A stretch of DNA of 64,000 nucleotides, taken from positions 124,001 through 188,000 of the forward strand of contig NZ_JAGGJA010000007.1 of the NCBI RefSeq assembly GCF_026229185.1. Direction: 5' to 3'. The position numbers and the translations under genes were made by a program. The notes under the pieces are model-generated. The model ran no database searches. It saw nothing but the letters and a program-made list of their open reading frames with translations, and had not been told where the DNA came from. Below are positions 1 through 64,000 of this stretch, piece after piece; position 1 is the first letter of the stretch, and every line of letters starts with the position of its first letter. This DNA is from Fodinibius salsisoli. Its GTDB lineage: Bacteria; Bacteroidota; Rhodothermia; Balneolales; Balneolaceae.

Positions 1-1715
1 GCCTCGGTGGCTAATGTAACTTTCACATTATGAATGTCTTTAAAGCTTTGATCGTAGGTAAGGGTATTTGTCCACGTATAAGTGTACCCTTCATAGGAGC
101 TTGAGTTGAACTGATTCGTGGTGTTATTCTCCGCATTCTCATATTCCGGATAAGTAAAGCTATGGCCGGCTCCTGAATAGAGTTCCCCTCCCAGACTGGT
201 GCGAAGCGTCAAACGTTGCTGCCAGAAATCAATCTCACCAAAGATATTACCAAAGAGACGTCGATCTAAATATTCGTTATTTCGGGCTCGATGGGCAAGA
301 GCAACCGGGTTTCGCGGATTTCCTAAGCCTTCGGCATGCGTACCGGCAAAATTACCGCCTACATCATAGACCGGGATAATCGGTTGCTCCCGATACGCCA
401 TCCCAATGGGACCGCCTTCATCCAGTGTTCCAAACGTCGGATTTTCTGATACTGAATAGGACAGGTTCTCTCCAATGCGGATATTATCACTTACATTAAA
501 TTTTGTATTGGCTCTTACCGTATAGCGCTGCAGAGATGTTTCCATCAGTGTTCCCTGCTGATCCAAGTAGTTCACCGAGAACAGGTAATTTCCAATATCG
601 CCGCCACCGCTGACCGACAAGTTATGGTTCATTTGTCCTGCAGGGTCATATAGCTCATCAAACCAGTTGGTACCCTGGTGGTTCGCTCTCGTGATATAAA
701 AGAAAGAGCTGAGGGCGGAAGCATCGGTATAGTTCGGATTTAAGAAATAATTAGATTCGTCAACTTCTTCCTGACTTGAACCCGCAGGATCGATGTAGTA
801 AGGAAGCACAGGACTTTCGCCACTACCATACTGTGGGTGTCCCCATTCATCATCTCCAGGCGTAATCCCGGAGTTCCGATTAGCCGTCCATACGGATTGG
901 GCCATTTCTTGTGGACTCAAAATATCGTAGATATTGCCACTAGGGGGCACCTGATATCCGTAGGAAGCATCATAATCGATGGTTATATCGCCACTTCCCT
1001 GTTTCGTTGTGATCACAATTACACCATTTGAAGCACGCGAACCATAAATAGAAGCCGCAGCGGCATCTTTCAGCACCTGCATAGACGAAATATCATTGGA
1101 ATTGAGGTCGTCAATATTCTGTGTCGGCACACCGTCAACAACATAGAGCGGTTCGTTGTTGCCAAATGTGTTGATTCCCCGAATACGCACCTGGGGCTCT
1201 TCGCCCGGCTGGCCTGAGGAAACGACGGTCACACCGGAAGCTTGTCCCTGCAACTGTTCGGAGACTTGTGTTTCTGGTATAGACGTCATTTCATCCACAT
1301 CGACCACAGAGACTGATCCGGTTAAATCTTTTTCGCGCTGTGCTCCATAACCGACAACAACCAGCTCTTCGCCACTAATCGTGGTAGGCTCAAGCTGAAC
1401 ATCGATTTCAGTCCGCCCCTGGATAGGTACGGTAGCAGATGCATATCCAATGAAAGTAAACTGGAGCGTATCGCTTAAACTCGGTACATTCAGCTCAAAC
1501 TGACCATTGGCATCTGTCGTAGTACCAGTGGTGGTACCTTGTACCGAAATATTGACACCTGGTAATGGTTGGTCGGTTGTTTGATCTGTTACTGTTCCTG
1601 ATATCGTTGAAGTGTTCTGTGCCACCACTGTTCCCGATAGAAACAAGGTAGCCACAAAAAATCCAACGGACATCAGCCATTTTATGGTTGGCTTAATCCG
1701 TAGTGTTTGATCCAT
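1..1715 (-). CDS. SusC/RagA-family TonB-linked outer membrane protein, N-terminal part
   Basis: The gene reads leftwards and runs off the window; about 571 codons are visible. The ATG at 1715 is followed by a basic n-region and a hydrophobic signal peptide ending near VVAQN. Next comes a carboxypeptidase-like regulatory domain (LPGVNISVQGTTTGT, about residues 47-120). The SusC signature VVVGYGAQREKDLTGSV and a plug domain follow, with LYVVDGVP, DAAAASIYGSRASNGVIVI and the start of the beta-barrel. SusC proteins form TonB-powered import channels with a SusD lipoprotein, so a susD gene is expected beyond the left edge (inference). AAAGGGG lies about 10 nt before the ATG. The substrate cannot be told. 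Confidence 0.93.
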   Translation of the reverse strand, partial: MDQTLRIKPTIKWLMSVGFFVATLFLSGTVVAQNTSTISGTVTDQTTDQPLPGVNISVQGTTTGTTTDANGQFELNVPSLSDTLQFTFIGYASATVPIQGRTEIDVQLEPTTISGEELVVVGYGAQREKDLTGSVSVVDVDEMTSIPETQVSEQLQGQASGVTVVSSGQPGEEPQVRIRGINTFGNNEPLYVVDGVPTQNIDDLNSNDISSMQVLKDAAAASIYGSRASNGVIVITTKQGSGDITIDYDASYGYQVPPSGNIYDILSPQEMAQSVWTANRNSGITPGDDEWGHPQYGSGESPVLPYYIDPAGSSQEEVDESNYFLNPNYTDASALSSFFYITRANHQGTNWFDELYDPAGQMNHNLSVSGGGDIGNYLFSVNYLDQQGTLMETSLQRYTVRANTKFNVSDNIRIGENLSYSVSENPTFGTLDEGGPIGMAYREQPIIPVYDVGGNFAGTHAEGLGNPRNPVALAHRARNNEYLDRRLFGNIFGEIDFWQQRLTLRTSLGGELYSGAGHSFTYPEYENAENNTTNQFNSSSYEGYTYTWTNTLTYDQSFKDIHNVKVTLATE

Positions 1716-2183
1716 AAGTATCCCCTTTGGGTTAGATTTAAGTTAACATCCTGAAAAGTTTTTACATACCATCCTGTGCAATTGATTTGCAAATGATAAA
1801 CAAAGTATTTTCATCATCTGCGCAAATAACTTTCTAAAAAAAAGAAAATAATGCAATTAATTTCACAAAAAATCGTTTAACTCCGTATTTAATCAGAATT
1901 TAGGGGGGATATCAAAAGGAAAGATGTTATAGAAAAAGTGAACTATAGAGTTACCGACCCTGCTGATATTATTTTTAACAAGGATGTATTCAAATATTTT
2001 TCCATTAAGATTTCGATATTACATTATCGAAATAGCCAGCTGAAAATGTTACGCCAAAAAGATATTTAGAGATAGGTAATTTACTTTTCTTGATACATTA
2101 ACAGAATAGTCTAATTTTTATAGAGGACAAAAGTGATAACCGTGAATACTTATCACACCAAGGTATTAATCTCCCCATATGCG
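1716..2183. other. Gene-free stretch between copB 3' end and the susC-like gene
   Basis: No convincing reading frame is seen in 468 bases. The part next to the susC-like gene should hold its promoter; the 10-bp palindrome ATTTGCAAAT lies at 1785-1794. The other end holds a hairpin that may terminate copB, listed separately. Confidence 0.5.
2129..2156 (-). terminator. Possible weak terminator after copB
   Basis: Perfect 7-bp arms GTGATAA (2133-2139) and TTATCAC (2150-2156) lie 28 bases past the copB stop. On the minus strand they are followed by only four T. The short U-run makes this tentative. Confidence 0.35.
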
Positions 2184-4220
2184 TTAAAAAGTTTGAGACC
2201 GTTCTTTTTCCACATCCAAAAATCGTGCGTTGACGGCTACTATCACAGTACTGAGTGACATTAATACCGCGCCCACAGCCGGACTTAGCACAATCCCCGC
2301 CCACGCAAACACTCCGGCGGCCAGCGGAATCGCAATTATGTTATAGCCACTGGCCCACCATAAATTTTGAATCATCTTGCGATAGGTGGCTTTTGCCAGT
2401 AAAACGATCCATACTACATCCTTCGGGTTGTTCTTGACCAAGACCAGATCTGCGGTTTCTACTGCTACATCTGATCCTGCCCCGATAGCAATACCGACAT
2501 CCGCCTGGGCCAGGGCGGGAGCATCATTCACGCCGTCGCCCACCATAGCCACCGACAACCCGCGCTGCTGCACCTCCTTCACTTTGTCGGATTTTTCATC
2601 CGGTAACACTTCTGCAAAATAATCCTCCAGTCCCAATTCATCCGCCACGTATCCGGCCACCTGCTCATTATCACCCGTCAGCATCATGCACTGGATACCA
2701 GACTCTTTTAGCCGACGAATTGCCTCGTACGACTCTTCCCTGATCTGGTCACCCAGTGCAATTGCGGCCTCCAACGATCCCTCGACCAGAATATACACAA
2801 TGGTTTTCCCGGTGGAGGCCAACTCATCCATACTCGACCGATCCGGTATGTTGATATTCTGTTCTTCAAGGTAGCCGGGGCTCACTACTGCTATCTTTTT
2901 ACCGTCTACTTGCCCTTCAACGCCCTTGCCGGTAATAGCATTAAACGACTCCACTGCGAAGGTCTCCTCTGATGCCTCTACAATACCTTGTGCGATGGAA
3001 TGTTCGGATCGCGTTTCCAGTGAAGCGGCAAGCGTGAGCAGTTCTTTCTTAGAAAAGGTCTCGCTGAACATCCGAATATCGGTTACTCCAAATTCGCCCT
3101 TGGTAAGCGTTCCGGTTTTATCGAAAATGATGGCATCCAGCGTTCGGGCCTGCTCAAAAGCGGTTCGGTTGCGAATTAAAAATCCGTGGCTGGCTGCTCT
3201 GGATGTGGAGACTGCGATCACCAACGGAATAGCCAGGCCCAGGGCATGGGGACAGGTTATCACCATGACGGTAACCGTTCGTTCTATGGCGAATACAAAG
3301 TCCTGCGAGGACCAGAAGGACCACCCGAACAGGGTTAACGCACCGGCTCCCAGAGCTACAAAGGTTAACCAGGCGGCGGCCCGGTTGGCAAGGTTCTGCG
3401 TTCGGGATTTGCTCTGCTGGGCCTGCTCTACAAGGGAAATAACCTGTGACAAGAAAGACTCATCCCCGGTCTTGGTCACTTTGACCGTAATAGATCCTTC
3501 TTCGTTAATCGCGCCGCCAATAACTTCATCGCCCTCCTTTTTGGATACCGGTTTTGACTCGCCGGTCAGCAACGATTCATTGACCTGTGTTTTGCCGTCG
3601 ACCACTTCACCGTCAGCCGGGACCTTCTCCCCCGGTTTTATCACCAGCTTGTCACCACTCCTCAGCTCGTCAAGGCCTACCTCTTCGGTAGAACCATCAT
3701 CCTTGAGTCGATGAGCCGTATCCGGCATCAATTTTGCCAGCTCTTCGAGTGCACGCGAGGCGCTCATCACTGACCGCATTTCAATCCAGTGGCCGGCCAG
3801 CATGATGAGCACCAGCGTAGCCAATTCCCAATAGAAGAGCTTGCCGCTCAGTCCAAAAACCACGGCTGTGCTGTAGACATAGGCAACCGTTATTGCCAGG
3901 CCTATAAGCGTCATCATGCCCGGCTGCTTATCTTTTATTTCATCATAAACGCCCTTCAGGAAGGGCCAGCCGCCATACACGTAAACAAAGGTAGAAAGCA
4001 GAAACAGCACCGCCATATCTCCCTGGAAGTGCAACTGATCGCCTATCCCAAGAAATTCCTGAATCATCGGCGACAACAGCAGAATTAATATGGTGGGCAG
4101 GGCGCTGACAAAGAACCGTTTCTTGAACTCCTGCAACATATGGGTATGATGGTCATGGTGCTCATTATCATTATTAGTTGGCTCTTGATGCTGATGATTG
4201 TGGTGATCTGTGTTTTTCAT
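2184..4220 (-). CDS. copB: CopB-type heavy-metal P1B-ATPase
   Basis: A 678-residue membrane ATPase that exports metal ions, probably copper, across the inner membrane. The N-terminus (residues 1-30) is very His-rich (HHNHQHQ, HHDHHTH) and has no CxxC domain. The transmembrane metal site is CPH (323-325), the mark of the P1B-3/CopB group as opposed to the CPC of CopA. TGES, the phosphorylation loop DKTGT (Asp367), TGDN and GDGVNDAPAL are all present, so it looks intact. It stands alone on its strand, 273 bases from the mer cluster, and so probably has its own promoter. The CPH type is known from Cu(II)/Cu(I) or silver export; the exact ion is inference. Confidence 0.93.
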   Translation of the reverse strand: MKNTDHHNHQHQEPTNNDNEHHDHHTHMLQEFKKRFFVSALPTILILLLSPMIQEFLGIGDQLHFQGDMAVLFLLSTFVYVYGGWPFLKGVYDEIKDKQPGMMTLIGLAITVAYVYSTAVVFGLSGKLFYWELATLVLIMLAGHWIEMRSVMSASRALEELAKLMPDTAHRLKDDGSTEEVGLDELRSGDKLVIKPGEKVPADGEVVDGKTQVNESLLTGESKPVSKKEGDEVIGGAINEEGSITVKVTKTGDESFLSQVISLVEQAQQSKSRTQNLANRAAAWLTFVALGAGALTLFGWSFWSSQDFVFAIERTVTVMVITCPHALGLAIPLVIAVSTSRAASHGFLIRNRTAFEQARTLDAIIFDKTGTLTKGEFGVTDIRMFSETFSKKELLTLAASLETRSEHSIAQGIVEASEETFAVESFNAITGKGVEGQVDGKKIAVVSPGYLEEQNINIPDRSSMDELASTGKTIVYILVEGSLEAAIALGDQIREESYEAIRRLKESGIQCMMLTGDNEQVAGYVADELGLEDYFAEVLPDEKSDKVKEVQQRGLSVAMVGDGVNDAPALAQADVGIAIGAGSDVAVETADLVLVKNNPKDVVWIVLLAKATYRKMIQNLWWASGYNIIAIPLAAGVFAWAGIVLSPAVGAVLMSLSTVIVAVNARFLDVEKERSQTF

Positions 4221-4309
4221 CTTTGCAACTTACCTAAATCGATTAATTTTCTTAGTTCCATAACCCGTTTATTAGCTATTCTAAAATACCCATCCGCATA
4301 GACCGTAGC

Positions 4310-4341
4310 GTTACAGAATTTTTGTTATTTATTACACTATT
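4310..4341. promoter_or_regulatory. Possible copper-regulator half-site upstream of copB
   Basis: GTTACAGAATT (4310-4320) differs by one base from GTTATAGAATT in the copZ promoter. It lies in the same orientation relative to its gene, about 90 bases upstream of the copB ATG. The sequence 21 bases further on (4331-4341) is only a degenerate copy (ATTACACTATT). It may mark shared control of copB and the copZ operon, but a single good match is weak evidence. Confidence 0.25.
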
Positions 4342-4493
4342 TTCTCCATTACCATCTCTTGGTCTTTGATACCAGTTCCGTAAAATTTTATTTAGAATAC
4401 ATCAATTTTTGCCCGTCAATAGCCGTCTCACCAGAAATATCTTCTTGTCCCTACATTCTATGATCCTAATAATAAGAACAGATTCTTTATGCA

Positions 4494-4703
4494 TTAACAG
4501 CAGGGGTTTTCTTCTTGAATAGGAGGACAAGGCACGTTGCCATAGGAACAGAAAACGCAACAATCTCCTTTATTAGGCTTTAAAACTTCTCCGCACCCCG
4601 GACATTCCCAGAAAAACTGGCAAGAATCCGTTGGCATTGTTTCGGTGGTTTTATCTCCACAACTTGAACATGTAATGGTTGATTCCAAGGTTACAGTACT
4701 CAT
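4494..4703 (-). CDS. GDCCVxC-domain small metal-binding protein
   Basis: A 69-residue Cys-rich protein. A longer reading frame extends upstream, but the ATG at 4703 is the likely start: it follows the merTP stop by 7 bases, has AGGTGA upstream, and the Cys-rich part begins directly after it. Motifs in order are CSSCG, CPGCGE, GDCCVFCSYG and a C-terminal CC. The GDCCVxC motif defines a small (seleno)protein family commonly found beside mercury genes; its biochemical role is not established. Here all positions are Cys, with no in-frame TGA. It closes the merR-merTP cluster, so a role in Hg or thiol-metal handling is the natural inference. Confidence 0.8.
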   Translation of the reverse strand: MSTVTLESTITCSSCGDKTTETMPTDSCQFFWECPGCGEVLKPNKGDCCVFCSYGNVPCPPIQEENPCC

Positions 4704-4710
4704 AAAATGA

Positions 4711-5319
4711 TCACCTGTCTGAGTCGGTGTTAACAGTAAATCCGGTTTTATTGATGGCTGTTTCGATATCCGCTTGTTGAACTTTACTTCCATCATATTT
4801 GATGATTGCCTTGCCGGTATCGTAAGAAACATTGGCCTCCAACACCCCATCCACATTGCTGGCAGCATTTTCGACAGTCGCTTCGCATCCGGTACAGGTC
4901 ATGCCCTCAATATCAAGGGTGATGGTTTGCACCTGGCTTTCTTGCACATAGACCACCTGTTTCTCCTGATTAGGGAAAAAGGAATCTGAGTAATAGGGAA
5001 AAGCCAATAATACGGCAGCCAGAACGGTTACGATGCCCAGAAATCCTTTGGTTTGCCAAAACGAAGGATTCTCCTCACAAGCACACTCCGGATCCCATTT
5101 CGGTTTCAGTTTCTGGTACCACGCAACGGCCAGCAGTAAGGCGGTTAGGCCGATCAGATAAGGACGAATCGGCTCCACCCAGGAAAAGGTCGAAGCAATG
5201 CCGCCGATACCTGCCAGAAATGCAAATACCGGGGTTATGCAACACAGGGAGGCTACAAAAGCGGCTATCAGTCCTGCCCCTATCCATTTGGTGTCGGAAT
5301 TGTTTGGTTGATCGTTCAT
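4711..5319 (-). CDS. merT: Mercuric transport fusion protein MerTP
   Basis: This 202-residue protein joins a MerT-like membrane part to a MerP-like domain. Three hydrophobic segments are visible (about 13-40, 50-67, 93-110). The vicinal pair Cys26-Cys27 lies in the first helix (SLCCITP), and Cys79/Cys81 in the cytoplasmic loop (ECACEE), the two Hg-relay sites of MerT. The C-terminal HMA domain (about 130-202) carries GMTCTGC with Cys142 and Cys145, the MerP Hg-binding motif. The fusion would take Hg(II) from the periplasm and pass it inward, normally to MerA. No mercuric reductase is present in this window. It lies 24 bases after merR on the same strand. Confidence 0.9.
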   Translation of the reverse strand: MNDQPNNSDTKWIGAGLIAAFVASLCCITPVFAFLAGIGGIASTFSWVEPIRPYLIGLTALLLAVAWYQKLKPKWDPECACEENPSFWQTKGFLGIVTVLAAVLLAFPYYSDSFFPNQEKQVVYVQESQVQTITLDIEGMTCTGCEATVENAASNVDGVLEANVSYDTGKAIIKYDGSKVQQADIETAINKTGFTVNTDSDR

Positions 5320-5343
5320 GCGGTTAATACCTCTAAAATATTG

Positions 5344-5802
5344 TTATCTTAGTTCTTTCCCAGTCTCCGTATCTCCTTCCAACGCACTGAGGATAGGGCA
5401 TTCTCCTTTAGGGCCCTCATCGGAACAGGAATCGATCAAACCAATCAGGGTTTCTTTAATCCGGCTAAGGTCTTCAATCTTTTTGACAACATCCCGGTAT
5501 TTCTCCTGAGCTTCATTTCGGATTTCCGAGCACGTAGTATCCTCATCCATGCGCAATTCCAACAGTTCCTTTATTTCGCTGAGGGTAAAGCCCAGCTCCT
5601 GCGCCCGTTTAATGAACTTGATCTGATCGATATGCCGTTGGGTAAAGATCCGATATCCAGATCGGCGGCGGTCGGGTTTAGGAATGAGGTTTCGTTTCTC
5701 ATAATAGCGTACCGTTTCCTTGTTGACTTTAGCACGACTGGCCACTTCACCAATTTTAAAAGTAACAATGCCCTCATATTTTTCTTCCATATCCTCAAAC
5801 AT
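5344..5802 (-). CDS. merR: MerR, mercury-responsive transcriptional regulator
   Basis: 152 residues: an N-terminal MerR winged helix (about 15-85, KIGEVASRAKVNKETVRYYE), a dimerisation coiled coil (about 90-122) and a metal-binding loop. Cys91, Cys126 and Cys135 reproduce exactly the 35- and 9-residue spacings of Cys82, Cys117 and Cys126 of Tn501 MerR. This marks it as a true Hg(II) sensor and not a Zn or Cu member. Two starts are possible (ATG at 5802 or 5790); the first follows GAGGGC. It leads merTP and the GDCCVxC gene in the same direction. This differs from the divergent layout of Gram-negative Tn501 and suggests autoregulation. Confidence 0.92.
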   Translation of the reverse strand: MFEDMEEKYEGIVTFKIGEVASRAKVNKETVRYYEKRNLIPKPDRRRSGYRIFTQRHIDQIKFIKRAQELGFTLSEIKELLELRMDEDTTCSEIRNEAQEKYRDVVKKIEDLSRIKETLIGLIDSCSDEGPKGECPILSALEGDTETGKELR

Positions 5803-5820
5803 GATATTCTGCCCTCATTT

Positions 5821-5850
5821 CCATAATGCTCCGTGCATATTTTATCAAAC
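5821..5850 (-). promoter_or_regulatory. Candidate merR operator/promoter
   Basis: Upstream of merR, the dyad ATGC-N5-GCAT (5826-5838) lies between a -35-like GTTTGAT (complement of 5843-5849) and a -10-like ATTATGG. A dyad inside an overlong spacer is typical of MerR-type promoters, but the match to the classical mer operator is poor. Treat as a candidate only. Confidence 0.3.
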
Positions 5851-5897
5851 TACGTTCATTTAAAACATCCGAGGCATTAGCCCCGAATGCAATAAGT

Positions 5898-6044
5898 TTA
5901 GCTTTTCTTTACCATGGTCTTGCCACAGCAACAAGTCGGGTTTTGAGTGCCCGAGCAGTCGCTGGGCGCTCCTTTGGTTACGGTGACTTCACAGCCACAA
6001 TTTTCATCGGGGCATTGGTAAACTTCTCCTTTTTGTAATGGCAT
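5898..6044 (-). CDS. Small Cys-rich protein, desulforedoxin-like
   Basis: A 48-codon gene with an excellent ribosome site: AAGGAG ends 6 bases before the ATG at 6044. The product has YQCPDENCGCEVTVTKG near the start and TCCCGKTM near the end, so seven Cys in 48 residues. The CxxxxCxC ... CCxGKxM pattern resembles the desulforedoxin / desulfoferrodoxin N-terminal fold, where four Cys bind iron; here it may bind Hg, Zn or Cu. It lies 95 bases upstream of merR on the same strand. Function is inferred from composition and position only. Confidence 0.72.
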   Translation of the reverse strand: MPLQKGEVYQCPDENCGCEVTVTKGAPSDCSGTQNPTCCCGKTMVKKS

Positions 6045-6325
6045 AACAACTCCTTTCTTATTAAAGAATACAGTTCAACTATAATATAAGGCCTGTACCA
6101 TGGTCCAGAGTCAAATAAAAATTCGTTTTTTCATAAACCACAAGGTCCCAAAGTCTATATCGAATCGAAGGAGATGCGTACAAAATGGACAACCGGGGGC
6201 ATTGGGGCCCATAGGCATTGATCGAAAGGCTGTAGGTTTAACAGTATTATGGCTAATTCAGAAAGGTATTGGTCAACAAAATGACAGGAGGAGCAGAACA
6301 AAAAGTTAAGCATTCAAGGAATAAA
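6045..6325. other. Gene-free stretch between PII gene and small Cys-rich gene
   Basis: No reading frame here is convincing. The 12-mer GCTAATTCAGAA (6252-6263) is identical to one arm of the inverted-repeat element at 14049-14193, and TACAAAATGG also recurs there, suggesting a fragment of the same dispersed repeat. The AAGGAG site of the small Cys-rich gene lies at the left end. Confidence 0.4.
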
Positions 6326-6664
6326 TTACACCGTGTACCTTCGCTCCTCTCCATCCCTAACGCGGATACTCCGTTCCACCGGCAGTACCACCATCAAGCC
6401 GTCTCCAGGATGTCCTGTGCTGGCATTTTCATGGATAATCTGAACGATGTCATCTACATGCTCTGCTTCCGAGATCATTTCCAGCTTCACCACTTTTGAA
6501 TGCAACGCCGGAAATTTCAGGGAGCTATGCTGATCTTTTGGATCACTATAGCTGCCCATTCCTTCGGCCTCCATTACCGTCATACTTGTATATCCTTCTT
6601 TGTTGAGAGCCCTATGGACGGTTTCAAACATATCAATACGGATATAGGCTTTAATTAATTTCAT
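6326..6664 (-). CDS. PII-like signal protein of a metal-efflux operon
   Basis: 112 residues with the ferredoxin-like PII fold: MKLIKAYIR strand at the start, a T-loop region (about 36-55) and HPGDGLMVVLPVERSIRVR near the C-terminus, corresponding to the PII B/C-loop region. The canonical T-loop uridylylation Tyr context is absent. PII homologues encoded next to CzcA/CusA RND genes form a described subgroup (PII-NG) whose role in metal efflux is unproven. Here it follows cusB by 30 bases and is the last gene of the copZ-to-PII run. It may sense a nucleotide or metal and tune the pump (inference). Confidence 0.83.
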   Translation of the reverse strand: MKLIKAYIRIDMFETVHRALNKEGYTSMTVMEAEGMGSYSDPKDQHSSLKFPALHSKVVKLEMISEAEHVDDIVQIIHENASTGHPGDGLMVVLPVERSIRVRDGEERRYTV

Positions 6665-6694
6665 AATGGCAGAGTATATTTTGATTAAAATATG

Positions 6695-8509
6695 CTAATT
6701 TTTTATTTCTTGGATGATTTCACCGCAATCCCGCATTTTTTCACTTAGATAAGGATTACGTATTTCCTCTTCTTCACTAAGCCAGTAAGCCCCGTCACCT
6801 CCCAAAGCCATCGGGCAATACTGGTAGTATAACATACCCTCAATGCCAAATTCCTGCACGCTTTTTACCAGCGTTTCCGACACCGGGAAAAAAGCTTCTC
6901 GCTGACTGTCAAGTTCATCCTGTCCGGCGAGCTGTCCTGCCTCCTGGTTTAACTTTTCTAACAGTTTCCTCCACCGATCGCGGGGTGCGGCATCCAGCAG
7001 CGACATATCTACATTTTCAAGCTGGCTGAGGAACCGTTCGGCCTGCTGAGAGGCTTCTTCCGAATTGGCCTCGACCAAAGCATCCTTAAGATTCAGATAT
7101 TCGCCAATGGCCTGTTTTAGCTGATCGCGGAATGCTTGCGGGACTTCAGCAACGGTGCCGCTGATCTCTGCCTGACTATCGATTTGTTTACTGCGAGCGG
7201 TTTCCTGCTCTTCCATGTCCTCATGACCATCTCCTGCCCGGTTGATTTTGTTGCCTGGCTCGCGATTCATCATGCTTAAATTATCTGCCAGCTGAGCGGC
7301 GCTGTCTAGCTTGAAGTTGCCGTGGGTAACCACTTGTTCGCCCTCTTCCAGCCCCTCTTTAATAACGTAATAACCACCGGCCCGTTGCCCCAGTGTTACC
7401 AGTCGCGGCTCGAATGAGGGAACTTCGGCATCCGGCTGCCTCACAAAAACAACAGAACGCTTACCGGTCCACATCACGGCCGATGTCGGAACCACTAACC
7501 TCTCTCCTTCATCAGCAGTTCCCGATACTGTGCCCCGGGCCAGCATATCCGGCTTAAGCTCTCCCCCGGCATTTTCTACCTCGGCCCGAACACGTGCAGT
7601 CCTTGATTCCGGATCGATAAATGGATCGACATAGGTAATTTTTGCTTCAAAGGTTTTTCCGGGGTAACTACGGACGGTAAAATCAACCGAATCGCCCTGA
7701 TCTATGGCTCCGATATCTGTTTCATAGACATCGAACAGCACCCAAAGCGTTGATAAATCAGCCACTTTATACATTACGGTACCCTCGTCTACATAATCCT
7801 TTGCATCCACATTTTTCTGGGTCACATATCCGCTGCGTGTCGCTACAATGGGAAGCGTATCGGATACTTCTCCGGATGATTCAATGCGATGGATTTCACT
7901 TTCGGGGAGTCCCCACAAACGTAATTTTCTGCGTGTTGATTCATATAATCCGGGATTAGTTTGCTTGTTTCTGGCCGCTTCAAGCAGTTCCTGCTGTGCA
8001 GAAATCAGTTCCGGAGAGTAAATTGTAGCCAGTTTTTCACCCTCTTCAACATACGTCCCGGTAAAATCGACAAAGAGTTCTTCAATACGTCCCGGAAATT
8101 GCGCGGTAATAGAGGAAATCCGACGTTCGTCGGCAGCTATGCGTCCCGGCAGGCGAACTTCCAGTTTAGGAATACGTCTTTCCACACGCGTAGTTTGAAT
8201 CTCCGCCAGTTTTACTGCTGCTTCGGTCATGGTGAATACCGTCTCATCCTGTTCTTCTTGGTCTACGGGAATCAGTTCCATGCCGCATATGGGACAATTC
8301 CCCGGCTCATTTTGTCGGATCTGGGGATGCATGCTGCAGGTATACACGATATTCCCCTCCTCGTCGGTATGTGTTTCTTCTATATGCTGGTCAATATCTG
8401 TTGCATCTTCCCTAGCAGAGCCGCCAAAGAACAGCCATCCCAGAAAAAGGCCTGCCAATAAGATTCCGACTGTTTTTCCTATCTGTTTGTAGTTGAATTC
8501 TTTTTTCAT
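6695..8509 (-). CDS. cusB: RND efflux periplasmic adaptor with metal-binding domains (CusB-like)
   Basis: 604 residues. An N-terminal membrane anchor (about 12-30) is followed by a heavy-metal-binding domain with YTCSMHP (56-62) and CPICGMELIPV (72-82). The adaptor proper follows, with barrel-sandwich and beta-barrel segments (about 95-410). The last 150 residues form a DUF3347-type metal-binding domain with YYQYCPMA and a final MRDCGE. It links the inner-membrane pump CusA to the TolC-type channel and delivers metal, likely Cu(I)/Ag(I), to the pump. The extra domains at both ends are usual in Bacteroidetes-type CusB. It is 271 bases downstream of tolC, a gap filled by a palindromic repeat. 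Confidence 0.9.
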   Translation of the reverse strand: MKKEFNYKQIGKTVGILLAGLFLGWLFFGGSAREDATDIDQHIEETHTDEEGNIVYTCSMHPQIRQNEPGNCPICGMELIPVDQEEQDETVFTMTEAAVKLAEIQTTRVERRIPKLEVRLPGRIAADERRISSITAQFPGRIEELFVDFTGTYVEEGEKLATIYSPELISAQQELLEAARNKQTNPGLYESTRRKLRLWGLPESEIHRIESSGEVSDTLPIVATRSGYVTQKNVDAKDYVDEGTVMYKVADLSTLWVLFDVYETDIGAIDQGDSVDFTVRSYPGKTFEAKITYVDPFIDPESRTARVRAEVENAGGELKPDMLARGTVSGTADEGERLVVPTSAVMWTGKRSVVFVRQPDAEVPSFEPRLVTLGQRAGGYYVIKEGLEEGEQVVTHGNFKLDSAAQLADNLSMMNREPGNKINRAGDGHEDMEEQETARSKQIDSQAEISGTVAEVPQAFRDQLKQAIGEYLNLKDALVEANSEEASQQAERFLSQLENVDMSLLDAAPRDRWRKLLEKLNQEAGQLAGQDELDSQREAFFPVSETLVKSVQEFGIEGMLYYQYCPMALGGDGAYWLSEEEEIRNPYLSEKMRDCGEIIQEIKN

Positions 8510-8599
8510 GATTTGTAGTAGTTATGTTATCGAGATTCTTATCTATTTAATTAATGCTTTGCCTTTATTTAAATGGCTGTCATCCCCTGTCCCCGAAAC

Positions 8600-8706
8600 T
8601 CAATCTCCCTAAATCCCTCTTCTCCAAGAGGACTTTTTAAGCCATATCCAAATATTGTGTCCCAAAAGTTCCTCCTTGGAGAAGGAGGTCAGGAGGATTG
8701 AAGAAA
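8600..8706. repeat. Palindromic intergenic repeat between tolC and cusB
   Basis: Two perfect hairpins, CCTCTT-CTCC-AAGAGG (8616-8631) and CCTCCTT-GGAG-AAGGAGG (8671-8688), are themselves arms of a larger imperfect inverted repeat. The sequence from about 8600 to 8638 is complementary to that from about 8667 to 8706. This is the layout of a MITE- or REP-like element. It sits inside the transcription unit and could form a strong stem in the mRNA. Confidence 0.7.
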
Positions 8707-8780
8707 AATTCATATAAGAAAGATTATCAAATTGCCCATTAAAATTTGTTTTTGATCTAATTGAACTTCTTTTTCACTTC

Positions 8781-10214
8781 TCATTCTGATTCTATCTCTT
8801 CCGGTGTTACATTGTATTCGCCCGTTAGTGCCTCTAATTCAGCTTTGGCAATATTTTGCTTCACGTAAGCTGTGTTAAGCATCATTTCATATTCCAGCAA
8901 CTGCTGCTGTAACTGAATGATCTGTTCAAAGTCGCCGCGTCCCCCGGCATATTCAGACAATGCTATTCTGAGTGCCTGACGCGTCTTCGGAATTAATCGT
9001 TCCTCGTGCAGAGCAATTCTTCGTTCGGCATCGTGGTATTGCTGCAACAGGGATTCTGTCTCCGCCGTCAGGCGATTTGTGACATCCTGCTGTTCTTCGC
9101 GGGCGATGCGCGCCTCAATACGGGCTTCCTTCCGCTGAGCTCGGTATTTGGATCGCCACAGCGGAACGCGTATCGTCAGCGAACCGGTCAGGGCCGCCCG
9201 GTCACCGGCCATTAAGGGCATGTACATATAATTTCTGTTCATGACCATCAGTCCGAGTCCAAAGGAAGGACGTGCCTCCAGGCGGGCCTGCTCCTCGGCC
9301 ACAAAAGCCGCCTCCTCCTGAAGCTCCCTCCCACGGAGTTCCGGATTGCGCTTAAGAACCTCTTGCCGGAGCCATTCTTTATCTCTTGTTAGCTTTGGAT
9401 TATACATTACATTTGGTATTTCAACTTCCGCCTCAGATGGACGGTTCAGCAATGAATTAAATTGAACCTTCATCGCTTCCAGCTTCTCCTCAATATTGGC
9501 AATCCGCGTTTCCAGATCATCTTGCTTAATTTGGATTCGAAGCAGATCCACCTGGCTGACATCCCCGCTTTCGTATCGTCGTTGCACCTGTCGTTCCAAC
9601 TGTCCCAGCAAATCCATATTTCGATCAAAGATCATCAAATGGTGGTGGAGTTCATGCATGCGGTACCAGCGCTCTTTGACATTTTGTACAACTTCGTTGC
9701 GTGCCTCTTCAAAGGCGGTCCACTCTACTTTCGCTACTTTTTCTATCTGTTCCTCTCTTTTGCCGAGCGTACCAAACCAGGGAAACATCTGCTTGGCACT
9801 GACGGTCGTCTGAGTCAACGGATTACTGTATTTCATCGGGTTAATGTGATACTGTAACATTATTTCCGGATCTGGCAGAGCGCCAACCTGCGGAACCTGT
9901 TCCAGCCGGGCATAATATTGCTGAAACAATCCTTCAATACGCGGGTTATTGGTCAATGCCTCTTGTATATATTGGTTTAAGACAAGGCTGTCTTCCACCG
10001 CTTCACTGGAACCCGGCGAAGGATAATCCTGGGCCTGAAGGTTTTGTGTTAGTCCCAAAACAAATACAGCAGAAACCAGTATAACTATCCAACTGAAAGA
10101 GGCTGCAAGATGTGTCATCCCCCTTGATCCCCCTTCGAAGGGGGAAAGTTCACTGTATTTTTTCAGTGAATAGGGGGATGTAATCTCTGTCTTTTTTATA
10201 ATATTCGATGACAT
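8781..10214 (-). CDS. TolC-family outer-membrane efflux channel (CusC-like)
   Basis: About 477 residues from the ATG at 10214, which follows the cusA stop by 13 bases and has AAGGAT upstream. The signal peptide (WIVILVSAVFVLGLTQ ... AQ) starts only at residue 33, because a palindromic repeat (10121-10175) encodes the residues before it (SPYSLKKYSELSPFEGGS). An internal ATG at 10118, preceded by AAGGGGG from the repeat, would give a normal-length signal peptide and is the main alternative. The mature protein is a typical helical outer-membrane efflux protein with two repeated halves. It completes the tripartite Cus-like pump with cusA and cusB. Confidence 0.85.
   Translation of the reverse strand: MSSNIIKKTEITSPYSLKKYSELSPFEGGSRGMTHLAASFSWIVILVSAVFVLGLTQNLQAQDYPSPGSSEAVEDSLVLNQYIQEALTNNPRIEGLFQQYYARLEQVPQVGALPDPEIMLQYHINPMKYSNPLTQTTVSAKQMFPWFGTLGKREEQIEKVAKVEWTAFEEARNEVVQNVKERWYRMHELHHHLMIFDRNMDLLGQLERQVQRRYESGDVSQVDLLRIQIKQDDLETRIANIEEKLEAMKVQFNSLLNRPSEAEVEIPNVMYNPKLTRDKEWLRQEVLKRNPELRGRELQEEAAFVAEEQARLEARPSFGLGLMVMNRNYMYMPLMAGDRAALTGSLTIRVPLWRSKYRAQRKEARIEARIAREEQQDVTNRLTAETESLLQQYHDAERRIALHEERLIPKTRQALRIALSEYAGGRGDFEQIIQLQQQLLEYEMMLNTAYVKQNIAKAELEALTGEYNVTPEEIESE
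10121..10175. repeat. Palindromic repeat inserted at the 5' end of tolC
   Basis: The perfect 16-bp palindrome CCCCCTTCGAAGGGGG (10129-10144) is followed by perfect 7-bp arms TTCACTG (10149-10155) and CAGTGAA (10164-10170). Flanking CCCCCTT and AGGGGGA form an outer pair. The element keeps the tolC frame open and lengthens or re-starts the protein. Confidence 0.75.
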
Positions 10215-10227
10215 TTCTATTCTATCC

Positions 10228-13200
10228 TTAGCTTGGTTCATTGGTATTTTCATTGTTATCCGCCAGTGGTATTTCTTCCATCTTTTCTTCCAGTCGCCAT
10301 TTGGATTCCTGCCAGACGGCGTATAGTACCGGCACCACAAATAGCGTGATGATCGCGACCATCATCCCGCCAAACGTTGGTATAGCCATAGGAATCATAA
10401 TATCAGAACCGCGTCCACCGGAGGTAAGAATCGGCAGCAGGGCCAGAGTGGTGGTAGCGGTCGTCATCAGGGTCGGACGAATACGGATACTTCCGGCTTT
10501 GATAATAATCTCATGCAGCTCATTTACATTTTTGGGTTTATGCCGATCCATCAGCTGGTGAATATAGGTAGCAATTACCACGGCTCCGTCTGCGGCAATC
10601 CCAAAAAGGGCAATAAAGCCCACCCAGACCGCGACACTGAGATTTACCGTACCCATCTGGAACAGCTCACGCATATTGGTGCCCAACAGCTCGAAATTCA
10701 TAAACCACGGTTGGCCGTATAGCCAGATCATGATAAATCCGCCAGCCCAAGCCACAAAAATGCTGCTGAAAATCATCGCCGTAGTCGAGATAGAACGGAA
10801 TTGGAAGTAGAGAATAAGGAAGATGATGAGCAGGGTAATCGGCATGACAACGGAGAGGCGTTTCTCGGCCCGGACCTGGTTCTCGTAATTTCCGGCAAAT
10901 TCGAAGCTGAGTCCCGAAGGCACGGAAAGTTCTCCACTGTCAATTTTGTCATTGATCACCTGCCGGGCCGCTTCTACGACTTCTATTTCAGAATATCCCT
11001 CCCGTTTATCGAAAGTAACATAGCCGGTCAGGAACGTATCTTCGCTTTTAATCATCTGCGGACCCTGCCGATACTTAACTTCTCCGAGCATCCCCAGCGG
11101 GATATTCGTGCCCGATGGCGTAGATACAAACATCCGCTCAATCTCCTCTGGACTATTGCGATATTCTCTGGCATATCTGACCCGCACCGGGTATCGCTGG
11201 CGTCCCTTCACGGTCTGGGTCAGCGCCATCCCGCCCATGGCCACCTCCAGGTATTGCTGAACGTCTGCGATTTTTAAACCATAGCGAGCCAGGGCCTCCC
11301 GGTCCCATTCAATTTCAAGATAAGGCTTACCCACTATGCGATCTGCAAACACCGACTGCCCCTGCACCTCGGGCACCTCGCGAAGTACTTCCTCCAGCTC
11401 CAGCCCAAAAAATTCGATCGTCTCCAGGTCAGGACCTTTAACCTTGATACCCATCGGGGCACGCATGCCGGATTGTAACATAATCTGCCTGGTTTCAATC
11501 GGCTGCAATTTGGGAGCAGAAGTCAGCCCCGGCACGCGCGTGGCACTAACTATTTCACCCCAGATGTCGTCGGGACTTTGAATATGATCGCGCCACTGCC
11601 GGTAATACTGTCCGTCCGGGTCGGGAATCAGTTTCCCCGATTCATCGCGGATATACGCTCCGTCATCGTTAATCGCATACCGAATTCGCCGTCCGTCTTC
11701 ATCCCGTTTATACTCGCTCTTGTACTGGATCACATTTTCATACATCGAAACCGGGGCTGGATCCAGGGCTGTTTCTGCTCTGCCGAGCTTTCCTACTACG
11801 ATATCCACCTCGGGAATTGACGAAACAGCCATATCAATTTTCTGCATATAATCCTTTGCCTCCTCCAAACCGACATGCGGCATGGTTGTCGGCATCAGCA
11901 GAAAAGCCCCTTCATCCAGCGGCGGCATAAACTCCTCACCGAGTCCGGGAAAGGTCTCCTCCATGGATGTCCAGGCCGCCGTCTCCTGCACCGGGAGTCC
12001 TACCGTGTTGAAGCTCTTTCCAACCCATCCGAACATCTTGCCGTATCCCAACCAGATGGTTACTCCCAGGAGTATCAGAATTAACGGGATGGAAAGAAAG
12101 GATTTGCGGTAATACAGCGCCCACTGTAAAATGGAACGAAAATAGTGGATAAAGAGGTAAAAGATACCAATCAAAAGCGCGGCGATACCACCAACGAAAA
12201 TAAAATTGGTGAAGAGTGAGACTTCTGCTCCCAGCGGCAGCCATGCCTTTGCCAAAAGCCATGTTACTACTACGGCGGCAATAACGTTATTGATCCAGAC
12301 TGCCTGCTGCTCATCGTATGCTTCTAAATAGATCGAAGCAAGCGTATTGGTTCCGAATAGCAACAACAACCATCCCGCCCACGGTAGTACGGAGAATATA
12401 AGACTGATCAATCCCAGTGCGACTACAAAGCCGTTCCAGACAATTTTCAGTGGTCGTTTCTTGATGCGTACCGAGAAGAACCAATGAGCAAAAGGTGGAA
12501 TAATGATCAGCGAGATAATGATGGAGGCGATCAGCGCAAAGGTCTTGGTATAGGCCAGCGGGATAAACAGTTTTCCTTCGGCAGCTACCATTGTGAATAC
12601 CGGAAGGAAACTGATCACCGTCGTTGAAACAGCCGTAACCACCGCCGAGGCGACCTCGCTGGTAGCCCTGAAAATAACCTCCAGCAACGGTTCTTCATCC
12701 CCGGCTTCATCGATATGCCGGATCATATTTTCGGTGAGGATCACCGCCATATCCACCATGGTACCTATGGCAATGGCAATACCCGTAAGCGCCACAATGT
12801 TGGCATCCACGCCGCCGTACTTCATCGAGATAAAGGTCATGAGCACGGCTATGGGAAGTAACCCAGAAATCAATACCGATGATCGCAGGTTCATCACCAT
12901 GACAATAACCACAATGATGGTCACCAGGATCTGTAAAAACAGGGCCTCTTCTAGCGTACCCAGCGTCTCCATAATGAGTTCGGTGCGGTCGTAAAACGGC
13001 ACGATAGTTACCTTTGATTCGGTACCGTCATCTAGCGTTTTGGAAGGCAAACCCGCAGAAATCTCGCTGATCTGCTCTTTTACGTTTTGAATCACCTGCA
13101 GCGGATTTTCCCCCTGGCGGGCCACCACCACGCCCCCTACTGCTTCGGCGCCGGACTTGTCGAGGGCACCACGGCGCATGGCCGGTCCGAGTGTCACGTG

Positions 13201-14043
13201 CGCGATATCCTGAATACGGATCGGCGTATGATCTCTGCTTACCACTACCGCTTGTTCCAGATCTTCGAGGTTCTTGATGTAACCCAGTCCACGCACCAGG
13301 TATTCCACATTATTCATCTCAACCGTCCGTGCACCCACATCAACATTACTGCCGCGAACCGCCTCAAAAATCTGTCGCATTGTAATATCGTACACCTGCA
13401 TGGCCTCGGGATCCACATCCACCTGATATTCCTTGACATATCCACCCACAGGTGCTACTTCAGCCACTCCCTGCGCTGAAGTCAGAGCATAATCCACGGT
13501 ATAATCCTGGATGGTACGAAGCTCCTGCGGATCCCAGCCCCCGGCCGGATTTCCGTCCTGATCTCGTCCCTCGAGCGTGTACCAGAATATCTGTCCGAGT
13601 CCGGTAGCATCAGGTCCGAGCGACGGCTGCACGTCGTCAGGGAGTGTTCCTGATGGCAGAGCATTAAGCTTTTCGAGAATACGAGATCGGCTCCAGTAAA
13701 ATTCGATATCCTCTTCAAAGATTACATAAATCGTAGAGAGTCCCATCATGGAACTGCTACGTACCGTTTTTACTCCCGGTAATCCCAACAATTCGGTTGT
13801 CAGCGGATAGGTGATCTGATCTTCGATATCCTGCGGCGAACGCCCCGGCCATTCGGTATGGACGATCTGCTGGTTCTCACCCAGGTCGGGAATGGCATCC
13901 ACCGGAACCGGATCACGCGGGAAGATATTATCAAGTTGCCAGTTGAAGGGAGCTACAGCCATTCCCCATCCCACAAAAAGGAGAAGCAGGAGTACTGAAA
14001 TGAGCTTGTTTTCAAGAAAAAAACGTATGGTTTTGTCTAGCAT
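10228..14043 (-). CDS. cusA: CusA/CzcA-family heavy-metal RND efflux pump
   Basis: A 1271-residue inner-membrane proton-driven pump. An N-terminal TM is followed by the porter domain (WPGRSPQDIEDQ), then the TM4 proton-relay region GTMVDMAVILTENM with Asp and Glu. A second large periplasmic half follows, with MLQSGMRAPMGIKVKG, whose Met residues fit Cu(I)/Ag(I) transport. The C-terminal TM bundle includes FIALFGIAADGAVVI. It is about 230 residues longer than E. coli CusA, owing to extra TM segments after about residue 530 and a hydrophilic insert near 770-820. Such extensions are common in this phylum. Strong Cus-type context (copZ, copA, cusB) favours copper/silver over Zn/Co. Confidence 0.92.
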   Translation of the reverse strand: MLDKTIRFFLENKLISVLLLLLFVGWGMAVAPFNWQLDNIFPRDPVPVDAIPDLGENQQIVHTEWPGRSPQDIEDQITYPLTTELLGLPGVKTVRSSSMMGLSTIYVIFEEDIEFYWSRSRILEKLNALPSGTLPDDVQPSLGPDATGLGQIFWYTLEGRDQDGNPAGGWDPQELRTIQDYTVDYALTSAQGVAEVAPVGGYVKEYQVDVDPEAMQVYDITMRQIFEAVRGSNVDVGARTVEMNNVEYLVRGLGYIKNLEDLEQAVVVSRDHTPIRIQDIAHVTLGPAMRRGALDKSGAEAVGGVVVARQGENPLQVIQNVKEQISEISAGLPSKTLDDGTESKVTIVPFYDRTELIMETLGTLEEALFLQILVTIIVVIVMVMNLRSSVLISGLLPIAVLMTFISMKYGGVDANIVALTGIAIAIGTMVDMAVILTENMIRHIDEAGDEEPLLEVIFRATSEVASAVVTAVSTTVISFLPVFTMVAAEGKLFIPLAYTKTFALIASIIISLIIIPPFAHWFFSVRIKKRPLKIVWNGFVVALGLISLIFSVLPWAGWLLLLFGTNTLASIYLEAYDEQQAVWINNVIAAVVVTWLLAKAWLPLGAEVSLFTNFIFVGGIAALLIGIFYLFIHYFRSILQWALYYRKSFLSIPLILILLGVTIWLGYGKMFGWVGKSFNTVGLPVQETAAWTSMEETFPGLGEEFMPPLDEGAFLLMPTTMPHVGLEEAKDYMQKIDMAVSSIPEVDIVVGKLGRAETALDPAPVSMYENVIQYKSEYKRDEDGRRIRYAINDDGAYIRDESGKLIPDPDGQYYRQWRDHIQSPDDIWGEIVSATRVPGLTSAPKLQPIETRQIMLQSGMRAPMGIKVKGPDLETIEFFGLELEEVLREVPEVQGQSVFADRIVGKPYLEIEWDREALARYGLKIADVQQYLEVAMGGMALTQTVKGRQRYPVRVRYAREYRNSPEEIERMFVSTPSGTNIPLGMLGEVKYRQGPQMIKSEDTFLTGYVTFDKREGYSEIEVVEAARQVINDKIDSGELSVPSGLSFEFAGNYENQVRAEKRLSVVMPITLLIIFLILYFQFRSISTTAMIFSSIFVAWAGGFIMIWLYGQPWFMNFELLGTNMRELFQMGTVNLSVAVWVGFIALFGIAADGAVVIATYIHQLMDRHKPKNVNELHEIIIKAGSIRIRPTLMTTATTTLALLPILTSGGRGSDIMIPMAIPTFGGMMVAIITLFVVPVLYAVWQESKWRLEEKMEEIPLADNNENTNEPS

Positions 14044-14048
14044 GGCAG

Positions 14049-14193
14049 TTCTGAATTAGCGAGCTATAGAGAACTCTGAAATAATGTGATACAAAATGGG
14101 TGCTGCGCTCTATACCGAAGTATTGCGCATAACCGATTTTGCATGATCTGGGAGGGTCCTCAGGGGACCTATTCAGAGTATGCTAATTCAGAA
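14049..14193. repeat. Intergenic element with 12-bp perfect inverted ends
   Basis: TTCTGAATTAGC (14049-14060) and its exact complement GCTAATTCAGAA (14182-14193) enclose 121 bases. Inside, ACTCTGAAATA and TATTCAGAGT continue the inverted match, broken by a 10-base length difference. The element fills the gap between the exported-protein gene and cusA and overlaps the last codons of the former. A matching 12-mer occurs at 6252-6263. Confidence 0.65.
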
Positions 14194-14596
14194 AAGTGCT
14201 GTTTAATATAAATATAGGAGGGCTGTGGGGAGATTCAACCGTTTCAGAGTAAAACGCATTTTTCTGCTCTTCAGCCTCAGAATTCCAGTCAGAAATATAC
14301 GTGGCGGCAAAAATAACAGTGAAGGAAGGCGTTACCTGTGCAATAGCTTCCGCTTCATTCTGCTGCCCGGACAAGGCTTCAATGCAAACCTCTTGGTAGG
14401 CACAGGATTCTTTAGCTGAAGATAATTGGTCCACATCTGCAGAAGCGTGCATACCACTGTTGCTATTGCCTGCATGCATTTCCATATCGCACAGCAACGT
14501 TGCTGCGGAAAGGGCCGTCGGCATCAATACACTGCTAAATAACAAGACCAGCAACAGGGCCGAAAAGTGGTGATATGTCTTTTTGAAGATTTTCAT
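14183..14596 (-). CDS. Small exported protein of the copper operon, unknown
   Basis: 137 residues with a clear signal peptide (about 1-31, SALLLVLLFSSVLM, cleavage near LSAA). The mature part has three Cys (LCDMEM, SCAYQEVCIEAL), several Met and His residues (MEMHAGNSNSGMHAS) and a C-terminal PPIFILNSTFLN. Its place between copA and cusA, together with Met/His/Cys content, suggests a periplasmic copper-binding or accessory protein; this is inference. I do not recognise a named family. Its last codons overlap the inverted-repeat element, so the natural C-terminus may have been altered. Confidence 0.7.
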   Translation of the reverse strand: MKIFKKTYHHFSALLLVLLFSSVLMPTALSAATLLCDMEMHAGNSNSGMHASADVDQLSSAKESCAYQEVCIEALSGQQNEAEAIAQVTPSFTVIFAATYISDWNSEAEEQKNAFYSETVESPHSPPIFILNSTFLN

Positions 14597-14645
14597 CTGA
14601 AGACTGTAATGATATCAAATAAACGAATATTACAAAAGCAGATTA

Positions 14646-17180
14646 TTATTTCTCGTATTCCGGCTGAATATTTTTCTGACTCAGTCGACGCGAGTTGGCA
14701 ATCACGTTGACGGAACTGAAAGCCATTGCTGCCTCTGCCAACAACGGATGAAGCATTCCCAATATTGCAAGCGGAATCATGACTACGTTATAGAAAAAAG
14801 CCCAAAACAGGTTTTGCTTAATCTTGGTAAAAGTCGCCCGGCTGAGCCTGATCGATTTCACAACAGCGCTAAGGTCGCCTTTCACCAAAATGATATCACC
14901 AGATTCGATGGCCACATCTGTGCCCGTACCAATCGCGATACCAACCTGGGCCTGTGTAAGCGCCGGCGCATCGTTAATGCCATCGCCCACCATAGCCACC
15001 ACTTTGTCTTGCTCTTGCAGCCGTTTTATTTCCGCAGACTTCTGATCCGGCAGTACCCCGGCGATGACCTCATCAATTCCTACCTGATCGGCCACCGCCC
15101 GGGCCGTTCGCTCGTTATCACCGGTAATCATAACGGGCGTCAACCCAAACTCTTTAAACTTTGTGATGGCTTTCTTGCTGTCTTCTTTAATAGGATCAGC
15201 CACCGCAATGATACCGGCTACCTGCCCATCAACGGCCACCAACATGGCGGTCTTGGCCTGCTTTTCGAGGTTACTAAGCTGTTTTTCAACTGAATCATTT
15301 ATTGCCACACTTGATTCTTCGAACAGATTTCTGGTTCCAATCAGTACTTGCCTCCTGTCTCCTGATTCCTGACTTCTGACTTCTGCCCTCACACCTTTCC
15401 CCGTTACCGCTTCAAACTTATTGGGATTTGTTAGTTGATCATTTTTCCTTTCAGCATATTCAACGACGGCACGTCCCAGCGGGTGTTCAGATCCTTTCTC
15501 CGCAGAAGCAGCCAAAGCCATCCACTGGTCTTCAGGAATTTTACTGAGCGATACAACATCCGTCACGGCTGGCTGCCCTTCCGTAATGGTTCCCGTTTTA
15601 TCCAGCACAATGGCATCTACGTCCTTCATAACCTGGATAGCTTCCCCATTTCGAATAAGCACTCCATTTTCAGCGCCCATACCCGAACCGACCATCAGGG
15701 CCGTGGGAGTGGCCAGGCCCAATGCACAGGGACAGGCAATGACCAGTACCGCGATGGCGGCATAGAAAGCCAGCGCTACTTCACCCATATTGGGATTGAT
15801 CCATGGCAAGAAATCGGAGGCCCATATTGCGATATCACCAAAAAATCCGGGGAACAGCAGCCAAAGTCCCAAAGTAGCAAAGGCCACACCCAGCACCACC
15901 GGCACAAAAATACCAGTGATTCGATCCGCAAACTCCTGAATGGGCACTTTTGATCCCTGGGCTTCCTCTACCAGCTTGATCACCTGGTTCAGGAAGGTAT
16001 CTTTGCCAACTTTCGTCGCTTTCACTTTCAGTAATCCATTTTTATTCAGGGTCGCGCCGATCACCTCGTCGCCTTCTTCCTTCTGCACCGGCATGGATTC
16101 GCCAGTGGCAATAGATTCATCCACGCTGCTTTCCCCTTCTATTACTTCGCCATCGGTCGGAATCTTTTCACCGGGACGAACAACCATCACGTCCCCCGGC
16201 TGCAAATCCTGTACGGCAATCTGAACCTCTTCTCCATCACGTTCGACCGTCGCCTCTTTGGCTTCCAGCGTCATAAGTTTCTGGATGGCATCCGATGCTT
16301 GGCCCTTAGCTTTGGTTTCGATATAACGGCCGGTCAAATGAAACGCCATGATCATTCCGGCAATTCCCGCGAAACTGTGGAATGGCGGTGCCAACCCAAA
16401 CTGGTGCAACAGGGCTACGATACCGGTTGAAAGCGCTGCCAGTGCGCCCATGCCAATCAGCACATCCATATTGGGTGTACCATTTTGGGCCGACCTCCAG
16501 GCACTTACCATAGTCTCTTTTCCCGGGACAAAGATGGCAGCTCCGGAGAGTAATATCATACCCAGCTGGAACCCTGTTTCTCCCAGGAAGGCATAGCTCC
16601 ATATCATCTCGGGAATCATCCAGAGCATGATAGGAATCGTGAGCGCCCAGGACCACCACATCCGTGATTTTGCTTTTTCAAGCTTTGCTTGTTCTCGCTG
16701 TTGTTTGGCTTCCGCTTTGGATTCCCCGGCCTTCGATTCTTCTCTCAAAAGCGAGTAACCGGCTTTCGAAACAGCTTCTTCAAAATCGTCCAGCGTGAGG
16801 TTGCCGCGGTACTTGACGCTCGCGGTTTCTGTGGCGAGATTTACACTGACTTCCTGCACCCCTTCCAGCTGTTCAAGCATCTGATCTACCGAATTGACAC
16901 AGCTTGCACAATGCATGCCCTCAATTTTAAGCGTGCGTGTTTGAAGTTGATCTCTTACCAGGGAATAACCAGCGGCTTCGACGGCCTTTCTCAGATCCTC
17001 TTCGGTGACCTTCTGGTTATCCAGAGCCAAAGAGACCGTTTCTGTGGCTAAATTTACCGACACTTCTTCTACGCCTTCTATACCGGACAGCGATTTCTCT
17101 ACTGCCGCAACACAACTGGCGCAGTGCATGCCATCTATTTGCAGATTTTTCTTTTCAAGTTCTTTAGTCTGCTGCTTCAT
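14646..17180 (-). CDS. copA: CopA, Cu(I)-exporting P1B-type ATPase
   Basis: 844 residues. Two N-terminal HMA domains carry GMHCASC (Cys20/Cys23 and Cys91/Cys94), followed by eight TM segments, TGES, the TM6 motif CPC within [21 protein letters not shown] and [10 protein letters not shown]. This is the P1B-1 Cu(I) signature. An oddity is RSQESGDRR in the nucleotide-binding domain at about residues 600-608, where homologues normally have a short turn before VLIGTRN. It is encoded by a degenerate tandem repeat (15352-15385) inserted in frame. The gene follows copZ by 69 bases and precedes the exported-protein gene by 49, and is probably co-transcribed with both. Confidence 0.95.
15352..15385. 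repeat. Short tandem repeat inside copA
   Basis: Degenerate units of the type (T)CCTGTC / TCCTGAT / TTCTGAC occur five times in a row on the plus strand. Similar text (TCTGACTTCT) recurs at about 61854. The insertion keeps the copA frame and encodes the unusual SQESGDRR stretch. Confidence 0.7.
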
Positions 17181-17249
17181 TTCAGTCAGTAGTTAAGAGT
17201 GATAAATTGGTGATTAATCGACACAACATTGAGATTGCCACCTTACAAT

Positions 17250-17483
17250 TTATTTCCTGATTCCCTGGTAATTATAGCCGGCCTCTTCCACAGCCTGACC
17301 GAACGCTTCCGTGGAAACGATTTCCGGATCAAAAGTCACGGTAGCTGATTTGTTATTTAAATCAACTGCAACCTCCTTGACTCCATCTAACTCATTGAGG
17401 GTCTGCTGGACAGTATGGGCACATCCACTACAGGCCATATCGCCAATAGATAACACTACTTGTTGCTGTTCTGCTGTTTCCAT
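17250..17483 (-). CDS. copZ: CopZ-like copper chaperone (HMA domain)
   Basis: A 77-residue single HMA domain with the metal-binding loop GDMACSGCAHTV (Cys18/Cys21) and the usual beta-alpha-beta-beta-alpha-beta pattern, ending in GYNYQGIRK. Such chaperones carry Cu(I) in the cytosol to the N-terminal domains of CopA, the next gene downstream (69 bases). As the first gene of the copper run it sits behind a promoter region full of symmetric sequence (17534-17601). Confidence 0.88.
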   Translation of the reverse strand: METAEQQQVVLSIGDMACSGCAHTVQQTLNELDGVKEVAVDLNNKSATVTFDPEIVSTEAFGQAVEEAGYNYQGIRK

Positions 17484-17533
17484 TGCTTTGAATATCGGCT
17501 TTGTTTTCTAATTCATGCTTAACCTAAGCAACC

Positions 17534-17601
17534 CAAACTCCAGATTCGTTATAGAATTGTTGGAGTTTGTTGTAGAATTTTAATACTATTAAGATAGTAT
17601 T
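17534..17601. promoter_or_regulatory. Structured control region of the copZ-copA-cus operon
   Basis: Three signals overlap here, 50-120 bases upstream of the copZ ATG. There is a perfect 9-bp inverted repeat, CAAACTCCA (17534-17542) with TGGAGTTTG (17561-17569). Two direct repeats, GTTATAGAATT (17548-17558) and GTTGTAGAATT (17569-17579), start 21 bases apart, i.e. two helical turns. The perfect dyad AATACTAT-TAAG-ATAGTATT lies at 17582-17601. Direct repeats at 21-bp spacing fit an AraC-family activator, and one with an HMA-like domain is encoded at 19266-19850. The region may also serve the divergent gene at 17689. Confidence 0.55.
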
Positions 17602-17688
17602 ACGATTAACCAATTTATCCGAATACTTCTAATTGTCATAGCTTTAATTCACAATTGTCCTAATTATAATTAACAGGGAAAAAGTTAT

Positions 17689-19251
17689 ATGAAAAGCTTC
17701 AGAACTGGACTTCTTTGCAGCTTGATTCTCGTAATATTTGGATGTAGTCCCAAAATTAGCAACTACTTTGATTCAACTCGATATGTAGACTCTTTTAACA
17801 CCCACATTTTAAATGACTCGCTTAAGCTACATTTAAAAACACCTGGCGATATGCAGTATGAACAAAACAGGGATTCTCTTCAAAAACATTTAAGAAAAAA
17901 AGAGCGTAAATATGATAACATTTTAGCCTACGGAAAAACCATAGTGCCCCCCTATTATGAACTTTACATTATGTTGAATCCAGATAAAATCTTTGAGGCT
18001 AAAAATGAAAAAGAGTTTGCTCGTGATACTTTAATCAGTAACAAGAGGTTGGTTATATTTTGTCAACCCAATAAAAAATCCTTTTCAACTTCTTCCAAAT
18101 CTGACTGCAGACGGATCTTCAGAAGCATATCAACCGATAAAAAGTACCGGGATGGAATGCCTTCGATGTTTAATTTGGCGAAACGCTCAGAAAATCGATA
18201 CTACCAAGGTCTGAAGGCTATTTTAGACTATCCAGTTAAAGGACGCAATGAAGAATTTCTACAGCTGCAAATGGCTTTAAACTTTGCTTCATTTCTGGCT
18301 CCTGCACCAATCTATAACAAGCTGCTAAACAAATTTCCCACACCGCCTGTCAATGATTCTTTGGAACAGGTTATTAAATCAGAATCAATTCATGGATACA
18401 AAAAAACAGAACAACAAGTATTTCGCGAAGCCAAAAAACATCCATTAGTGATGTTCAATGAAAACCATTTTTATCCCAATCATCGAAAAATATTGATCAG
18501 CTGACTGCAAAAGTTTAAGAAACTTGGATTTTCCTATTTAGCCCTGGAAGCACTTGGGGCTGGACAAGACAGTCTCTTGAATAAGGGTCAACCTCCTACA
18601 ATACACACAGGTTTTTATACAAAAGATCCCCAATTTGCTGAACTAATTAGAGTAGCACAGAACTTAGATTTTACATTTGTCAGCTATGAAAATACTGATC
18701 CAGAAAAAAATCGTGAAAGAGCACAGGCATCAAACTTATTTAACAAAACCTTTGCCCAAAATGATAGTGCTCGTGTATTAGTTCTTGCAGGCTGGGATCA
18801 CATTTTAGAAAAACCCGACTCGAACGGGAAACACTGGCTTGCTCATATTCTTCGTCAAGAATACAACCTTGACCCATTAACAATTAGTCAATCTCACCTG
18901 AATAGTTATCACAGTCTCGGTAAGCCCGTTGCATTATTGAAAAGCTCCAAATTAAAAAGTGGAGGGCGTTATCCAGTTGACTGGCTACTTTTAAATAATA
19001 TCCCCCTTAAGGAAAAGTCCTCTAACTTTAGTTATCGCAATCCCCACAATCAAAAAGTACAAATAGCCCTGTTCTTAAAATCTGAAATCGGTACTGAAAA
19101 GAAGTTTCACGATAAAATTCCTTATCGCACAGGGCTGGTGGCACCGGGACAAACAATTGAATTTAAACTTCCCAAAAAACAATCATACATGGCCATATAT
19201 AATGAAGAAGGTCGAGTTTTGTCAGAAAAAGAAATTCAAAAACAGTATTAG
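17689..19251 (+). pseudogene. ChaN/Tiki-like lipoprotein gene interrupted by one in-frame TGA
   Basis: One frame of 521 codons is open except for TGA at 18502-18504 (after KILIS). Both halves belong together: the first (271 codons) has a lipoprotein signal (VIFGCS) and ends in VMFNENHFYPNHRK; the second continues LQKFKKLGFSYLALEAL, HTGFYTK, VLVLAGWDHI and DPLTISQ. The NENH ... LEAL ... GWDH layout is seen in Bacteroidetes proteins related to the ChaN/TraB-Tiki hydrolase-like fold; no function is established. TGG or CGA to TGA would be a one-base change, so recent inactivation (or a sequencing error) is likeliest. Reassignment to selenocysteine is discussed under findings. Confidence 0.72.
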
Positions 19252-19265
19252 TAATCGATTAGTCG

Positions 19266-19850
19266 TTATTCTTTAATCCCATCCAGCGGCTTACGGAAAG
19301 AGTCCCGGGCTTTTTTGTAATCAGTCACCGACATCCCGGTAATCTGTTTAAACTGATTGGAAAGATAGGCGACGCTGCTGTAGTTTAGTTGATAGGCTAT
19401 TTCGCTGAGCGTCATATCTCCATAGGAGAGTAACTCTTTAACCCGTTCAATCTTTAAATGGATAACATACTTTTCAATCGTAATCTGCTCATTCTCTGAA
19501 AATAAGGAGCTCAGTGATGAATAGTTTTGATGCAACCGGTCCGGCAAATAATCGGATAATTTGGGACTTTGCTCTGATTCTTCCAATTCCTGTACGTATT
19601 GTATCAGCACTTTTTTAATCTGTTCAATCAACTGCTGATCTTTTTTATAGATGAGCTCAAAACCATGCCCTTTCAGCCGCTCATCGATTATTTCTGAAGG
19701 CAGCTCTCCTTCAGTATCAACCAAGGCCATTCCGAGCTCCACCTCCAGCACATTCAGGCCGATATCTTCCAGCGTATTCCGTACTACAGTAATGCACCTT
19801 GGACATACCATATTTTTGATATGAAGTTCTTTTTGAGAAGTATCAGCCAT
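19266..19850 (-). CDS. AraC-family regulator with HMA-like metal-binding N-terminus
   Basis: 194 residues from the ATG at 19850; a TTG one codon earlier is less likely. The first 70 residues form an HMA-like beta-alpha domain with NMVCPRCITVVRNTL (CxxC metal site) and GFELIY. A linker follows, then an AraC/XylS helix-turn-helix pair (about 110-190; MTLSEIAYQLNYSSVAYLSNQF and ITGMSVTDYKK). This small architecture suggests direct sensing of a soft metal such as Cu(I). The gene lies 57 bases after the histidine kinase gene, on the same strand. The 21-bp-spaced direct repeat before copZ is a natural candidate target (inference). Confidence 0.85.
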   Translation of the reverse strand: MADTSQKELHIKNMVCPRCITVVRNTLEDIGLNVLEVELGMALVDTEGELPSEIIDERLKGHGFELIYKKDQQLIEQIKKVLIQYVQELEESEQSPKLSDYLPDRLHQNYSSLSSLFSENEQITIEKYVIHLKIERVKELLSYGDMTLSEIAYQLNYSSVAYLSNQFKQITGMSVTDYKKARDSFRKPLDGIKE

Positions 19851-19907
19851 CAATAATTATTCTTTTGGATAACAATTGAATTATAGTAATCAAAATTTGT
19901 CACCAGA

Positions 19908-21383
19908 TCATTCATTTCCCCCGATAGGTAAATAAAAATAAAATATTGTGCCCGCTTCTTCACGATTTTTGACAAATATCTGCTGCCCGTGCAGCTCTAA
20001 AATCTTTTTGGCAATAGCAAGCCCCAGCCCCGTGCCGCCTTCTTTCTTAGAACGACTCTTCTCAGCCCGGTAAAAACGATCAAAAATGTGTGGAAGATCT
20101 TCTTCCGTAATACCGGGACCATTATCTACCACTGCAATCCCAACTTGTTCATGATCAGGATGCAACCGCACTTCTATGCGCCCGCCCTCTGGGGTATATT
20201 GAATGGCATTTTCAATCAGGTTACTCAACACCCGTTCAATCAGGGAAATATCACCTTCAACAATGGGAAGCGAATTAGGCGCTTGTGCCTTCAGGGTAAT
20301 CCCTTTTTGCTCGGCCTGTTGTTCAAACTTCAAGCTTACATCCTGCAGGAGATCCGCAATAGAGAAAGGTTCCAACTGGGGATCCACCTGCTTGGTATCC
20401 AGCTTGGAAAGCTCAAAAAGCTCCTCTACCAGCTGGCGCAACATCGTCGTGTTTTGCAGGATGATGTTGAGATATTTTTCCCGTTTTGCCGGATCAAGTG
20501 ACGGTTCTTTCAGCAATATGGTCTCCACATATCCTTGTATTGATGCCAGCGGACTTCGCAGATCATGGGAAACATTGGCAATCAGTTCTCTCCGCAAACG
20601 GTCGGTTTTTTCCAGCTCTTTAACATTATTCTGAATCGTATCAGCCATCCGGTTAAAACTCTTGCCGAGCCGACCAATTTCATCATTGGACTGGACCTCC
20701 ACACGCCGATTCAAATGCTCACGGTCAAACCCTTCGATGGTTTCGGTCATGCCGCGCAGTCGCTTGGTAAGAAAGGCAAATAGAATAAGTCCGACGATAC
20801 CGGTCACCAACAAGATCACGGTAAAAACCTTCATACTGGTTTGCAGAAAATAACTATTCTCAAGCATGCTCAAGGCCGAATCGTACTGCTCGCCGCCAAG
20901 TATAATGTAAATATATCCGCTCCCGGTAGCCCCCATGCTGATGGGGGCGGCTGAAAATGGCTTTTGCCGTTCCGGGTTTCTCGGATCTTCGCCAAAAATC
21001 AGGTTTTCATAACTCTGATTCAGAAAATCTTCAACCGGTTCCAAATCCACCGATTCGGTGTTTATCTCTTTACCCGGACCAACGAAATAGGCCAGGATCT
21101 TACCTGCTCCATTCAGGATGTAAATTTCAATACGCGGATTAACAACCATCATATCATGGATGGAATGTTTAATCTCTTCCAGGGCCAGACTATCCTTCAG
21201 GTGGGGTTCAAATTCAGCTGCCATATTCTTTGCCAGATCCAAATTCAGCTTCTGATCGGCCTGGCGTACAAACTGCATTGAAGAGTTATAGGTAATCAGC
21301 ACCTGGGCGATCCCCAAAGCGATGAGAAGCAGTAAAAAGACCATCGACAGCTTGCCGTAAAAAGAAGTGAATAGCTTCTTCAT
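19908..21383 (-). CDS. HAMP-containing sensor histidine kinase
   Basis: 491 residues from the ATG at 21383, which overlaps the response-regulator stop by one base (TAATG) and precedes the clear n-region MKKLFTSFYGKLSMV. Two TM helices (about 10-30 and 178-202) flank a periplasmic sensor domain. HAMP follows (about 203-255), then HisKA with the phospho-acceptor NVSHDLRSPLASIQGY. The HATPase domain carries NLIENAIQYTPEGG, DNGPGI and GGTGLGLAIAK. It should phosphorylate the partner regulator encoded immediately upstream. Placement beside a copper regulator suggests a CusS-like envelope metal or stress sensor, but the sensor domain shows no diagnostic metal motif. Confidence 0.9.
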   Translation of the reverse strand: MKKLFTSFYGKLSMVFLLLLIALGIAQVLITYNSSMQFVRQADQKLNLDLAKNMAAEFEPHLKDSLALEEIKHSIHDMMVVNPRIEIYILNGAGKILAYFVGPGKEINTESVDLEPVEDFLNQSYENLIFGEDPRNPERQKPFSAAPISMGATGSGYIYIILGGEQYDSALSMLENSYFLQTSMKVFTVILLVTGIVGLILFAFLTKRLRGMTETIEGFDREHLNRRVEVQSNDEIGRLGKSFNRMADTIQNNVKELEKTDRLRRELIANVSHDLRSPLASIQGYVETILLKEPSLDPAKREKYLNIILQNTTMLRQLVEELFELSKLDTKQVDPQLEPFSIADLLQDVSLKFEQQAEQKGITLKAQAPNSLPIVEGDISLIERVLSNLIENAIQYTPEGGRIEVRLHPDHEQVGIAVVDNGPGITEEDLPHIFDRFYRAEKSRSKKEGGTGLGLAIAKKILELHGQQIFVKNREEAGTIFYFYLPIGGNE

Positions 21384-22102
21384 TATTCTAATTCCTCTGC
21401 TTCTGCAAAACGATATCCCACGCCCCATACCGTTTTCAGGAATATAGGATTGGAGGGGTCTTCCTCGATCTTGTTCCGCAGTCGATTAATATGCGAATTC
21501 ACGGTATGGTCGTAGCCCTGAAACTGGTATCCCCAAACTTCCGATAACAGTTCTTGACGGGAAAAGGCTTTGCCCGGGTGAGAAGTGAATAACTGTAATA
21601 AATCAAATTCTTTGGGAGTCAACGAAATCTCATTCCCATTAAGTGTGACTTTCTGTTTTTGGGGATAAATAACCAGCCTCCCAAATGTTAACTGCTCTTG
21701 TTCCATAGCAGCTGCGGTTCCCTGCTTATCCACCTCTACTCTGCGAACATTGGCTTTAATACGGGCCAACAGTTCCCGGATGCTAAACGGCTTGGTCAGG
21801 TAGTCATCAGCCCCCAATTCCAACCCCAATACTTTATCAAACTCTTCGGACTTGGCCGTCAACATTAAAATAGGCGTCTGGATATCTTCAGAACGCAGCG
21901 TCTTGCATACTTCCAAGCCATCCATTTTGGGCAGCATCAAATCCAGAATAATCAGGCTATATTTGTCTTGGCGCGCCTTCTCCAGGCCCTCTTTCCCATC
22001 GAAGGCTTTATCAAGCACAAACGGAGAGTCTTCAAGATTAATCTCAACAAGATCAGTTATTTCGGGATCATCTTCTATGATAAGGATTCTTTTTATTTCC
22101 AT
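21383..22102 (-). CDS. OmpR/PhoB-family response regulator
   Basis: 239 residues from the ATG at 22102; an in-frame TTG three codons earlier is poor. The receiver domain has the acidic pair in IIEDDPEI, the phosphorylatable Asp in LIILDLMLPKMDG and Lys in DDYLTKPFS. The C-terminal winged helix (about 135-235; LTPKEFDLLQLFTSHPGKAF and GYDHTVNSHINRLRNK) is OmpR-type. It is translationally coupled to the histidine kinase (one-base overlap), and the araC-like gene follows in the same direction, so the three may form one operon. Confidence 0.92.
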   Translation of the reverse strand: MEIKRILIIEDDPEITDLVEINLEDSPFVLDKAFDGKEGLEKARQDKYSLIILDLMLPKMDGLEVCKTLRSEDIQTPILMLTAKSEEFDKVLGLELGADDYLTKPFSIRELLARIKANVRRVEVDKQGTAAAMEQEQLTFGRLVIYPQKQKVTLNGNEISLTPKEFDLLQLFTSHPGKAFSRQELLSEVWGYQFQGYDHTVNSHINRLRNKIEEDPSNPIFLKTVWGVGYRFAEAEELE

Positions 22103-22282
22103 ACCTAACAACTAATAAGCTTTTAGCAAAAAATACAATAGCTACTTCTGGATATCGCAGCACGCTTTGGAATGGTGCCCCCCCACCTGAGAGATAAACC
22201 ACACCAACTCCTGGCAATCTGGGATGGAGGCCATATACAATTTATTGCCTACCCTGTACGCCTTAGCCATTAATTAATTAAC

Positions 22283-22312
22283 AAGTCGCCCCTGTCACAA
22301 CAGAGACGACTT
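22283..22312 (-). terminator. Hairpin after the spondin-like gene, weak terminator
   Basis: AAGTCG (22283-22288) pairs with CGACTT (22307-22312), and the inner CCTGT/ACAG extends the stem. On the minus strand it lies 35 bases past the stop at 22347 and is followed by an AT-rich but not T-only tract. Confidence 0.35.
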
Positions 22313-22346
22313 ATTGTAGCAAGTGGCCAATAGCTGAATTACAGAA

Positions 22347-23855
22347 CTATTGCATACTTGAAGGTGTAATCGTTATCCAAATGACCTGATCGGTTGCCGG
22401 ATACACAAAATCATTTGTCGGAGCATTTGAAATTCTATTTACTGATTCATTTTCTGGCGTACCTACATCCAGAGCGGTAGCTCCCTGCCGCGGTTTTTGA
22501 TTAAATCCTACGCCCGGTTCTTCGTCCTCTTCCGTTCCCGCATCCCAAAGCAGCAGATCTTCGGTTATATCACCGCTGATGGGATTATCATTAGAATCGA
22601 AAAGTGATATACCGGCGGGCTCAAAGGCGTAGAATAAATCATTCGACTGCACAAACATAGAAAAGACAGATAACCGATCGCCGGGGGAAGCTGTAATCTC
22701 AAATTCAATAGCTTCACCATCACCACCAGCTCCGGGTTCTAATGCTGGCACATTCCCGTTGGGATTAGGAGCAGCCCCTGCCATATGTACAGCATCTTCG
22801 GCATTCAACATATCAAGCAATCCCATATCCGGGGGTAAATCCATACCACCGAGCATATCAGCGGGGAAGCCATCTTCGGCAACAATCTCCAAACCCAATG
22901 ATGCGGTCTGCCCTTCTTCAAAGCCCTGGAAGCCATCTTCATGTACGGCATAAACAGGGGGTGAAAGCGGAACGATGAGTCCTGTCATTCCTCCCACCAC
23001 ATCAGCAAGGCCCTCTTCTTCGGTTGGCGGCAAATCATTTCCACCCAACTCGCTGGCCGGGAAACCATCTTCGGCGATCCATTCAATACCGCGGCTGGCC
23101 GGTTCATTTAGCTGGTAAAGCGCAAAGTTGGTGGCATCTTCGTGTACTGCCCAGGCAAAAGGAGACAAAGGTACTGGCTTGCTTCCTTCTGAAGTTTGCA
23201 GTGTTTCTTTATCAGAGACATTGGTTACATTTACCGTAAACTGCGTGTTACCATCGTGTTCTATTGTCACTTCAATGACGTCTGACTTATCCGGATAACT
23301 AAATCCGCCGGGCCCTTCTTCTCCATCCTGAATGCGGGTAATGACCCCGTTTTCATCGGCTCCTGTATTGGGTCCGCTCTGATTAGGCTTTTGGTCAGTA
23401 CCCACCCCAGGTTCCTGGTTTACTTCTGTACCAGCATCATATAAAAAGAGCTGCTCAGTTACATTACCGGTTACAGCATTCCCCTGAGCGTCATACAGAT
23501 CTAATCCGCCCGGTGGAAAAGCATAAAAGAGGTCATTTGACTGAACAAACATAGTTACAAAGTTAAGGTGCATGCCGCTTCCCCCGAGTGGAGGCACCGT
23601 GCTTGGAGGAGCTGTAAAAGTAAAAGAAGCCGTCTCTCCGGGAAAAATAGCGGGGCCATCATCAGGACCACCGGCCGAGAAAACTGCTCCACTTTTGAGT
23701 ACCGGCTTTGGCATATTTACATTTTTAACCTCTACATTAAAGGTCGTTTCAATTTCGGGACCGTCAGGCCCTGAACTATCATCTCCACAACTGATAAATC
23801 CAACCGATACCGTTGACACCATCAGTACTGTTAATAGTAGTTTAAATGTTCTCAT
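22347..23855 (-). CDS. Lipoprotein with two spondin-type domains
   Basis: 502 residues with a lipoprotein signal (SVGFISC, Cys23). Two copies of a spondin_N-like unit carry the same run MFVQSNDLFYAF, near residues 102 and 400, each followed by DAGTE and EPGVG-N6-KP-type motifs. Between them lies a second internal duplication, VHED ... AEDGFPA ... LGG-DLPP, twice (about 235-340). Bacterial spondin-domain proteins are surface or periplasmic and of unknown role; animal F-spondin domains mediate adhesion. There is no partner gene on its strand. The divergent neighbour is the large haem-binding dehydrogenase at 24147, and the two share a 290-base intergenic region. Confidence 0.82.
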   Translation of the reverse strand: MRTFKLLLTVLMVSTVSVGFISCGDDSSGPDGPEIETTFNVEVKNVNMPKPVLKSGAVFSAGGPDDGPAIFPGETASFTFTAPPSTVPPLGGSGMHLNFVTMFVQSNDLFYAFPPGGLDLYDAQGNAVTGNVTEQLFLYDAGTEVNQEPGVGTDQKPNQSGPNTGADENGVITRIQDGEEGPGGFSYPDKSDVIEVTIEHDGNTQFTVNVTNVSDKETLQTSEGSKPVPLSPFAWAVHEDATNFALYQLNEPASRGIEWIAEDGFPASELGGNDLPPTEEEGLADVVGGMTGLIVPLSPPVYAVHEDGFQGFEEGQTASLGLEIVAEDGFPADMLGGMDLPPDMGLLDMLNAEDAVHMAGAAPNPNGNVPALEPGAGGDGEAIEFEITASPGDRLSVFSMFVQSNDLFYAFEPAGISLFDSNDNPISGDITEDLLLWDAGTEEDEEPGVGFNQKPRQGATALDVGTPENESVNRISNAPTNDFVYPATDQVIWITITPSSMQ

Positions 23856-24146
23856 ATAGGTTATGCTTTGTTAGAAATAATAAGCTATCCATTAGTTTGC
23901 ATAACCATAGTACTAAGTTGAACCGTGAATTAAATCACAGAAGTATCACGATTGGGTAACGATTCACTCACACCATTTTGCTAAACAAGAGGTGAGGTAA
24001 AAAATATAGATGAAGGCACACTTTACTTGTAGCAGAAGCAAGTTTAAATTGCTATGAAACGTAATTTGTTTTTTATTGTATCAGAATTTGGTTAGATAAT
24101 TGAAGCCCATCCAATAAAAGTACAGATCTATTTTCAGATAATAACA

Positions 24147-27100
24147 ATGACATATTTAAAAACCATTCAACTTTACCTGTTAAGTGGACTTTTCATCATC
24201 TCCCTTGCAGGCTGTCAAAAAGAGCAACTCTCCACGAAAGAAATCAATACCGTTGCCCCCGAGAAAGCGACTGAAATAGCTGACAGTATTGAGGCTAAAG
24301 TACCGGTAGAACTTGCAGACGGAATGGAGCTCAGCCTCTGGGCATCGGAGAAGCTTATCCTCGATCCCGTTGGGCTCGATATTGATAATAAAGGTCGCCT
24401 CTTTGTGACGAATACGACACGAAGCTGGAGCTCAGAGTTCGACATTCGGGACCACAGAGACTGGATGGATACCGAAATGGCTTTTACAACGGTGGAAGAT
24501 CGTAAGAAGTTTCTACATCGCGAACTGGCACCTGAAAATAGTGACAAGAACACCTGGCTGCCAGACCGTAATGAAGACGGATCGCATGACTGGAAAGACC
24601 TGACCGTGCAGAAAGAGAAAGTTTACCAGGTTCAGGATTTGAATGACGATGGCGTCGCTGATCAATCCCAGCTGTATATCGAAGATTTCCATTCCGAAGT
24701 AACCGACGTTGCCGGTGCCGTGCTCTCCTTTCAGGATAATGTCTATGTAGGCGTGGCCCCTGACATGTGGAAGCTCCAGGATACCGATGATGACGGCATT
24801 GCGGATAAAAAAGAATCAATCAGTCACGGCTATGGCATCCATATCGGGTTTAGCGGGCACGGAATGTCGGGTGCAACCTATGGTCCCGATGGACGCATTT
24901 ACTGGAGCATTGGAGATATTGGCTTTAATGGCAAAGGCCCTAACGGAGAACACTGGAAATATCCCAACCAGGGAATCATTGCCCGCAGCGATCCCGACGG
25001 CACTAACTTTGAGATTTTTGCCAAGGGTGTTCGAAATACCTTCGAATTTTCTTTTGATAAATATGGCAACCTCATTAGCGTTGATAATGATGGAGATCAT
25101 CCGGGTGAATTAGAACGACTGGTTTATTTGGTAAAAGGCTCCGACAGCGGCTGGCGACACAACTGGCAGTATGGAAAATATAATGACGAAAATAACAATC
25201 CGTACAAAGTCTGGATGGATGAAAAAATGTTTATCCCTCGCCATGAAAGTCAGGCTGCTTACTTTATCCCACCCATTGCCAACTATCATAACGGCCCTGC
25301 TGGAATGGCGTATAACCCGGGAACAGCCCTGAGTGATAAATGGGATAACCACTTTTTTGTGGCCGAGTACACCGGTTCTACCGCCAGCTCTCGAGTGCAT
25401 GCTTTTACCCTGGAGGAGCAAGGAGCTGGCTTTGAATTGGAGACCGACCAGGTTGTAGAACAGGGCGTATTGGCTACGGGAATGGATTTTGGTCCGGATG
25501 GTGCACTCTATTTTGCCGATTGGATTGAAGGCTGGCAAACCAATGATAAAGGACGAATCTGGAAACTCGATACGCCCGAAACTAAAAACTCTCAGATCCG
25601 AAAAGAAACCAAACAGATACTGGGCGAAGATTTTAGTTCCCGATCGGCAGAGGAATTGCTCGAATTTATGAGTCACCAGGATATGCGGGTTCGCATGAAA
25701 GCTCAATTTGAGCTGGCTAATCGTGGTGAACAAGGAGCAAAAACGCTTCAACAAGCTGCTGAACAATCTTCCAATCAGCTGGCTCGCCTCCACGGTATTT
25801 GGGGCATTGGGCAATTAGCCCGAGATAAGGCCGATTATGCTGATCCACTCGTATCTTTGCTGGAAGACAACGACCCACGGGTTCGCGCCCAAGCGGCTAA
25901 AGTTATTGGTGATGTTCAGTATGAACCGGCCGCTGAACAGCTGGTGTCGCTACTCGAAGACGAAGAGGCCCGGCCACGCTTTTTTGCAGCACAAGCTTTG
26001 GGTGAGTTGGCCTATGAACCAGCTACCGAGCCTATTATTAAGATGTTGGAAGCCAATAATGATGAAGACATTTATCTGCGCCACGCCGGAACGCTCGCTC
26101 TTGCTCAAATCGGTAACGCCGATCCGGTTCTTGCACTCGAAGACAATCCCTCTCGTGCTCTTCGAATTGCTGCCGTTGTTGCCCTGCGACGTATGCAACA
26201 TCCGGGAGTAGCCCGATTTTTAGATGATGACAACGAATATATTGTCACTGAAGCAGCGCGGGCTATCAATGATGATTATTCCATCGACGAAGCTTTGCCT
26301 GAGCTCGCTGAAACATTGCAACAAACACCATTTGATAATCAAGCCCTCATCCGGCGGGCTATTAATGCCAATCTTCGCACAGGCGGAACAGAAGCCACCC
26401 GGCGCCTGGCTGAATATGCCGTCAATACTGAATCACCCGACTCCATGCGTGTTGAGGCTGTTTCAGCTTTGGGGGTATGGCCTAATCCCCCCGAACTCGA
26501 CAGAGTCACCGGGCGACATCGCGAAAAACCGGATCTCAATCCCCAGAACGCCCGTGATGCACTTGCAACTGTTGTAGATCCGCTGTTGAATGCTTCTAAT
26601 GATCGACTCAAAATTGCGGCTATAAAAAGTATCAGCAACCTAAATTACACTCCGGCTGTTGATCAGGTCTATGCGCACCTTAAGAGCGATACAAATCCAG
26701 ATGTTCGAATAGCGGCCCTGCAAGGATTACAGTCAACTGATTTTGGACAAATAGAAGAAGCTATCCGGGTCGCATTGGATGATGAAAGTTCTGAAGTACG
26801 AATGACAGCCTTGAGCATGACGCCCAACCTGGACCTTTCCGACGAGCAGGTTGTCGAGCTATTGGCTTCCGTTCTTGGCAAAGGAAAAGTTAATGAGCAA
26901 CAGGCTGTTCTCAAGACCCTTGGCAAGATGAAGGTTGAATCCGCAAATAACACATTGTCTGAAGAATTAGATAAGCTAATTGCCGGCAACTATCCCAATG
27001 CATTAAAATTTGACCTGATCCAAGCAGCTAGGGAAACAGATTCCGAAACACTGGTACAAAAAGTACAGGGATATGAAGAGTCTAAACCATCGGATGATTT

Positions 27101-27545
27101 GGTTGCCGCAAACCAGGAATTGCTGGCCGGTGGTGATCCCGAAGCCGGACGCCGGGTACTCCTGAGTCATGAAGCAGCCCAATGTATGCGCTGCCATGCC
27201 GTTGGTGGAAACGGTGGAAATGTAGGCCCCGACCTTGCTGGAATTGGATCCACATTGAACAGGGAACAGTTGCTGGAATCTCTGTTGGATCCCGGAGCTC
27301 GAATAGCACCGGGCTTTGGTACCGTTACTGTTATTCTGAATGATGGTGAGCAGGTTAGCGGTATCATCCAGGAAGAAACAGACAGCATGCTTACCCTGCA
27401 ATCTGCGGATGAAACCATCCACAAGATTGAGAAAAGCAATATCCAAGACCAGGAAACGGCCCCCTCGAGCATGCCACCCATGGGGCAACTTCTGGAAAAA
27501 GAACAGATACGTAATATCGTTGAGTTCTTATCTACCTTAAAATAA
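24147..27545 (+). CDS. PVC-type haem-binding membrane dehydrogenase with HEAT repeats
   Basis: 1132 residues with a lipoprotein signal (IISLAGC). Residues about 45-470 form a beta-propeller sugar-dehydrogenase-like domain (DGMELSLWAS, VTNTTRSW, GPDGRIYWS, NGPAGMAYNPG, GMDFGPDGALYFADW). HEAT-like repeats fill about 495-950. The C-terminus is a cytochrome c domain with CMRCH (about 1013-1017), GNVGPDLAGIG, and SSMPPMGQLL as likely Met ligand. This composite is widespread in Planctomycetes and Bacteroidetes and is thought to oxidise sugars or related substrates in the periplasm; the substrate is unknown. A strong terminator follows. Confidence 0.88.
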   Translation: MTYLKTIQLYLLSGLFIISLAGCQKEQLSTKEINTVAPEKATEIADSIEAKVPVELADGMELSLWASEKLILDPVGLDIDNKGRLFVTNTTRSWSSEFDIRDHRDWMDTEMAFTTVEDRKKFLHRELAPENSDKNTWLPDRNEDGSHDWKDLTVQKEKVYQVQDLNDDGVADQSQLYIEDFHSEVTDVAGAVLSFQDNVYVGVAPDMWKLQDTDDDGIADKKESISHGYGIHIGFSGHGMSGATYGPDGRIYWSIGDIGFNGKGPNGEHWKYPNQGIIARSDPDGTNFEIFAKGVRNTFEFSFDKYGNLISVDNDGDHPGELERLVYLVKGSDSGWRHNWQYGKYNDENNNPYKVWMDEKMFIPRHESQAAYFIPPIANYHNGPAGMAYNPGTALSDKWDNHFFVAEYTGSTASSRVHAFTLEEQGAGFELETDQVVEQGVLATGMDFGPDGALYFADWIEGWQTNDKGRIWKLDTPETKNSQIRKETKQILGEDFSSRSAEELLEFMSHQDMRVRMKAQFELANRGEQGAKTLQQAAEQSSNQLARLHGIWGIGQLARDKADYADPLVSLLEDNDPRVRAQAAKVIGDVQYEPAAEQLVSLLEDEEARPRFFAAQALGELAYEPATEPIIKMLEANNDEDIYLRHAGTLALAQIGNADPVLALEDNPSRALRIAAVVALRRMQHPGVARFLDDDNEYIVTEAARAINDDYSIDEALPELAETLQQTPFDNQALIRRAINANLRTGGTEATRRLAEYAVNTESPDSMRVEAVSALGVWPNPPELDRVTGRHREKPDLNPQNARDALATVVDPLLNASNDRLKIAAIKSISNLNYTPAVDQVYAHLKSDTNPDVRIAALQGLQSTDFGQIEEAIRVALDDESSEVRMTALSMTPNLDLSDEQVVELLASVLGKGKVNEQQAVLKTLGKMKVESANNTLSEELDKLIAGNYPNALKFDLIQAARETDSETLVQKVQGYEESKPSDDLVAANQELLAGGDPEAGRRVLLSHEAAQCMRCHAVGGNGGNVGPDLAGIGSTLNREQLLESLLDPGARIAPGFGTVTVILNDGEQVSGIIQEETDSMLTLQSADETIHKIEKSNIQDQETAPSSMPPMGQLLEKEQIRNIVEFLSTLK

Positions 27546-27568
27546 TTTTTCAGCAATTCTTTCTTTCT

Positions 27569-27610
27569 GGCCCCGCCCTCTGTCATACGTACAGAGGCGG
27601 GGCCTTTTTA
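27569..27610 (+). terminator. Rho-independent terminator after the haem-binding dehydrogenase
   Basis: GGCCCCGCC-C-TCTGT pairs with ACAGA-GGCGGGGCC around the loop CATACGT, giving a 14-bp GC-rich stem with one bulge, followed by TTTTTATT. It lies 23 bases past the stop. Confidence 0.92.
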
Positions 27611-27829
27611 TTAGCCTGTTTTATTGGTTTTAGATTGGCTGTGCCTATTTTCTCCAGCAATGGATTCACTTATAGTAATCGATGAGGTGGAGCTAAGCCC
27701 TTCTGACAGTGCGGATTGATGCTCAATCTACCCTCTCTGGTATAAAGAAAAATCAGATGAATTGTACTAAATGTGGGATAGATTACATCAAAATAGTCAT
27801 GAAATGGAATTATGGAGAAACCTTCCCAC

Positions 27830-28478
27830 GGTGGCCTTGACTAAAAGAGCGGGTGATTGCGAATAATTTTAAGTATTAAATGATAAAGTTCATCCTTTTC
27901 ATTATTAAATCTAAATTCAGATTCTTTGAGGTGTAAAAAATATGTTTGGGAATGAATCCCCTTAAATTTCTCCAGTCGGGTGGTCACGTATCCCCAAAAA
28001 CCGTCAATTCGCCTCTTCTTGGCTCCGTTGTCTTCTGTTTGCCAAATATGCCGATTATCTTCCACATCGATAATCAGATCGATCTCCACCAAAATAGCCT
28101 CTTTTGCCATTGGATAAGTGTTCAGCACCCGGTCCCGTTCTAAAAGCAACGCATACATCCTGTTTTCCCACTCTGTGATGCCCACACATTTTTTCTTGAT
28201 TCTGTTTTCGTCTCCGTCCCTTCTCTCATGGGTGAAAGGAGCCTTTGCTCTACAGTATTCTGCTATTCTTTCTCGGATACCGGTTAAATATCGATTGATC
28301 GTATTCCGATTTAATCCGGCCAACTCAGCTATCTGTATCGCAGTTAAATCAAGGGCAAAAAGCCTGACCAATTCCCGAAACTTGGCTTCAGATATTCTTG
28401 AACGATGTACATACTTGTTAGTCATTGCTATACAATACCTTACAATTTTATAATACTTCTTAAGTAGTCAAGGGCAGT
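27830..28478 (-). mobile_element. Degenerate IS1595-family (ISXO2-like) insertion sequence
   Basis: A transposase-like frame is bounded by near-perfect 12-bp inverted ends: TGGCCTTGACTA (27832-27843) and, on the other strand, TGCCCTTGACTA (complement of 28465-28476). The span is about 650 bp. No target duplication is obvious, and the transposase looks damaged (see its entry), so this is probably a relic. Confidence 0.68.
27841..28425 (-). CDS. IS1595-family transposase, probably inactive
   Basis: 194 residues. The N-terminal helix-turn-helix part (SEAKFRELVRLFALDLTA, LNRNTINRYLTGIRERIAEY) and the C-terminal part (TRLEKFKGIHSQTYFLHL, SEFRFNN) match ISXO2-like transposases well. The middle does not: the usual first catalytic motif DESYFG is replaced by a short GDEN context, the DGW region is unrecognisable, and the position normally read as IESFW is IDGFW. 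The protein is also some 20-30 residues shorter than intact relatives. The frame is open, but the DDE active site seems lost. Confidence 0.75.
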   Translation of the reverse strand: MTNKYVHRSRISEAKFRELVRLFALDLTAIQIAELAGLNRNTINRYLTGIRERIAEYCRAKAPFTHERRDGDENRIKKKCVGITEWENRMYALLLERDRVLNTYPMAKEAILVEIDLIIDVEDNRHIWQTEDNGAKKRRIDGFWGYVTTRLEKFKGIHSQTYFLHLKESEFRFNNEKDELYHLILKIIRNHPLF

Positions 28479-28533
28479 ACATTTTTTTCTTTCTCAGAGA
28501 TTACCAGCCGAAAAATAGAAAAAATACTTTTAT

Positions 28534-28584
28534 TTAGATTCATTCTAATTTAAATTAACATCACTATTTAAACACGATCTAAAT
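28534..28584 (+). promoter_or_regulatory. Tandem metal-repressor boxes before the HmuR-like gene
   Basis: Box 1, TTAGATTCATTCTAA (28534-28548), is a near-perfect 7-1-7 palindrome. Box 2, ATTTAAACACGATCTAAAT (28566-28584), is an imperfect one. Their centres are 34 bp apart and box 2 ends 20 bases before the ATG. The same pair, with 33-bp spacing, precedes the siderophore receptor gene at 35391. They most likely bind a Fur- or DtxR-type iron repressor. Confidence 0.6.
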
Positions 28585-28604
28585 AAAGTCAATTTTCTGA
28601 AGTG

Positions 28605-30896
28605 ATGAAAGTAATTCAGCGCGCCTTCCTGATTTCTATATGTATGCTGACTACACTTACTGCTTACGCGCAGCAGAGCTACAGTCTGGAAGGAGTTGTC
28701 ACCAATAAAAAAGGGCAGCCACTTGAAAATGCTCAATTAACGCTCCAGGAGCCGGACCTTCATACCGTCACTGATCAGACAGGTGCCTTCGCTTTTTCCA
28801 GTCTTAGATCAGGAAGTTACACGTTAACTATCAGCCATGTGGGTTATCAAAGCCTGCATCGCTCTGTTGATATTGACTATTCATCAAGAGATTCGCTTAC
28901 TTTTCAACTGGCGATTAAACGTTATGAGTCTCCATCCGTGGTTGTAACGGCCACACGCAGCAGCCGCGATATTGAAGAAGTGCCTGAACCGGTTACCGTC
29001 ATCTCGGACAAGCAGATCAAAGCATCCGGTAATACGAGGCTCAGCGAAATTTTAGCGGAGCAAACGGGTCTGACCCTCACTTCTGATCATGGCACCGGCA
29101 TTCAGGTACAGGGATTTTCATCCGATTATACCAAAATCATGATTGATGGCCAGCCTCTGATTGGTCGTACAGCCGGCACCTTAAACCTCGACCGCATTTC
29201 GGTAGGCAATGTGCAGCAGGTGGAGATGATAAAAGGTCCCTCTTCAGCGCTCTGGGGGAGCGATGCCCTGGCCGGAGTCATCAATATTATCACCGAAAAG
29301 GGGCAGCGTCCATTTGAGCTGGGCATCAACTCGCGCTATGCTACCAACAAAACACTTGATCTGGGGCTCAATCTTTCTACCCGCAAAAACAATTGGCAGC
29401 AAAATTTTTACTTCAACAGAAACAGCTCCGGTGGATATCGGCTGAGACCCAATTCTATCTCTCAAACCGTTCCATCATACCATAATTACACCACTTCATA
29501 TCAAACTTCTTTCCCCCTCTTTCAAGCTGTAGAAATTGAGTTTCAAGGTCGTTATTACCGTGAAGAACAATCCAGTAGAGACTATCTCGGGGATGCCGAA
29601 AACCCTACGCTATTGGATAGTGATGCTCTGCAGGAAGATTACAGCCTGGCTCCCACTATCAACTTTGAGCTGGGCACACACACTACAGCCAAGCTTTCCC
29701 ATTATTTCAGCCGATACCGTACAGATAGCCGCTATCAGTATCGACAAGGCGACAGCCTGTATGAACATACTCAATTTGATCAATATTATAACAAATCGGA
29801 GCTGCAGCTTAATCATAACTGGAGTGTTAACCATATTTCATCGCTAGGGAGCGGCTATAAGCACGAGCAGCTAAAGGCCCAGCGTTATGCCGGCGATCCC
29901 GCTTTCAACAGCTACTTTATCTTTGCCCAACACGAATGGATACCTACCGGGCGGTGGGATATTATTGGTGGGCTTAGGTATGACGGCCACAGCGAATATG
30001 CCGCTCAACTGAGCCCAAAGTTTTCAGCCCGCTACAAATTGTTTGAGTGGCTTCATCTGCGTGGTTCCGCCGGAAGTGGATTCAAAGCCCCAGACTTCCG
30101 ACAGCTTTTCCTGAATTTTACCAATCCCACGGTCGGCTACAGCGTCTTTGGATCCAGTACCGTACGAGACAGAGTTCAAGAACTGCAGGAGCGTGGACAA
30201 ATCAATGAAATTCTGATTCCACTCGATCAGCTTAACGAAATTAAAGCCGAACATTCCTGGGCTTATAATGTCGGAATTGACCTGTACCCCACCGACAACC
30301 TGGAACTGCGTATCAACCTGTTTCACAATGATGTGAGCGACCTGATTGAATCCGCGCCCATTGCTACCAAGAACAACGGACAATCGATATACAGCTATTT
30401 TAACCTGGAAGATGTCTATACCCGCGGCATTGAAACACAACTTCGCTGGGAGCCCAACCGACAAATTGAACTTTCAGCAGGCTATCAACTGTTGGATGCG
30501 CGCCGCAAAATTGAGGGAACCCGCACGGTACAAAATGGTCAGGGCGAAGTTGTTGAAAAGACCTACAGTTCTTTTAAACCCATGTTTAACCGCTCCAAAC
30601 ACACCGCCAACCTCAAGCTCTACTACTTTTGGGAAGCGCTGGATGTTGATGCCAATATCCGAGGCACCTGGCACGGACCCTACGGAAGAACCGATGCCAA
30701 TGGCAATACCTATGTGGATAGTAACGAATATGAGGATGGCTACATGATTTGGGATACCAACCTGGCCAAAACTTTCCGCGACCGCTACACCCTCCGCATG
30801 GGTATTGATAATATACTGGATTTTACGCGTCCCTCGGACCTGTCCTATTTACCCGGACGCATATTCTATGCTCGCATTTCATTACAACTCTATTAA
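28605..30896 (+). CDS. hmuR: HmuR-like TonB-dependent haem receptor
   Basis: 763 residues from the ATG at 28605 (an in-frame GTG precedes it by one codon). A signal peptide ending in AYAQ is followed by a carboxypeptidase-like domain (about 25-105), a plug (about 120-225: RDIEEVPEPVTVIS, MIDGQPLIGR, MIKGPSSALWGSDALAGVIN) and a 22-strand barrel. The FKAPDFRQLFLNFTNPTV region matches the conserved FRAP/NPxL segment of haem receptors. Downstream HmuY and HemS genes support haem as the ligand. Two iron-type operator boxes precede it, implying induction under iron limitation. Confidence 0.9.
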   Translation: MKVIQRAFLISICMLTTLTAYAQQSYSLEGVVTNKKGQPLENAQLTLQEPDLHTVTDQTGAFAFSSLRSGSYTLTISHVGYQSLHRSVDIDYSSRDSLTFQLAIKRYESPSVVVTATRSSRDIEEVPEPVTVISDKQIKASGNTRLSEILAEQTGLTLTSDHGTGIQVQGFSSDYTKIMIDGQPLIGRTAGTLNLDRISVGNVQQVEMIKGPSSALWGSDALAGVINIITEKGQRPFELGINSRYATNKTLDLGLNLSTRKNNWQQNFYFNRNSSGGYRLRPNSISQTVPSYHNYTTSYQTSFPLFQAVEIEFQGRYYREEQSSRDYLGDAENPTLLDSDALQEDYSLAPTINFELGTHTTAKLSHYFSRYRTDSRYQYRQGDSLYEHTQFDQYYNKSELQLNHNWSVNHISSLGSGYKHEQLKAQRYAGDPAFNSYFIFAQHEWIPTGRWDIIGGLRYDGHSEYAAQLSPKFSARYKLFEWLHLRGSAGSGFKAPDFRQLFLNFTNPTVGYSVFGSSTVRDRVQELQERGQINEILIPLDQLNEIKAEHSWAYNVGIDLYPTDNLELRINLFHNDVSDLIESAPIATKNNGQSIYSYFNLEDVYTRGIETQLRWEPNRQIELSAGYQLLDARRKIEGTRTVQNGQGEVVEKTYSSFKPMFNRSKHTANLKLYYFWEALDVDANIRGTWHGPYGRTDANGNTYVDSNEYEDGYMIWDTNLAKTFRDRYTLRMGIDNILDFTRPSDLSYLPGRIFYARISLQLY

Positions 30897-30924
30897 TAAA
30901 TAAAAACCAAACAGATCGAAAACC

Positions 30925-31599
30925 ATGTTACTAATTACGAATAAAACCTTTTCACTTCCTCTGTTAGCCGCAGCTTTTGCCCTGCTTTTTACCGCCTGTG
31001 ATGATTCCAGCACGGGTCCCGAAACTGGCGAAGAAGAATCACAAATTGAAACCCATACGGTTGAAGATCTGGATACTGGATATGGTGGACGAATGACACC
31101 TAATGATACCCTCTATTACAGCCTCAGAGAAAATAGCATCGTGGATAAGAGCGATTCCGTCTCCACCCAATGGGACCTCGCCTTCTCAGGCACCACTATT
31201 TATACCAATAGTGAAGCAAGTGGTCCGGGAGATGGCGGAGCTATCGTACTGGGTCAAACCTTCGATGCTACAACTATAGCTCCATCCGAAGGTTATGCCA
31301 TAGATACAACCGCTACCAATTTGGCTATCACAACGGGAAGCGATAACGGCTGGTATCATTATACAGGACAAAAGGGTACGCCACCCCATACAATTGTTCC
31401 TTTAGAAAACACTACTCTCATTGTTAGGACAGCCGATGGAAAACATTATGCCAAGCTTCGAATTATCAGCTGGTATAAAGGAAATCCAGACTTGTCCAGT
31501 GATGAATTCGCCAATAATTCCGACAATTATCCTTCCGGGAATTATACTTTTGAATATGCCATCCAGCTGAACGGCACACGAACATTTACGGAAGAATAA
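30925..31599 (+). CDS. hmuY: HmuY-family haem-binding lipoprotein
   Basis: 224 residues with a lipoprotein signal (LLFTACDDS). The mature part shows the HmuY pattern: DLDTGYGG, YYSLRENSIVD, STQWDLAFSGTTIYTNS, GWYHYT, IVPLENTTLIVRTADGKHYAKLRIISWY and a final NYTFEYAIQLNG. HmuY proteins sit on the cell surface and take haem from host or environmental proteins, then hand it to the HmuR receptor, encoded 28 bases upstream. Ligand residues (His or Met) cannot be assigned with certainty from sequence alone. Confidence 0.87.
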   Translation: MLLITNKTFSLPLLAAAFALLFTACDDSSTGPETGEEESQIETHTVEDLDTGYGGRMTPNDTLYYSLRENSIVDKSDSVSTQWDLAFSGTTIYTNSEASGPGDGGAIVLGQTFDATTIAPSEGYAIDTTATNLAITTGSDNGWYHYTGQKGTPPHTIVPLENTTLIVRTADGKHYAKLRIISWYKGNPDLSSDEFANNSDNYPSGNYTFEYAIQLNGTRTFTEE

Positions 31600-31641
31600 A
31601 TTAAGCTTATTAACATCAACAACATTAAACGCTTTAGTTCA

Positions 31642-32610
31642 ATGAAAAAACGAATATCATTTCTTTTTGTGCTTAGCTTTGGCCTGCTTTTTCAGGCATC
31701 GACTCTCTGGGCCCAGGATAAGGGTGTTCTCATCCTGGCCCATGGCGGCAGTGAAGAATGGAATCAGGCTGTTATTGAGGCCGCAGAACCTTTAAAAGAA
31801 GAGTATAAAGTGGAAACGGCTTTCGGGATGGCCAATTATGTAACTATGCATCACGGTATTAAAGCCCTGGAAGAGCAAGGCGTTTCCCGAATTGCTGTAG
31901 TGCCACTCTTTATCTCCAGCTATAGTCCCATCATTCGTCAAAATCGATATCTGCTGGGTAAGCGCGACTCCCTCCCACAACGACTGATGCCACTGATGCA
32001 TCACATCGATGAGTACAAAGAGATGATGGGTATTGAAGAGGATTCTTCCTCCAGCCCCAGCTCGGGCCGCCACCGTTTCTATATGCCCAAGAATCTTAAG
32101 CCGATTCCAACCGAAGCGGATATTGCCCTTGCTTCACCATTGGATGATCACCCGGTGGTCGCACAAATTCTGCAAAAACGCATACAGGCGCTGAGTTCCA
32201 GTCCCGCCAATGAAACGGTGCTTATAGCAGCCCACGGCCCCAATGCCGAAGACGACAACAAAAAATGGATTGACACCATGGAAAGTCTGGCTCAACAAAT
32301 CCAGGATATGCAGAAAAAGGAAGGAGCCTCCTACAAACAAATTTTCTCATTGACCGTGCGCGATGATGCCTCCGATGAAGTCTTTAATCAGGCCAAGGCA
32401 CAGTTACGCACGTTGGTACGGCAATCCAGACAAAACGGGGAAGTCATCGTTGTTCCACTCTTTCTTTCATCCGGGGGACGTGAGCAGGCCGTGGCCGAAC
32501 GACTGGAGGGACTGGATTTTAAATGGAGCGGCCAAACGCTCTTGCCAGACCCATTAATTACAGATTTCCTTTGGCAGTCAGCTCAACAAGCCTTATCTAC
32601 CAGCAACTAA
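31642..32610 (+). CDS. Exported CbiX/SirB-like chelatase
   Basis: 322 residues with a clear signal peptide (about 1-25, FVLSFGLLFQASTLWAQ), so a periplasmic protein. Two CbiX-type halves each retain the active-site His-Gly: VLILAHGGSEEW (His34) and LIAAHGPNAEDD (His198). Further family motifs are IAVVPLFISSYS and VIVVPLFLSSGG. Cytosolic CbiX inserts Co(II), and SirB inserts Fe(II), into sirohydrochlorin. An exported double-domain form between HmuY and DUF4198 is unusual; it could bind, insert or remove metal from a tetrapyrrole during haem uptake (inference). The spacer between the halves (about 118-165) is hydrophilic. Confidence 0.85.
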   Translation: MKKRISFLFVLSFGLLFQASTLWAQDKGVLILAHGGSEEWNQAVIEAAEPLKEEYKVETAFGMANYVTMHHGIKALEEQGVSRIAVVPLFISSYSPIIRQNRYLLGKRDSLPQRLMPLMHHIDEYKEMMGIEEDSSSSPSSGRHRFYMPKNLKPIPTEADIALASPLDDHPVVAQILQKRIQALSSSPANETVLIAAHGPNAEDDNKKWIDTMESLAQQIQDMQKKEGASYKQIFSLTVRDDASDEVFNQAKAQLRTLVRQSRQNGEVIVVPLFLSSGGREQAVAERLEGLDFKWSGQTLLPDPLITDFLWQSAQQALSTSN

Positions 32611-32640
32611 TTATTTTTAATTAATCTAAATACACTAAAC

Positions 32641-33408
32641 ATGTTTCGCACAAAAATTCTAAAATCCGCAGCTGCACTGTTTCTGCTTTCGTTATTTTCA
32701 CTGCCGGCTTTAGGCCATAACCTCTGGATTGAAACATCAACCAATGGCGAAGTTGGGCAATCGCAAAAAGCTTATATCTATCTTGGAGAATATGCGTATG
32801 GTGTGCGCGAAGACGTCTCTACGCAGGAACATCAAGAAATGCTGGGCGAGGTTTCGCTCTGGTTAATCAAACCCAATGGAGAGAAAGTAGAGCTGGAAAC
32901 AGCCATAGACGGAAATCGTTTTGTAGCTGAATTTACGCCTGAAGAACAAGGGCATTACCGGCTGGCGCTTAACGTCACCAAGGCGCCCGTTGTAGATTGG
33001 ACCGAATATAATCTGGGTGTCCTTAAAACTAATTTCTTTGGATCAGCTTTGGTTAGTGTTGGTTCATCAGAAGATGGTCCCCTTCCGTTGGAATCTATTG
33101 CCGAGGCCAACCAGTTGGTAATACAACCCGTAGAAGCCGTTTCCTTTGAACGGAAATCTCCCATCCAGTTTAAGGTCACCTATAAAGGAGAGCCGCTGGC
33201 TGAACAAGAAGTAAATGTCGGTTATAAAGATCAGTGGTTCAAGACCCTCTATACGGATGAGGAAGGTATTGTAACGGTATCACTGCTCTGGGATGACCAG
33301 TACGTCGTTGAAACGGTGTACACCGAAGAGTCGCCCGGAAACTTCCAGGGAGATGATTATGAGGCTATCCGACAAACGGCCACCTTTTCTATTCCTGCTG
33401 CAAATTAG
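32641..33408 (+). CDS. DUF4198-type periplasmic protein
   Basis: 255 residues with a signal peptide ending LPALG and the family hallmark HNLWIE directly after it. Two immunoglobulin-like beta domains follow (about 30-150 and 155-250: GEPLAEQEVNVGYKDQW, TDEEGIVTVSLLWD). DUF4198 proteins are often encoded with nickel, cobalt or iron uptake systems and may bind metals or act as periplasmic accessory proteins; the role is unproven. It is 30 bases after the chelatase-like gene and surely in the same operon. Confidence 0.83.
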   Translation: MFRTKILKSAAALFLLSLFSLPALGHNLWIETSTNGEVGQSQKAYIYLGEYAYGVREDVSTQEHQEMLGEVSLWLIKPNGEKVELETAIDGNRFVAEFTPEEQGHYRLALNVTKAPVVDWTEYNLGVLKTNFFGSALVSVGSSEDGPLPLESIAEANQLVIQPVEAVSFERKSPIQFKVTYKGEPLAEQEVNVGYKDQWFKTLYTDEEGIVTVSLLWDDQYVVETVYTEESPGNFQGDDYEAIRQTATFSIPAAN

Positions 33409-33781
33409 ACAACCACACAAGTAATTAACCATGAAAGGGCAATACAACATATCACCGGCTCGCGCCTATAGTTGGGCCGGTGCCCTTTGTGGTCTGCTGC
33501 TATCATCAAGAGAGCCGATGCAGTGCGCAAACACTATACTTACTGAAGTTATAGGCTTAAGGCTAAACGAATGCTCGTTTTCTTGAGCCATCCCATGTTA
33601 CATCCTGCATAAAAACAATTCCTTTATCGAGCAGCCTGGTCTGATCGCCATGCTGTTCTTCTCTTTATCAACATTGATACCTGTCCGATGAAAGAGGTGC
33701 TGTAAGACAGACTTCTACGGCTGCTATCGGATATATAAAAGGAGAAACATGAACATCACAACATCATAGATAATCGAGAGT
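33409..33781. other. Gene-poor gap in the haem operon with a hairpin and a tiny leader frame
   Basis: A strong structure lies at 33434-33488: CACCGGC (33453-33459) pairs with GCCGGTG (33476-33482), and AAAGGG (33434-33439) can pair with CCCTTT (33483-33488). It lacks a U-run. Near the end, AAAGGAG precedes a 6-codon frame, ATG to TAG (33749-33769), just before hemS. No intact gene is visible; decayed transporter sequence is possible but not demonstrable by eye. Confidence 0.45.
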
Positions 33782-34822
33782 ATGAATGCGACTACCCTTT
33801 CCCTGAGCAAACAATGGAATGAACTTAAAATCCAAAACCCCAAACTAAGAACGCGGCAAGCAGCTGATCAACTGGGAGTAAGTGAAGCAGAATTACTAGC
33901 CTCTACCTGCGATGGTGATTCTTGTGTGCGGCTTATGGATTCCTGGAAAGACATTCTCAAGGCTGTTGAATCCCTTGGATACGTGATGGCATTAACGCGC
34001 AATGAAGCAGCCGTCCATGAGAAGAAGGGCATCTATCAAAATTTTAAGCTGGGCAATCATGTGGGACTGGTGTTGGATGAGAATATAGACCTGCGCATCT
34101 TTTTTGATCACTGGCACTTTGGTTTTGCCGCTGAAGTAGAGAATCCCAGGGGCACACTGTATAGCCTGCAGTTTTTTGATCGTGATGGGACCGCGGTACA
34201 TAAAATATACCTAATGAATGACGACCAGATTGACGAATATCAGCAGCTGGTAGAGCAGTTTTCACATCCCAATCAGCAACCGGGCCTGGAGGTTGAGCCG
34301 CTCTCGGAACCGGAACCTTACAAAACGCTGGACGAAATTGATCATACGGCTTTTCTCCAGAGCTGGTCTGAACTGAAGGACACCCATGATTTTCATCCGA
34401 TGCTTAAGAAATTCAATATCAAAAGAACGGATGCCCTTCGCATTGCAGAGCAAGAATTCAGTTATAACGTAGATCCATGGTGTACCCAGCACATGCTGCG
34501 GATGGCTGCAACACGCGAGGTCCCCATCATGGTTTTTGTCCGCAGCCAGGGAGTCATCCAGATTCACACTGGTCCGGTGCAAAATATCCGGATGACCGGT
34601 GATTGGTTTAACATTCTGGATCCTGAATTCAATCTGCATCTTCGTAAGAACCTCTTTCATTCGGCCTGGATAGTCCAAAAACCGACTGAGGATGGTATCG
34701 TGACTTCTCTTGAAGTTTTTGATGCTGATGAGGAGCAGGTTGTTACCTTTTTTGGAGCCCGCAAGCCGGGCAAAGCCGAATTAAAAGGATGGCGGTCCAT
34801 CACCAAGGAGTTAATTGAATAG
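33782..34822 (+). CDS. hemS: HemS/HmuS-family cytoplasmic haem-handling protein
   Basis: 346 residues without a signal peptide, built of two homologous halves (about 10-170 and 185-345). Family motifs are RTRQAADQLGVSEAELLAS, GNHVGLVLDENIDLRIFFDHWHFGF and, in the second half, IMVFVRSQGVIQIHTGPVQN, WFNILDPEFNLHLR and FDADEEQVVTFFG. HemS/ChuS/HmuS bind haem in the cytosol and store or degrade it. It normally sits with the HmuTUV ABC importer; here only a scrap of HmuV remains downstream. The direct start region has a weak GAGAG site, while a stronger AAAGGAG serves a six-codon leader 30 bases upstream. Confidence 0.9.
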   Translation: MNATTLSLSKQWNELKIQNPKLRTRQAADQLGVSEAELLASTCDGDSCVRLMDSWKDILKAVESLGYVMALTRNEAAVHEKKGIYQNFKLGNHVGLVLDENIDLRIFFDHWHFGFAAEVENPRGTLYSLQFFDRDGTAVHKIYLMNDDQIDEYQQLVEQFSHPNQQPGLEVEPLSEPEPYKTLDEIDHTAFLQSWSELKDTHDFHPMLKKFNIKRTDALRIAEQEFSYNVDPWCTQHMLRMAATREVPIMVFVRSQGVIQIHTGPVQNIRMTGDWFNILDPEFNLHLRKNLFHSAWIVQKPTEDGIVTSLEVFDADEEQVVTFFGARKPGKAELKGWRSITKELIE

Positions 34823-34840
34823 CATTCGAAATTAGTCTCC

Positions 34841-34867
34841 CGCAGACTACGCAGATTGCGCAGATAG
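34841..34867. repeat. 9-bp tandem repeat at the hmuV deletion junction
   Basis: Three units, CGCAGACTA, CGCAGATTG and CGCAGATAG, lie between the hemS stop and the hmuV remnant. Such CGCAGAT repeats are common dispersed minisatellite-like sequences. Their position suggests a role in the loss of neighbouring sequence. Confidence 0.7.
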
Positions 34868-34893
34868 TAATCTAAATGTGTGATACTCATTAG

Positions 34894-35073
34894 GCTGATC
34901 AAATTATGCTACTCAAAGATGGGAGCTTATTAGCTTCAGGGGCACCCCGGGAAGTCTTTCGAGCTACGCTTTTGGAGCAAGTTTTTGACTGCCCCATTGA
35001 GGTAATTACGCACCCTCATTACGAATGTCCGCTGGTGTTGGCGACACAGAAACAGGATGGAACCATTAACTGA
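34894..35073 (+). pseudogene. hmuV: C-terminal remnant of haem ABC transporter ATPase HmuV
   Basis: The frame after the TAG at 34891 reads ADQIMLLKDGSLLASGAP, then REVF ... VFDCPIEV, HPHYECPLVL and a stop at 35071-35073. This matches the last ~60 residues of HmuV-type haem ABC ATPases (LLKDG..LASG.P.EV, HP..GCPLVL). The Walker A, signature and Walker B regions and the hmuT/hmuU genes are absent. The fragment follows hemS, where hmuTUV genes are often found, so it marks a deletion in the haem operon. Confidence 0.78.
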
Positions 35074-35196
35074 TAAGCAAGAAACGGACCTTTTACCCTT
35101 ACGAATCTCAACCTAAAACAGTTCCTCCATCCTAACTTTCTCAGATCTTTTGTTCAGAGCGTAATACAATAGCCCATATAATACCTACAGCTTCAG

Positions 35197-35225
35197 AAAG
35201 CTCGGTTTTTATCGGGCTTTTTTTG
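35197..35225 (+). terminator. Terminator at the end of the haem locus
   Basis: AAAGCTCG (35197-35204) pairs with CGGGCTTT (35213-35220), with one G-U pair, and is followed by a run of T. It lies about 120 bases past the hmuV remnant, consistent with an old operon end. Confidence 0.75.
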
Positions 35226-35325
35226 ATTCCTCTCTTTGCTACAGTCTATTTCCCCTTTTCAATAGCTACATACTGTTTGCTTGGTTAATATCCCAACCGT
35301 TAAAAATTGATAAAAACTATTGTTA

Positions 35326-35380
35326 TTTAGATCAGATCTACATAGTTTCAGACTTCTATTTAAAGCGAGTTTAAATAGAA
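35326..35380 (+). promoter_or_regulatory. Tandem metal-repressor boxes before the siderophore receptor gene
   Basis: Box 1, TTTAGATCAGATCTACA (35326-35342), contains the perfect palindrome TAGATCAGATCTA. Box 2 is a perfect 11-bp inverted repeat, TTCTATTTAAA-GCGAG-TTTAAATAGAA (35354-35380), ending 10 bases before the ATG. Centre spacing is 33 bp, nearly identical to the pair before the HmuR-like gene. Confidence 0.62.
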
Positions 35381-35390
35381 ATAATATGTG

Positions 35391-37829
35391 ATGATTACAA
35401 CAACTTTTACAAATCGCAAAACCAGTTACAAAAAATTGCAGAACTTCAGATTTCTACCAGTTAAGTTTCTAAGCTCCCTTACCGTTTTATTTTTCATAGC
35501 GCTTATGGGAGTCTCTCACGCACAGTCCGGAATTATCCAGGGCCAGGTTACGAACACCGATCAGAAGCCGGTCCCCGGTGTTAACATCACCTTGGAAGGT
35601 ACCACCCATGGAGCCGCAGCTAACCTGCAGGGGCAATATACCATCGAAGATATTCCTTCAGGAAAATATGACCTGCTTGTTTCGGGTGTTGGTTACCAAT
35701 CCCAGGAAAAGTCTATCACTCTTGCTTCAGGTGAGACACTGACCATCAACGTAACCCTTTCTACTTCCAATGAAGAGTTACAAGAAATTGTCGTACAGGG
35801 CGAACAAACCAACAAGTTCGCTACCGATATGAGCGAATATGTGGCTAAGGTACCGATCCAAAACCTTGAAAATCCACAGGTTTACAATACTGTTAACAAA
35901 AATATTATCGAAGAACAGGCACTAACCAACTTCGAAGATATTCTGAAAAATGCGCCGGGCGTGTTTCAGCTTTGGACCTCCACCGGTCGCGGTGGTGATG
36001 GCTCTGGTTATTATTCTATCCGCGGATTTTCTATCCAGCCCAACATGCTGAACGGCTTGCCTTCGCTTACGAATGGCAGCCTCGACCCCGCAAATGTGGA
36101 ACGTGTTGAACTCATTAAAGGTCCCTCGGCTACACTTTTTGGTGCCAGCGTTACTTCGTATGGCGGTCTGATAAACGTGGTTACAGAGAAACCCTATAAC
36201 ACTTTGGGAGGCGAAGTTTCGTACCAGACGGGCAGCTTTGGGTTAAATCGTGTTGCTGCCGATGTGAATACGCCTGTTGGGGATAACGAAGATATTGCCC
36301 TTCGCATCAACGGGGCCTATCACAAGGAAAATAGCTTCCAGGATGCCGGCTTTAATGAATCATTTTTTCTGGCACCATCGCTCTCTTACCAAGTCAATGA
36401 CGATCTTTCATTCTTGGTCAACACTGAATTGTACCAGTCGGAAAGCACAAATCCATTGATGTTATTCATCAACCGCAGTGAACCGCTGGAAGACAACAAC
36501 ATTTCGGAGCTGAATTATGACAATGACAACTCCTACACCACGAATGATCTGACGATCAAAAATCCAGTCTTTCGTCTGCAGGGTAAAATGACGTATGATC
36601 TTTCGGATCAGTGGACTTCTGAGACCGTTCTTTCGCGCAGCTCGGCTCAATCTGAAGGATATTACAGCTACGTTTCCACCATTGGCATTCCCGGAAACAC
36701 CTACGGCCGCTACATCAACGATCAAAATTCTACGACGAACGGCACGGATATCCAACAAAATTTCCGGGGCGACTTTGAAATCAGCGGTATCCGCAACCGG
36801 ATGGTCGTCGGGCTTGATTTCTTCCAGCAAAAAGTAATCAACAACAGCACCGGATACATTGCTTACGACTCATTTGACCTTGACAGTGCAGATCCCGTTC
36901 CGGCCATTTCTAAAGCCGCAGTGGATACCATGCTAGCCAATACCCCGGTTTCAAAAACCCGTACTGAGCAGCAGGTATACAGTGCCTATGCTTCTGATGT
37001 TATCGATGTATTGCCGGGTGTGTCTGCGATGTTGAGTCTGCGACTGGATCATTTCGTAGAGAAGGGCAGCCCAGAAACAGATGCCGATGATTTTGAACAA
37101 ACTACCTTGTCACCCAAATTTGGTTTGGTGTACCAGCCGATCCGGGAAAAAGTATCACTGTTTGCCAACTACATGAACAGCTTTAATAACGTAGCTCCTG
37201 CAACAGTTGGCGATGATATTCTGAATTTCGAGCCCGAGCGCGCTAACCAATGGGAAGCGGGTATTAAGACCAATCTTTTCAGTGATCGCCTGAACTTGAT
37301 GGCAAGCTATTACGACATCACCGTTTCAAATATCGTTCGGCAGGATCCAAGCAGACCGAATTACCAGATTCAAGATGGGGAAAATTACAGCCGGGGTGTA
37401 GAGTTCAGCCTTAATGCTGCTCCTGTTGATGGACTGAACATTACCGCGGGTTACAGCCATAATGACAGCGAAATTACCGTGACCAGTGATGATGCTCTCC
37501 GTGGTCGTCGTCCGGAGCGTGCAGGACCTTCTGATCTGATCAATGGCTGGATCAGCTACCGACTGACCAACGGTTCCCTTGAGGGATTTGGCTTAGGTTT
37601 TGGCGGTAATTACGCCAGCGACAACTATGTTATCAATCGAGCTTCCACCGGTCGATTTACCATACCGGCCTATACTGTATTAAACGGTTCTGTTTTTTAT
37701 GAAACTGAGAGTTACCGCATCAACCTCAATTTGAACAATTTCACGGACGAAGCATACTACAACGGCTGGTCGACAGTAAATCCACAACAACCCCGAAATA
37801 TTACCGCTGGATTTACTTATAAATTCTAA
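35391..37829 (+). CDS. TonB-dependent siderophore receptor
   Basis: 812 residues from the ATG at 35391 (an in-frame GTG lies one codon earlier). A long basic n-region and signal peptide end at SHAQS. A carboxypeptidase-like domain follows (about 50-130, PVPGVNITLEGTTHG), then a plug (IEEQALTNFEDILKNAPGVF, YSIRGFSIQPNMLNGLPS, VERVELIKGPSATLFG) and a barrel ending in the required C-terminal Phe (AGFTYKF). The RGF/GP-x-G pattern fits siderophore (FhuA/FoxA-like) receptors. The PepSY-TM gene 5 bases downstream is a common partner. Two repressor boxes precede it, implying iron regulation. Confidence 0.9.
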   Translation: MITTTFTNRKTSYKKLQNFRFLPVKFLSSLTVLFFIALMGVSHAQSGIIQGQVTNTDQKPVPGVNITLEGTTHGAAANLQGQYTIEDIPSGKYDLLVSGVGYQSQEKSITLASGETLTINVTLSTSNEELQEIVVQGEQTNKFATDMSEYVAKVPIQNLENPQVYNTVNKNIIEEQALTNFEDILKNAPGVFQLWTSTGRGGDGSGYYSIRGFSIQPNMLNGLPSLTNGSLDPANVERVELIKGPSATLFGASVTSYGGLINVVTEKPYNTLGGEVSYQTGSFGLNRVAADVNTPVGDNEDIALRINGAYHKENSFQDAGFNESFFLAPSLSYQVNDDLSFLVNTELYQSESTNPLMLFINRSEPLEDNNISELNYDNDNSYTTNDLTIKNPVFRLQGKMTYDLSDQWTSETVLSRSSAQSEGYYSYVSTIGIPGNTYGRYINDQNSTTNGTDIQQNFRGDFEISGIRNRMVVGLDFFQQKVINNSTGYIAYDSFDLDSADPVPAISKAAVDTMLANTPVSKTRTEQQVYSAYASDVIDVLPGVSAMLSLRLDHFVEKGSPETDADDFEQTTLSPKFGLVYQPIREKVSLFANYMNSFNNVAPATVGDDILNFEPERANQWEAGIKTNLFSDRLNLMASYYDITVSNIVRQDPSRPNYQIQDGENYSRGVEFSLNAAPVDGLNITAGYSHNDSEITVTSDDALRGRRPERAGPSDLINGWISYRLTNGSLEGFGLGFGGNYASDNYVINRASTGRFTIPAYTVLNGSVFYETESYRINLNLNNFTDEAYYNGWSTVNPQQPRNITAGFTYKF

Positions 37830-37834
37830 AATTC

Positions 37835-39055
37835 ATGCCTTCATTTAAAGAAACAACGTTATTTCTCCATCGCTGGCTCGGTATCATTACCGGGCTTGTG
37901 GTGGTTATCCTCAGTGTTACCGGTTGTTTATATGTCTTCCATCATGAAATTTCGGGATGGATTCGATACGACACTTTTCATGCTGATAACGTCCCCGCCA
38001 ATCAGCAGACGCTTCCCGTAGAGAAACTCCAGAAGAAGACGGCGGAAGCCCTAAATACCTCCTCCCTGCCCTATGGATTGGTGACTTATAAAGATCCGGC
38101 CCGTAATTGGTCGGCCATGTTATACAAAGGTGGCCGGGAATCATGGACCTACTTTGGCAGCATGGAAGTTTATAAAACGGCTTACATCAATCCCTACAAT
38201 GGAGAAATTGAAGGGATTGTTAACGAAAAAAAGGACTTTTTCCAGATCGTCAAGGGAATCCACTGGAGCCTCTTGCTGGCTACACCTATTGGACAGCCTA
38301 TTATCGCCTGGAGTACGATTATCTTTATTGTTCTGCTGATTACCGGCATGGTTCTCTGGTGGCCTAAGAAATGGAACCGGGCCGGCAAGCAAAAAAGTTT
38401 TAAAATTATGTGGAGGGGAACCTGGCGCCGAATCAACTATGATCTCCATAATGTGTTGGGATTCTATTTCCTGATTCTCAGCCTTATCATTGCTTTCACC
38501 GGGTTGTACTGGTACATGCCCTCTGTCAAGAAGAGCATCCACTTTATAGGCACCGGCGAATACAAGCTGCCGGCCGGACCTTCCGAAAAAGTAGTGTCCA
38601 CCATCCCTGACAGCGCTGGTATCTCCTCTCCCCAGGATGTAGTCTACGCCAATGCTTGGGAAGACTATCCTACCGCCTACAGTATTGCTATTACAGCACC
38701 AACTGACTCTCAATCGACCATCAGGGCCAGTGTTCGTCCCGATGGCCAGACATACTATGGAAGCAGCAGCCTTCAGTTCGATCAATATTCAGGAGAACTG
38801 CTTAGCGCGGATCGATACCAAGACCAAAATGCGGGCGAGAAACTGTTATCGATGAATTATGATATCCATGTGGGAGCCATTGGAGGCCTCCCCGGGAAAA
38901 TTATCGCCTTCTTTGCAAGCCTGGCATGTGCCAGTCTGCCGATTACCGGCTTCATTATCTGGTTTGATCGCAAAAGACGACAGTGGGCACGGGAGAAAAC
39001 CGTCCAAAAACGCAAAACAAAATCCACCTCAAGAAAACCAAAAGTTCCGGTGTAG
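37835..39055 (+). CDS. PepSY-associated TM protein (putative siderophore-iron reductase)
   Basis: 406 residues. Four TM segments are visible at about 12-35 (LGIITGLVVVILSVTGCLYVFHHEI), 150-178, 205-230 and 355-380. Conserved His residues (FLHRWLG, YVFHHE, IHWSLLL, LHNVLGF, DIHVGAIGG) lie at membrane edges and probably ligate haem. Two PepSY periplasmic regions lie between. Relatives (PiuB/FoxB-type) reduce ferric siderophores at the inner membrane to release iron. It starts 5 bases after the receptor stop, so they are co-transcribed. The basic C-terminal tail (KKRKTKSTSRKPK-like) is cytoplasmic. Confidence 0.88.
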   Translation: MPSFKETTLFLHRWLGIITGLVVVILSVTGCLYVFHHEISGWIRYDTFHADNVPANQQTLPVEKLQKKTAEALNTSSLPYGLVTYKDPARNWSAMLYKGGRESWTYFGSMEVYKTAYINPYNGEIEGIVNEKKDFFQIVKGIHWSLLLATPIGQPIIAWSTIIFIVLLITGMVLWWPKKWNRAGKQKSFKIMWRGTWRRINYDLHNVLGFYFLILSLIIAFTGLYWYMPSVKKSIHFIGTGEYKLPAGPSEKVVSTIPDSAGISSPQDVVYANAWEDYPTAYSIAITAPTDSQSTIRASVRPDGQTYYGSSSLQFDQYSGELLSADRYQDQNAGEKLLSMNYDIHVGAIGGLPGKIIAFFASLACASLPITGFIIWFDRKRRQWAREKTVQKRKTKSTSRKPKVPV

Positions 39056-39057
39056 AT

Positions 39058-39384
39058 ATGGAAAGAGAGAAAACAACTTTGAGCAAAAAAAGAGATCTGA
39101 GAATTGTACAATTTGACCAGTGCAATCATATAGCACTCAAATACAAAAACCTGCTTCTCAACTTCAATCCAGATGGATTTCTAACGTTCACTTCATCTTT
39201 TGAGAAACTGAATTTTGATGAACGTGCTGTCCTGTTTCCCGATGGCACCTCGAGGTTGGTGATGCATACCCGATGCCAGGAAATTCAACTTTGTTTTGAT
39301 CATTCGGAATTTCAAGCCATGAGTGAGGCGTTACAAGAAGCCGCAGTAATGCTGGAAGTACATCAGATACTGTCCTATCAATAA
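39058..39384 (+). CDS. Small conserved protein of the siderophore operon
   Basis: 108 residues, starting 2 bases after the PepSY-TM stop. No signal peptide or TM segment is present. The core reads CNHIALKYKNLLLNFNPDGF followed by VLFPDGTSRLVMHT and CQEIQLCFDHSEF, with three Cys. The pattern CxHI ... L.F....F resembles small Bacteroidetes proteins of the DUF6686 type, whose function is unknown. Tight coupling suggests a role in iron-siderophore handling, but nothing in the sequence proves it. Confidence 0.62.
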   Translation: MEREKTTLSKKRDLRIVQFDQCNHIALKYKNLLLNFNPDGFLTFTSSFEKLNFDERAVLFPDGTSRLVMHTRCQEIQLCFDHSEFQAMSEALQEAAVMLEVHQILSYQ

Positions 39385-39473
39385 TCCATTCACGTGTTGC
39401 TTGAAATCCTCGAGCCACTCATTTAAAGATATCCCTATTTGCTTATCGGGATACAGGAATATTGCCCCCTCGG

Positions 39474-40232
39474 TTACTTCATCACAATATCTCCTCTGCC
39501 ATATTTCCACTGAAGATACTTGAGCTTAAACAAGCCATATTCATTCTTAAATTGAATATTATATACTTCTGCCTCGGGTTCATTCTTAAAAAACAAGTAT
39601 CCCTGTGCAGACTCTCCCGGCAAGAGATCAGTCTTACGTAATGCCTTCGATGTCCAGAGTTCCTTTGAATCATTAAGGCCAGAACCTTCAATGCTCCGAT
39701 TGTATTCCCTCAAAGCATGCTGTATCTGGTTTTCTGTTAACGAATGTGAAGCCCCATTCCCTTCATTGCTAAGCTCTCGGGACAGGTAATCAGTAAGTAA
39801 GGCCGTTTGTTCAATTTCATGGAGTAAATCGTCAGTTTTTTGCTCAGCATGAACTTCTGATAACAGCATATCTAATCTTAGCAATTCCTGCTCTGGATCT
39901 AATGCTTTAGCAGATGCGATAATCGGTGCATCACTGCCAACCGGCTTATCGATTGCTTCATTCTTGCGTGCTTTATATGAAAACTGGGTGGGTCCAACGT
40001 GTAGTATACGGTCAGCATTATTCTCAATTTCTACACTCATGATAAATTGATCCTTAAAATGGCGGTAATACGACATTGTGAGACCAATGCTATCCCCCTT
40101 TAGTTCCACATACTTCACTCCTTGTTTAAAACTGGCTTTTTCGGTTACCGGGTGAAGCCGAAATATTGGATCCGGTGCACATGATGTAATGATTAACACT
40201 ACTCCTGATAAAAAGCTTAGAATCCCTTTCAT
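39474..40232 (-). CDS. Lipoprotein of unknown function
   Basis: 252 residues with a lipoprotein signal (GVVLIITSCAPDPIF). The mature part begins with a beta-rich region (YVELKGDSIGLTMSYYRHF, FIMSVEIENNADRILHV) followed by a helical, charged stretch (about 110-175). A second beta region at the end contains LLPGESAQGYLFFKNEP and EYGLFKLKYLQWKYG. The 'LLPGES..GYLFF' phrase is typical of periplasmic beta-sandwich proteins. I recognise no family. It faces the siderophore operon convergently and has no co-directional partner. Confidence 0.7.
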   Translation of the reverse strand: MKGILSFLSGVVLIITSCAPDPIFRLHPVTEKASFKQGVKYVELKGDSIGLTMSYYRHFKDQFIMSVEIENNADRILHVGPTQFSYKARKNEAIDKPVGSDAPIIASAKALDPEQELLRLDMLLSEVHAEQKTDDLLHEIEQTALLTDYLSRELSNEGNGASHSLTENQIQHALREYNRSIEGSGLNDSKELWTSKALRKTDLLPGESAQGYLFFKNEPEAEVYNIQFKNEYGLFKLKYLQWKYGRGDIVMK

Positions 40233-40294
40233 AATCTACTGGTTTGTTTTTCTTAACGTGTCGAGGGGTTACAAATTCACACTAAGATTTCTAT

Positions 40295-40347
40295 GTCATC
40301 CCGAATCCTGATTTATTAGGGCCTGACAGCGATCGCCTCGGGATGAC
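40295..40347. repeat. Extragenic palindromic repeat
   Basis: Perfect 10-bp arms, GTCATCCCGA (40295-40304) and TCGGGATGAC (40338-40347), are separated by 33 bases that include GCGATCGC. The GTCATCCCGA type is a familiar dispersed palindrome in bacterial genomes. It lies in the gene-free interval 40233-40552, which otherwise holds only the promoter of the next gene. Confidence 0.72.
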
Positions 40348-40484
40348 CATTTAGATTCCAACCTCAACTTGTCAAAAATCTAAGCTAACGGCGTGGAGCT
40401 ATCAATCACATCATAATGTGATTATTTGAACCAAGGGGTATCCAAACGCCAGGTGACAACTAATTATACCCAATAAACATTAAA

Positions 40485-40538
40485 TTTAGTCTTGTCTAAA
40501 AAACATATATGCCTTAAATTAAACTTAGCCTTGACTAA
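40485..40538 (+). promoter_or_regulatory. Two DtxR/MntR-like operator boxes
   Basis: TTTAG-TCTTGT-CTAAA (40485-40500) and TTAG-CCTTGA-CTAA (40525-40538) share the pattern TTAG-N-C-TTG-N-CTAA. They lie 15-68 bases before the receptor ATG. DtxR-family proteins bind such TTAGG..CCTAA-like palindromes, and a DtxR-family gene ends 0.6 kb after the receptor gene. Repression by that protein with Mn(II) or Fe(II) is the natural inference. Confidence 0.6.
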
Positions 40539-40552
40539 CAATTAACTTACCT

Positions 40553-42796
40553 ATGAAAAATATAAACGCTTTTTCACTATTCTTGCATTTTTTTGGATTC
40601 ATATTCTTGGCGATCAACTTTACACAAGCCCAAACCGGAACGGTTAATGGTTCGGTAACCCATGATGGAAAGCCCTTGCCAGGAGTAAATATTTCGCTGC
40701 CTGATATCCAGAAAGGGGCCTCAACGAATGCTGAAGGTTTTTATAAAATTAATAACATTCCGGAAGGCTCATACACTCTTCGGGCTACGTTTATAGGCTA
40801 CAAAGAGTTTACAACTAATATTTCCATCAATGCCGGTCAAACTACACCGGTAGATATAACGCTGAAGAAAGCTACTTCCCAGATGAACGAGATGGTTGTG
40901 ACCGGCACCATGCGCAAAACCTATGTCAAAGACTCGCCTGTAAAGGTGGAAGTGGTGAATACAGAAAAACTGACCCAAGGTAAAACCAGCTCTAACTTTA
41001 TGGATCTGGTGGGTTCTGTTAATGGACTAACGACCCAGCTGAATTGTGGTGTTTGTGGCACCAATGCCATCCGGATTAACGGTGTGGAAGGGCCTAATAC
41101 CGCTGTTTTAATTGATGGCATGCCGATTATGGGAGCCTTGGCATCGGTATATGGCCTCAACGGCATCAGCCCCTCGATCATTGACCAAGTGGAGGTTATT
41201 AAAGGTCCTCAATCTACGCTATACGGCACCCAGGCACTGGGCGGAGTGGTAAACATTATCACCAAAAATCCAGCGACGACGCCCACATTTTCGGCGGATG
41301 TATATGGGAAAAGTACTGAAGAAGGCAATATCGATATCGCTGCATCTCCGAAGATTGGCCGCTTTAAGGGATTCATTAGCGGCAATACGCTGCGCATGGA
41401 GAATTATTTTGACCATAATAATGATCAGTTCAATGATGTAGCTAAAAACTCCCGCATTTCTTTGTTTGGAAAAGGAACCCTTGAGGGGAAAAATGGAGAG
41501 CAGCGCATGAATATTGCCGCTAAATTCTATGATGAAAATCGAACGGGTGGCGTCAAAGCCTTTACGGATGACATGCGGGGATCGGATCAAATTTATGGCG
41601 AATCCATTTATACACGACGCGCCGAATTAATGACGGATTATCGTCCGGCGGGGCTTGATGAGCGACTACGTTTTAGTGGCGCCTTTACCTATCACGATCA
41701 GGATAGCTACTACGGAACCGAGCATTATGATGCCCGCCAAGGGATTATCTACGGTCAATCCACCTGGGATCAGCCCGTTTCGGAATCCTTTCAACTGCTA
41801 ACCGGGGCAACCCTTCGCTACCAAACCTATAATGATAATACCCCTGCCACTTCTGACGGGACAAACCGGCGATTCATTCCCGGCCTCTTTGCACAGGGCG
41901 AACTTTCTTTAGGAGAAGTTACCCTGCTCGGTGGATTGCGGGTTGACCATCATGAAGAGCACGGCTTTGTAACGGCTCCCCGACTTTCGGCAAAATACAG
42001 CCCAACGGAACTAATGACCCTGCGTGCAAGCGGCGGCACTGGCTTTAGGGTCGTCAATGTGTTTACCGAAGATCATGCCGCTCTGACCGGATCACGCGAG
42101 GTCGTTTTCACTGAAGACCTCGATCCGGAACGCTCACGCAGTGTTACCGCCAGTATTGAACAAATTATTCCCTTTGGAGCCAATCCGATGACCCTAAGCC
42201 TTGATGGCTTTTATACCCACTTTTCCAATAAAATTATCCCGGATTATGACCAGGATCCCGATCTGATTGTCTATGAAAATCTGGATGGTTTTTCCGTTAC
42301 TCGTGGCTTTTCGGTTGGTGTGGATCAAAATTTTACGGTCTTCCCGCTGAGCTATAATGCCAACTTTACGCTTATGGATGTTTTCACCGATGAAGGTGGC
42401 CAGCGACAGGCTCTAACCTATGCACCGGACTACACCGGGAATGTTGGATTAACCTATAACTTCAATCCCCTTGATGTATCTATTGGATATACCGGCAACC
42501 TTGTAGGGTCAAAACGGATGCCTGACAGTTACGTTGAAGATTTTGGCCGTGACCGGTGGACCCCTGCCTACAGCACCCACGATATTAAATTAAGTAAAGA
42601 GTTTACAAACGTGAACAGTGCCAACGGCATTGGATTTGAAGCATATCTCTCGGTCGAAAACCTGTTCGATTATACTCAAGGCAGCCCATTGGTCGATGCC
42701 AGTGCTCCATTCGGCCCACAGTTTGATACCATTTATACCTGGGGCCCTCTCGTAGGCCGTACTTTTTCCCTCGGGGCACGAATAAACTTACGATAA
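40553..42796 (+). CDS. TonB-dependent receptor with Cys pair in the plug
   Basis: 747 residues. After a signal peptide ending TQAQ comes a carboxypeptidase-like domain (about 27-110, PLPGVNISLPDIQKGAS). A plug follows with the unusual run NCGVCGTNAIRINGVEG (Cys165, Cys168), then VLIDGMPIMG, QVEVIKGPQSTLYGTQALGG and the barrel. The CxxC in the plug may bind a metal or be a redox disulfide. A thioredoxin-like gene begins 14 bases after the stop and a DtxR-type regulator is next, suggesting uptake of a transition metal (Mn, Fe or Cu; inference). Confidence 0.88.
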   Translation: MKNINAFSLFLHFFGFIFLAINFTQAQTGTVNGSVTHDGKPLPGVNISLPDIQKGASTNAEGFYKINNIPEGSYTLRATFIGYKEFTTNISINAGQTTPVDITLKKATSQMNEMVVTGTMRKTYVKDSPVKVEVVNTEKLTQGKTSSNFMDLVGSVNGLTTQLNCGVCGTNAIRINGVEGPNTAVLIDGMPIMGALASVYGLNGISPSIIDQVEVIKGPQSTLYGTQALGGVVNIITKNPATTPTFSADVYGKSTEEGNIDIAASPKIGRFKGFISGNTLRMENYFDHNNDQFNDVAKNSRISLFGKGTLEGKNGEQRMNIAAKFYDENRTGGVKAFTDDMRGSDQIYGESIYTRRAELMTDYRPAGLDERLRFSGAFTYHDQDSYYGTEHYDARQGIIYGQSTWDQPVSESFQLLTGATLRYQTYNDNTPATSDGTNRRFIPGLFAQGELSLGEVTLLGGLRVDHHEEHGFVTAPRLSAKYSPTELMTLRASGGTGFRVVNVFTEDHAALTGSREVVFTEDLDPERSRSVTASIEQIIPFGANPMTLSLDGFYTHFSNKIIPDYDQDPDLIVYENLDGFSVTRGFSVGVDQNFTVFPLSYNANFTLMDVFTDEGGQRQALTYAPDYTGNVGLTYNFNPLDVSIGYTGNLVGSKRMPDSYVEDFGRDRWTPAYSTHDIKLSKEFTNVNSANGIGFEAYLSVENLFDYTQGSPLVDASAPFGPQFDTIYTWGPLVGRTFSLGARINLR

Positions 42797-42810
42797 GCTT
42801 TTACCAGTAA

Positions 42811-43314
42811 ATGCAGAAACAAAAAAACATACTGCTCATTTCCCTCTTCGGGCTCCTACTGACAATGCTATCTGTATCTCCGGCCTATAGCCAGAATCTT
42901 GCCTGGCACTCTTTTGACAAGGCGCTTGCCATGGCGGACACTACCAGCCGGCACGTGCTCGTAGACGTGTCGGCTCCCTGGTGTGGCTGGTGCAGGAAGA
43001 TGAAAAAGGAAGTCTATCCAGCGTTGGATGGAATCCTGTCGGACCAGTTTATTCTTACCCGGCTTAACAGAGATGATAACAGCACTATGCACCGATACCA
43101 AGGCAATCGATTGACCTCTATTCGCTTGGCCCAGCATTTTAATGTTCAGGAAGTCCCTGCTGTAGTTCTACTGAGTCCAAAGGGAGCGTATCTAACCCAT
43201 ATCGGTGGATTTATAGAGCCGGATACGCTTAAACCGCTTTTACAATATATTGCCAGTAATGCTTACCGGCATCAATCTTTTGAGCAATTCAAAACAGCCC
43301 AACAAAAATTGTAA
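42811..43314 (+). CDS. Exported thioredoxin-fold protein (WCGWC)
   Basis: 167 residues with a signal peptide (LLISLFGLLLTMLSV ... AYSQ). The active site is WCGWCRKMKKEVYP (Cys58, Cys61), followed by a long insert with HRYQGNRLTSIRLAQHF. The cis-Pro loop is VQEVPAVVLLSPKGAYL. This is the periplasmic 'thioredoxin_7/DUF255-like' type. Its place directly behind a receptor with a CxxC plug suggests that it keeps those Cys reduced or helps metal release (inference). A terminator follows. A frameshifted relative lies at 44110-44603. Confidence 0.85.
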   Translation: MQKQKNILLISLFGLLLTMLSVSPAYSQNLAWHSFDKALAMADTTSRHVLVDVSAPWCGWCRKMKKEVYPALDGILSDQFILTRLNRDDNSTMHRYQGNRLTSIRLAQHFNVQEVPAVVLLSPKGAYLTHIGGFIEPDTLKPLLQYIASNAYRHQSFEQFKTAQQKL

Positions 43315-43344
43315 TCTTACGGTAGGTTACGATCGTAAAGCCAT

Positions 43345-43378
43345 AAGGGACATGGTTAGGTGCCGTGTCCCTTAATTT
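43345..43378 (+). terminator. Terminator of the receptor-thioredoxin operon
   Basis: AAGGGACA (43345-43352) pairs perfectly with TGTCCCTT (43366-43373), followed by AATTTTT. The right arm lies within the last codons of the convergent dtxR-like gene. Confidence 0.75.
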
Positions 43379-44027
43379 TTGCTACAAAAATATTTTTGGC
43401 TACATCATGGCCAATAGCCTGCTCCTCATTTTCTACAAGAAGCGTCAATGGGCCCTTGAAAGGGGCTTTCTCTTTTAATTCTATTTTTATACCCGGAAGC
43501 ATCCCTATCTTTTCAAGGTAGCGAAGCAGCTCAGGGTCCTGATCTTTGACACGACTCAAGATATACTCCTGATTAGGTTCAGCTTCGATCAAAGGTTGCG
43601 CATCCATCCGCGGCATAATACCCTCTTTTGAAGGGATAGGATCCCCATGGGGGTCGTGAGTAGGATCATCAAGCAGAGTTGCGATTTTATCTTCAAACTG
43701 TTCTGAAATATGGTGCTCCAGCTTTTCTGCCTCATCGTGCACTTCATCCCAAGAATAACCCATTACTTCTAATAAGTAGAGCTCCAGCAGGCGATGATGC
43801 CGAATGATTTCCAGCGCAATCTTTTTGCCGGATTTGGTAAGTTTTGATCCTTTGTACGATTGATAATCGACCAGCCCCATCTCTGACAATCGTTTAATCA
43901 TATTTGTAGCTGAAGCAGAAGAAACCTCCAGCGATTCCGCAATCTTTGTGGTGGATGCACGCTCACCCTCTGATTGTAACGTAAATATGGCCTTTAAGTA
44001 ATCCTCAATCGACTGGCTTAAAATCAT
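43356..44027 (-). CDS. DtxR/MntR-family metal-dependent repressor
   Basis: 223 residues in the usual three parts. A winged helix comes first (1-75; SIEDYLKAIFTLQ, TKIAESLEVSSASATNMIKR, KSGKKIALEIIRHHRLLELY). A metal-binding dimerisation domain follows (about 76-140; EVHDEAEKLEHHIS). The C-terminal SH3/FeoA-like domain (about 155-223; GMLPGIKIELKEKAPF, AIGHDVAKNIFV) completes it. Members sense Fe(II) or Mn(II) and repress uptake genes. The DtxR-like boxes before the receptor at 40553 are plausible targets, as may be the receptors at 28605 and 35391. Which metal is sensed cannot be settled by eye. Confidence 0.9.
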   Translation of the reverse strand: MILSQSIEDYLKAIFTLQSEGERASTTKIAESLEVSSASATNMIKRLSEMGLVDYQSYKGSKLTKSGKKIALEIIRHHRLLELYLLEVMGYSWDEVHDEAEKLEHHISEQFEDKIATLLDDPTHDPHGDPIPSKEGIMPRMDAQPLIEAEPNQEYILSRVKDQDPELLRYLEKIGMLPGIKIELKEKAPFKGPLTLLVENEEQAIGHDVAKNIFVAKIKGHGT

Positions 44028-44109
44028 GATATTACAACTAATCGCTAATGTTACATCTGTGCAAATATATTAATATCCATAGTCGATTACAGTAAAAAAT
44101 AGTGAATTA

Positions 44110-44603
44110 TCATATTTCGACTCCATGGTTTTTCAGGTACTTCTGGAAGGCAATTGTATTATATAAATCGCTGCCAACATAGGCTAATAACTTGTCAAAA
44201 ATTCTTACTGCCATAAAGCCGGGCTGGGTTCCGATAACGGCTCCTTCCGAATCCAGAAAGATAGTAGTAGGTGTTCGGCTGCACGCCCGAAAACGACGAG
44301 CCAGTGACTGCTCCGTAATCGGTTGGCCAATAAATGGATTTTCCTGTCGGATTCAATATTTAGCCACACCGGATAAAAATACTTTGCCAAGCTGCCTGCC
44401 ACTGATTGCTTCGGAAAAACCTGGTTGTGCATCTTTTTGCAATAACCACACCACTCAGCTTCAGCAAAAATCATAACCTTTTTATCACTGTCGGCGGCCT
44501 GAGCTTGTGCCTCCTGCAAAGAAAGCCAGCTTATTGTTTGGGCTCCTGCCAAAGAGGGTATCAAAACCACTATAAAAGCAAGGATACTAATTTTGTATTT
44601 CAA
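44110..44603 (-). pseudogene. Thioredoxin-fold protein gene broken by a one-base frameshift
   Basis: From a TTG start at 44603 the frame encodes a signal peptide (IVVLIPSLAGAQ), EAEWCGYCKKMHNQVF and YFYPVWLNIESDR. It then shifts near 44336-44342 (sequence GACAGGAAAATCC). In the shifted frame the family sequence resumes: ENPFIGQPITEQSLARRF, then RTPTTIFLDSEGAVIGTQPG, to a TGA at 44110-44112. Restoring one G gives a 164-residue protein, the same size as the thioredoxin at 42811. The loss may be real or a sequencing error in a homopolymer. Confidence 0.75.
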
Positions 44604-44671
44604 AATAGTATAGCAGAGATCTTGACATTTTTTTGAACCATTTTCAATTAAACGGCTAACCCGAGGTAATC

Positions 44672-47320
44672 TTATGATTTCATTTTCATTATAACTACCG
44701 TCATGTCATCATGTTGTTTGGCAGATCCAATATAAGTATTGAGGTCATCCGAAAGTACCTGGAGTAAATCTTCAGCCGATGAATCTCCATGTTTAGCCAA
44801 CAAGTTATTCAGCCGATATGTGCCATAAAAGGTTTGGTTCTCGTTCAGCGCTTCAACAATACCATCGGTATAAAGTATCAAAGCGTCATTTTTTGTTAGT
44901 TCAACTTTCATTTCTTCAATGTTATCATCAAAAGAGCGGCCGGTTGTGAGGCCAATACCAATACCGCCGGGTTGCAATTCTTCGATCGTTTCTTTGTGGG
45001 TATCAAGCCGCAGTATTGGATTATGACCAGCCCGGGCAAATCGGAATTCTTTCTTTTTTAAGTCGACAATACCATAGGCCAGCGATATAAAAATACCTCG
45101 CGGCGCATTGTCACAAAATAGTCGATTGGCCTTCTTTAATAGCTCTACGGGTGACTCTATCTCCCGGCATAAGCTGTGCAATACTCCTTTAACGAACGTC
45201 ATATAAAAGGCAGCTTGTATGCCCTTACCACTGACATCACCGATAGCTACCGCCAAGCGGTGGTCATCCAGTTGTATAAAATCATAGTAATCGCCGCCCG
45301 TTTCATAAGCGGGTTTGCATATTCCTGCTAATTCAAGATGTTCAAACTCCGGGGTACGAACCGGCAAAAAAGATTCCTGCACGTTGCGGGCGATGCGAAG
45401 CTCTTGTTTGATACGTTCTTCCTGGGCCAGTTCATCCACATAATCGGGAACAAAGCGAGAAAGAACCTTTTCTTCTTTACCACGCATCACTGACCATAAG
45501 CCTGTGAAGAAGAGGACGCCCACCAGTATTGTAAATAGAATAAAGATGTAGCCATCCATCGAATCGGGAACAATCCAGCCTGAGGCTGTGCTTAATAAGC
45601 CAAGGAAAAGAAAGTGGCTTAATAACAGCGTTAGGATATCCCACTGCAAATAGATCAAGACCAAGGCTAACCCCATGACTGTAGCAATAGCTATCTCCTG
45701 AAGCAAAGGGCCGTAACTGCCCAGCACGGGCATCACAATAGCACAAGCCAGCACCATAAAGGCTGCTGTTATTACTTTGCTTCCCGTTATGGCATAGACT
45801 TGGCCCCCTAATACTAAAAATATTCCTAACCCCAGGCTTAATGTTATCCAACCGATACGGAGTATAAAATTTAAGGGTGGCCAGGCAGCCCGTTCATGCA
45901 GAAACACATACTCCATATCCAAATAAAAATTGGGAAAGATCCATAACAGAACCGTCCACAAGCCTGCTAAAATGAAGGCAAGTCCCACCGACCGCATGAG
46001 CATAAAACCAATCGGTTTATTAAAGAGCATGCCCTGCCGTAGGTAGTCGTACAGGTTAAGTTTATCCTCCCAGTGCTGCCGGGTAATAGAATCTCCTATA
46101 GCTGTTAGTACAAAAAATCCCAATGAAGAAACAGCTCCGGCAATACCGATGCCAATGAGTATAAAAACGGCTATCGTCCAGTTGCCGGAATTTCCCAAAA
46201 AACTGATTTGAGAAATAGCCGGCAACAACATTTGGATGGATACCATTACGCCACCAAGCACGGCTATAATCAGCGCTGGTGGTGTATCTATGGCTCGTGC
46301 CCGAATCCTGAAAAAGAACATGATGATGGCTGCAATGCCAAAAAGGAAGATAACGACTCCACGCAGTACCGGCCATATTTCTTGAAGAAGATTCTCCCCA
46401 CTGTTATTGGCGTTATAAACGGAGGTGAGACTCAACAGCCCCCCGGTGGAGGTGAGTCGAACATCAACTGTTAACTCTTGGTTGAGCTGGGGCTCCATCC
46501 AGCGGTAACGGGCCGTGGCTGTAGCCGAACTATTCATGCGGCCCAGTCGTACCGTATCTCTATGCAGTGTTTGGGTATCCCATCCGGTTTGATCGAGGTA
46601 GTGAGATGCCATATTAAATATATCTTCCCTAAATAAAAGGATAGGCCGTCCGCGGCTAAAAAGCGTATCCAGCCGGCTTAACGAATGTAGTGAATCCATG
46701 AACGAATGGGGTTCGTTCGGCTGGTTAGCAAAAATAAATTTAGGGATGAGCGTCGAATCGGTAGCTTCTGACAGTCTCTTCTGTGCTTGCTCCCGGTTTT
46801 CTTTAAAGATAGATGCCAAGACCGACCTGTTTATCGTTTTGGTTGGCAAAATAGCTCCATCATTCACCAATTCTATCGGACTTCCATCCGTGTTAAAGCG
46901 AAGACGAATGCCTTCTTCATCGGGCTCTTGCTCTTCATCTGTCTCTTCATCCTCAACCTGGCGGTTTACAGCGTCACCAACCGGATTAAATTGCACTTCC
47001 CAGAAAAAAGGATTGATATTGGCAACCGGGGTGCCTCTCATCTGTGCTACCAGTTGGGAACGCCCTACCTTATATTGCAAACTATCCAGCAGTTTTCGAT
47101 TACCCTCAAACTTTATTTCCGAATCATAATCGTTGGCTGAATATCCCAGCAGTTCGAGGGTGCGCTCGGCCTCCTGACGTAACGAGTCTTTTTCGATAGA
47201 GAGATCAATGGAACTACGGGGATCTTGCGAGGCATATCCCACAAAAAACCACACGGCTGCAATCAGCCCCACAGCAAAAAAGCTATATTCTCTTATAGAA
47301 TAATTCACAAACACCTGCAA
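44672..47320 (-). CDS. Multi-spanning membrane SpoIIE/PP2C-type Ser/Thr phosphatase
   Basis: 882 residues. A TM near the N-terminus (about 12-28) is followed by a ~290-residue extracytoplasmic domain with an acidic run (EDEETDEEQEPDEEG). Then come about nine TM segments (about 315-620) and a linker helix (LAQEERIKQELRIARNVQESF). The C-terminal PPM/SpoIIE phosphatase domain (about 655-882) has the metal-binding GGDYYDF, AIGDVSGKGIQAAF, ARAGHNPI, LYTDGIVEA and KQHDDMTVV. Such RsbU-like enzymes dephosphorylate anti-sigma antagonists. The large membrane part suggests sensing of an external signal. The start is uncertain: TTG at 47320, with GTG codons at 47314 and 47308 as alternatives. Confidence 0.88.
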   Translation of the reverse strand: MQVFVNYSIREYSFFAVGLIAAVWFFVGYASQDPRSSIDLSIEKDSLRQEAERTLELLGYSANDYDSEIKFEGNRKLLDSLQYKVGRSQLVAQMRGTPVANINPFFWEVQFNPVGDAVNRQVEDEETDEEQEPDEEGIRLRFNTDGSPIELVNDGAILPTKTINRSVLASIFKENREQAQKRLSEATDSTLIPKFIFANQPNEPHSFMDSLHSLSRLDTLFSRGRPILLFREDIFNMASHYLDQTGWDTQTLHRDTVRLGRMNSSATATARYRWMEPQLNQELTVDVRLTSTGGLLSLTSVYNANNSGENLLQEIWPVLRGVVIFLFGIAAIIMFFFRIRARAIDTPPALIIAVLGGVMVSIQMLLPAISQISFLGNSGNWTIAVFILIGIGIAGAVSSLGFFVLTAIGDSITRQHWEDKLNLYDYLRQGMLFNKPIGFMLMRSVGLAFILAGLWTVLLWIFPNFYLDMEYVFLHERAAWPPLNFILRIGWITLSLGLGIFLVLGGQVYAITGSKVITAAFMVLACAIVMPVLGSYGPLLQEIAIATVMGLALVLIYLQWDILTLLLSHFLFLGLLSTASGWIVPDSMDGYIFILFTILVGVLFFTGLWSVMRGKEEKVLSRFVPDYVDELAQEERIKQELRIARNVQESFLPVRTPEFEHLELAGICKPAYETGGDYYDFIQLDDHRLAVAIGDVSGKGIQAAFYMTFVKGVLHSLCREIESPVELLKKANRLFCDNAPRGIFISLAYGIVDLKKKEFRFARAGHNPILRLDTHKETIEELQPGGIGIGLTTGRSFDDNIEEMKVELTKNDALILYTDGIVEALNENQTFYGTYRLNNLLAKHGDSSAEDLLQVLSDDLNTYIGSAKQHDDMTVVIMKMKS

Positions 47321-47440
47321 TCATGTTAAATCTACTGTTTCATTCTTTCACGTAGAATATGTGAAAATGTTTTGAGAATTAATATCTATCATACTTTGTT
47401 CTTAGCTGTAAATTTAAAGTATCTTAATCTGACTATATCC

Positions 47441-48217
47441 ATGTGTCTGATAACGTTTGCGTATCAACAGCATCCCGACTATAAATTGATTTTAGTAGCA
47501 AACCGGGATGAAGCCTACAACCGCCCCACCCGCGGCGCCGACTTTTGGCCCGAGCATCCGAATATATTAGCCGGCAAAGATCTAAAGGCCGGTGGTACAT
47601 GGATGGGCATCAACCAATCCGGCCATTTTGCTGCGATCACGAATTATCGCGACCCCCAGATTTCAAAGACCAATCCTCCCAGTCGTGGACAGCTTGTTCT
47701 CAATTACTTGACTGACAATACGGATCCCATCACCTACCTGCAAAATAAAGCTCCAGAAACAGACCGCTACATGGGCTTTAACCTGCTGGTGGGCACCCCC
47801 CATAAAATGGGTTACTACTCCAACCAACAGCAAAACATTCGGAACTTGGGTCCGGGCCTGTATGGTCTAAGCAACCACCTTTTGGATACCCCCTGGCCTA
47901 AGACCAAACAATCTAAAGAACAGTTGGAAATGCTCATAGAACAGGATAAGATATCTGAAGAATCCCTTTTCAAACTGTTATCGGATGATACGGAAGCGCC
48001 CGAGGATCAGCTGCCGGACACGGGCATCCCGAAAGAAGTTGAAAAGAAAATTTCTCCTGTCTTTATCAAAACAGATGAGTATGGCACCCGCTGTTCAACG
48101 GTTCTACTGATCGATCAAGATAACAAGGTGTCCTTTTCGGAACGCCGTTTTAAAGCAGGTACCCTGGAGATTGCCGAGAAAAACAGTTTCGAGTTCTCTC
48201 TTAGGGAGAGTAACTAA
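47441..48217 (+). CDS. NRDE/TANGO2-family protein
   Basis: 258 residues from the ATG at 47441. This start is chosen because family members begin MCLITF, with Cys2 as the proposed N-terminal nucleophile. The diagnostic LVANRDEAYNRPT follows at about 20, then LAGKDLKAGGTWMGIN, FAAITNYRDP, GFNLLVG, GLSNHLLDTPWPK and TRCSTVLLI. Human TANGO2 belongs here; haem trafficking and lipid metabolism have been proposed, but bacterial function is unsettled. The upstream in-frame extension to 47372 is AT-rich non-coding sequence. Confidence 0.88.
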   Translation: MCLITFAYQQHPDYKLILVANRDEAYNRPTRGADFWPEHPNILAGKDLKAGGTWMGINQSGHFAAITNYRDPQISKTNPPSRGQLVLNYLTDNTDPITYLQNKAPETDRYMGFNLLVGTPHKMGYYSNQQQNIRNLGPGLYGLSNHLLDTPWPKTKQSKEQLEMLIEQDKISEESLFKLLSDDTEAPEDQLPDTGIPKEVEKKISPVFIKTDEYGTRCSTVLLIDQDNKVSFSERRFKAGTLEIAEKNSFEFSLRESN

Positions 48218-48220
48218 TAT

Positions 48221-48486
48221 GGCACAAGCGGACGCTTGCGCCAGGATGGTTTTTAGTTTAGCTATGCTAAAATAGCTTTACACTCATGTTGAATAGTACA
48301 TACTGAGTTGTTGTTCCGCGAGTGAATTTCACGATGCATATTCTATTTAATTTCCCCTCTTTACTGGTTCGAGGAGCTCAATCATGCCAATTTCTACTTT
48401 TTTTATCTTAGCTGTATTTGGAAGAAATACAACGCCACATATACCTTACTTCCATTTAAAAACTGGGGCGAGCGTCCGCTCGTGCC
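48221..48486. repeat. MITE-like element with 22-25-bp inverted ends
   Basis: GGCACAAGCGGACGCTTGCGCC (48221-48242) is inverted at 48465-48486 with four mismatches, and the match continues with CCAG on the inner side. Each end is itself palindromic (AGCG-GA-CGCT). The 222-base interior has no gene. The element fills nearly all of the 303-base interval between the convergent NRDE and nhaC-like genes. Confidence 0.68.
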
Positions 48487-48520
48487 ACCACAACTCAAAG
48501 CAATTGTATGATTGTGTTAC

Positions 48521-50245
48521 TTAATCCAGGGTTGTAACGGCAGCTTCTTTGCCTTCAGGCGTATATTCTTCAGGATCCGGAATACGGCCAAACTGATAAA
48601 TAATACCCACAATAAGGGCTATACCAGCTGGATAAATAATCCACCAGGGAATGCTAATCACCAACATACTGACCATTCCTAAGATACTAATTACTCCTAC
48701 AATCATAGCATAGGGCAACTGGGTATTGACGTGCTCCACATGATCACATTGGGTAGCAATAGAACTGAGAATAGTTGTATCCGAAATGGGAGAACAGTGA
48801 TCGCCCCACACCGACCCGCCTAATACAGCACTGACACTGGCATAAATAATTTCATGTGTCACTTCAAACGGCAAACCGCTGTTATTTCCAATTTCCCAGG
48901 CCAACGGAACAACAAGGGGCATCAGGATACCCATAGTTCCCCAGCTGGAACCCGTTGCAAAGGAGGTCAAGGCCGAAAGCACCAAGACAATGGCCGGCAA
49001 CCAATAGGGGTTTAGCGTCTCGCCAAAGACTGACATCAAGTAGTCGGCCGTTCCCAGCTCTACGGTAAGGGCGCTCAGTGCCCATGCCATGACCAGGATC
49101 AGCAGACCATCGAACATGGTATGCATGCCCTCCATCATACCCTCGATCATTTCTTCGATCTTCAATAGCTTCTTTGCAAGCGTCATAACAATAGCTACTA
49201 CGATAGAAATGAGTGATCCCCAGAGCAAGGCTTTGTATGAGTCGGCTGTTTCAATAATAGCTTGTACAGAGCTGCCCTCGCCGGTGATAAACAAACCACC
49301 GACTGTTCCAAAAATGAGCGTCAGGATTGGTAAAGCGGCATTACTCCAGTGAGAGACCTTCTTATTTTCTTCATCATCCTTAATCTTATCCTTCCAGAGG
49401 TTATAACGATCAAGTTCGGGTTGGTGCTTGGCTTTATAGAGATTTATACGCGCTGTTAACATGGTGGCGAAATCACGGCCCGACCAGGCAATCAACAGTA
49501 CAAAGCAAATGGTGAAAAAAGCATAAAAATTATAAGGCAGTGAGTTTATAAATACCCCATAAGCCGATTCATTGAAATTGGGCATCTTTGATTCTGCATC
49601 AGCGATAAAGCCAACCATGGCACCTATCCACGTACTCACCAAAGCAATAGTAGCAACGGGGGCAGCGGTAGCATCTACCAGGTAGGCAAGCTTAGCACGC
49701 GAAATTCTCAATTTGTCGGTAAGTGGACGCATGGTATTGCCCACAACCATCGTATTGGCATAATCATCAAAAAAGACGATGAAGCCCATGAGCGAAGTCA
49801 TCAGCTGTCCGTGTACTTTCGTACGCACAAACTTTGTAATTCGCTGGATAACTCCGCGCGTTCCACCATTGTCGGTAATGATACCGACCATCCCCCCGAT
49901 TAAAAGCGTAAAAACGATAATGCTCATATGGCTAACATCCGCCGTAGCAGGAACAATGTAGTCACTAAGCGCGGCAAAAAAACTGGTGAAAAGCCCCCCA
50001 AACGAAAGATCTCCAGCTAAAAAAGCGCCACACCATATACCCAAAAACAATGCAAACAATACTTGCCGAAAGATAAGCGCAATAGCAATTGCAACAAGCG
50101 GGGGCAAAATACTGAGCCAGGACCCCGTTACCCCCGTTTCTCCTACCTCTTGCACAAATGATGGCCCTGAAAAACCATGGGCTACGTTAATCAATATAAA
50201 AATGGAGCATATGCCGGCAATCCAATAAAATACTTTCTGCTTCAT
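48521..50245 (-). CDS. NhaC-family Na+/H+ antiporter
   Basis: 574 residues with about 12-13 TM segments. Family landmarks are SWLSILPPLVAIAIALIFRQ near the N-terminus, GGMVGIITDNGGTRGVI, GFIVFFDDYANTMVVGNTMR, AYLVDATAAPVATIALVSTW, SFATGSSWGTMGILMPLVVP and GSVWGDHCSPISDTTILSS. It exchanges Na+ for H+ (or another cation/organic ion) across the inner membrane and is common in halophilic and marine bacteria. It stands alone on its strand with no visible regulator. Confidence 0.9.
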   Translation of the reverse strand: MKQKVFYWIAGICSIFILINVAHGFSGPSFVQEVGETGVTGSWLSILPPLVAIAIALIFRQVLFALFLGIWCGAFLAGDLSFGGLFTSFFAALSDYIVPATADVSHMSIIVFTLLIGGMVGIITDNGGTRGVIQRITKFVRTKVHGQLMTSLMGFIVFFDDYANTMVVGNTMRPLTDKLRISRAKLAYLVDATAAPVATIALVSTWIGAMVGFIADAESKMPNFNESAYGVFINSLPYNFYAFFTICFVLLIAWSGRDFATMLTARINLYKAKHQPELDRYNLWKDKIKDDEENKKVSHWSNAALPILTLIFGTVGGLFITGEGSSVQAIIETADSYKALLWGSLISIVVAIVMTLAKKLLKIEEMIEGMMEGMHTMFDGLLILVMAWALSALTVELGTADYLMSVFGETLNPYWLPAIVLVLSALTSFATGSSWGTMGILMPLVVPLAWEIGNNSGLPFEVTHEIIYASVSAVLGGSVWGDHCSPISDTTILSSIATQCDHVEHVNTQLPYAMIVGVISILGMVSMLVISIPWWIIYPAGIALIVGIIYQFGRIPDPEEYTPEGKEAAVTTLD

Positions 50246-50331
50246 TTAATCGGCCTTAATTAATCTTAAGCTGATCCATAATCGATTTATGAAAATACAA
50301 TCTCTGTACTTATTTGCCAGAAAAAAATTTA

Positions 50332-50372
50332 TAGTAAAAAACCCTGAGGGTTTGAGAAACCCTCAGGGTTTA
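50332..50372 (-). terminator. Terminator of gltX
   Basis: AAACCCTGAGGGTTT (complement of 50357-50371) pairs with AAACCCTCAGGGTTT around a short TCTC-type loop, followed on the minus strand by TTTTTTACTAT. It starts 19 bases past the gltX stop. Each arm is also nearly self-complementary. Confidence 0.9.
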
Positions 50373-50390
50373 AATATTGATGGTTTAAAG

Positions 50391-51878
50391 TTACCCTAAT
50401 TTTTCGATGGCTGTATTAATGCGGTGGATGGTTGTTTCTTTGCCTAACAGCTCAAGCGTAGGCGTAAGATCGGGCCCATACCCCATGCCTGATACGGCTA
50501 CCCGCAGAGGCATCATCAAAGGGCCAAAACCAACGTCATGAGCGTTGATGACCTCTTTAATTTTATCCTTCAGAATTTTAGCCTTGAACTCATCTTCATC
50601 CAATTTCTCCACCTCTTCCACATATGCACTAAGCAGCTCAGCACTGTTGTCTTTCCATTTTTTAAGCGCCCGATCCTCATATCCTTCCGGATCTTCAAAG
50701 AAGAAGCGACCGATGGTCACAAAATCTTCAATTTTACTAACCCGATCTTTCATCAGCGGGATGATCTGCTTCATATATTCTTCATCGGGCTCAATACCAT
50801 GCTCCTCAGCAATCACTTTAACCCGCGGATACAGCTCATCAACCGGTTTTTCCCGTAAATAGTGCTCATTGTACCAGGTCAACTTTTTATAATCAAATAC
50901 GGCCCCGCCTTTGCTTACACGATCCAGCGAAAACAGGTCAATAAGTTCATCCATGGTATGCAGTTCCGTATCGTCACCGGGACTCCATCCCAGGTACGCC
51001 AGGAAGTTTACGAGCGCTTCGGGTTCAAACTTTTGCTCGATGTAATCTTTGGTATTGATCGGGATACCTTCGCTCTCGGCTTTTCGCTTAGAGAGCTTTC
51101 CACCGCTGGGCGACATGATAAGCGGCAAGTGCGCCATTTTGGGCGGTTCCCATCCAAAATATTCGTACATCAGGATGTGTTTGGGCGCACTGCTCAGCCA
51201 TTCCTCGCCTCGAATAACGTGGGTAATTTCCATCAGGTGGTCATCCACTACGTTTGCCAAATGATAGGTCGGCATGCCATCAGACTTCAACAGTACTTGG
51301 TCATCCAGGCCTTTGCTTTCAAAGGATACAAAACCACGCACTTCGTCTTCAAATCGGATGGTTTCACGGCGGGGCACCTTCAAGCGAATAACATACTCTT
51401 CACCTTCTTCCAGTTTACGCTCCACCTCTTCCTGCGGAAGGGTAAGGCTATTCTTCATCGACATGCGTGTGATGGCATCGTACTTAGGTGCGGGATTCCC
51501 GGATTTCTTCAACCGCTCGCGCATCTGATCCAGCTCTTCGGGCGTATCGAAGGCGTAGTAAGCCTGCCCCTGCTCTACCAGCTGCTCGGCATACTGTGCA
51601 TACATCTCCTTTCGTTCACTTTGGCGATACGGACCTACTTCACCGGGGTTCTCCGGACCTTCATCAATTTCCATTCCGGTCCATTTTAACGACTCTATAA
51701 TATCTTGCTCGGCCCCTTCTACATAGCGGGTCTGATCGGTGTCTTCGATGCGTAACACAAACACTCCATCCTCATGACCCTTGGCAAATAAATAATTATA
51801 TAAAGCCGTGCGCAATCCACCGATATGTAGCATACCTGTGGGCGACGGCGCAAAACGTACACGTACAGAACCTTTCAT
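50391..51878 (-). CDS. gltX: Glutamyl-tRNA synthetase
   Basis: 495 residues. The class I signature HIGH is HIGG in SPTGMLHIGGLRTALYNY, and KMSKS is KLSKRK within SPSGGKLSKRKAE (about 257-264). VLRIEDTDQTR, YHLANVVDDHLM and THVIRGEEWLSSAPKHI are also typical. It charges tRNA-Glu in the cytosol. Length and motifs are normal for a bacterial GltX, and the ATG at 51878 matches the expected short N-terminus (MKGSVRVRFAPSPTG). Confidence 0.96.
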   Translation of the reverse strand: MKGSVRVRFAPSPTGMLHIGGLRTALYNYLFAKGHEDGVFVLRIEDTDQTRYVEGAEQDIIESLKWTGMEIDEGPENPGEVGPYRQSERKEMYAQYAEQLVEQGQAYYAFDTPEELDQMRERLKKSGNPAPKYDAITRMSMKNSLTLPQEEVERKLEEGEEYVIRLKVPRRETIRFEDEVRGFVSFESKGLDDQVLLKSDGMPTYHLANVVDDHLMEITHVIRGEEWLSSAPKHILMYEYFGWEPPKMAHLPLIMSPSGGKLSKRKAESEGIPINTKDYIEQKFEPEALVNFLAYLGWSPGDDTELHTMDELIDLFSLDRVSKGGAVFDYKKLTWYNEHYLREKPVDELYPRVKVIAEEHGIEPDEEYMKQIIPLMKDRVSKIEDFVTIGRFFFEDPEGYEDRALKKWKDNSAELLSAYVEEVEKLDEDEFKAKILKDKIKEVINAHDVGFGPLMMPLRVAVSGMGYGPDLTPTLELLGKETTIHRINTAIEKLG

Positions 51879-51981
51879 AAATAGCGTTTAGTTAGTTTGA
51901 TTTTGATCTGTAAACGCTAAAAATAAAGCTTCTGTAGCATTAAGGCTAATTATTAGCCAGCAATTCTAAGGCCTTTTACCA

Positions 51982-53469
51982 TTACCTGATGGGAAGGGTA
52001 ACACTAACCTGGTGTGTAACTACATTGGCATTATTAAGCGCCAGGTCACCATCCGGGGCAAAAATGAAATCTCCGGCACCAGCCGACATATTACTAAACC
52101 CTGCCTCTGCTACGTTGCTGCCAGAAACGGTGCCGGGCTGCCCGGTTCCCGCTGTTATCAAAGCGGTGTAGGTTATCTCTACGCTTTCAAAGAGTGCACC
52201 AGCCGAGAGGCTAAAATTCCATTCCGTCCAGTGCTCCCGTTGCTTGCGAAAGGTATCCTCTACGTAGTCATTTTGTTTGAGCTCATACCGAAAGGTCTTG
52301 GCACTAATCCCTGCTTCCAAAAGCGCATGTCTCCCTCTCCAGCCGACTCCCGTTTTTACAACTGAATTCAAAAATGCAAAATCGTTTTCAATCGTCTTCT
52401 CGCCCTTCTCCACCAAAACTTTGGTTTCGTCAGTATTCATAATATCATTTTGAGCTTCAACCCAAGTATTGCTCCATACTGGCTCAAAGATCACATCCGC
52501 CCCGAACGTTACGCCGTCATCCGCGGTTGTGGATGTCCCCAGTCCGATGTTAAAAGCCCAAGTATTTCCCGGGTCTCGCGGGATATTCATCAGCTCATAA
52601 TTGGGTATTTTGGGATGCGTTTTATAGTTGAGGGTAAGAATACTGCCCCAACGCCAGGTACTCTCGTTAAACGGACGGTCATATCCCAAATGCAATCCCC
52701 AGGTATTGGTTTTATCTTTATTTTTTCGAGAATTTTCTGATTCTGGGACAACCGTCAAACTATTTTCGGCAAATGTTGGCTGACATGCCATACAGGGACT
52801 TCCATAGCTCACAGTATGGGTCATATCCGTGCGGGCAAACAGGGTTAACACTTCATAGTGGCCGCCATTATTTAATTTACCATCGATCCCCAGCCGAACA
52901 TCCAGCATATGGCCATCTTGCTCAATGCGCTGACTCCGTGGATACAAAAGATCGACTCCACCCATGGCATCCAGTCCGGCCCAGAAGAAACGTCCGCCTA
53001 ACGAGGTCTGTGTACCTAGCCGGCGTCCGCCTTGAACCCACAAGTAGTTGTTATTGGATGATTCATCTTTCAGCAAGTTAGTTCCCGGCGAGGCCCGATC
53101 CATATCCTGGATAGCTATTCCCAGGCCACCGAACCAGTAATCACCGGCGGTCAACCCACCCACCGACAGGGTTTTAGCCCCGCCGTTTCCATCTGTAATA
53201 CGATAAAAGGTGGGGTTCATAAAAATCTGTGCAGTATTGAGCCTGCCGGTTTTCGCAGGATTGGCGAGCGCATCCGCCAGCGTATCATCCAGAGCAATTG
53301 ATACACCTCCCATGCCGGTATTAACCGGTGGCTGTACCAAAAATTGATCTCCCGTAGCTACCGGGGCTGTTTTTAAATTGATAAGCTGTGCCACTGAATG
53401 TGTAGGTCGGAATAGCCCAAAGCTTGCAAAGACGACTATTAACAGAATAACTTTTTTCAATAGATGCAT
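51982..53469 (-). CDS. Outer-membrane beta-barrel protein, unknown
   Basis: 495 residues with a signal peptide (LLIVVFASFGLFRPTHSVAQ). The mature part starts TAPVATGDQFLVQPPVNTGMGGVSIALDDTL-like (GMGGVSIALDDT), reminiscent of PorV/FadL-type barrels, and shows alternating beta strands to a final HQVSVTLPIR. One exposed pair, PCMACQ (about 225), is a CxxC and could bind metal or haem. No partner gene is obvious: gltX lies downstream, and a terminator separates it from the TonB receptor upstream. The function is unknown. Confidence 0.72.
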   Translation of the reverse strand: MHLLKKVILLIVVFASFGLFRPTHSVAQLINLKTAPVATGDQFLVQPPVNTGMGGVSIALDDTLADALANPAKTGRLNTAQIFMNPTFYRITDGNGGAKTLSVGGLTAGDYWFGGLGIAIQDMDRASPGTNLLKDESSNNNYLWVQGGRRLGTQTSLGGRFFWAGLDAMGGVDLLYPRSQRIEQDGHMLDVRLGIDGKLNNGGHYEVLTLFARTDMTHTVSYGSPCMACQPTFAENSLTVVPESENSRKNKDKTNTWGLHLGYDRPFNESTWRWGSILTLNYKTHPKIPNYELMNIPRDPGNTWAFNIGLGTSTTADDGVTFGADVIFEPVWSNTWVEAQNDIMNTDETKVLVEKGEKTIENDFAFLNSVVKTGVGWRGRHALLEAGISAKTFRYELKQNDYVEDTFRKQREHWTEWNFSLSAGALFESVEITYTALITAGTGQPGTVSGSNVAEAGFSNMSAGAGDFIFAPDGDLALNNANVVTHQVSVTLPIR

Positions 53470-53557
53470 TCCACCAGTTCCAGATTATTAAGGTTCGGTC
53501 GTACTTATTAATACACACTGATGGCCGCCTATAACTATCCCTTGATCTCCTTTTAAA

Positions 53558-53595
53558 TAAAAAAGTCGGGATATGGGGGTAAGCCCATTCCCGAC
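53558..53595 (-). terminator. Terminator of the sigma-FecR-receptor operon
   Basis: GTCGGGA (53565-53571) pairs with TCCCGAC (53589-53595), and the inner ATGGG/CCCAT extends the stem. On the minus strand TTTTTTATTT follows directly. It lies about 140 bases past the receptor stop. Confidence 0.9.
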
Positions 53596-53733
53596 CCTGC
53601 GTCTCTCTGGGGGATTCTTTAAGTCAATAGAGGGATGTATGGCCACATCCCCGCTTTTATTACACATAAACTGGAAGGGATAACTATTATTAATTCAGAT
53701 TATTTTTGGGAACAAAATATTTAAGCGGATAGG

Positions 53734-56526
53734 TCAGAACTTCATCTGAATACTGAGTGAGGGATGAAAGCCCGGCATGGTTCTCTTCTGTATTTTGTAC
53801 TCATTATTGGATTCTTCCTTCGGTCGCAAACTCCAGTCGATAGTATTGCGTCGGTCAAGCACGTTGATCAGGTCCAGGCGCAGTTCCATATCCACAAGAT
53901 CGAAAGAGGGCTGATAACTGAGCGACAAATCAAGTTGGTGGAAAGGGGCCAACCGATCGTCTTCCGGATGAGTGAAAACAAAATCCCCAAACCTGCCGCC
54001 TCCTTCAAAAAACAGATAATTGTAATAAGTCTGCCGAAAGCCCCAGGCTCGTCCCCAAACGGTCTGCCATTTGGCAACGGCTGTCCAATCCGATAAAAAT
54101 CGCCACAAGCTTCGTACCTGCAATCGATGGGGCTCATTCCATGAAGCTGGTAGTGCCCGCCCAAACTGGGTATCCAGGTTAATACGGTTGTAGTTAAAGT
54201 CATATCCTAACATAAATTTAAGCCTGGCATTACTTACCGCTTGGTGAAATCGGATAGCCGCTCCGATATTTTCCATCTCTGTAGTTTCGGCAAAAGCATT
54301 GAGCGTCGATCGATTGATGTCTTCTTCTCTCAGCAGGTTCTGGTACGACACCGTATAGGTCGTTGGCTGCCATTTGTAAAAGCCCTCAAGCTTGATCGTT
54401 GTCTCATCAGCGGGTTGAAAATTAAATGAACCTCCAATATGCCAGGCTTTAGGAGCTTTTGATAATCCCTCATGAGACCAGATGCTGAAGGATGGAACCA
54501 GCGATGTTGGCCCCGGGTTCGTCACTTCAAACTGATTGACAAACTGGTGGTAAAGTCCTCCTGAAAAACGAACCGACCAGTAGCCAATACCAGCATCCGG
54601 CTGATCAAATTGAATACTGCCGCGGGGTTCAGCATAAATCCGGCCAAAAGCACTTGCATAGGTAAGCCTGTTACCTAAGCTAAGCTTCCAGTATTTGCCC
54701 CTTTTCCAGTTGCCTTTTATATAGTTGCCTAAAAGAACCGACTCCTGATCAGCAAGGGTGGGTAAATAAAACAGATCGGTAAAATTGATCCGGGACCGAA
54801 TATGGTCGGCTTGCAACCCTACTTCTAAATCAAACTGTGGACTAAAACTATAGGTTGCATCGGTACGGGCAATTAAATGCTGAATCCGGTTACTGTTCCG
54901 TTGATTGGGAAGCAGGTTATAGTCAACTGGGTATTCTCCGAAAGCAGGAGCATCGGCTAAGCTTTCTGATGACAAATTATTAAATCCAGGTACAATAGCA
55001 TCGTTACTTCCATTCAGCGAATAGTTGTGCTGAAATCGATTCGAGGTAAAGCTGACTTGGGTTTCTAAATCTATTCGTGATGAGATCAAATGATTGTAGG
55101 AAATCTGTCCCATGAAATTGTTCCAGTAATAGGCATCGCCTGCTTTCAGATATCTTGGGGCATCATCGGAAGGGGGCGCTTGCCTTAACAGACCAGTGGT
55201 TACATTATTTTCACCCAAATAAAACGAAGCCGAGAATGTCTGATAATCATCAATATCATAGGCTGATGCCAGGTGTAAGTCGTAAAAACGCACCTTTGAC
55301 TTATGCTTATAGGGCTCATAACGAGAAGCATCCTGCTCAATATCTACCAGCTGGTTTGTTGTCAGGGGATCGAGCTCATTCCACTGCTGCAGGGTTCCCT
55401 TCAAGGTGGGCTCCTGATACACACCCCAGTAGTTGGATCGTGCAGCAGCCATTATTGAAAGCGCCGGGTCTGAATCCTTTTTATTTAATACCTGGATTTC
55501 TGCCCGAATATTTACGCTCAAAGGATCTGCCTGTATTAAAAACTGATGATCATCCATACTGCTAAGTTCATGATCTAGGTTAATCAACCCGGCAATTTGG
55601 CTGCCTTCAGATACATCATACCCTGCCTTGTGGATCTGAACTTTATTAATAGCATAGGGACTAAAGGCACTGAACATTTTTCCAAAACTAAAAGGGTTAT
55701 AGACAGGAACACCATCAAGTTGGATACGATGTTCCCCCTGCTGCCCTCCCTGCAAATGTACATCCGCCATTGACAGGCCGTGCTGTACGCCAGAAAAGAG
55801 GCTCAGTGACCGAAGGGCATCTGGTATTCTACTGCCGGCCCGCCATTTTCGGTGTCCTATAGACGCACCCTCACTACTCATTGGAACTTGAGGAATATGC
55901 CCGGTAACGACGATGGGCATAAAGTCCACAGGCTCGGGCTTTAGCTCCACTTGTTCCCGCAGATTTTCATTGGGTGTAATATCGATGGTCTTATATACCG
56001 GCTCATACCCTACATAGCTAAAAACGATGTTATAAGATCCCGATATCAGGTTATCGAGTGCGAATCGCCCCCCACGCCCGGTACTCGTACCGCCGGGAGC
56101 ATTAGTCACCCTGACCGAAGCTCCGGGGAGGGGTTCTCCTGTTGAAAGGTCAACAATTTTACCGGAATAAGATCCATAGGAAGGATCATCAGTAACCTTT
56201 TTAACAATGACAACCGTTCCCGATGAAAGGGTTATAAAATCGAGCGAAGTGGCTTGCAACACTCCCCGCAAAATTTCTGGTACATTCTCATCCTCGATAC
56301 GGGTATAGACGCTCACTCCCTCGATAATACCCGGATCATAAACCATATCGGTTGCTGTTTTATCTGCAATAGTTTGCAAAACAGAGGACAACGACTGGCC
56401 GCGAAAATCAAAGGAGAACTGTTCTGTTTGCTGATCCTGAGCTAAAGACGGAATCCAACAAAGCATCATCAGCAGAAAGCCAATTCCTTTGTAGAAGCTA
56501 TTAGATGTTAACTTGACCTTAACCAT
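53734..56526 (-). CDS. TonB-dependent receptor with N-terminal STN signalling domain
   Basis: 930 residues. After the signal peptide (LLMMLCWIPSLAQ) comes a secretin/TonB short N-terminal (STN) domain (about 35-105; FDFRGQSLSSVLQTIADKT). Next are a carboxypeptidase-like domain (about 115-195; LPGASVRVTNAPGGTSTGRG), a plug (HLQGGQQGEHRIQLDGVPVY, INKVQIHKAGYDVSEG) and a barrel ending LSIQMKF. STN domains touch FecR-type anti-sigma factors, so ligand binding outside can signal to the sigma factor encoded upstream. The plug lacks the usual KGP-SxLYG motif. The ligand is unknown. Confidence 0.9.
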   Translation of the reverse strand: MVKVKLTSNSFYKGIGFLLMMLCWIPSLAQDQQTEQFSFDFRGQSLSSVLQTIADKTATDMVYDPGIIEGVSVYTRIEDENVPEILRGVLQATSLDFITLSSGTVVIVKKVTDDPSYGSYSGKIVDLSTGEPLPGASVRVTNAPGGTSTGRGGRFALDNLISGSYNIVFSYVGYEPVYKTIDITPNENLREQVELKPEPVDFMPIVVTGHIPQVPMSSEGASIGHRKWRAGSRIPDALRSLSLFSGVQHGLSMADVHLQGGQQGEHRIQLDGVPVYNPFSFGKMFSAFSPYAINKVQIHKAGYDVSEGSQIAGLINLDHELSSMDDHQFLIQADPLSVNIRAEIQVLNKKDSDPALSIMAAARSNYWGVYQEPTLKGTLQQWNELDPLTTNQLVDIEQDASRYEPYKHKSKVRFYDLHLASAYDIDDYQTFSASFYLGENNVTTGLLRQAPPSDDAPRYLKAGDAYYWNNFMGQISYNHLISSRIDLETQVSFTSNRFQHNYSLNGSNDAIVPGFNNLSSESLADAPAFGEYPVDYNLLPNQRNSNRIQHLIARTDATYSFSPQFDLEVGLQADHIRSRINFTDLFYLPTLADQESVLLGNYIKGNWKRGKYWKLSLGNRLTYASAFGRIYAEPRGSIQFDQPDAGIGYWSVRFSGGLYHQFVNQFEVTNPGPTSLVPSFSIWSHEGLSKAPKAWHIGGSFNFQPADETTIKLEGFYKWQPTTYTVSYQNLLREEDINRSTLNAFAETTEMENIGAAIRFHQAVSNARLKFMLGYDFNYNRINLDTQFGRALPASWNEPHRLQVRSLWRFLSDWTAVAKWQTVWGRAWGFRQTYYNYLFFEGGGRFGDFVFTHPEDDRLAPFHQLDLSLSYQPSFDLVDMELRLDLINVLDRRNTIDWSLRPKEESNNEYKIQKRTMPGFHPSLSIQMKF

Positions 56527-56573
56527 TGATATGAAAATTCAACTTTTAAAATAACCTCCCGGTACAGCATTCT

Positions 56574-57500
56574 TTACTTATAGACTCGGTACCCATCTAC
56601 TGTTTTCGCATATCTCAATCCTTTAACACGACAAATATCCTTTAGGACAGAGGCCGCCTCTTTGGGATTATTATAAAAGGCTGTTAACGTTTCATCAGCT
56701 AATTGTTGTGCTTTCAATTCAATCGTTATGTTGAACCTTCGCTCAAGCTCTGCAAAGATTGTCCGTAGTGACTCCTCATGAAACAAGAGCTTATGCTCTC
56801 GCCATCCGATTCTTTTCTCGACTTCTACTGGTTTCGGGGTAGTAAGCTCCTCCAGTGAGCCTATCCAGCTGCTCAACTCTCCCTTTTGTATGGTAACAAA
56901 ACGCTTCGGTGTATTTACTGGATAAAATTGAACCTCACCCTCAGTCACCGCTACCTCTGTCTTTTGATCTGGATCCTCATCCCAGGAACGAACATTAAAC
57001 TGGGTTCCAGTCACCTTTACAGCTGATCCATTGGCTTCGATAATGAAAGGATGATCGCCCGACTCTACAGAGAAAAAGGCTTCTCCCTCGAGGCTGACAT
57101 CCCGGTTGGCAAATGCAAAAAGACGATTATATTGCAGTTGGCTACCGCTATTAAGTTCAACTACAGATCCATCCGGCAACGTTGTTTGCACTATTTCTCC
57201 CCGGGGAGCTGTTACAGTCTGAGGAACAAAAAGTAACCCTGCCGCCAACACCAACATTAGTACGGCTGCTGCCGCAAACCACCTCCATTTTATATCTGGG
57301 GCTTTCGATTTTGTAAGGCGTTCCTGTATAGCTGCCAAATCCTGCTCAATTTCTTGGTCACTGACCTCAATAGTAGAGGTTTCTGCCTGGCTGCTCAGCT
57401 CCCACATTTCCTTAAGGTCATCTTTTTCTTTTCCCGAAAACTGGCCAAAGAAATCTTTGTGTCCATTCTTTTGGTATTTGTCAGAGGTATCGTTTTTCAT
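56574..57500 (-). CDS. FecR-family anti-sigma regulator
   Basis: 308 residues. The N-terminal cytoplasmic part (1-72) is charged, a single TM lies at about 73-92 (WFAAAAVLMLVLAAGLLFV), and the periplasmic FecR domain follows (about 98-200; APRGEIVQTTLPDGSVVELN, LEGEAFFSV, TGTQFNVRSW). A C-terminal DUF4974 domain (about 235-308; LRTIFAELERRFNITIELK) completes it. It should hold the sigma factor at the membrane and relay the receptor signal. The start overlaps the sigma stop by 4 bases (ATGA), and the receptor gene follows 47 bases downstream. Confidence 0.92.
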   Translation of the reverse strand: MKNDTSDKYQKNGHKDFFGQFSGKEKDDLKEMWELSSQAETSTIEVSDQEIEQDLAAIQERLTKSKAPDIKWRWFAAAAVLMLVLAAGLLFVPQTVTAPRGEIVQTTLPDGSVVELNSGSQLQYNRLFAFANRDVSLEGEAFFSVESGDHPFIIEANGSAVKVTGTQFNVRSWDEDPDQKTEVAVTEGEVQFYPVNTPKRFVTIQKGELSSWIGSLEELTTPKPVEVEKRIGWREHKLLFHEESLRTIFAELERRFNITIELKAQQLADETLTAFYNNPKEAASVLKDICRVKGLRYAKTVDGYRVYK

Positions 57501-58081
57501 AATGTTCGATCTTTTGTTTCCTGCTTCTTATATATATCATATCGCTCTCTCAAAAATTTTAGTGCTGCTACGATATGATTGTTTACCGTATTGGGCGATA
57601 CTTCCATCACCCCGGCAATCTCATCATGGTCCAGTCCTTCAAAACGGCTAAGCCTGAATGCTTCACGCTGGCGGCCTGGCAATTCTTCAATCCACTTTCG
57701 CATTAAATCTGAAAGTTTTTGTTCTTTTTTATCCGAACTGCCTATATTGAAACTGCTATCAGTGACTAAAGGCTCATAGTCTTCCAGGCCGACAGTCTCC
57801 TTTGAATGGTCACGGATATAATTCAATGATTTATTCCTGACCGTTTTGTACAAATAAGCTTTCACAGATCCATTAGGATCAATGCGAGACCGGTTTTCCC
57901 ACAAGGCTACAAACGACTCTTGCACAATATCACGAATAATAGCTCGGTTGCTGTTATACTTTGCTGCAAAATTGATAAGCCCGGGGTATAGCGACCGGAA
58001 TAGGCTATTCAATGCCTTCCGGTCGGAGTTGGAAATCCTTTTACCCCAAATACGTATTTGCTTATCAGACAACTTGGCCAT
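57497..58081 (-). CDS. ECF RNA polymerase sigma factor (FecI-like)
   Basis: 194 residues. Region 2 (about 20-90) includes IIRDIVQESFVALWENRSR and GSVKAYLYKTVRNKSLNYI; region 4 (about 125-185) includes LPGRQREAFRLSRFEGLDHD and EIAGVMEVSPNTVNNHI. The type matches Bacteroidetes sigma-70 factors paired with FecR. It would drive the receptor gene when freed by FecR. It is first of three overlapping or closely spaced genes. The 283 bases upstream, towards the divergent csaA-like gene, are AT-rich and contain the promoter but no clear operator. Confidence 0.92.
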   Translation of the reverse strand: MAKLSDKQIRIWGKRISNSDRKALNSLFRSLYPGLINFAAKYNSNRAIIRDIVQESFVALWENRSRIDPNGSVKAYLYKTVRNKSLNYIRDHSKETVGLEDYEPLVTDSSFNIGSSDKKEQKLSDLMRKWIEELPGRQREAFRLSRFEGLDHDEIAGVMEVSPNTVNNHIVAALKFLRERYDIYKKQETKDRTL

Positions 58082-58364
58082 GTGTTTGTTCTACTACTTA
58101 TACACCTTGGATAGACAGTATAACTATTGTAAAACTTATTTTTTATGATGTTGTATCAGAATTAGCCATAGTATTAGATAACTGGAAGGCTAAATCATCC
58201 AGAAGACAATCTTTGCTATGGTATGATATATGTCCTCACAATTATTGCTCTTCTCCATTTACAAATCATAAATAAGCTTTATTTTTTGATGGAAATACGA
58301 AACGGAATCGATTAATAATCTTTCCAACCCACGGTAATCTTAATCCCCTCAAAAAAAATCCTCT

Positions 58365-58709
58365 ATGAACGATAAAACCATTAGCTGGAGACAATTCGAA
58401 CAGATTGAACTACGTGTAGGCACCATTACTGAAGCCTACTCCTTCCCTGAAGCCCATAAACCAGCTTACAAGTTAACGGTAGACTTTGGTGAAGAAATAG
58501 GTCTTAAAAAAAGCAGTGCCCAAATTACCGACTTGTATTCCAAAGAGGACCTCATTGGTAAACAAGTCATTGGCGTTGTTAATTTTCCACCAAAGCAAAT
58601 TGGCCCTTTTATTTCGGAGTGTTTGGTAACCGGTTTTTATAATGAGCAAGAAAAAGTTGTACTTGCTATTCCTGACCAAGAAGTTTCTAATGGTCTTAAA
58701 CTAAACTAA
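58365..58709 (+). CDS. csaA: CsaA-like tRNA-binding domain protein
   Basis: 114 residues forming one OB-fold tRNA-binding domain (EMAP II/Trbp111/CsaA type): ISWRQFEQIELRVGTITEA, KPAYKLTVDFG, SSAQITDLYSKEDLIGKQVI, VVNFPPKQIGPFISECLVTG and a final PDQEVSNGLKLN. CsaA binds tRNA and shows export-related chaperone activity in Bacillus. It is a monocistronic gene in a short spacer between sigma and lipoprotein genes. Length and motifs are normal. Confidence 0.9.
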   Translation: MNDKTISWRQFEQIELRVGTITEAYSFPEAHKPAYKLTVDFGEEIGLKKSSAQITDLYSKEDLIGKQVIGVVNFPPKQIGPFISECLVTGFYNEQEKVVLAIPDQEVSNGLKLN

Positions 58710-58850
58710 TTTCCAAAGCATCAGGGGTTCATTTAGTGATAATAATCTGTAGCTTGCCATTTTAACACTTGAAACACTTGTAATGATTTAATAAAATACA
58801 AGCTAATATAACATGTTCTGTTCATCTTAATTTTTTATTTACTTAACATC

Positions 58851-59294
58851 ATGGATTATCGACTATCCTCAAGACTTGTAGTAGCTTTTTTTCTTAGCCT
58901 TTTAGTATCTGCATGTGCTACCACGCAATCCGCAGTTGATCCAAATATTCCTCATACCTACTCAAATAGCTTTGAAGAAGTGATTAACGCATCACAAGAA
59001 GCATTAGCCAATGCAGGTATGAAGATACTGAAATCGAAACAAATTGATCAAAACAACTACCATTACCACTATTTTAAGACACGGTATGATGTTGCCGGCA
59101 ATAATAACTCTGAAGGTGGGCTTGGGGCAGACCTAAACATTACCAAAATTTCTGACAATATAACCAAGGTTGTTATCAAAGAAGAAACTCAGTCTGGTTT
59201 AGTACCTGGTTCGCACAAAGAAAATTTAGGTAAAGATTTATTACGTGAATTAAATAAGCTTTTAAACCATAACAGCCAGGATCAAAATAGCTAA
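58851..59294 (+). CDS. Small lipoprotein of unknown function
   Basis: 147 residues with a lipoprotein signal (FFLSLLVSACATT). The mature part has HTYSNSFEEVINASQEALAN followed by strands LGADLNITKISDNITKVVIKEE and a helical end rich in Asn/Lys. The layout (FEEVINASQEALANAG ... TKVVIKEE) resembles small periplasmic DUF3568-like proteins, but I cannot name the family securely. No operon partner is visible; the gene starts 141 bases after csaA. Confidence 0.65.
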   Translation: MDYRLSSRLVVAFFLSLLVSACATTQSAVDPNIPHTYSNSFEEVINASQEALANAGMKILKSKQIDQNNYHYHYFKTRYDVAGNNNSEGGLGADLNITKISDNITKVVIKEETQSGLVPGSHKENLGKDLLRELNKLLNHNSQDQNS

Positions 59295-59334
59295 CACACC
59301 TTTGGTGTTGGATAATATTCTATAAGCGAGTGTA

Positions 59335-59367
59335 CCCTTCGGCATCCCCCCCTATCAGGCCGAAGGG
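59335..59367. terminator. Hairpin between convergent genes
   Basis: CCCTTCGGC (59335-59343) pairs perfectly with GCCGAAGGG (59359-59367). No T-run follows on either strand, so a terminator role is plausible only from its position between two converging genes. Confidence 0.45.
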
Positions 59368-59394
59368 CAAAAACGAAATAAGTTTACCTTACTA

Positions 59395-60204
59395 TTATGG
59401 TGCACTCACCAAAACGATCTCTTCAGCTACCAGTCCCTTTTCATTTTCGATAAGGTCAAATTCAAAAATAAGATGACGACTTGGTAGAAACTCGGTATCA
59501 AGGTTATTTTCAAATTGAGAAATATGGGCAAAAACCGTCTGGTAAGGCGACTCTTCGAACCGGGAATCTGTAATCCAAAGGTTTTCATTCAGTTTAACCA
59601 AATAACGCAGGAATCCATATCCATCGTTGTGGGAAAAGTCGTAACAAACACCCCGAACGCGTGACCCGACTTCCCCCCATCCATAGGGCGATTCGATAGG
59701 CAACAGTCCCGGAATTAGGTATCCCGATATATATAAATCCACTTCTTTTCGAAGCTCCGGGGACATATCATCAAAACCCACCAATTCAACCCGGGTTCCT
59801 TTTTCTTGGATTGCACGTATCACACTCACGTAACTACCGTTATTGGTGAGTAAGATTATTTTATCAAGATGGTCAGCCTGGGTAAGCATATCCACAGCCA
59901 TATCCATATCGACGGTGGATTTAGTAATAACTTCCTCCGTCGATTCATCCTCATAATATTGCATTGGCTTTTCGATAACCTTAAACTCAAAATCACGGAG
60001 CACCTCACTAAAGCGTTCTGTTTTTTGGCGGTAGGATTCATCCATTTCTGCCCGTTCCTGGTCATATGCCAGGTAGACATTCATTCTTGAAGGAACGCAG
60101 CCATCACGGGTGGCAAATTTACGGAGGATATCGTAACGTAAGCCGAACCCACCGTTCATGGTTACATTGACCGCGTCCACGAAAATACCAACATTCCCTT
60201 GCAT
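59395..60204 (-). CDS. NYN-domain protein with C-terminal OB/cold-shock-like domain
   Basis: 269 residues. The NYN (PIN-like nuclease) domain covers about 1-165: NVGIFVDAVNVTMNGGFG, the acidic STVDMDMAVDML, KIILLTNNGSYVSVIRAIQ and GTRVELVGFDDMS supply the usual Asp residues. The last 85 residues (DGYGFLRYLV, DSRFEESPYQTVFAHISQFE, LIFEFDLIENEKGLVAEEI) have the FGFI...VFVH...V-F-x5-KG-A pattern of cold-shock domains. A nuclease joined to an RNA-binding OB domain suggests RNA cleavage or decay. The target is unknown. Confidence 0.83.
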   Translation of the reverse strand: MQGNVGIFVDAVNVTMNGGFGLRYDILRKFATRDGCVPSRMNVYLAYDQERAEMDESYRQKTERFSEVLRDFEFKVIEKPMQYYEDESTEEVITKSTVDMDMAVDMLTQADHLDKIILLTNNGSYVSVIRAIQEKGTRVELVGFDDMSPELRKEVDLYISGYLIPGLLPIESPYGWGEVGSRVRGVCYDFSHNDGYGFLRYLVKLNENLWITDSRFEESPYQTVFAHISQFENNLDTEFLPSRHLIFEFDLIENEKGLVAEEIVLVSAP

Positions 60205-60305
60205 AATACTTTCTCCAATAATTTCGAATTATTAAAACCCAAATATTATCTACCAACCCAAGCAGAAGCCTTTAATTAAACCCGGGTTGTAATGAGCACA
60301 CTGAA

Positions 60306-61769
60306 CTACTTTTCCGATGTAGGCCAAGCTAATAATATTAATCCTACGCTACCTACCAATAACAATATTAGGCGGCTTGTCCATTCCGAAACAATCCATT
60401 GATTCAGATAAGGTTGCAGCAACAGACACGCCACAGTTATAAAAATCATCCCAAAAGCACGCCCCATTTGATAATTAACCTGGTACACTTTTACACTCTG
60501 TTGATAAAGCAACAAAGCCATAGCGGCATAGCTAATCAACGTGGCAGCAGCGGACCCCATCATACCCAAATAGGGTAATAATAAAAGGTTACCGGCAATT
60601 GTCACAGCCGCTCCGATAAGGGTAATTACGGGTAGAACTTTTGTTTTTTCGCGAATAAAAATGCCCGCAGAAAAATTCATATACCAGCCCTGAAACCAGT
60701 AGGCCGCTAAAAGAAGGGGGACGATATTGAGCCCTAACCAATACTCCTTTCCAATTATAAAAGCGTCTAAAACAGGGACTTTTATCTGTACAATCTGATC
60801 GATAAACAAAGCAACTATTAAAAAACAAATACCGGCTACAGCATTAAAGTATCGAAAAACTTCTCGGTATAAATCTTCTGACTCCGGATCATCGGCATGC
60901 CGTAAAAAGAATGGCTGCCAGGCCATTTTAAACATCGTTACAACTAACAGCATAAAGACCCCAAGCTTATAACAGGCATTATAAATCCCTACCACGGCCT
61001 CGTGGGTAAATCCAGATCCATAAAGCTGATGAATTGTCCCTTCCGGTAGATAGTTGTTCAATAAAAATCTATCCAGGCTTTCATTTATAGCATAACCCAA
61101 CCCCCCGGGGATAAAAGGGAGCCCAAAAGCCAATGCTTTATCAAAAAGGGACCGTTTGACGGAACCTCTCAGCATATGTCTCGTCAAAATCCAAAGAACA
61201 ATTGTAGTGACGGCGGAGGCAATCAGGTTTGCTATAAAAACTGCCTCTATTCCCCATCCCAGTCCAAGAATAAAATAAAAGTTAAGCCCGATATTTAGGA
61301 GGACATCCGCCGTCCGGATAACAGCAAAAGAGACGGACTTTCGCACCAGTCGAAGCTCTGCAAATGGAACCTTTCCCAGTGTGTCAAACCAAATGATGCC
61401 AATCATTAAAAAATAGAAGTTCTGCATTTCAGGACTTAGACTCATCAAAGGCATCAGAGCAGGGGCAAACAACCAGAGTAAAACAGCTAATATTGTTGCC
61501 ACCACAAGCAAGGCTACTTGTAACGTTTTGAACACATCCTGAGCTTTCTCGCGATCTTTCGCATAGCGCAGGTAGGCCGACTCCATGCCAAAAGTAAAAA
61601 TCACGTTCAGGAAAATAATAGCTGCATAGACAAGCCCGACAATCCCATATTGATCGGCACGAAATACATCCGTGTAAAAGGGAACCAGCAGATAGTTGAT
61701 AAACCGTGCCAGTACACTGCTGATGCCGTAAACAAGAGTATCGGAAAGGAGTTCTTTAAGCTTCTTCAA
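60306..61769 (-). CDS. Polysaccharide flippase (Wzx/MATE-like)
   Basis: 487 residues with about 12-14 TM segments, beginning LLSDTLVYGISSVLARFINYLLVPFYT, the standard start of oligosaccharide flippases. FTFGMESAYLRYAKDREK, FAELRLVRKSVSF and ALAFGLPFIPGGLGYAINES-type segments follow. It moves lipid-linked glycans across the inner membrane. Transferase genes are not adjacent; aroQ lies upstream. The start is uncertain: no in-frame ATG precedes, and TTG at 61769 (then KKLKELLS) is the best candidate. Confidence 0.86.
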   Translation of the reverse strand: MKKLKELLSDTLVYGISSVLARFINYLLVPFYTDVFRADQYGIVGLVYAAIIFLNVIFTFGMESAYLRYAKDREKAQDVFKTLQVALLVVATILAVLLWLFAPALMPLMSLSPEMQNFYFLMIGIIWFDTLGKVPFAELRLVRKSVSFAVIRTADVLLNIGLNFYFILGLGWGIEAVFIANLIASAVTTIVLWILTRHMLRGSVKRSLFDKALAFGLPFIPGGLGYAINESLDRFLLNNYLPEGTIHQLYGSGFTHEAVVGIYNACYKLGVFMLLVVTMFKMAWQPFFLRHADDPESEDLYREVFRYFNAVAGICFLIVALFIDQIVQIKVPVLDAFIIGKEYWLGLNIVPLLLAAYWFQGWYMNFSAGIFIREKTKVLPVITLIGAAVTIAGNLLLLPYLGMMGSAAATLISYAAMALLLYQQSVKVYQVNYQMGRAFGMIFITVACLLLQPYLNQWIVSEWTSRLILLLVGSVGLILLAWPTSEK

Positions 61770-61783
61770 AAAGTATGGTTATG

Positions 61784-61800
61784 GCAGGTTGCAGGTTGCA
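61784..61800. repeat. Short heptamer tandem repeat upstream of the flippase gene
   Basis: GCAGGTT occurs two and a half times, 15 bases upstream of the flippase start. The unit is almost the same as the ACAGGTT heptamer at 62704-62744. Between this repeat and aroQ lies TCTGACTTCT-type text like that inside copA. Confidence 0.65.
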
Positions 61801-61874
61801 TGTCAAGAATTAATCACAAAAAAATCCGTATTCCAAACTCTAACCTCCAGCATCTGACTTCTAATCTCCAATTT

Positions 61875-62303
61875 TTAATTGACCAGCTTCTCCAGGGCAT
61901 GCACGCCCAACACATAGCTATGTTTCCCAAAACCGGTAATAATCCCATCAGCAACACTGCCCGTCAGTGTTTGTTCCCGAAACTTTTCACGGGCATGAAT
62001 ATTTGATAGATGAACTTCAACAATGGGGATCTCAAGCAGTTCTATAGCATCACGAATAGCTACGGAAGTATGGGTGTAGGCGGCAAAATTGGCAACAACC
62101 CCATCCACATTACCTTCCAGAAGAGCGTGAATAGCCTCGACCAGCTTACCCTCCCCATTGCTTTGAAAGAATGTCAGTTCGTGATCAGGGAATGATTCTG
62201 CTAACAGCTTTTCAATATCATCCAGCGTATCGGAACCATAGTGTTCAGGATCGCGTGTCCCCAGCATATTCAGGTTGGGTCCATTTAAAATCGATATCTT
62301 CAT
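61875..62303 (-). CDS. aroQ: Type II 3-dehydroquinate dehydratase
   Basis: 142 residues. Family motifs are LNGPNLNMLGTRDPEHYG, FFQSNGEGKLVEAIH, GVVANFAAYTHTSVAIRDAI, EVHLSNIHAREKFREQ and a GVHAL near the end. It dehydrates 3-dehydroquinate to 3-dehydroshikimate in the shikimate pathway. The catalytic Tyr, Arg and His seen in homologues are present, although the loop Tyr is carried in HYGSDTL. Its start overlaps the stop of the HIT gene by 4 bases, so the two are translationally coupled. Confidence 0.94.
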   Translation of the reverse strand: MKISILNGPNLNMLGTRDPEHYGSDTLDDIEKLLAESFPDHELTFFQSNGEGKLVEAIHALLEGNVDGVVANFAAYTHTSVAIRDAIELLEIPIVEVHLSNIHAREKFREQTLTGSVADGIITGFGKHSYVLGVHALEKLVN

Positions 62304-62698
62304 ACCTGCACCTCATCGCTAATCAGTTGTGTCAGTTCTTCCATCCGTTGCTCACTTACTTCTACATTGTGGCCTAATGCCATCACCTGATGTGTTTTAT
62401 AGAGGGGAATCAAATGAACATGGGCATGGGGAACTTCTAATCCCTGTACAATAACGCCGGTTCGAAGAGGGCTCAGTGCTTCATCTATTGCATGGGCAAT
62501 AGCCCTGGAAAATTTCATGGTACTCTGCATTAAGTCATCCGGGAGGTCAAAAAAATAGTCGACCTCTCGTTTGGGAACGACCAGGGTGTGCCCTTCTGCA
62601 ATAGGATTAATATCCAAAAAGGCGATATGATCGTCAGTTTCTGCCACTTTATGGCAAGGGATTTCGCCCTCTATAATTTTGGTAAAAATGGTTGCCAT
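62300..62698 (-). CDS. HIT-family nucleotide-binding protein
   Basis: 132 residues with the histidine triad HAHVHLIPLY (about 97-106) and the typical start ATIFTKIIEGEIPCHKVAET, then FLDINPIAEGHTLVVPKREV. HIT proteins hydrolyse nucleotide conjugates such as AMP-lysine or Ap4A. The ATG at 62698 is preceded at once by a heptamer tandem repeat, leaving no recognisable Shine-Dalgarno site. It overlaps aroQ by 4 bases. Confidence 0.93.
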   Translation of the reverse strand: MATIFTKIIEGEIPCHKVAETDDHIAFLDINPIAEGHTLVVPKREVDYFFDLPDDLMQSTMKFSRAIAHAIDEALSPLRTGVIVQGLEVPHAHVHLIPLYKTHQVMALGHNVEVSEQRMEELTQLISDEVQV

Positions 62699-62703
62699 GC
62701 CAA

Positions 62704-62744
62704 TACAGGTTACAGGTTACAGGTTACAGGTTACAGGTTACAGG
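62704..62744. repeat. Heptanucleotide tandem repeat in the HIT-protein leader
   Basis: TTACAGG occurs five times in full plus a six-base partial copy, without a mismatch, beginning 6 bases upstream of the HIT ATG. Perfect short repeats of this kind can vary in copy number by slippage and could change translation of HIT and the coupled aroQ. Confidence 0.9.
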
Positions 62745-62810
62745 AAACTGAGAATCGCTTCCCATTTTGTCAAATACAATATCACATTTCTTCATTGCAA
62801 AGTACAATAC

Positions 62811-63770
62811 CTAAGGCATCTTAAAAATAATTCCATTAGAGGTCACCTCGCTGGTCATGGTCCCCTCCTGTATTCCCCAATCCAGGTAGCCCATTACCTC
62901 TGACAGCACCAAAAATGTTGCTCCCTTCTCAATGGCCTCTGCGAATAACCGTTGCGCTATCTCCATTAGTCGCATGGGGCGTTTTTCCAGCAACATTTGG
63001 ATTTTTTGATACCGATTCTCGTGCTCTGTCAAATGATGATTGGCCACTCCGCCAATATCTTTGATCAAATTTCCATGACCCGGCAAAACCACCCCTTTTT
63101 GTCCGGAAATCCATTTCAGTGAATTACGGTACTGCAATAAGCTTTTATTACGCTGCTCCGTATCCGGATCAAAATTGATCAGGGCATTAGTGCTGATATG
63201 TTCCAGCAGCAGGTCACCACCAAAAATCAATCCCTTTTGTGTATCAAATACCACATGCCCCGGGGCGTGGCCGGGCGTATGTTTTACAACCACTGACAAG
63301 CTTCCGCTGGAAAGCTCTTCTCCCTCCTGTATCGGTTTTGGGCGAAGGGGTTCCGAAAATTGCTGAAGCCAATCCAGCTGCTCAATCATTTGATTAACAA
63401 ACGTCTTGGGAATTTGATGCTCTTCGAAAAAAGTCCGAAAAAGCTCTTGATTGTCGCCACCTCCAAAATTATCCTGCTCTTTGGGATGTCCATAAATTAC
63501 TGCCCCAGAGAGATTCCCCAAGTGAGCTGCCTGTCCAAAATGATCAGGATGTCCGTGGGTCAGCCAGATTTCATCTAGGTCTGCTAAAATAAGTCCCTCC
63601 TCTTTCAAGAGTTTATCCAGATCTTCCTCTGCTTTTTTTGAATAGTACCCACAATCGATGAGTACATTCTTTTCATCCTTGATAAGATAGCTGAACACAT
63701 CTCCCACCGCAAAAGGGGTAGGAATTCTAAGCGGGTAAATATACTCTCGGGCCCATGAGGGTAATAGCAT
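62811..63770 (-). CDS. Metallo-beta-lactamase-fold hydrolase
   Basis: 319 residues from the ATG at 63770; a GTG-led extension to 63839 is poor. Zinc ligands are in THGHPDHFGQ (HxHxDH), in HTPGHAPGHVVFD, the Asp in LIFGGDLLL, and a late His in VVLPGHGNLI. The C-terminal 80 residues form the helical domain found in glyoxalase II-like or LACTB2-like members (HLTEHENRYQKIQMLLEKRP). The exact substrate (thioester, RNA or other) is unknown. It reads away from the tRNA-Lys gene. Confidence 0.88.
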   Translation of the reverse strand: MLLPSWAREYIYPLRIPTPFAVGDVFSYLIKDEKNVLIDCGYYSKKAEEDLDKLLKEEGLILADLDEIWLTHGHPDHFGQAAHLGNLSGAVIYGHPKEQDNFGGGDNQELFRTFFEEHQIPKTFVNQMIEQLDWLQQFSEPLRPKPIQEGEELSSGSLSVVVKHTPGHAPGHVVFDTQKGLIFGGDLLLEHISTNALINFDPDTEQRNKSLLQYRNSLKWISGQKGVVLPGHGNLIKDIGGVANHHLTEHENRYQKIQMLLEKRPMRLMEIAQRLFAEAIEKGATFLVLSEVMGYLDWGIQEGTMTSEVTSNGIIFKMP

Positions 63771-63944
63771 AGTCAAACTGTTTATTTCAAATAAGCCATT
63801 TATGCTTAAAGGTATCGATTTTCTGCGCAACCCAAGCACTATTCTCTTTTAATGCCCTCTACTTTAAGAATCTAAAAAAAATTGGATTTAAGGTTGATAT
63901 TATATCTACAAATACCGTATATTTGCATTCTATTTTGAAATCGA

Positions 63945-64000
63945 GAGTCGGTAGCTCAGCTGGCAGAGCAACGCCCTTTTAAGGCGTGGGTCGTGGGTTC
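63945..64000 (+). tRNA. tRNA-Lys (anticodon TTT), cut by the window edge
   Basis: Acceptor arm GAGTCGG (63945-63951), TA, D-arm GCTC-AGCTGGCA-GAGC, anticodon stem ACGCC/GGCGT around CTTTTAA with anticodon TTT (63978-63980), variable loop, and the start of the T-arm (GTGGGTTC). The 3' end lies beyond 64000. Confidence 0.95.

Follow-up and report, generated by a model that had tools for sequence, protein, structure and literature searches.

We analysed a 64,000-nucleotide stretch of the Fodinibius salsisoli genome (the window), in which genes encoding a TonB-dependent receptor, HmuY, a CbiX-like protein, and a DUF4198 protein follow each other on one strand with intergenic gaps of 28, 42, and 30 bp (Table 1). 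A preliminary description of this DNA had placed the CbiX-like gene between HmuY and DUF4198, and Pfam agrees, with PF14064 matching upstream and PF10670 downstream. DUF4198 homologues are also found near the CbiX gene in three other loci (L034, L036, and L065).

Table 1. Genes around the CbiX-like gene and features within it (positions in the window).
Feature	Position	Strand	Basis
Divergently encoded HTH protein of 194 aa; relatives have it upstream of the receptor too	27841..28425	-	neighbourhood comparison
TonB-dependent haem-type receptor (HmuR-like), 764 aa, GTG start	28602..30896	+	Pfam; TIGR01785 3e-42, below its cut-off
HmuY haemophore, 224 aa	30925..31599	+	PF14064 6.4e-12
CbiX-like protein, predicted exported, two-lobed class II chelatase fold, 322 aa, ATG start	31642..32610	+	ORF, PF01903, AF2 model, SirB Z
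Predicted signal peptide of the CbiX-like protein, residues 1-24	31642..31713	+	by-eye prediction, leader heuristic
His34, in the N-half first-His (HG) motif; corresponds to SirB His10 / CfbA His9	31741..31743	+	invariant, 53/53
N-half motif 2, residues 90-104, FISSYSPIIRQNRYL; Pro96 at the CfbA His75 position; without His	31909..31953	+	alignment
His198, C-half first-His (HG) motif; by pseudo-symmetry it occupies the position of SirB Arg134 / second CfbA His9	32233..32235	+	54/54; PMC11301274
C-half motif 2, residues 268-282, VIVVPLFLSSGGREQ; without His	32443..32487	+	alignment
DUF4198 protein, 255 aa, signal-peptide-like start	32641..33408	+	PF10670 2.1e-13
HemS/ChuX-type haem protein, intact, 346 aa	33782..34822	+	PF05171 2.5e-79
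HmuV-like ATPase remnant, last 57 residues	34894..35064	+	tblastn 1.6e-15
Second TonB-dependent receptor, siderophore type	35388..37829	+	TIGR01783 303.6 bits vs cut-off 223.5
PepSY_TM membrane protein	37835..39055	+	PF03929 1.7e-64
DUF6686 small protein, start uncertain	38983..39384	+	PF20391 6.8e-8

The PepSY_TM protein is one that we take to be a candidate reductase, and PepSY genes occur in the window and in L032, L034, L036, and L065. Small DUF6686 proteins are also encoded near other CbiX-HmuY loci (L034 17907-18233), as are two DUF6686-like proteins that fall below the Pfam cut-off (L055 10456-10803 and L060 10804-11166). The divergent HTH protein, a candidate regulator, has homologues at L032, L034, and L065 and at the importer-type locus L107. 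At 24147-27545 the window encodes a 1,132 aa protein that combines DUF7133 with HEAT repeats and a cytochrome c domain; this protein also occurs upstream of the F. roseus locus (L065, 74% identity). DtxR-type regulators with a FeoA domain lie within 8 kb of three CbiX-HmuY loci (L032 1383-2039, L036 6240-6896, and L119 3136-3798).

Fold and active site of the CbiX-like protein

The N-terminus of the CbiX-like protein, MKKRISFLFVLSFGLLFQASTLWA/QDKG, is an apparent cleaved signal peptide without a lipobox Cys, as judged by eye. Our own hydrophobicity heuristic gives its leader a value of 2.67 and scores 49 of 53 members of the family as having a hydrophobic leader. The signal peptide named in the preliminary description is thus supported by inspection and by this heuristic, and, read from the sequence, the protein is predicted to be exported. 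Its match to Pfam CbiX (PF01903; E 2.4e-13, 50.7 bits vs a cut-off of 22), the only one in the genome, covers residues 37-92. The earlier proposal of two CbiX-type halves holds for the fold and for His34 and His198, whereas Pfam recognises CbiX in the N half only; the C half is recognised by its fold and a repeated strand-His-Gly motif. The protein misses the cut-off of the CfbA nickelochelatase equivalog in NCBIfam (48.9 bits vs 120). Its nearest named relative is from F. roseus (78%), and comparison with three relatives indicates protein-level constraint (pN 0.14-0.19 vs pS 0.73-0.80, with synonymous sites near saturation).

Modeling with AlphaFold2 from an alignment of 25 sequences (the window protein and 24 relatives) gave a pLDDT of 91. 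The best structural match is SirB (5zt7; Z 20.3, 2.6 Å, 231 aligned residues), aligned across residues 26-322, and other matches are the coproporphyrin ferrochelatase CpfC (Z 17.5), the periplasmic CbiK of Desulfovibrio (Z 16.7), and FetB of P. gingivalis (9b86; Z 16.1). Two Rossmann-like lobes, as in SirB, HemH, and CbiK, are present in the model at residues ~23-322. Based on the four structural matches, the protein is, as predicted, a complete two-lobed class II chelatase fold.

In CfbA, according to PMC11301274, one subunit supplies His9, Glu42, and His75 to hold the metal, and a second set lies opposite; SirB has His10/Glu43/His76 in its N half and Arg134/Leu200 at the second set in its C half. 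Both His are described as essential in Paracoccus CbiX (PMC4063343). In the CbiX-like family, His34 is invariant in all 53 sequences that have a residue at this position; W40 (53/53) and H198, M63, and D242 (54/54 each) are invariant as well (the counts with n = 54 leave out L098). The preliminary description had assigned both active-site motifs to the window protein: the first-His motif of each half is there, but the canonical second His is missing from both. It had also regarded the loss of other family active-site residues as an argument against its idea, and such loss is found in part, in that the N-half position matching CfbA His75 is never His in the 54 sequences (23 Pro, 3 Phe, and 28 gaps) and the window protein has none at residues 90-104.

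The active site is not uniform across the family, since half of its members (27/54, the window protein not among them) have a shifted His in motif 2, at position 94 (14/54) or position 99 (20/54); counting any His at residues 90-101 gives the same 27. These shifted His speak against a simple loss of the second His throughout the family. Shifted His at 99 or 94 are seen in Rhodothermus and Rhodothermales members (e.g., L055 and L046). Lying near the canonical second-His position, a shifted His may restore a metal site in the proteins that carry it. The C-half motif includes a His in seven of the 54 sequences, again without the window protein. Compared with CfbA, SirB, and a lipoprotein type of CbiX described below, the window branch has retained the first His, is without the second, and carries His198 in place of SirB Arg134; its aligned residues do not form a normal CbiX site. 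An arrangement of one His per lobe would be suited to touching bound haem on its two faces.

Distribution beside HmuY and relation to the haem importer

A survey of 296 genomes of the phylum detected the CbiX-like family in 30. A scan of named genomes gave a further set of 34 loci, a lower bound that is biased toward the motif because one short peptide pattern was used; on viral contigs there were 16 pattern matches, none of them a relative. Removal of 12 duplicate loci and of the second overlapping ORF of L098 left 55 distinct loci including the window. In the Gemmatimonadetes locus L098 (7854-8963), an apparent frameshift splits the family match over the two overlapping ORFs.

HmuY is encoded within 3 kb and on the same strand in 23 of the 55 loci, which come from several phyla. 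The loci were chosen by CbiX similarity alone, and therefore the linkage is not built into the sample. Nineteen of the 23 HmuY matches reach 1e-65 or better with our HmuY profile, which was built partly from these loci, and the four from Gemmatimonadota are weak (1e-7 to 1e-9). In a tree of 53 members (L069 and L098 left out; long branches and odd composition flagged), HmuY-linked members occur in both main halves, and the linkage label requires at least six changes. The linked members form six separate groups: the Fodinibius group, an Ignavibacteria pair, Fulvivirga, Rhodothermus, Gemmatimonadota, and a long form of the protein. The preliminary description had called for the linkage to HmuY and the receptor to recur in other genomes; it does recur, with a TonB receptor, and its repetition in loci chosen independently of HmuY rules out a chance neighbourhood.

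The remaining 32 loci, among them ones from Balneolaceae, Rhodothermales, and Flavobacteriaceae, have no HmuY nearby; in L083, L084, and L092 this absence is weak because the contigs are short. Three unlinked members lack a signal peptide (two named Gracilimonas and one MAG named Balneola sp.). Three others that have one (L070, L075, and L082) adjoin copper P-type ATPase-like genes, as judged by eye, which hints that one clade has a role with another metal.

The long form, found in six genomes (L058, L059, L060, L061, L062, and L063), has 556-583 aa, with an additional chelatase-like pair at its N-terminus (in L058, Ferrochelatase 4e-7 and CbiX 1e-8). In its model (pLDDT 78), residues 26-280 fit coproporphyrin ferrochelatase with Z 17.0. 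The N-terminal lobes lack the HG His and have a His-containing motif (often DHP) near the expected second His.

Two further builds of predicted exported CbiX occur near HmuY. Three genomes (G019, G188, and G074) encode single-domain proteins whose N-terminus resembles a signal peptide and which carry the two canonical motifs (HG and GG[NG]HSExDIP). Lipoprotein-like two-lobed proteins with a canonical N-half pair (HGS and SPH..DDIP) are encoded in three more (G011, G005, and G087), in the last two divergently from the receptor-HmuY pair; a lipobox Cys is visible by eye in this type beside HmuY (L118-L120). Aligned with the window type (E ~1e-10), the lipoprotein type keeps the N-half pair and has no C-half HG His. 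An operon-like run in G074 (L040 7043-13826) encodes on one strand, in this order, a receptor, HmuY, a single-domain CbiX, a window-type CbiX, and an FTR1 iron permease (PF03239 7e-29) fused to a cytochrome c domain. FTR1-like motifs were found in no other ORF of the loci scanned beyond G074, and this permease is the best hint of free iron as the product.

Starting from HmuY instead, we counted 109 loci in 96 of the 296 genomes (E <= 0.001; 94 of the 96 genomes are above the Pfam cut-off), merging matches up to 2.5 kb apart and leaving out FecCD matches under 60 bits. Within 8 kb, 14 of these loci have the window CbiX family, 26 a FecCD permease, two CobN/HmuS, and 67 none of them. The 71 HmuY genomes without the family contributed five further CbiX-domain loci (G019, G188, G011, G005, and G087), so a recount with any CbiX domain gives 19 CbiX, 26 FecCD, two CobN/HmuS, and 62 none. 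No HmuY locus (0/109) has two of the three partners. FecCD is beside none of the 19 CbiX loci vs 26 of the 90 others (Fisher p 0.006, with loci related by kinship counted as independent). No CobN (PF02514) match came from the window genome or from the 30 genomes that encode the CbiX-like family. This absence is not significant (0/30 vs ~2 expected) because 64 of the 79 CobN genomes fall into a single family code (f23), and we dropped it as proof of HmuS replacement. Family f23 presumably comprises green sulphur bacteria with BchH. The earlier suggestion that a CbiX protein is an alternative to HmuS fits the HmuY loci, at none of which the two stand together. CbiX, HmuTUV, or HmuS may thus be alternative partners of HmuY, which would be a new general pattern.

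The genes that follow HmuY in the window point to a former importer. In two relatives (G108 and G065), receptor and HmuY are followed by HemS, HmuT, HmuU, and HmuV, and CbiX is absent there; HmuT and HmuV were named by eye, and HmuU of G108 is a FecCD protein (326 bits). L107 and L108 are intact importer operons. The window HemS is 57% identical to that of the intact G108 operon, and the HmuV remnant covers HmuV residues 210-266 with 42% identity. In the window, tblastn at 1e-3 gave no match to HmuT or HmuU, and the rest of HmuV was not found either. The sole FecCD permease found in the genome lies beside apparent BtuF, BtuD, receptor, and CobU/T/S genes, as judged by eye. In the 23 CbiX-HmuY loci, tblastn gave no match to HemS, HmuT, or HmuU at 1e-8, and HmuV matched only four generic-looking ABC ATPases (27-30% identity). 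The haem ABC importer, already described as broken at first inspection, has been lost in the window. FeoB and HemH are both encoded in the window genome.

Possible roles in haem handling

We favour, with somewhat less than even confidence, a periplasmic haem-handling protein that is used instead of HmuTUV or HmuS and probably helps to strip iron from haem. HmuY would capture haem, which the TonB receptor would pass inward. We infer that haem is the ligand of the CbiX-like protein; it would sit in the interlobe cleft, approached on one face by His34 and on the other by His198. The protein would replace the HmuTUV importer (HmuS elsewhere), and import of whole haem would be avoided. Iron removal would take place in the periplasm, a PepSY-type reductase probably taking part, and the freed iron would enter by FeoB, or by FTR1 in one relative. 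In favour of iron release, the importer is missing or has been lost, the genome encodes FeoB, and FTR1, DtxR-FeoA, and PepSY neighbours recur. Points against it are the missing second His in the window protein, the intact cytosolic HemS, and the unlinked relatives; the 62 HmuY loci with none of the three partners and the variable family site also weigh against this reading.

A broader proposal seems doubtful to us. It holds that exported class II chelatase folds give HmuR/HmuY a third widespread haem route, one that excludes HmuTUV and HmuS, and that in the window branch the site was rebuilt from a one-sided two-His arrangement to one His per lobe, gripping both haem faces for periplasmic iron release.

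The main competing explanation, which we consider possible and less probable than iron release, is a haem carrier. The protein would be a pseudo-chelatase holding haem between the lobes, with His34 on one side and His198 on the other; the haem would be passed on intact or stored, its metal left in place. One His per half with no second His suits a finished metalloporphyrin over metal loading, HemS is retained in the window, and HmuS of B. theta, according to PMC12583661, holds haem between its head and neck domains by Met79 and His254. However, a FecCD-type haem importer was not found in the window genome, and the canonical-pair exported CbiX proteins at other HmuY loci, together with the shifted His in half of the family, argue for chemistry.

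We regard metal insertion or swapping on imported tetrapyrroles as unlikely. The model for it is FetB, which shares the fold and is credited in a 2026 review (PMC13402209) with making Mn-protoporphyrin as a chelatase that puts Mn into protoporphyrin; the window protein, however, lacks the second His, and its genome makes its own haem with HemH. Slightly less probable still is that the HmuY linkage reflects hitch-hiking in an iron regulon, the protein serving another metal or ligand, such as copper or siderophores. The loci away from HmuY and the copper ATPase-like neighbours would fit, but the linkage arises in six separate tree groups, and HmuY also lies beside the two differently built exported CbiX types. 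Least probable, and rejected on its signal peptide, altered site, and separate CysG-type gene, is an ordinary cytosolic CbiX/SirB of sirohaem or B12 synthesis wrongly called exported: it is the sole Pfam CbiX of a genome that needs sirohaem because it has a sulphite/nitrite reductase, but it stays far below the nickelochelatase cut-off, a CysG-type protein (NAD_binding_7, Sirohm_synth_M, and CysG_dimeriser) is encoded by the methylase and reductase, and the B12 genes seen by eye are for an importer and late steps.

Should exported CbiX-type proteins act like HmuS in Balneolota, Rhodothermota, Ignavibacteriota, and Gemmatimonadota, more than one chelatase class would have given rise to haem processing in the periplasm. 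How iron leaves haem could then be studied more easily in small, soluble proteins of two lobes than in a membrane enzyme of 1469 residues. The varied His sets beside HmuY (canonical pair, shifted His, and one per lobe) are a natural test of residue roles, and their comparison could tell which residues decide between metal insertion, removal, and mere holding.

Comparison with known systems

Exported class II chelatases are already known from IhtB/FetB and periplasmic CbiK, and IhtB/FetB sets a precedent for one beside haem genes. We know of no HmuY link for the periplasmic CbiK of Desulfovibrio vulgaris. Like the window protein, it has an exported class II fold (2xvx and 2xvz), but it is of the CbiK type and has a cobalt site (title of 2xvz).

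IhtB/FetB of P. gingivalis shares with the window protein an exported class II chelatase fold, a haem/iron locus, and a TonB receptor. IhtB lies in the iht locus, and iron removal from haem has been proposed for it (PMC10913741 and PMC6460266), a suggestion credited to Dashper 2000 as cited in PMC6460266. As described there, IhtB/FetB is a CbiK-like lipoprotein whose iht locus includes an ABC importer, whereas the window protein has no lipobox, lies beside HmuY, and has no importer. By sequence profile the two match weakly (E 0.36 only).

In the open-access literature searched, we found no study of HmuY-linked CbiX. For Rhodothermus marinus, a figure legend of PMC6987092 names cbiX and hmuY as members of the same gene cluster, where cbiX appears as a mere neighbour of glycosidase genes, without discussion in the part of the article concerned. 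Our scan also recovered Rhodothermus proteins of the CbiX-like family (L087 and L093).

SirB/CbiX-L is the best structural match, with two lobes and the first His of the N half conserved. The window protein differs in that the counterpart of SirB His76 is lost, the counterpart of Arg134 is His198, and a signal peptide is added.

HmuS, a class I, CobN-like protein, is like the window CbiX a partner of HmuR/HmuY. Direct proof of its enzymatic removal of iron from intact haem was reported in 2025 (PMC12583661), where HmuS is described as a membrane-bound, NADH-dependent protein of 1469 residues and six domains. There, haem lies between two domains and one ligand is His254 of a His-Gly-Arg motif, which is comparable to the two-lobe grip proposed here. 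Unlike the CobN-type HmuS with its 1469 residues, the window protein has 322 aa and Pfam CbiX alone.
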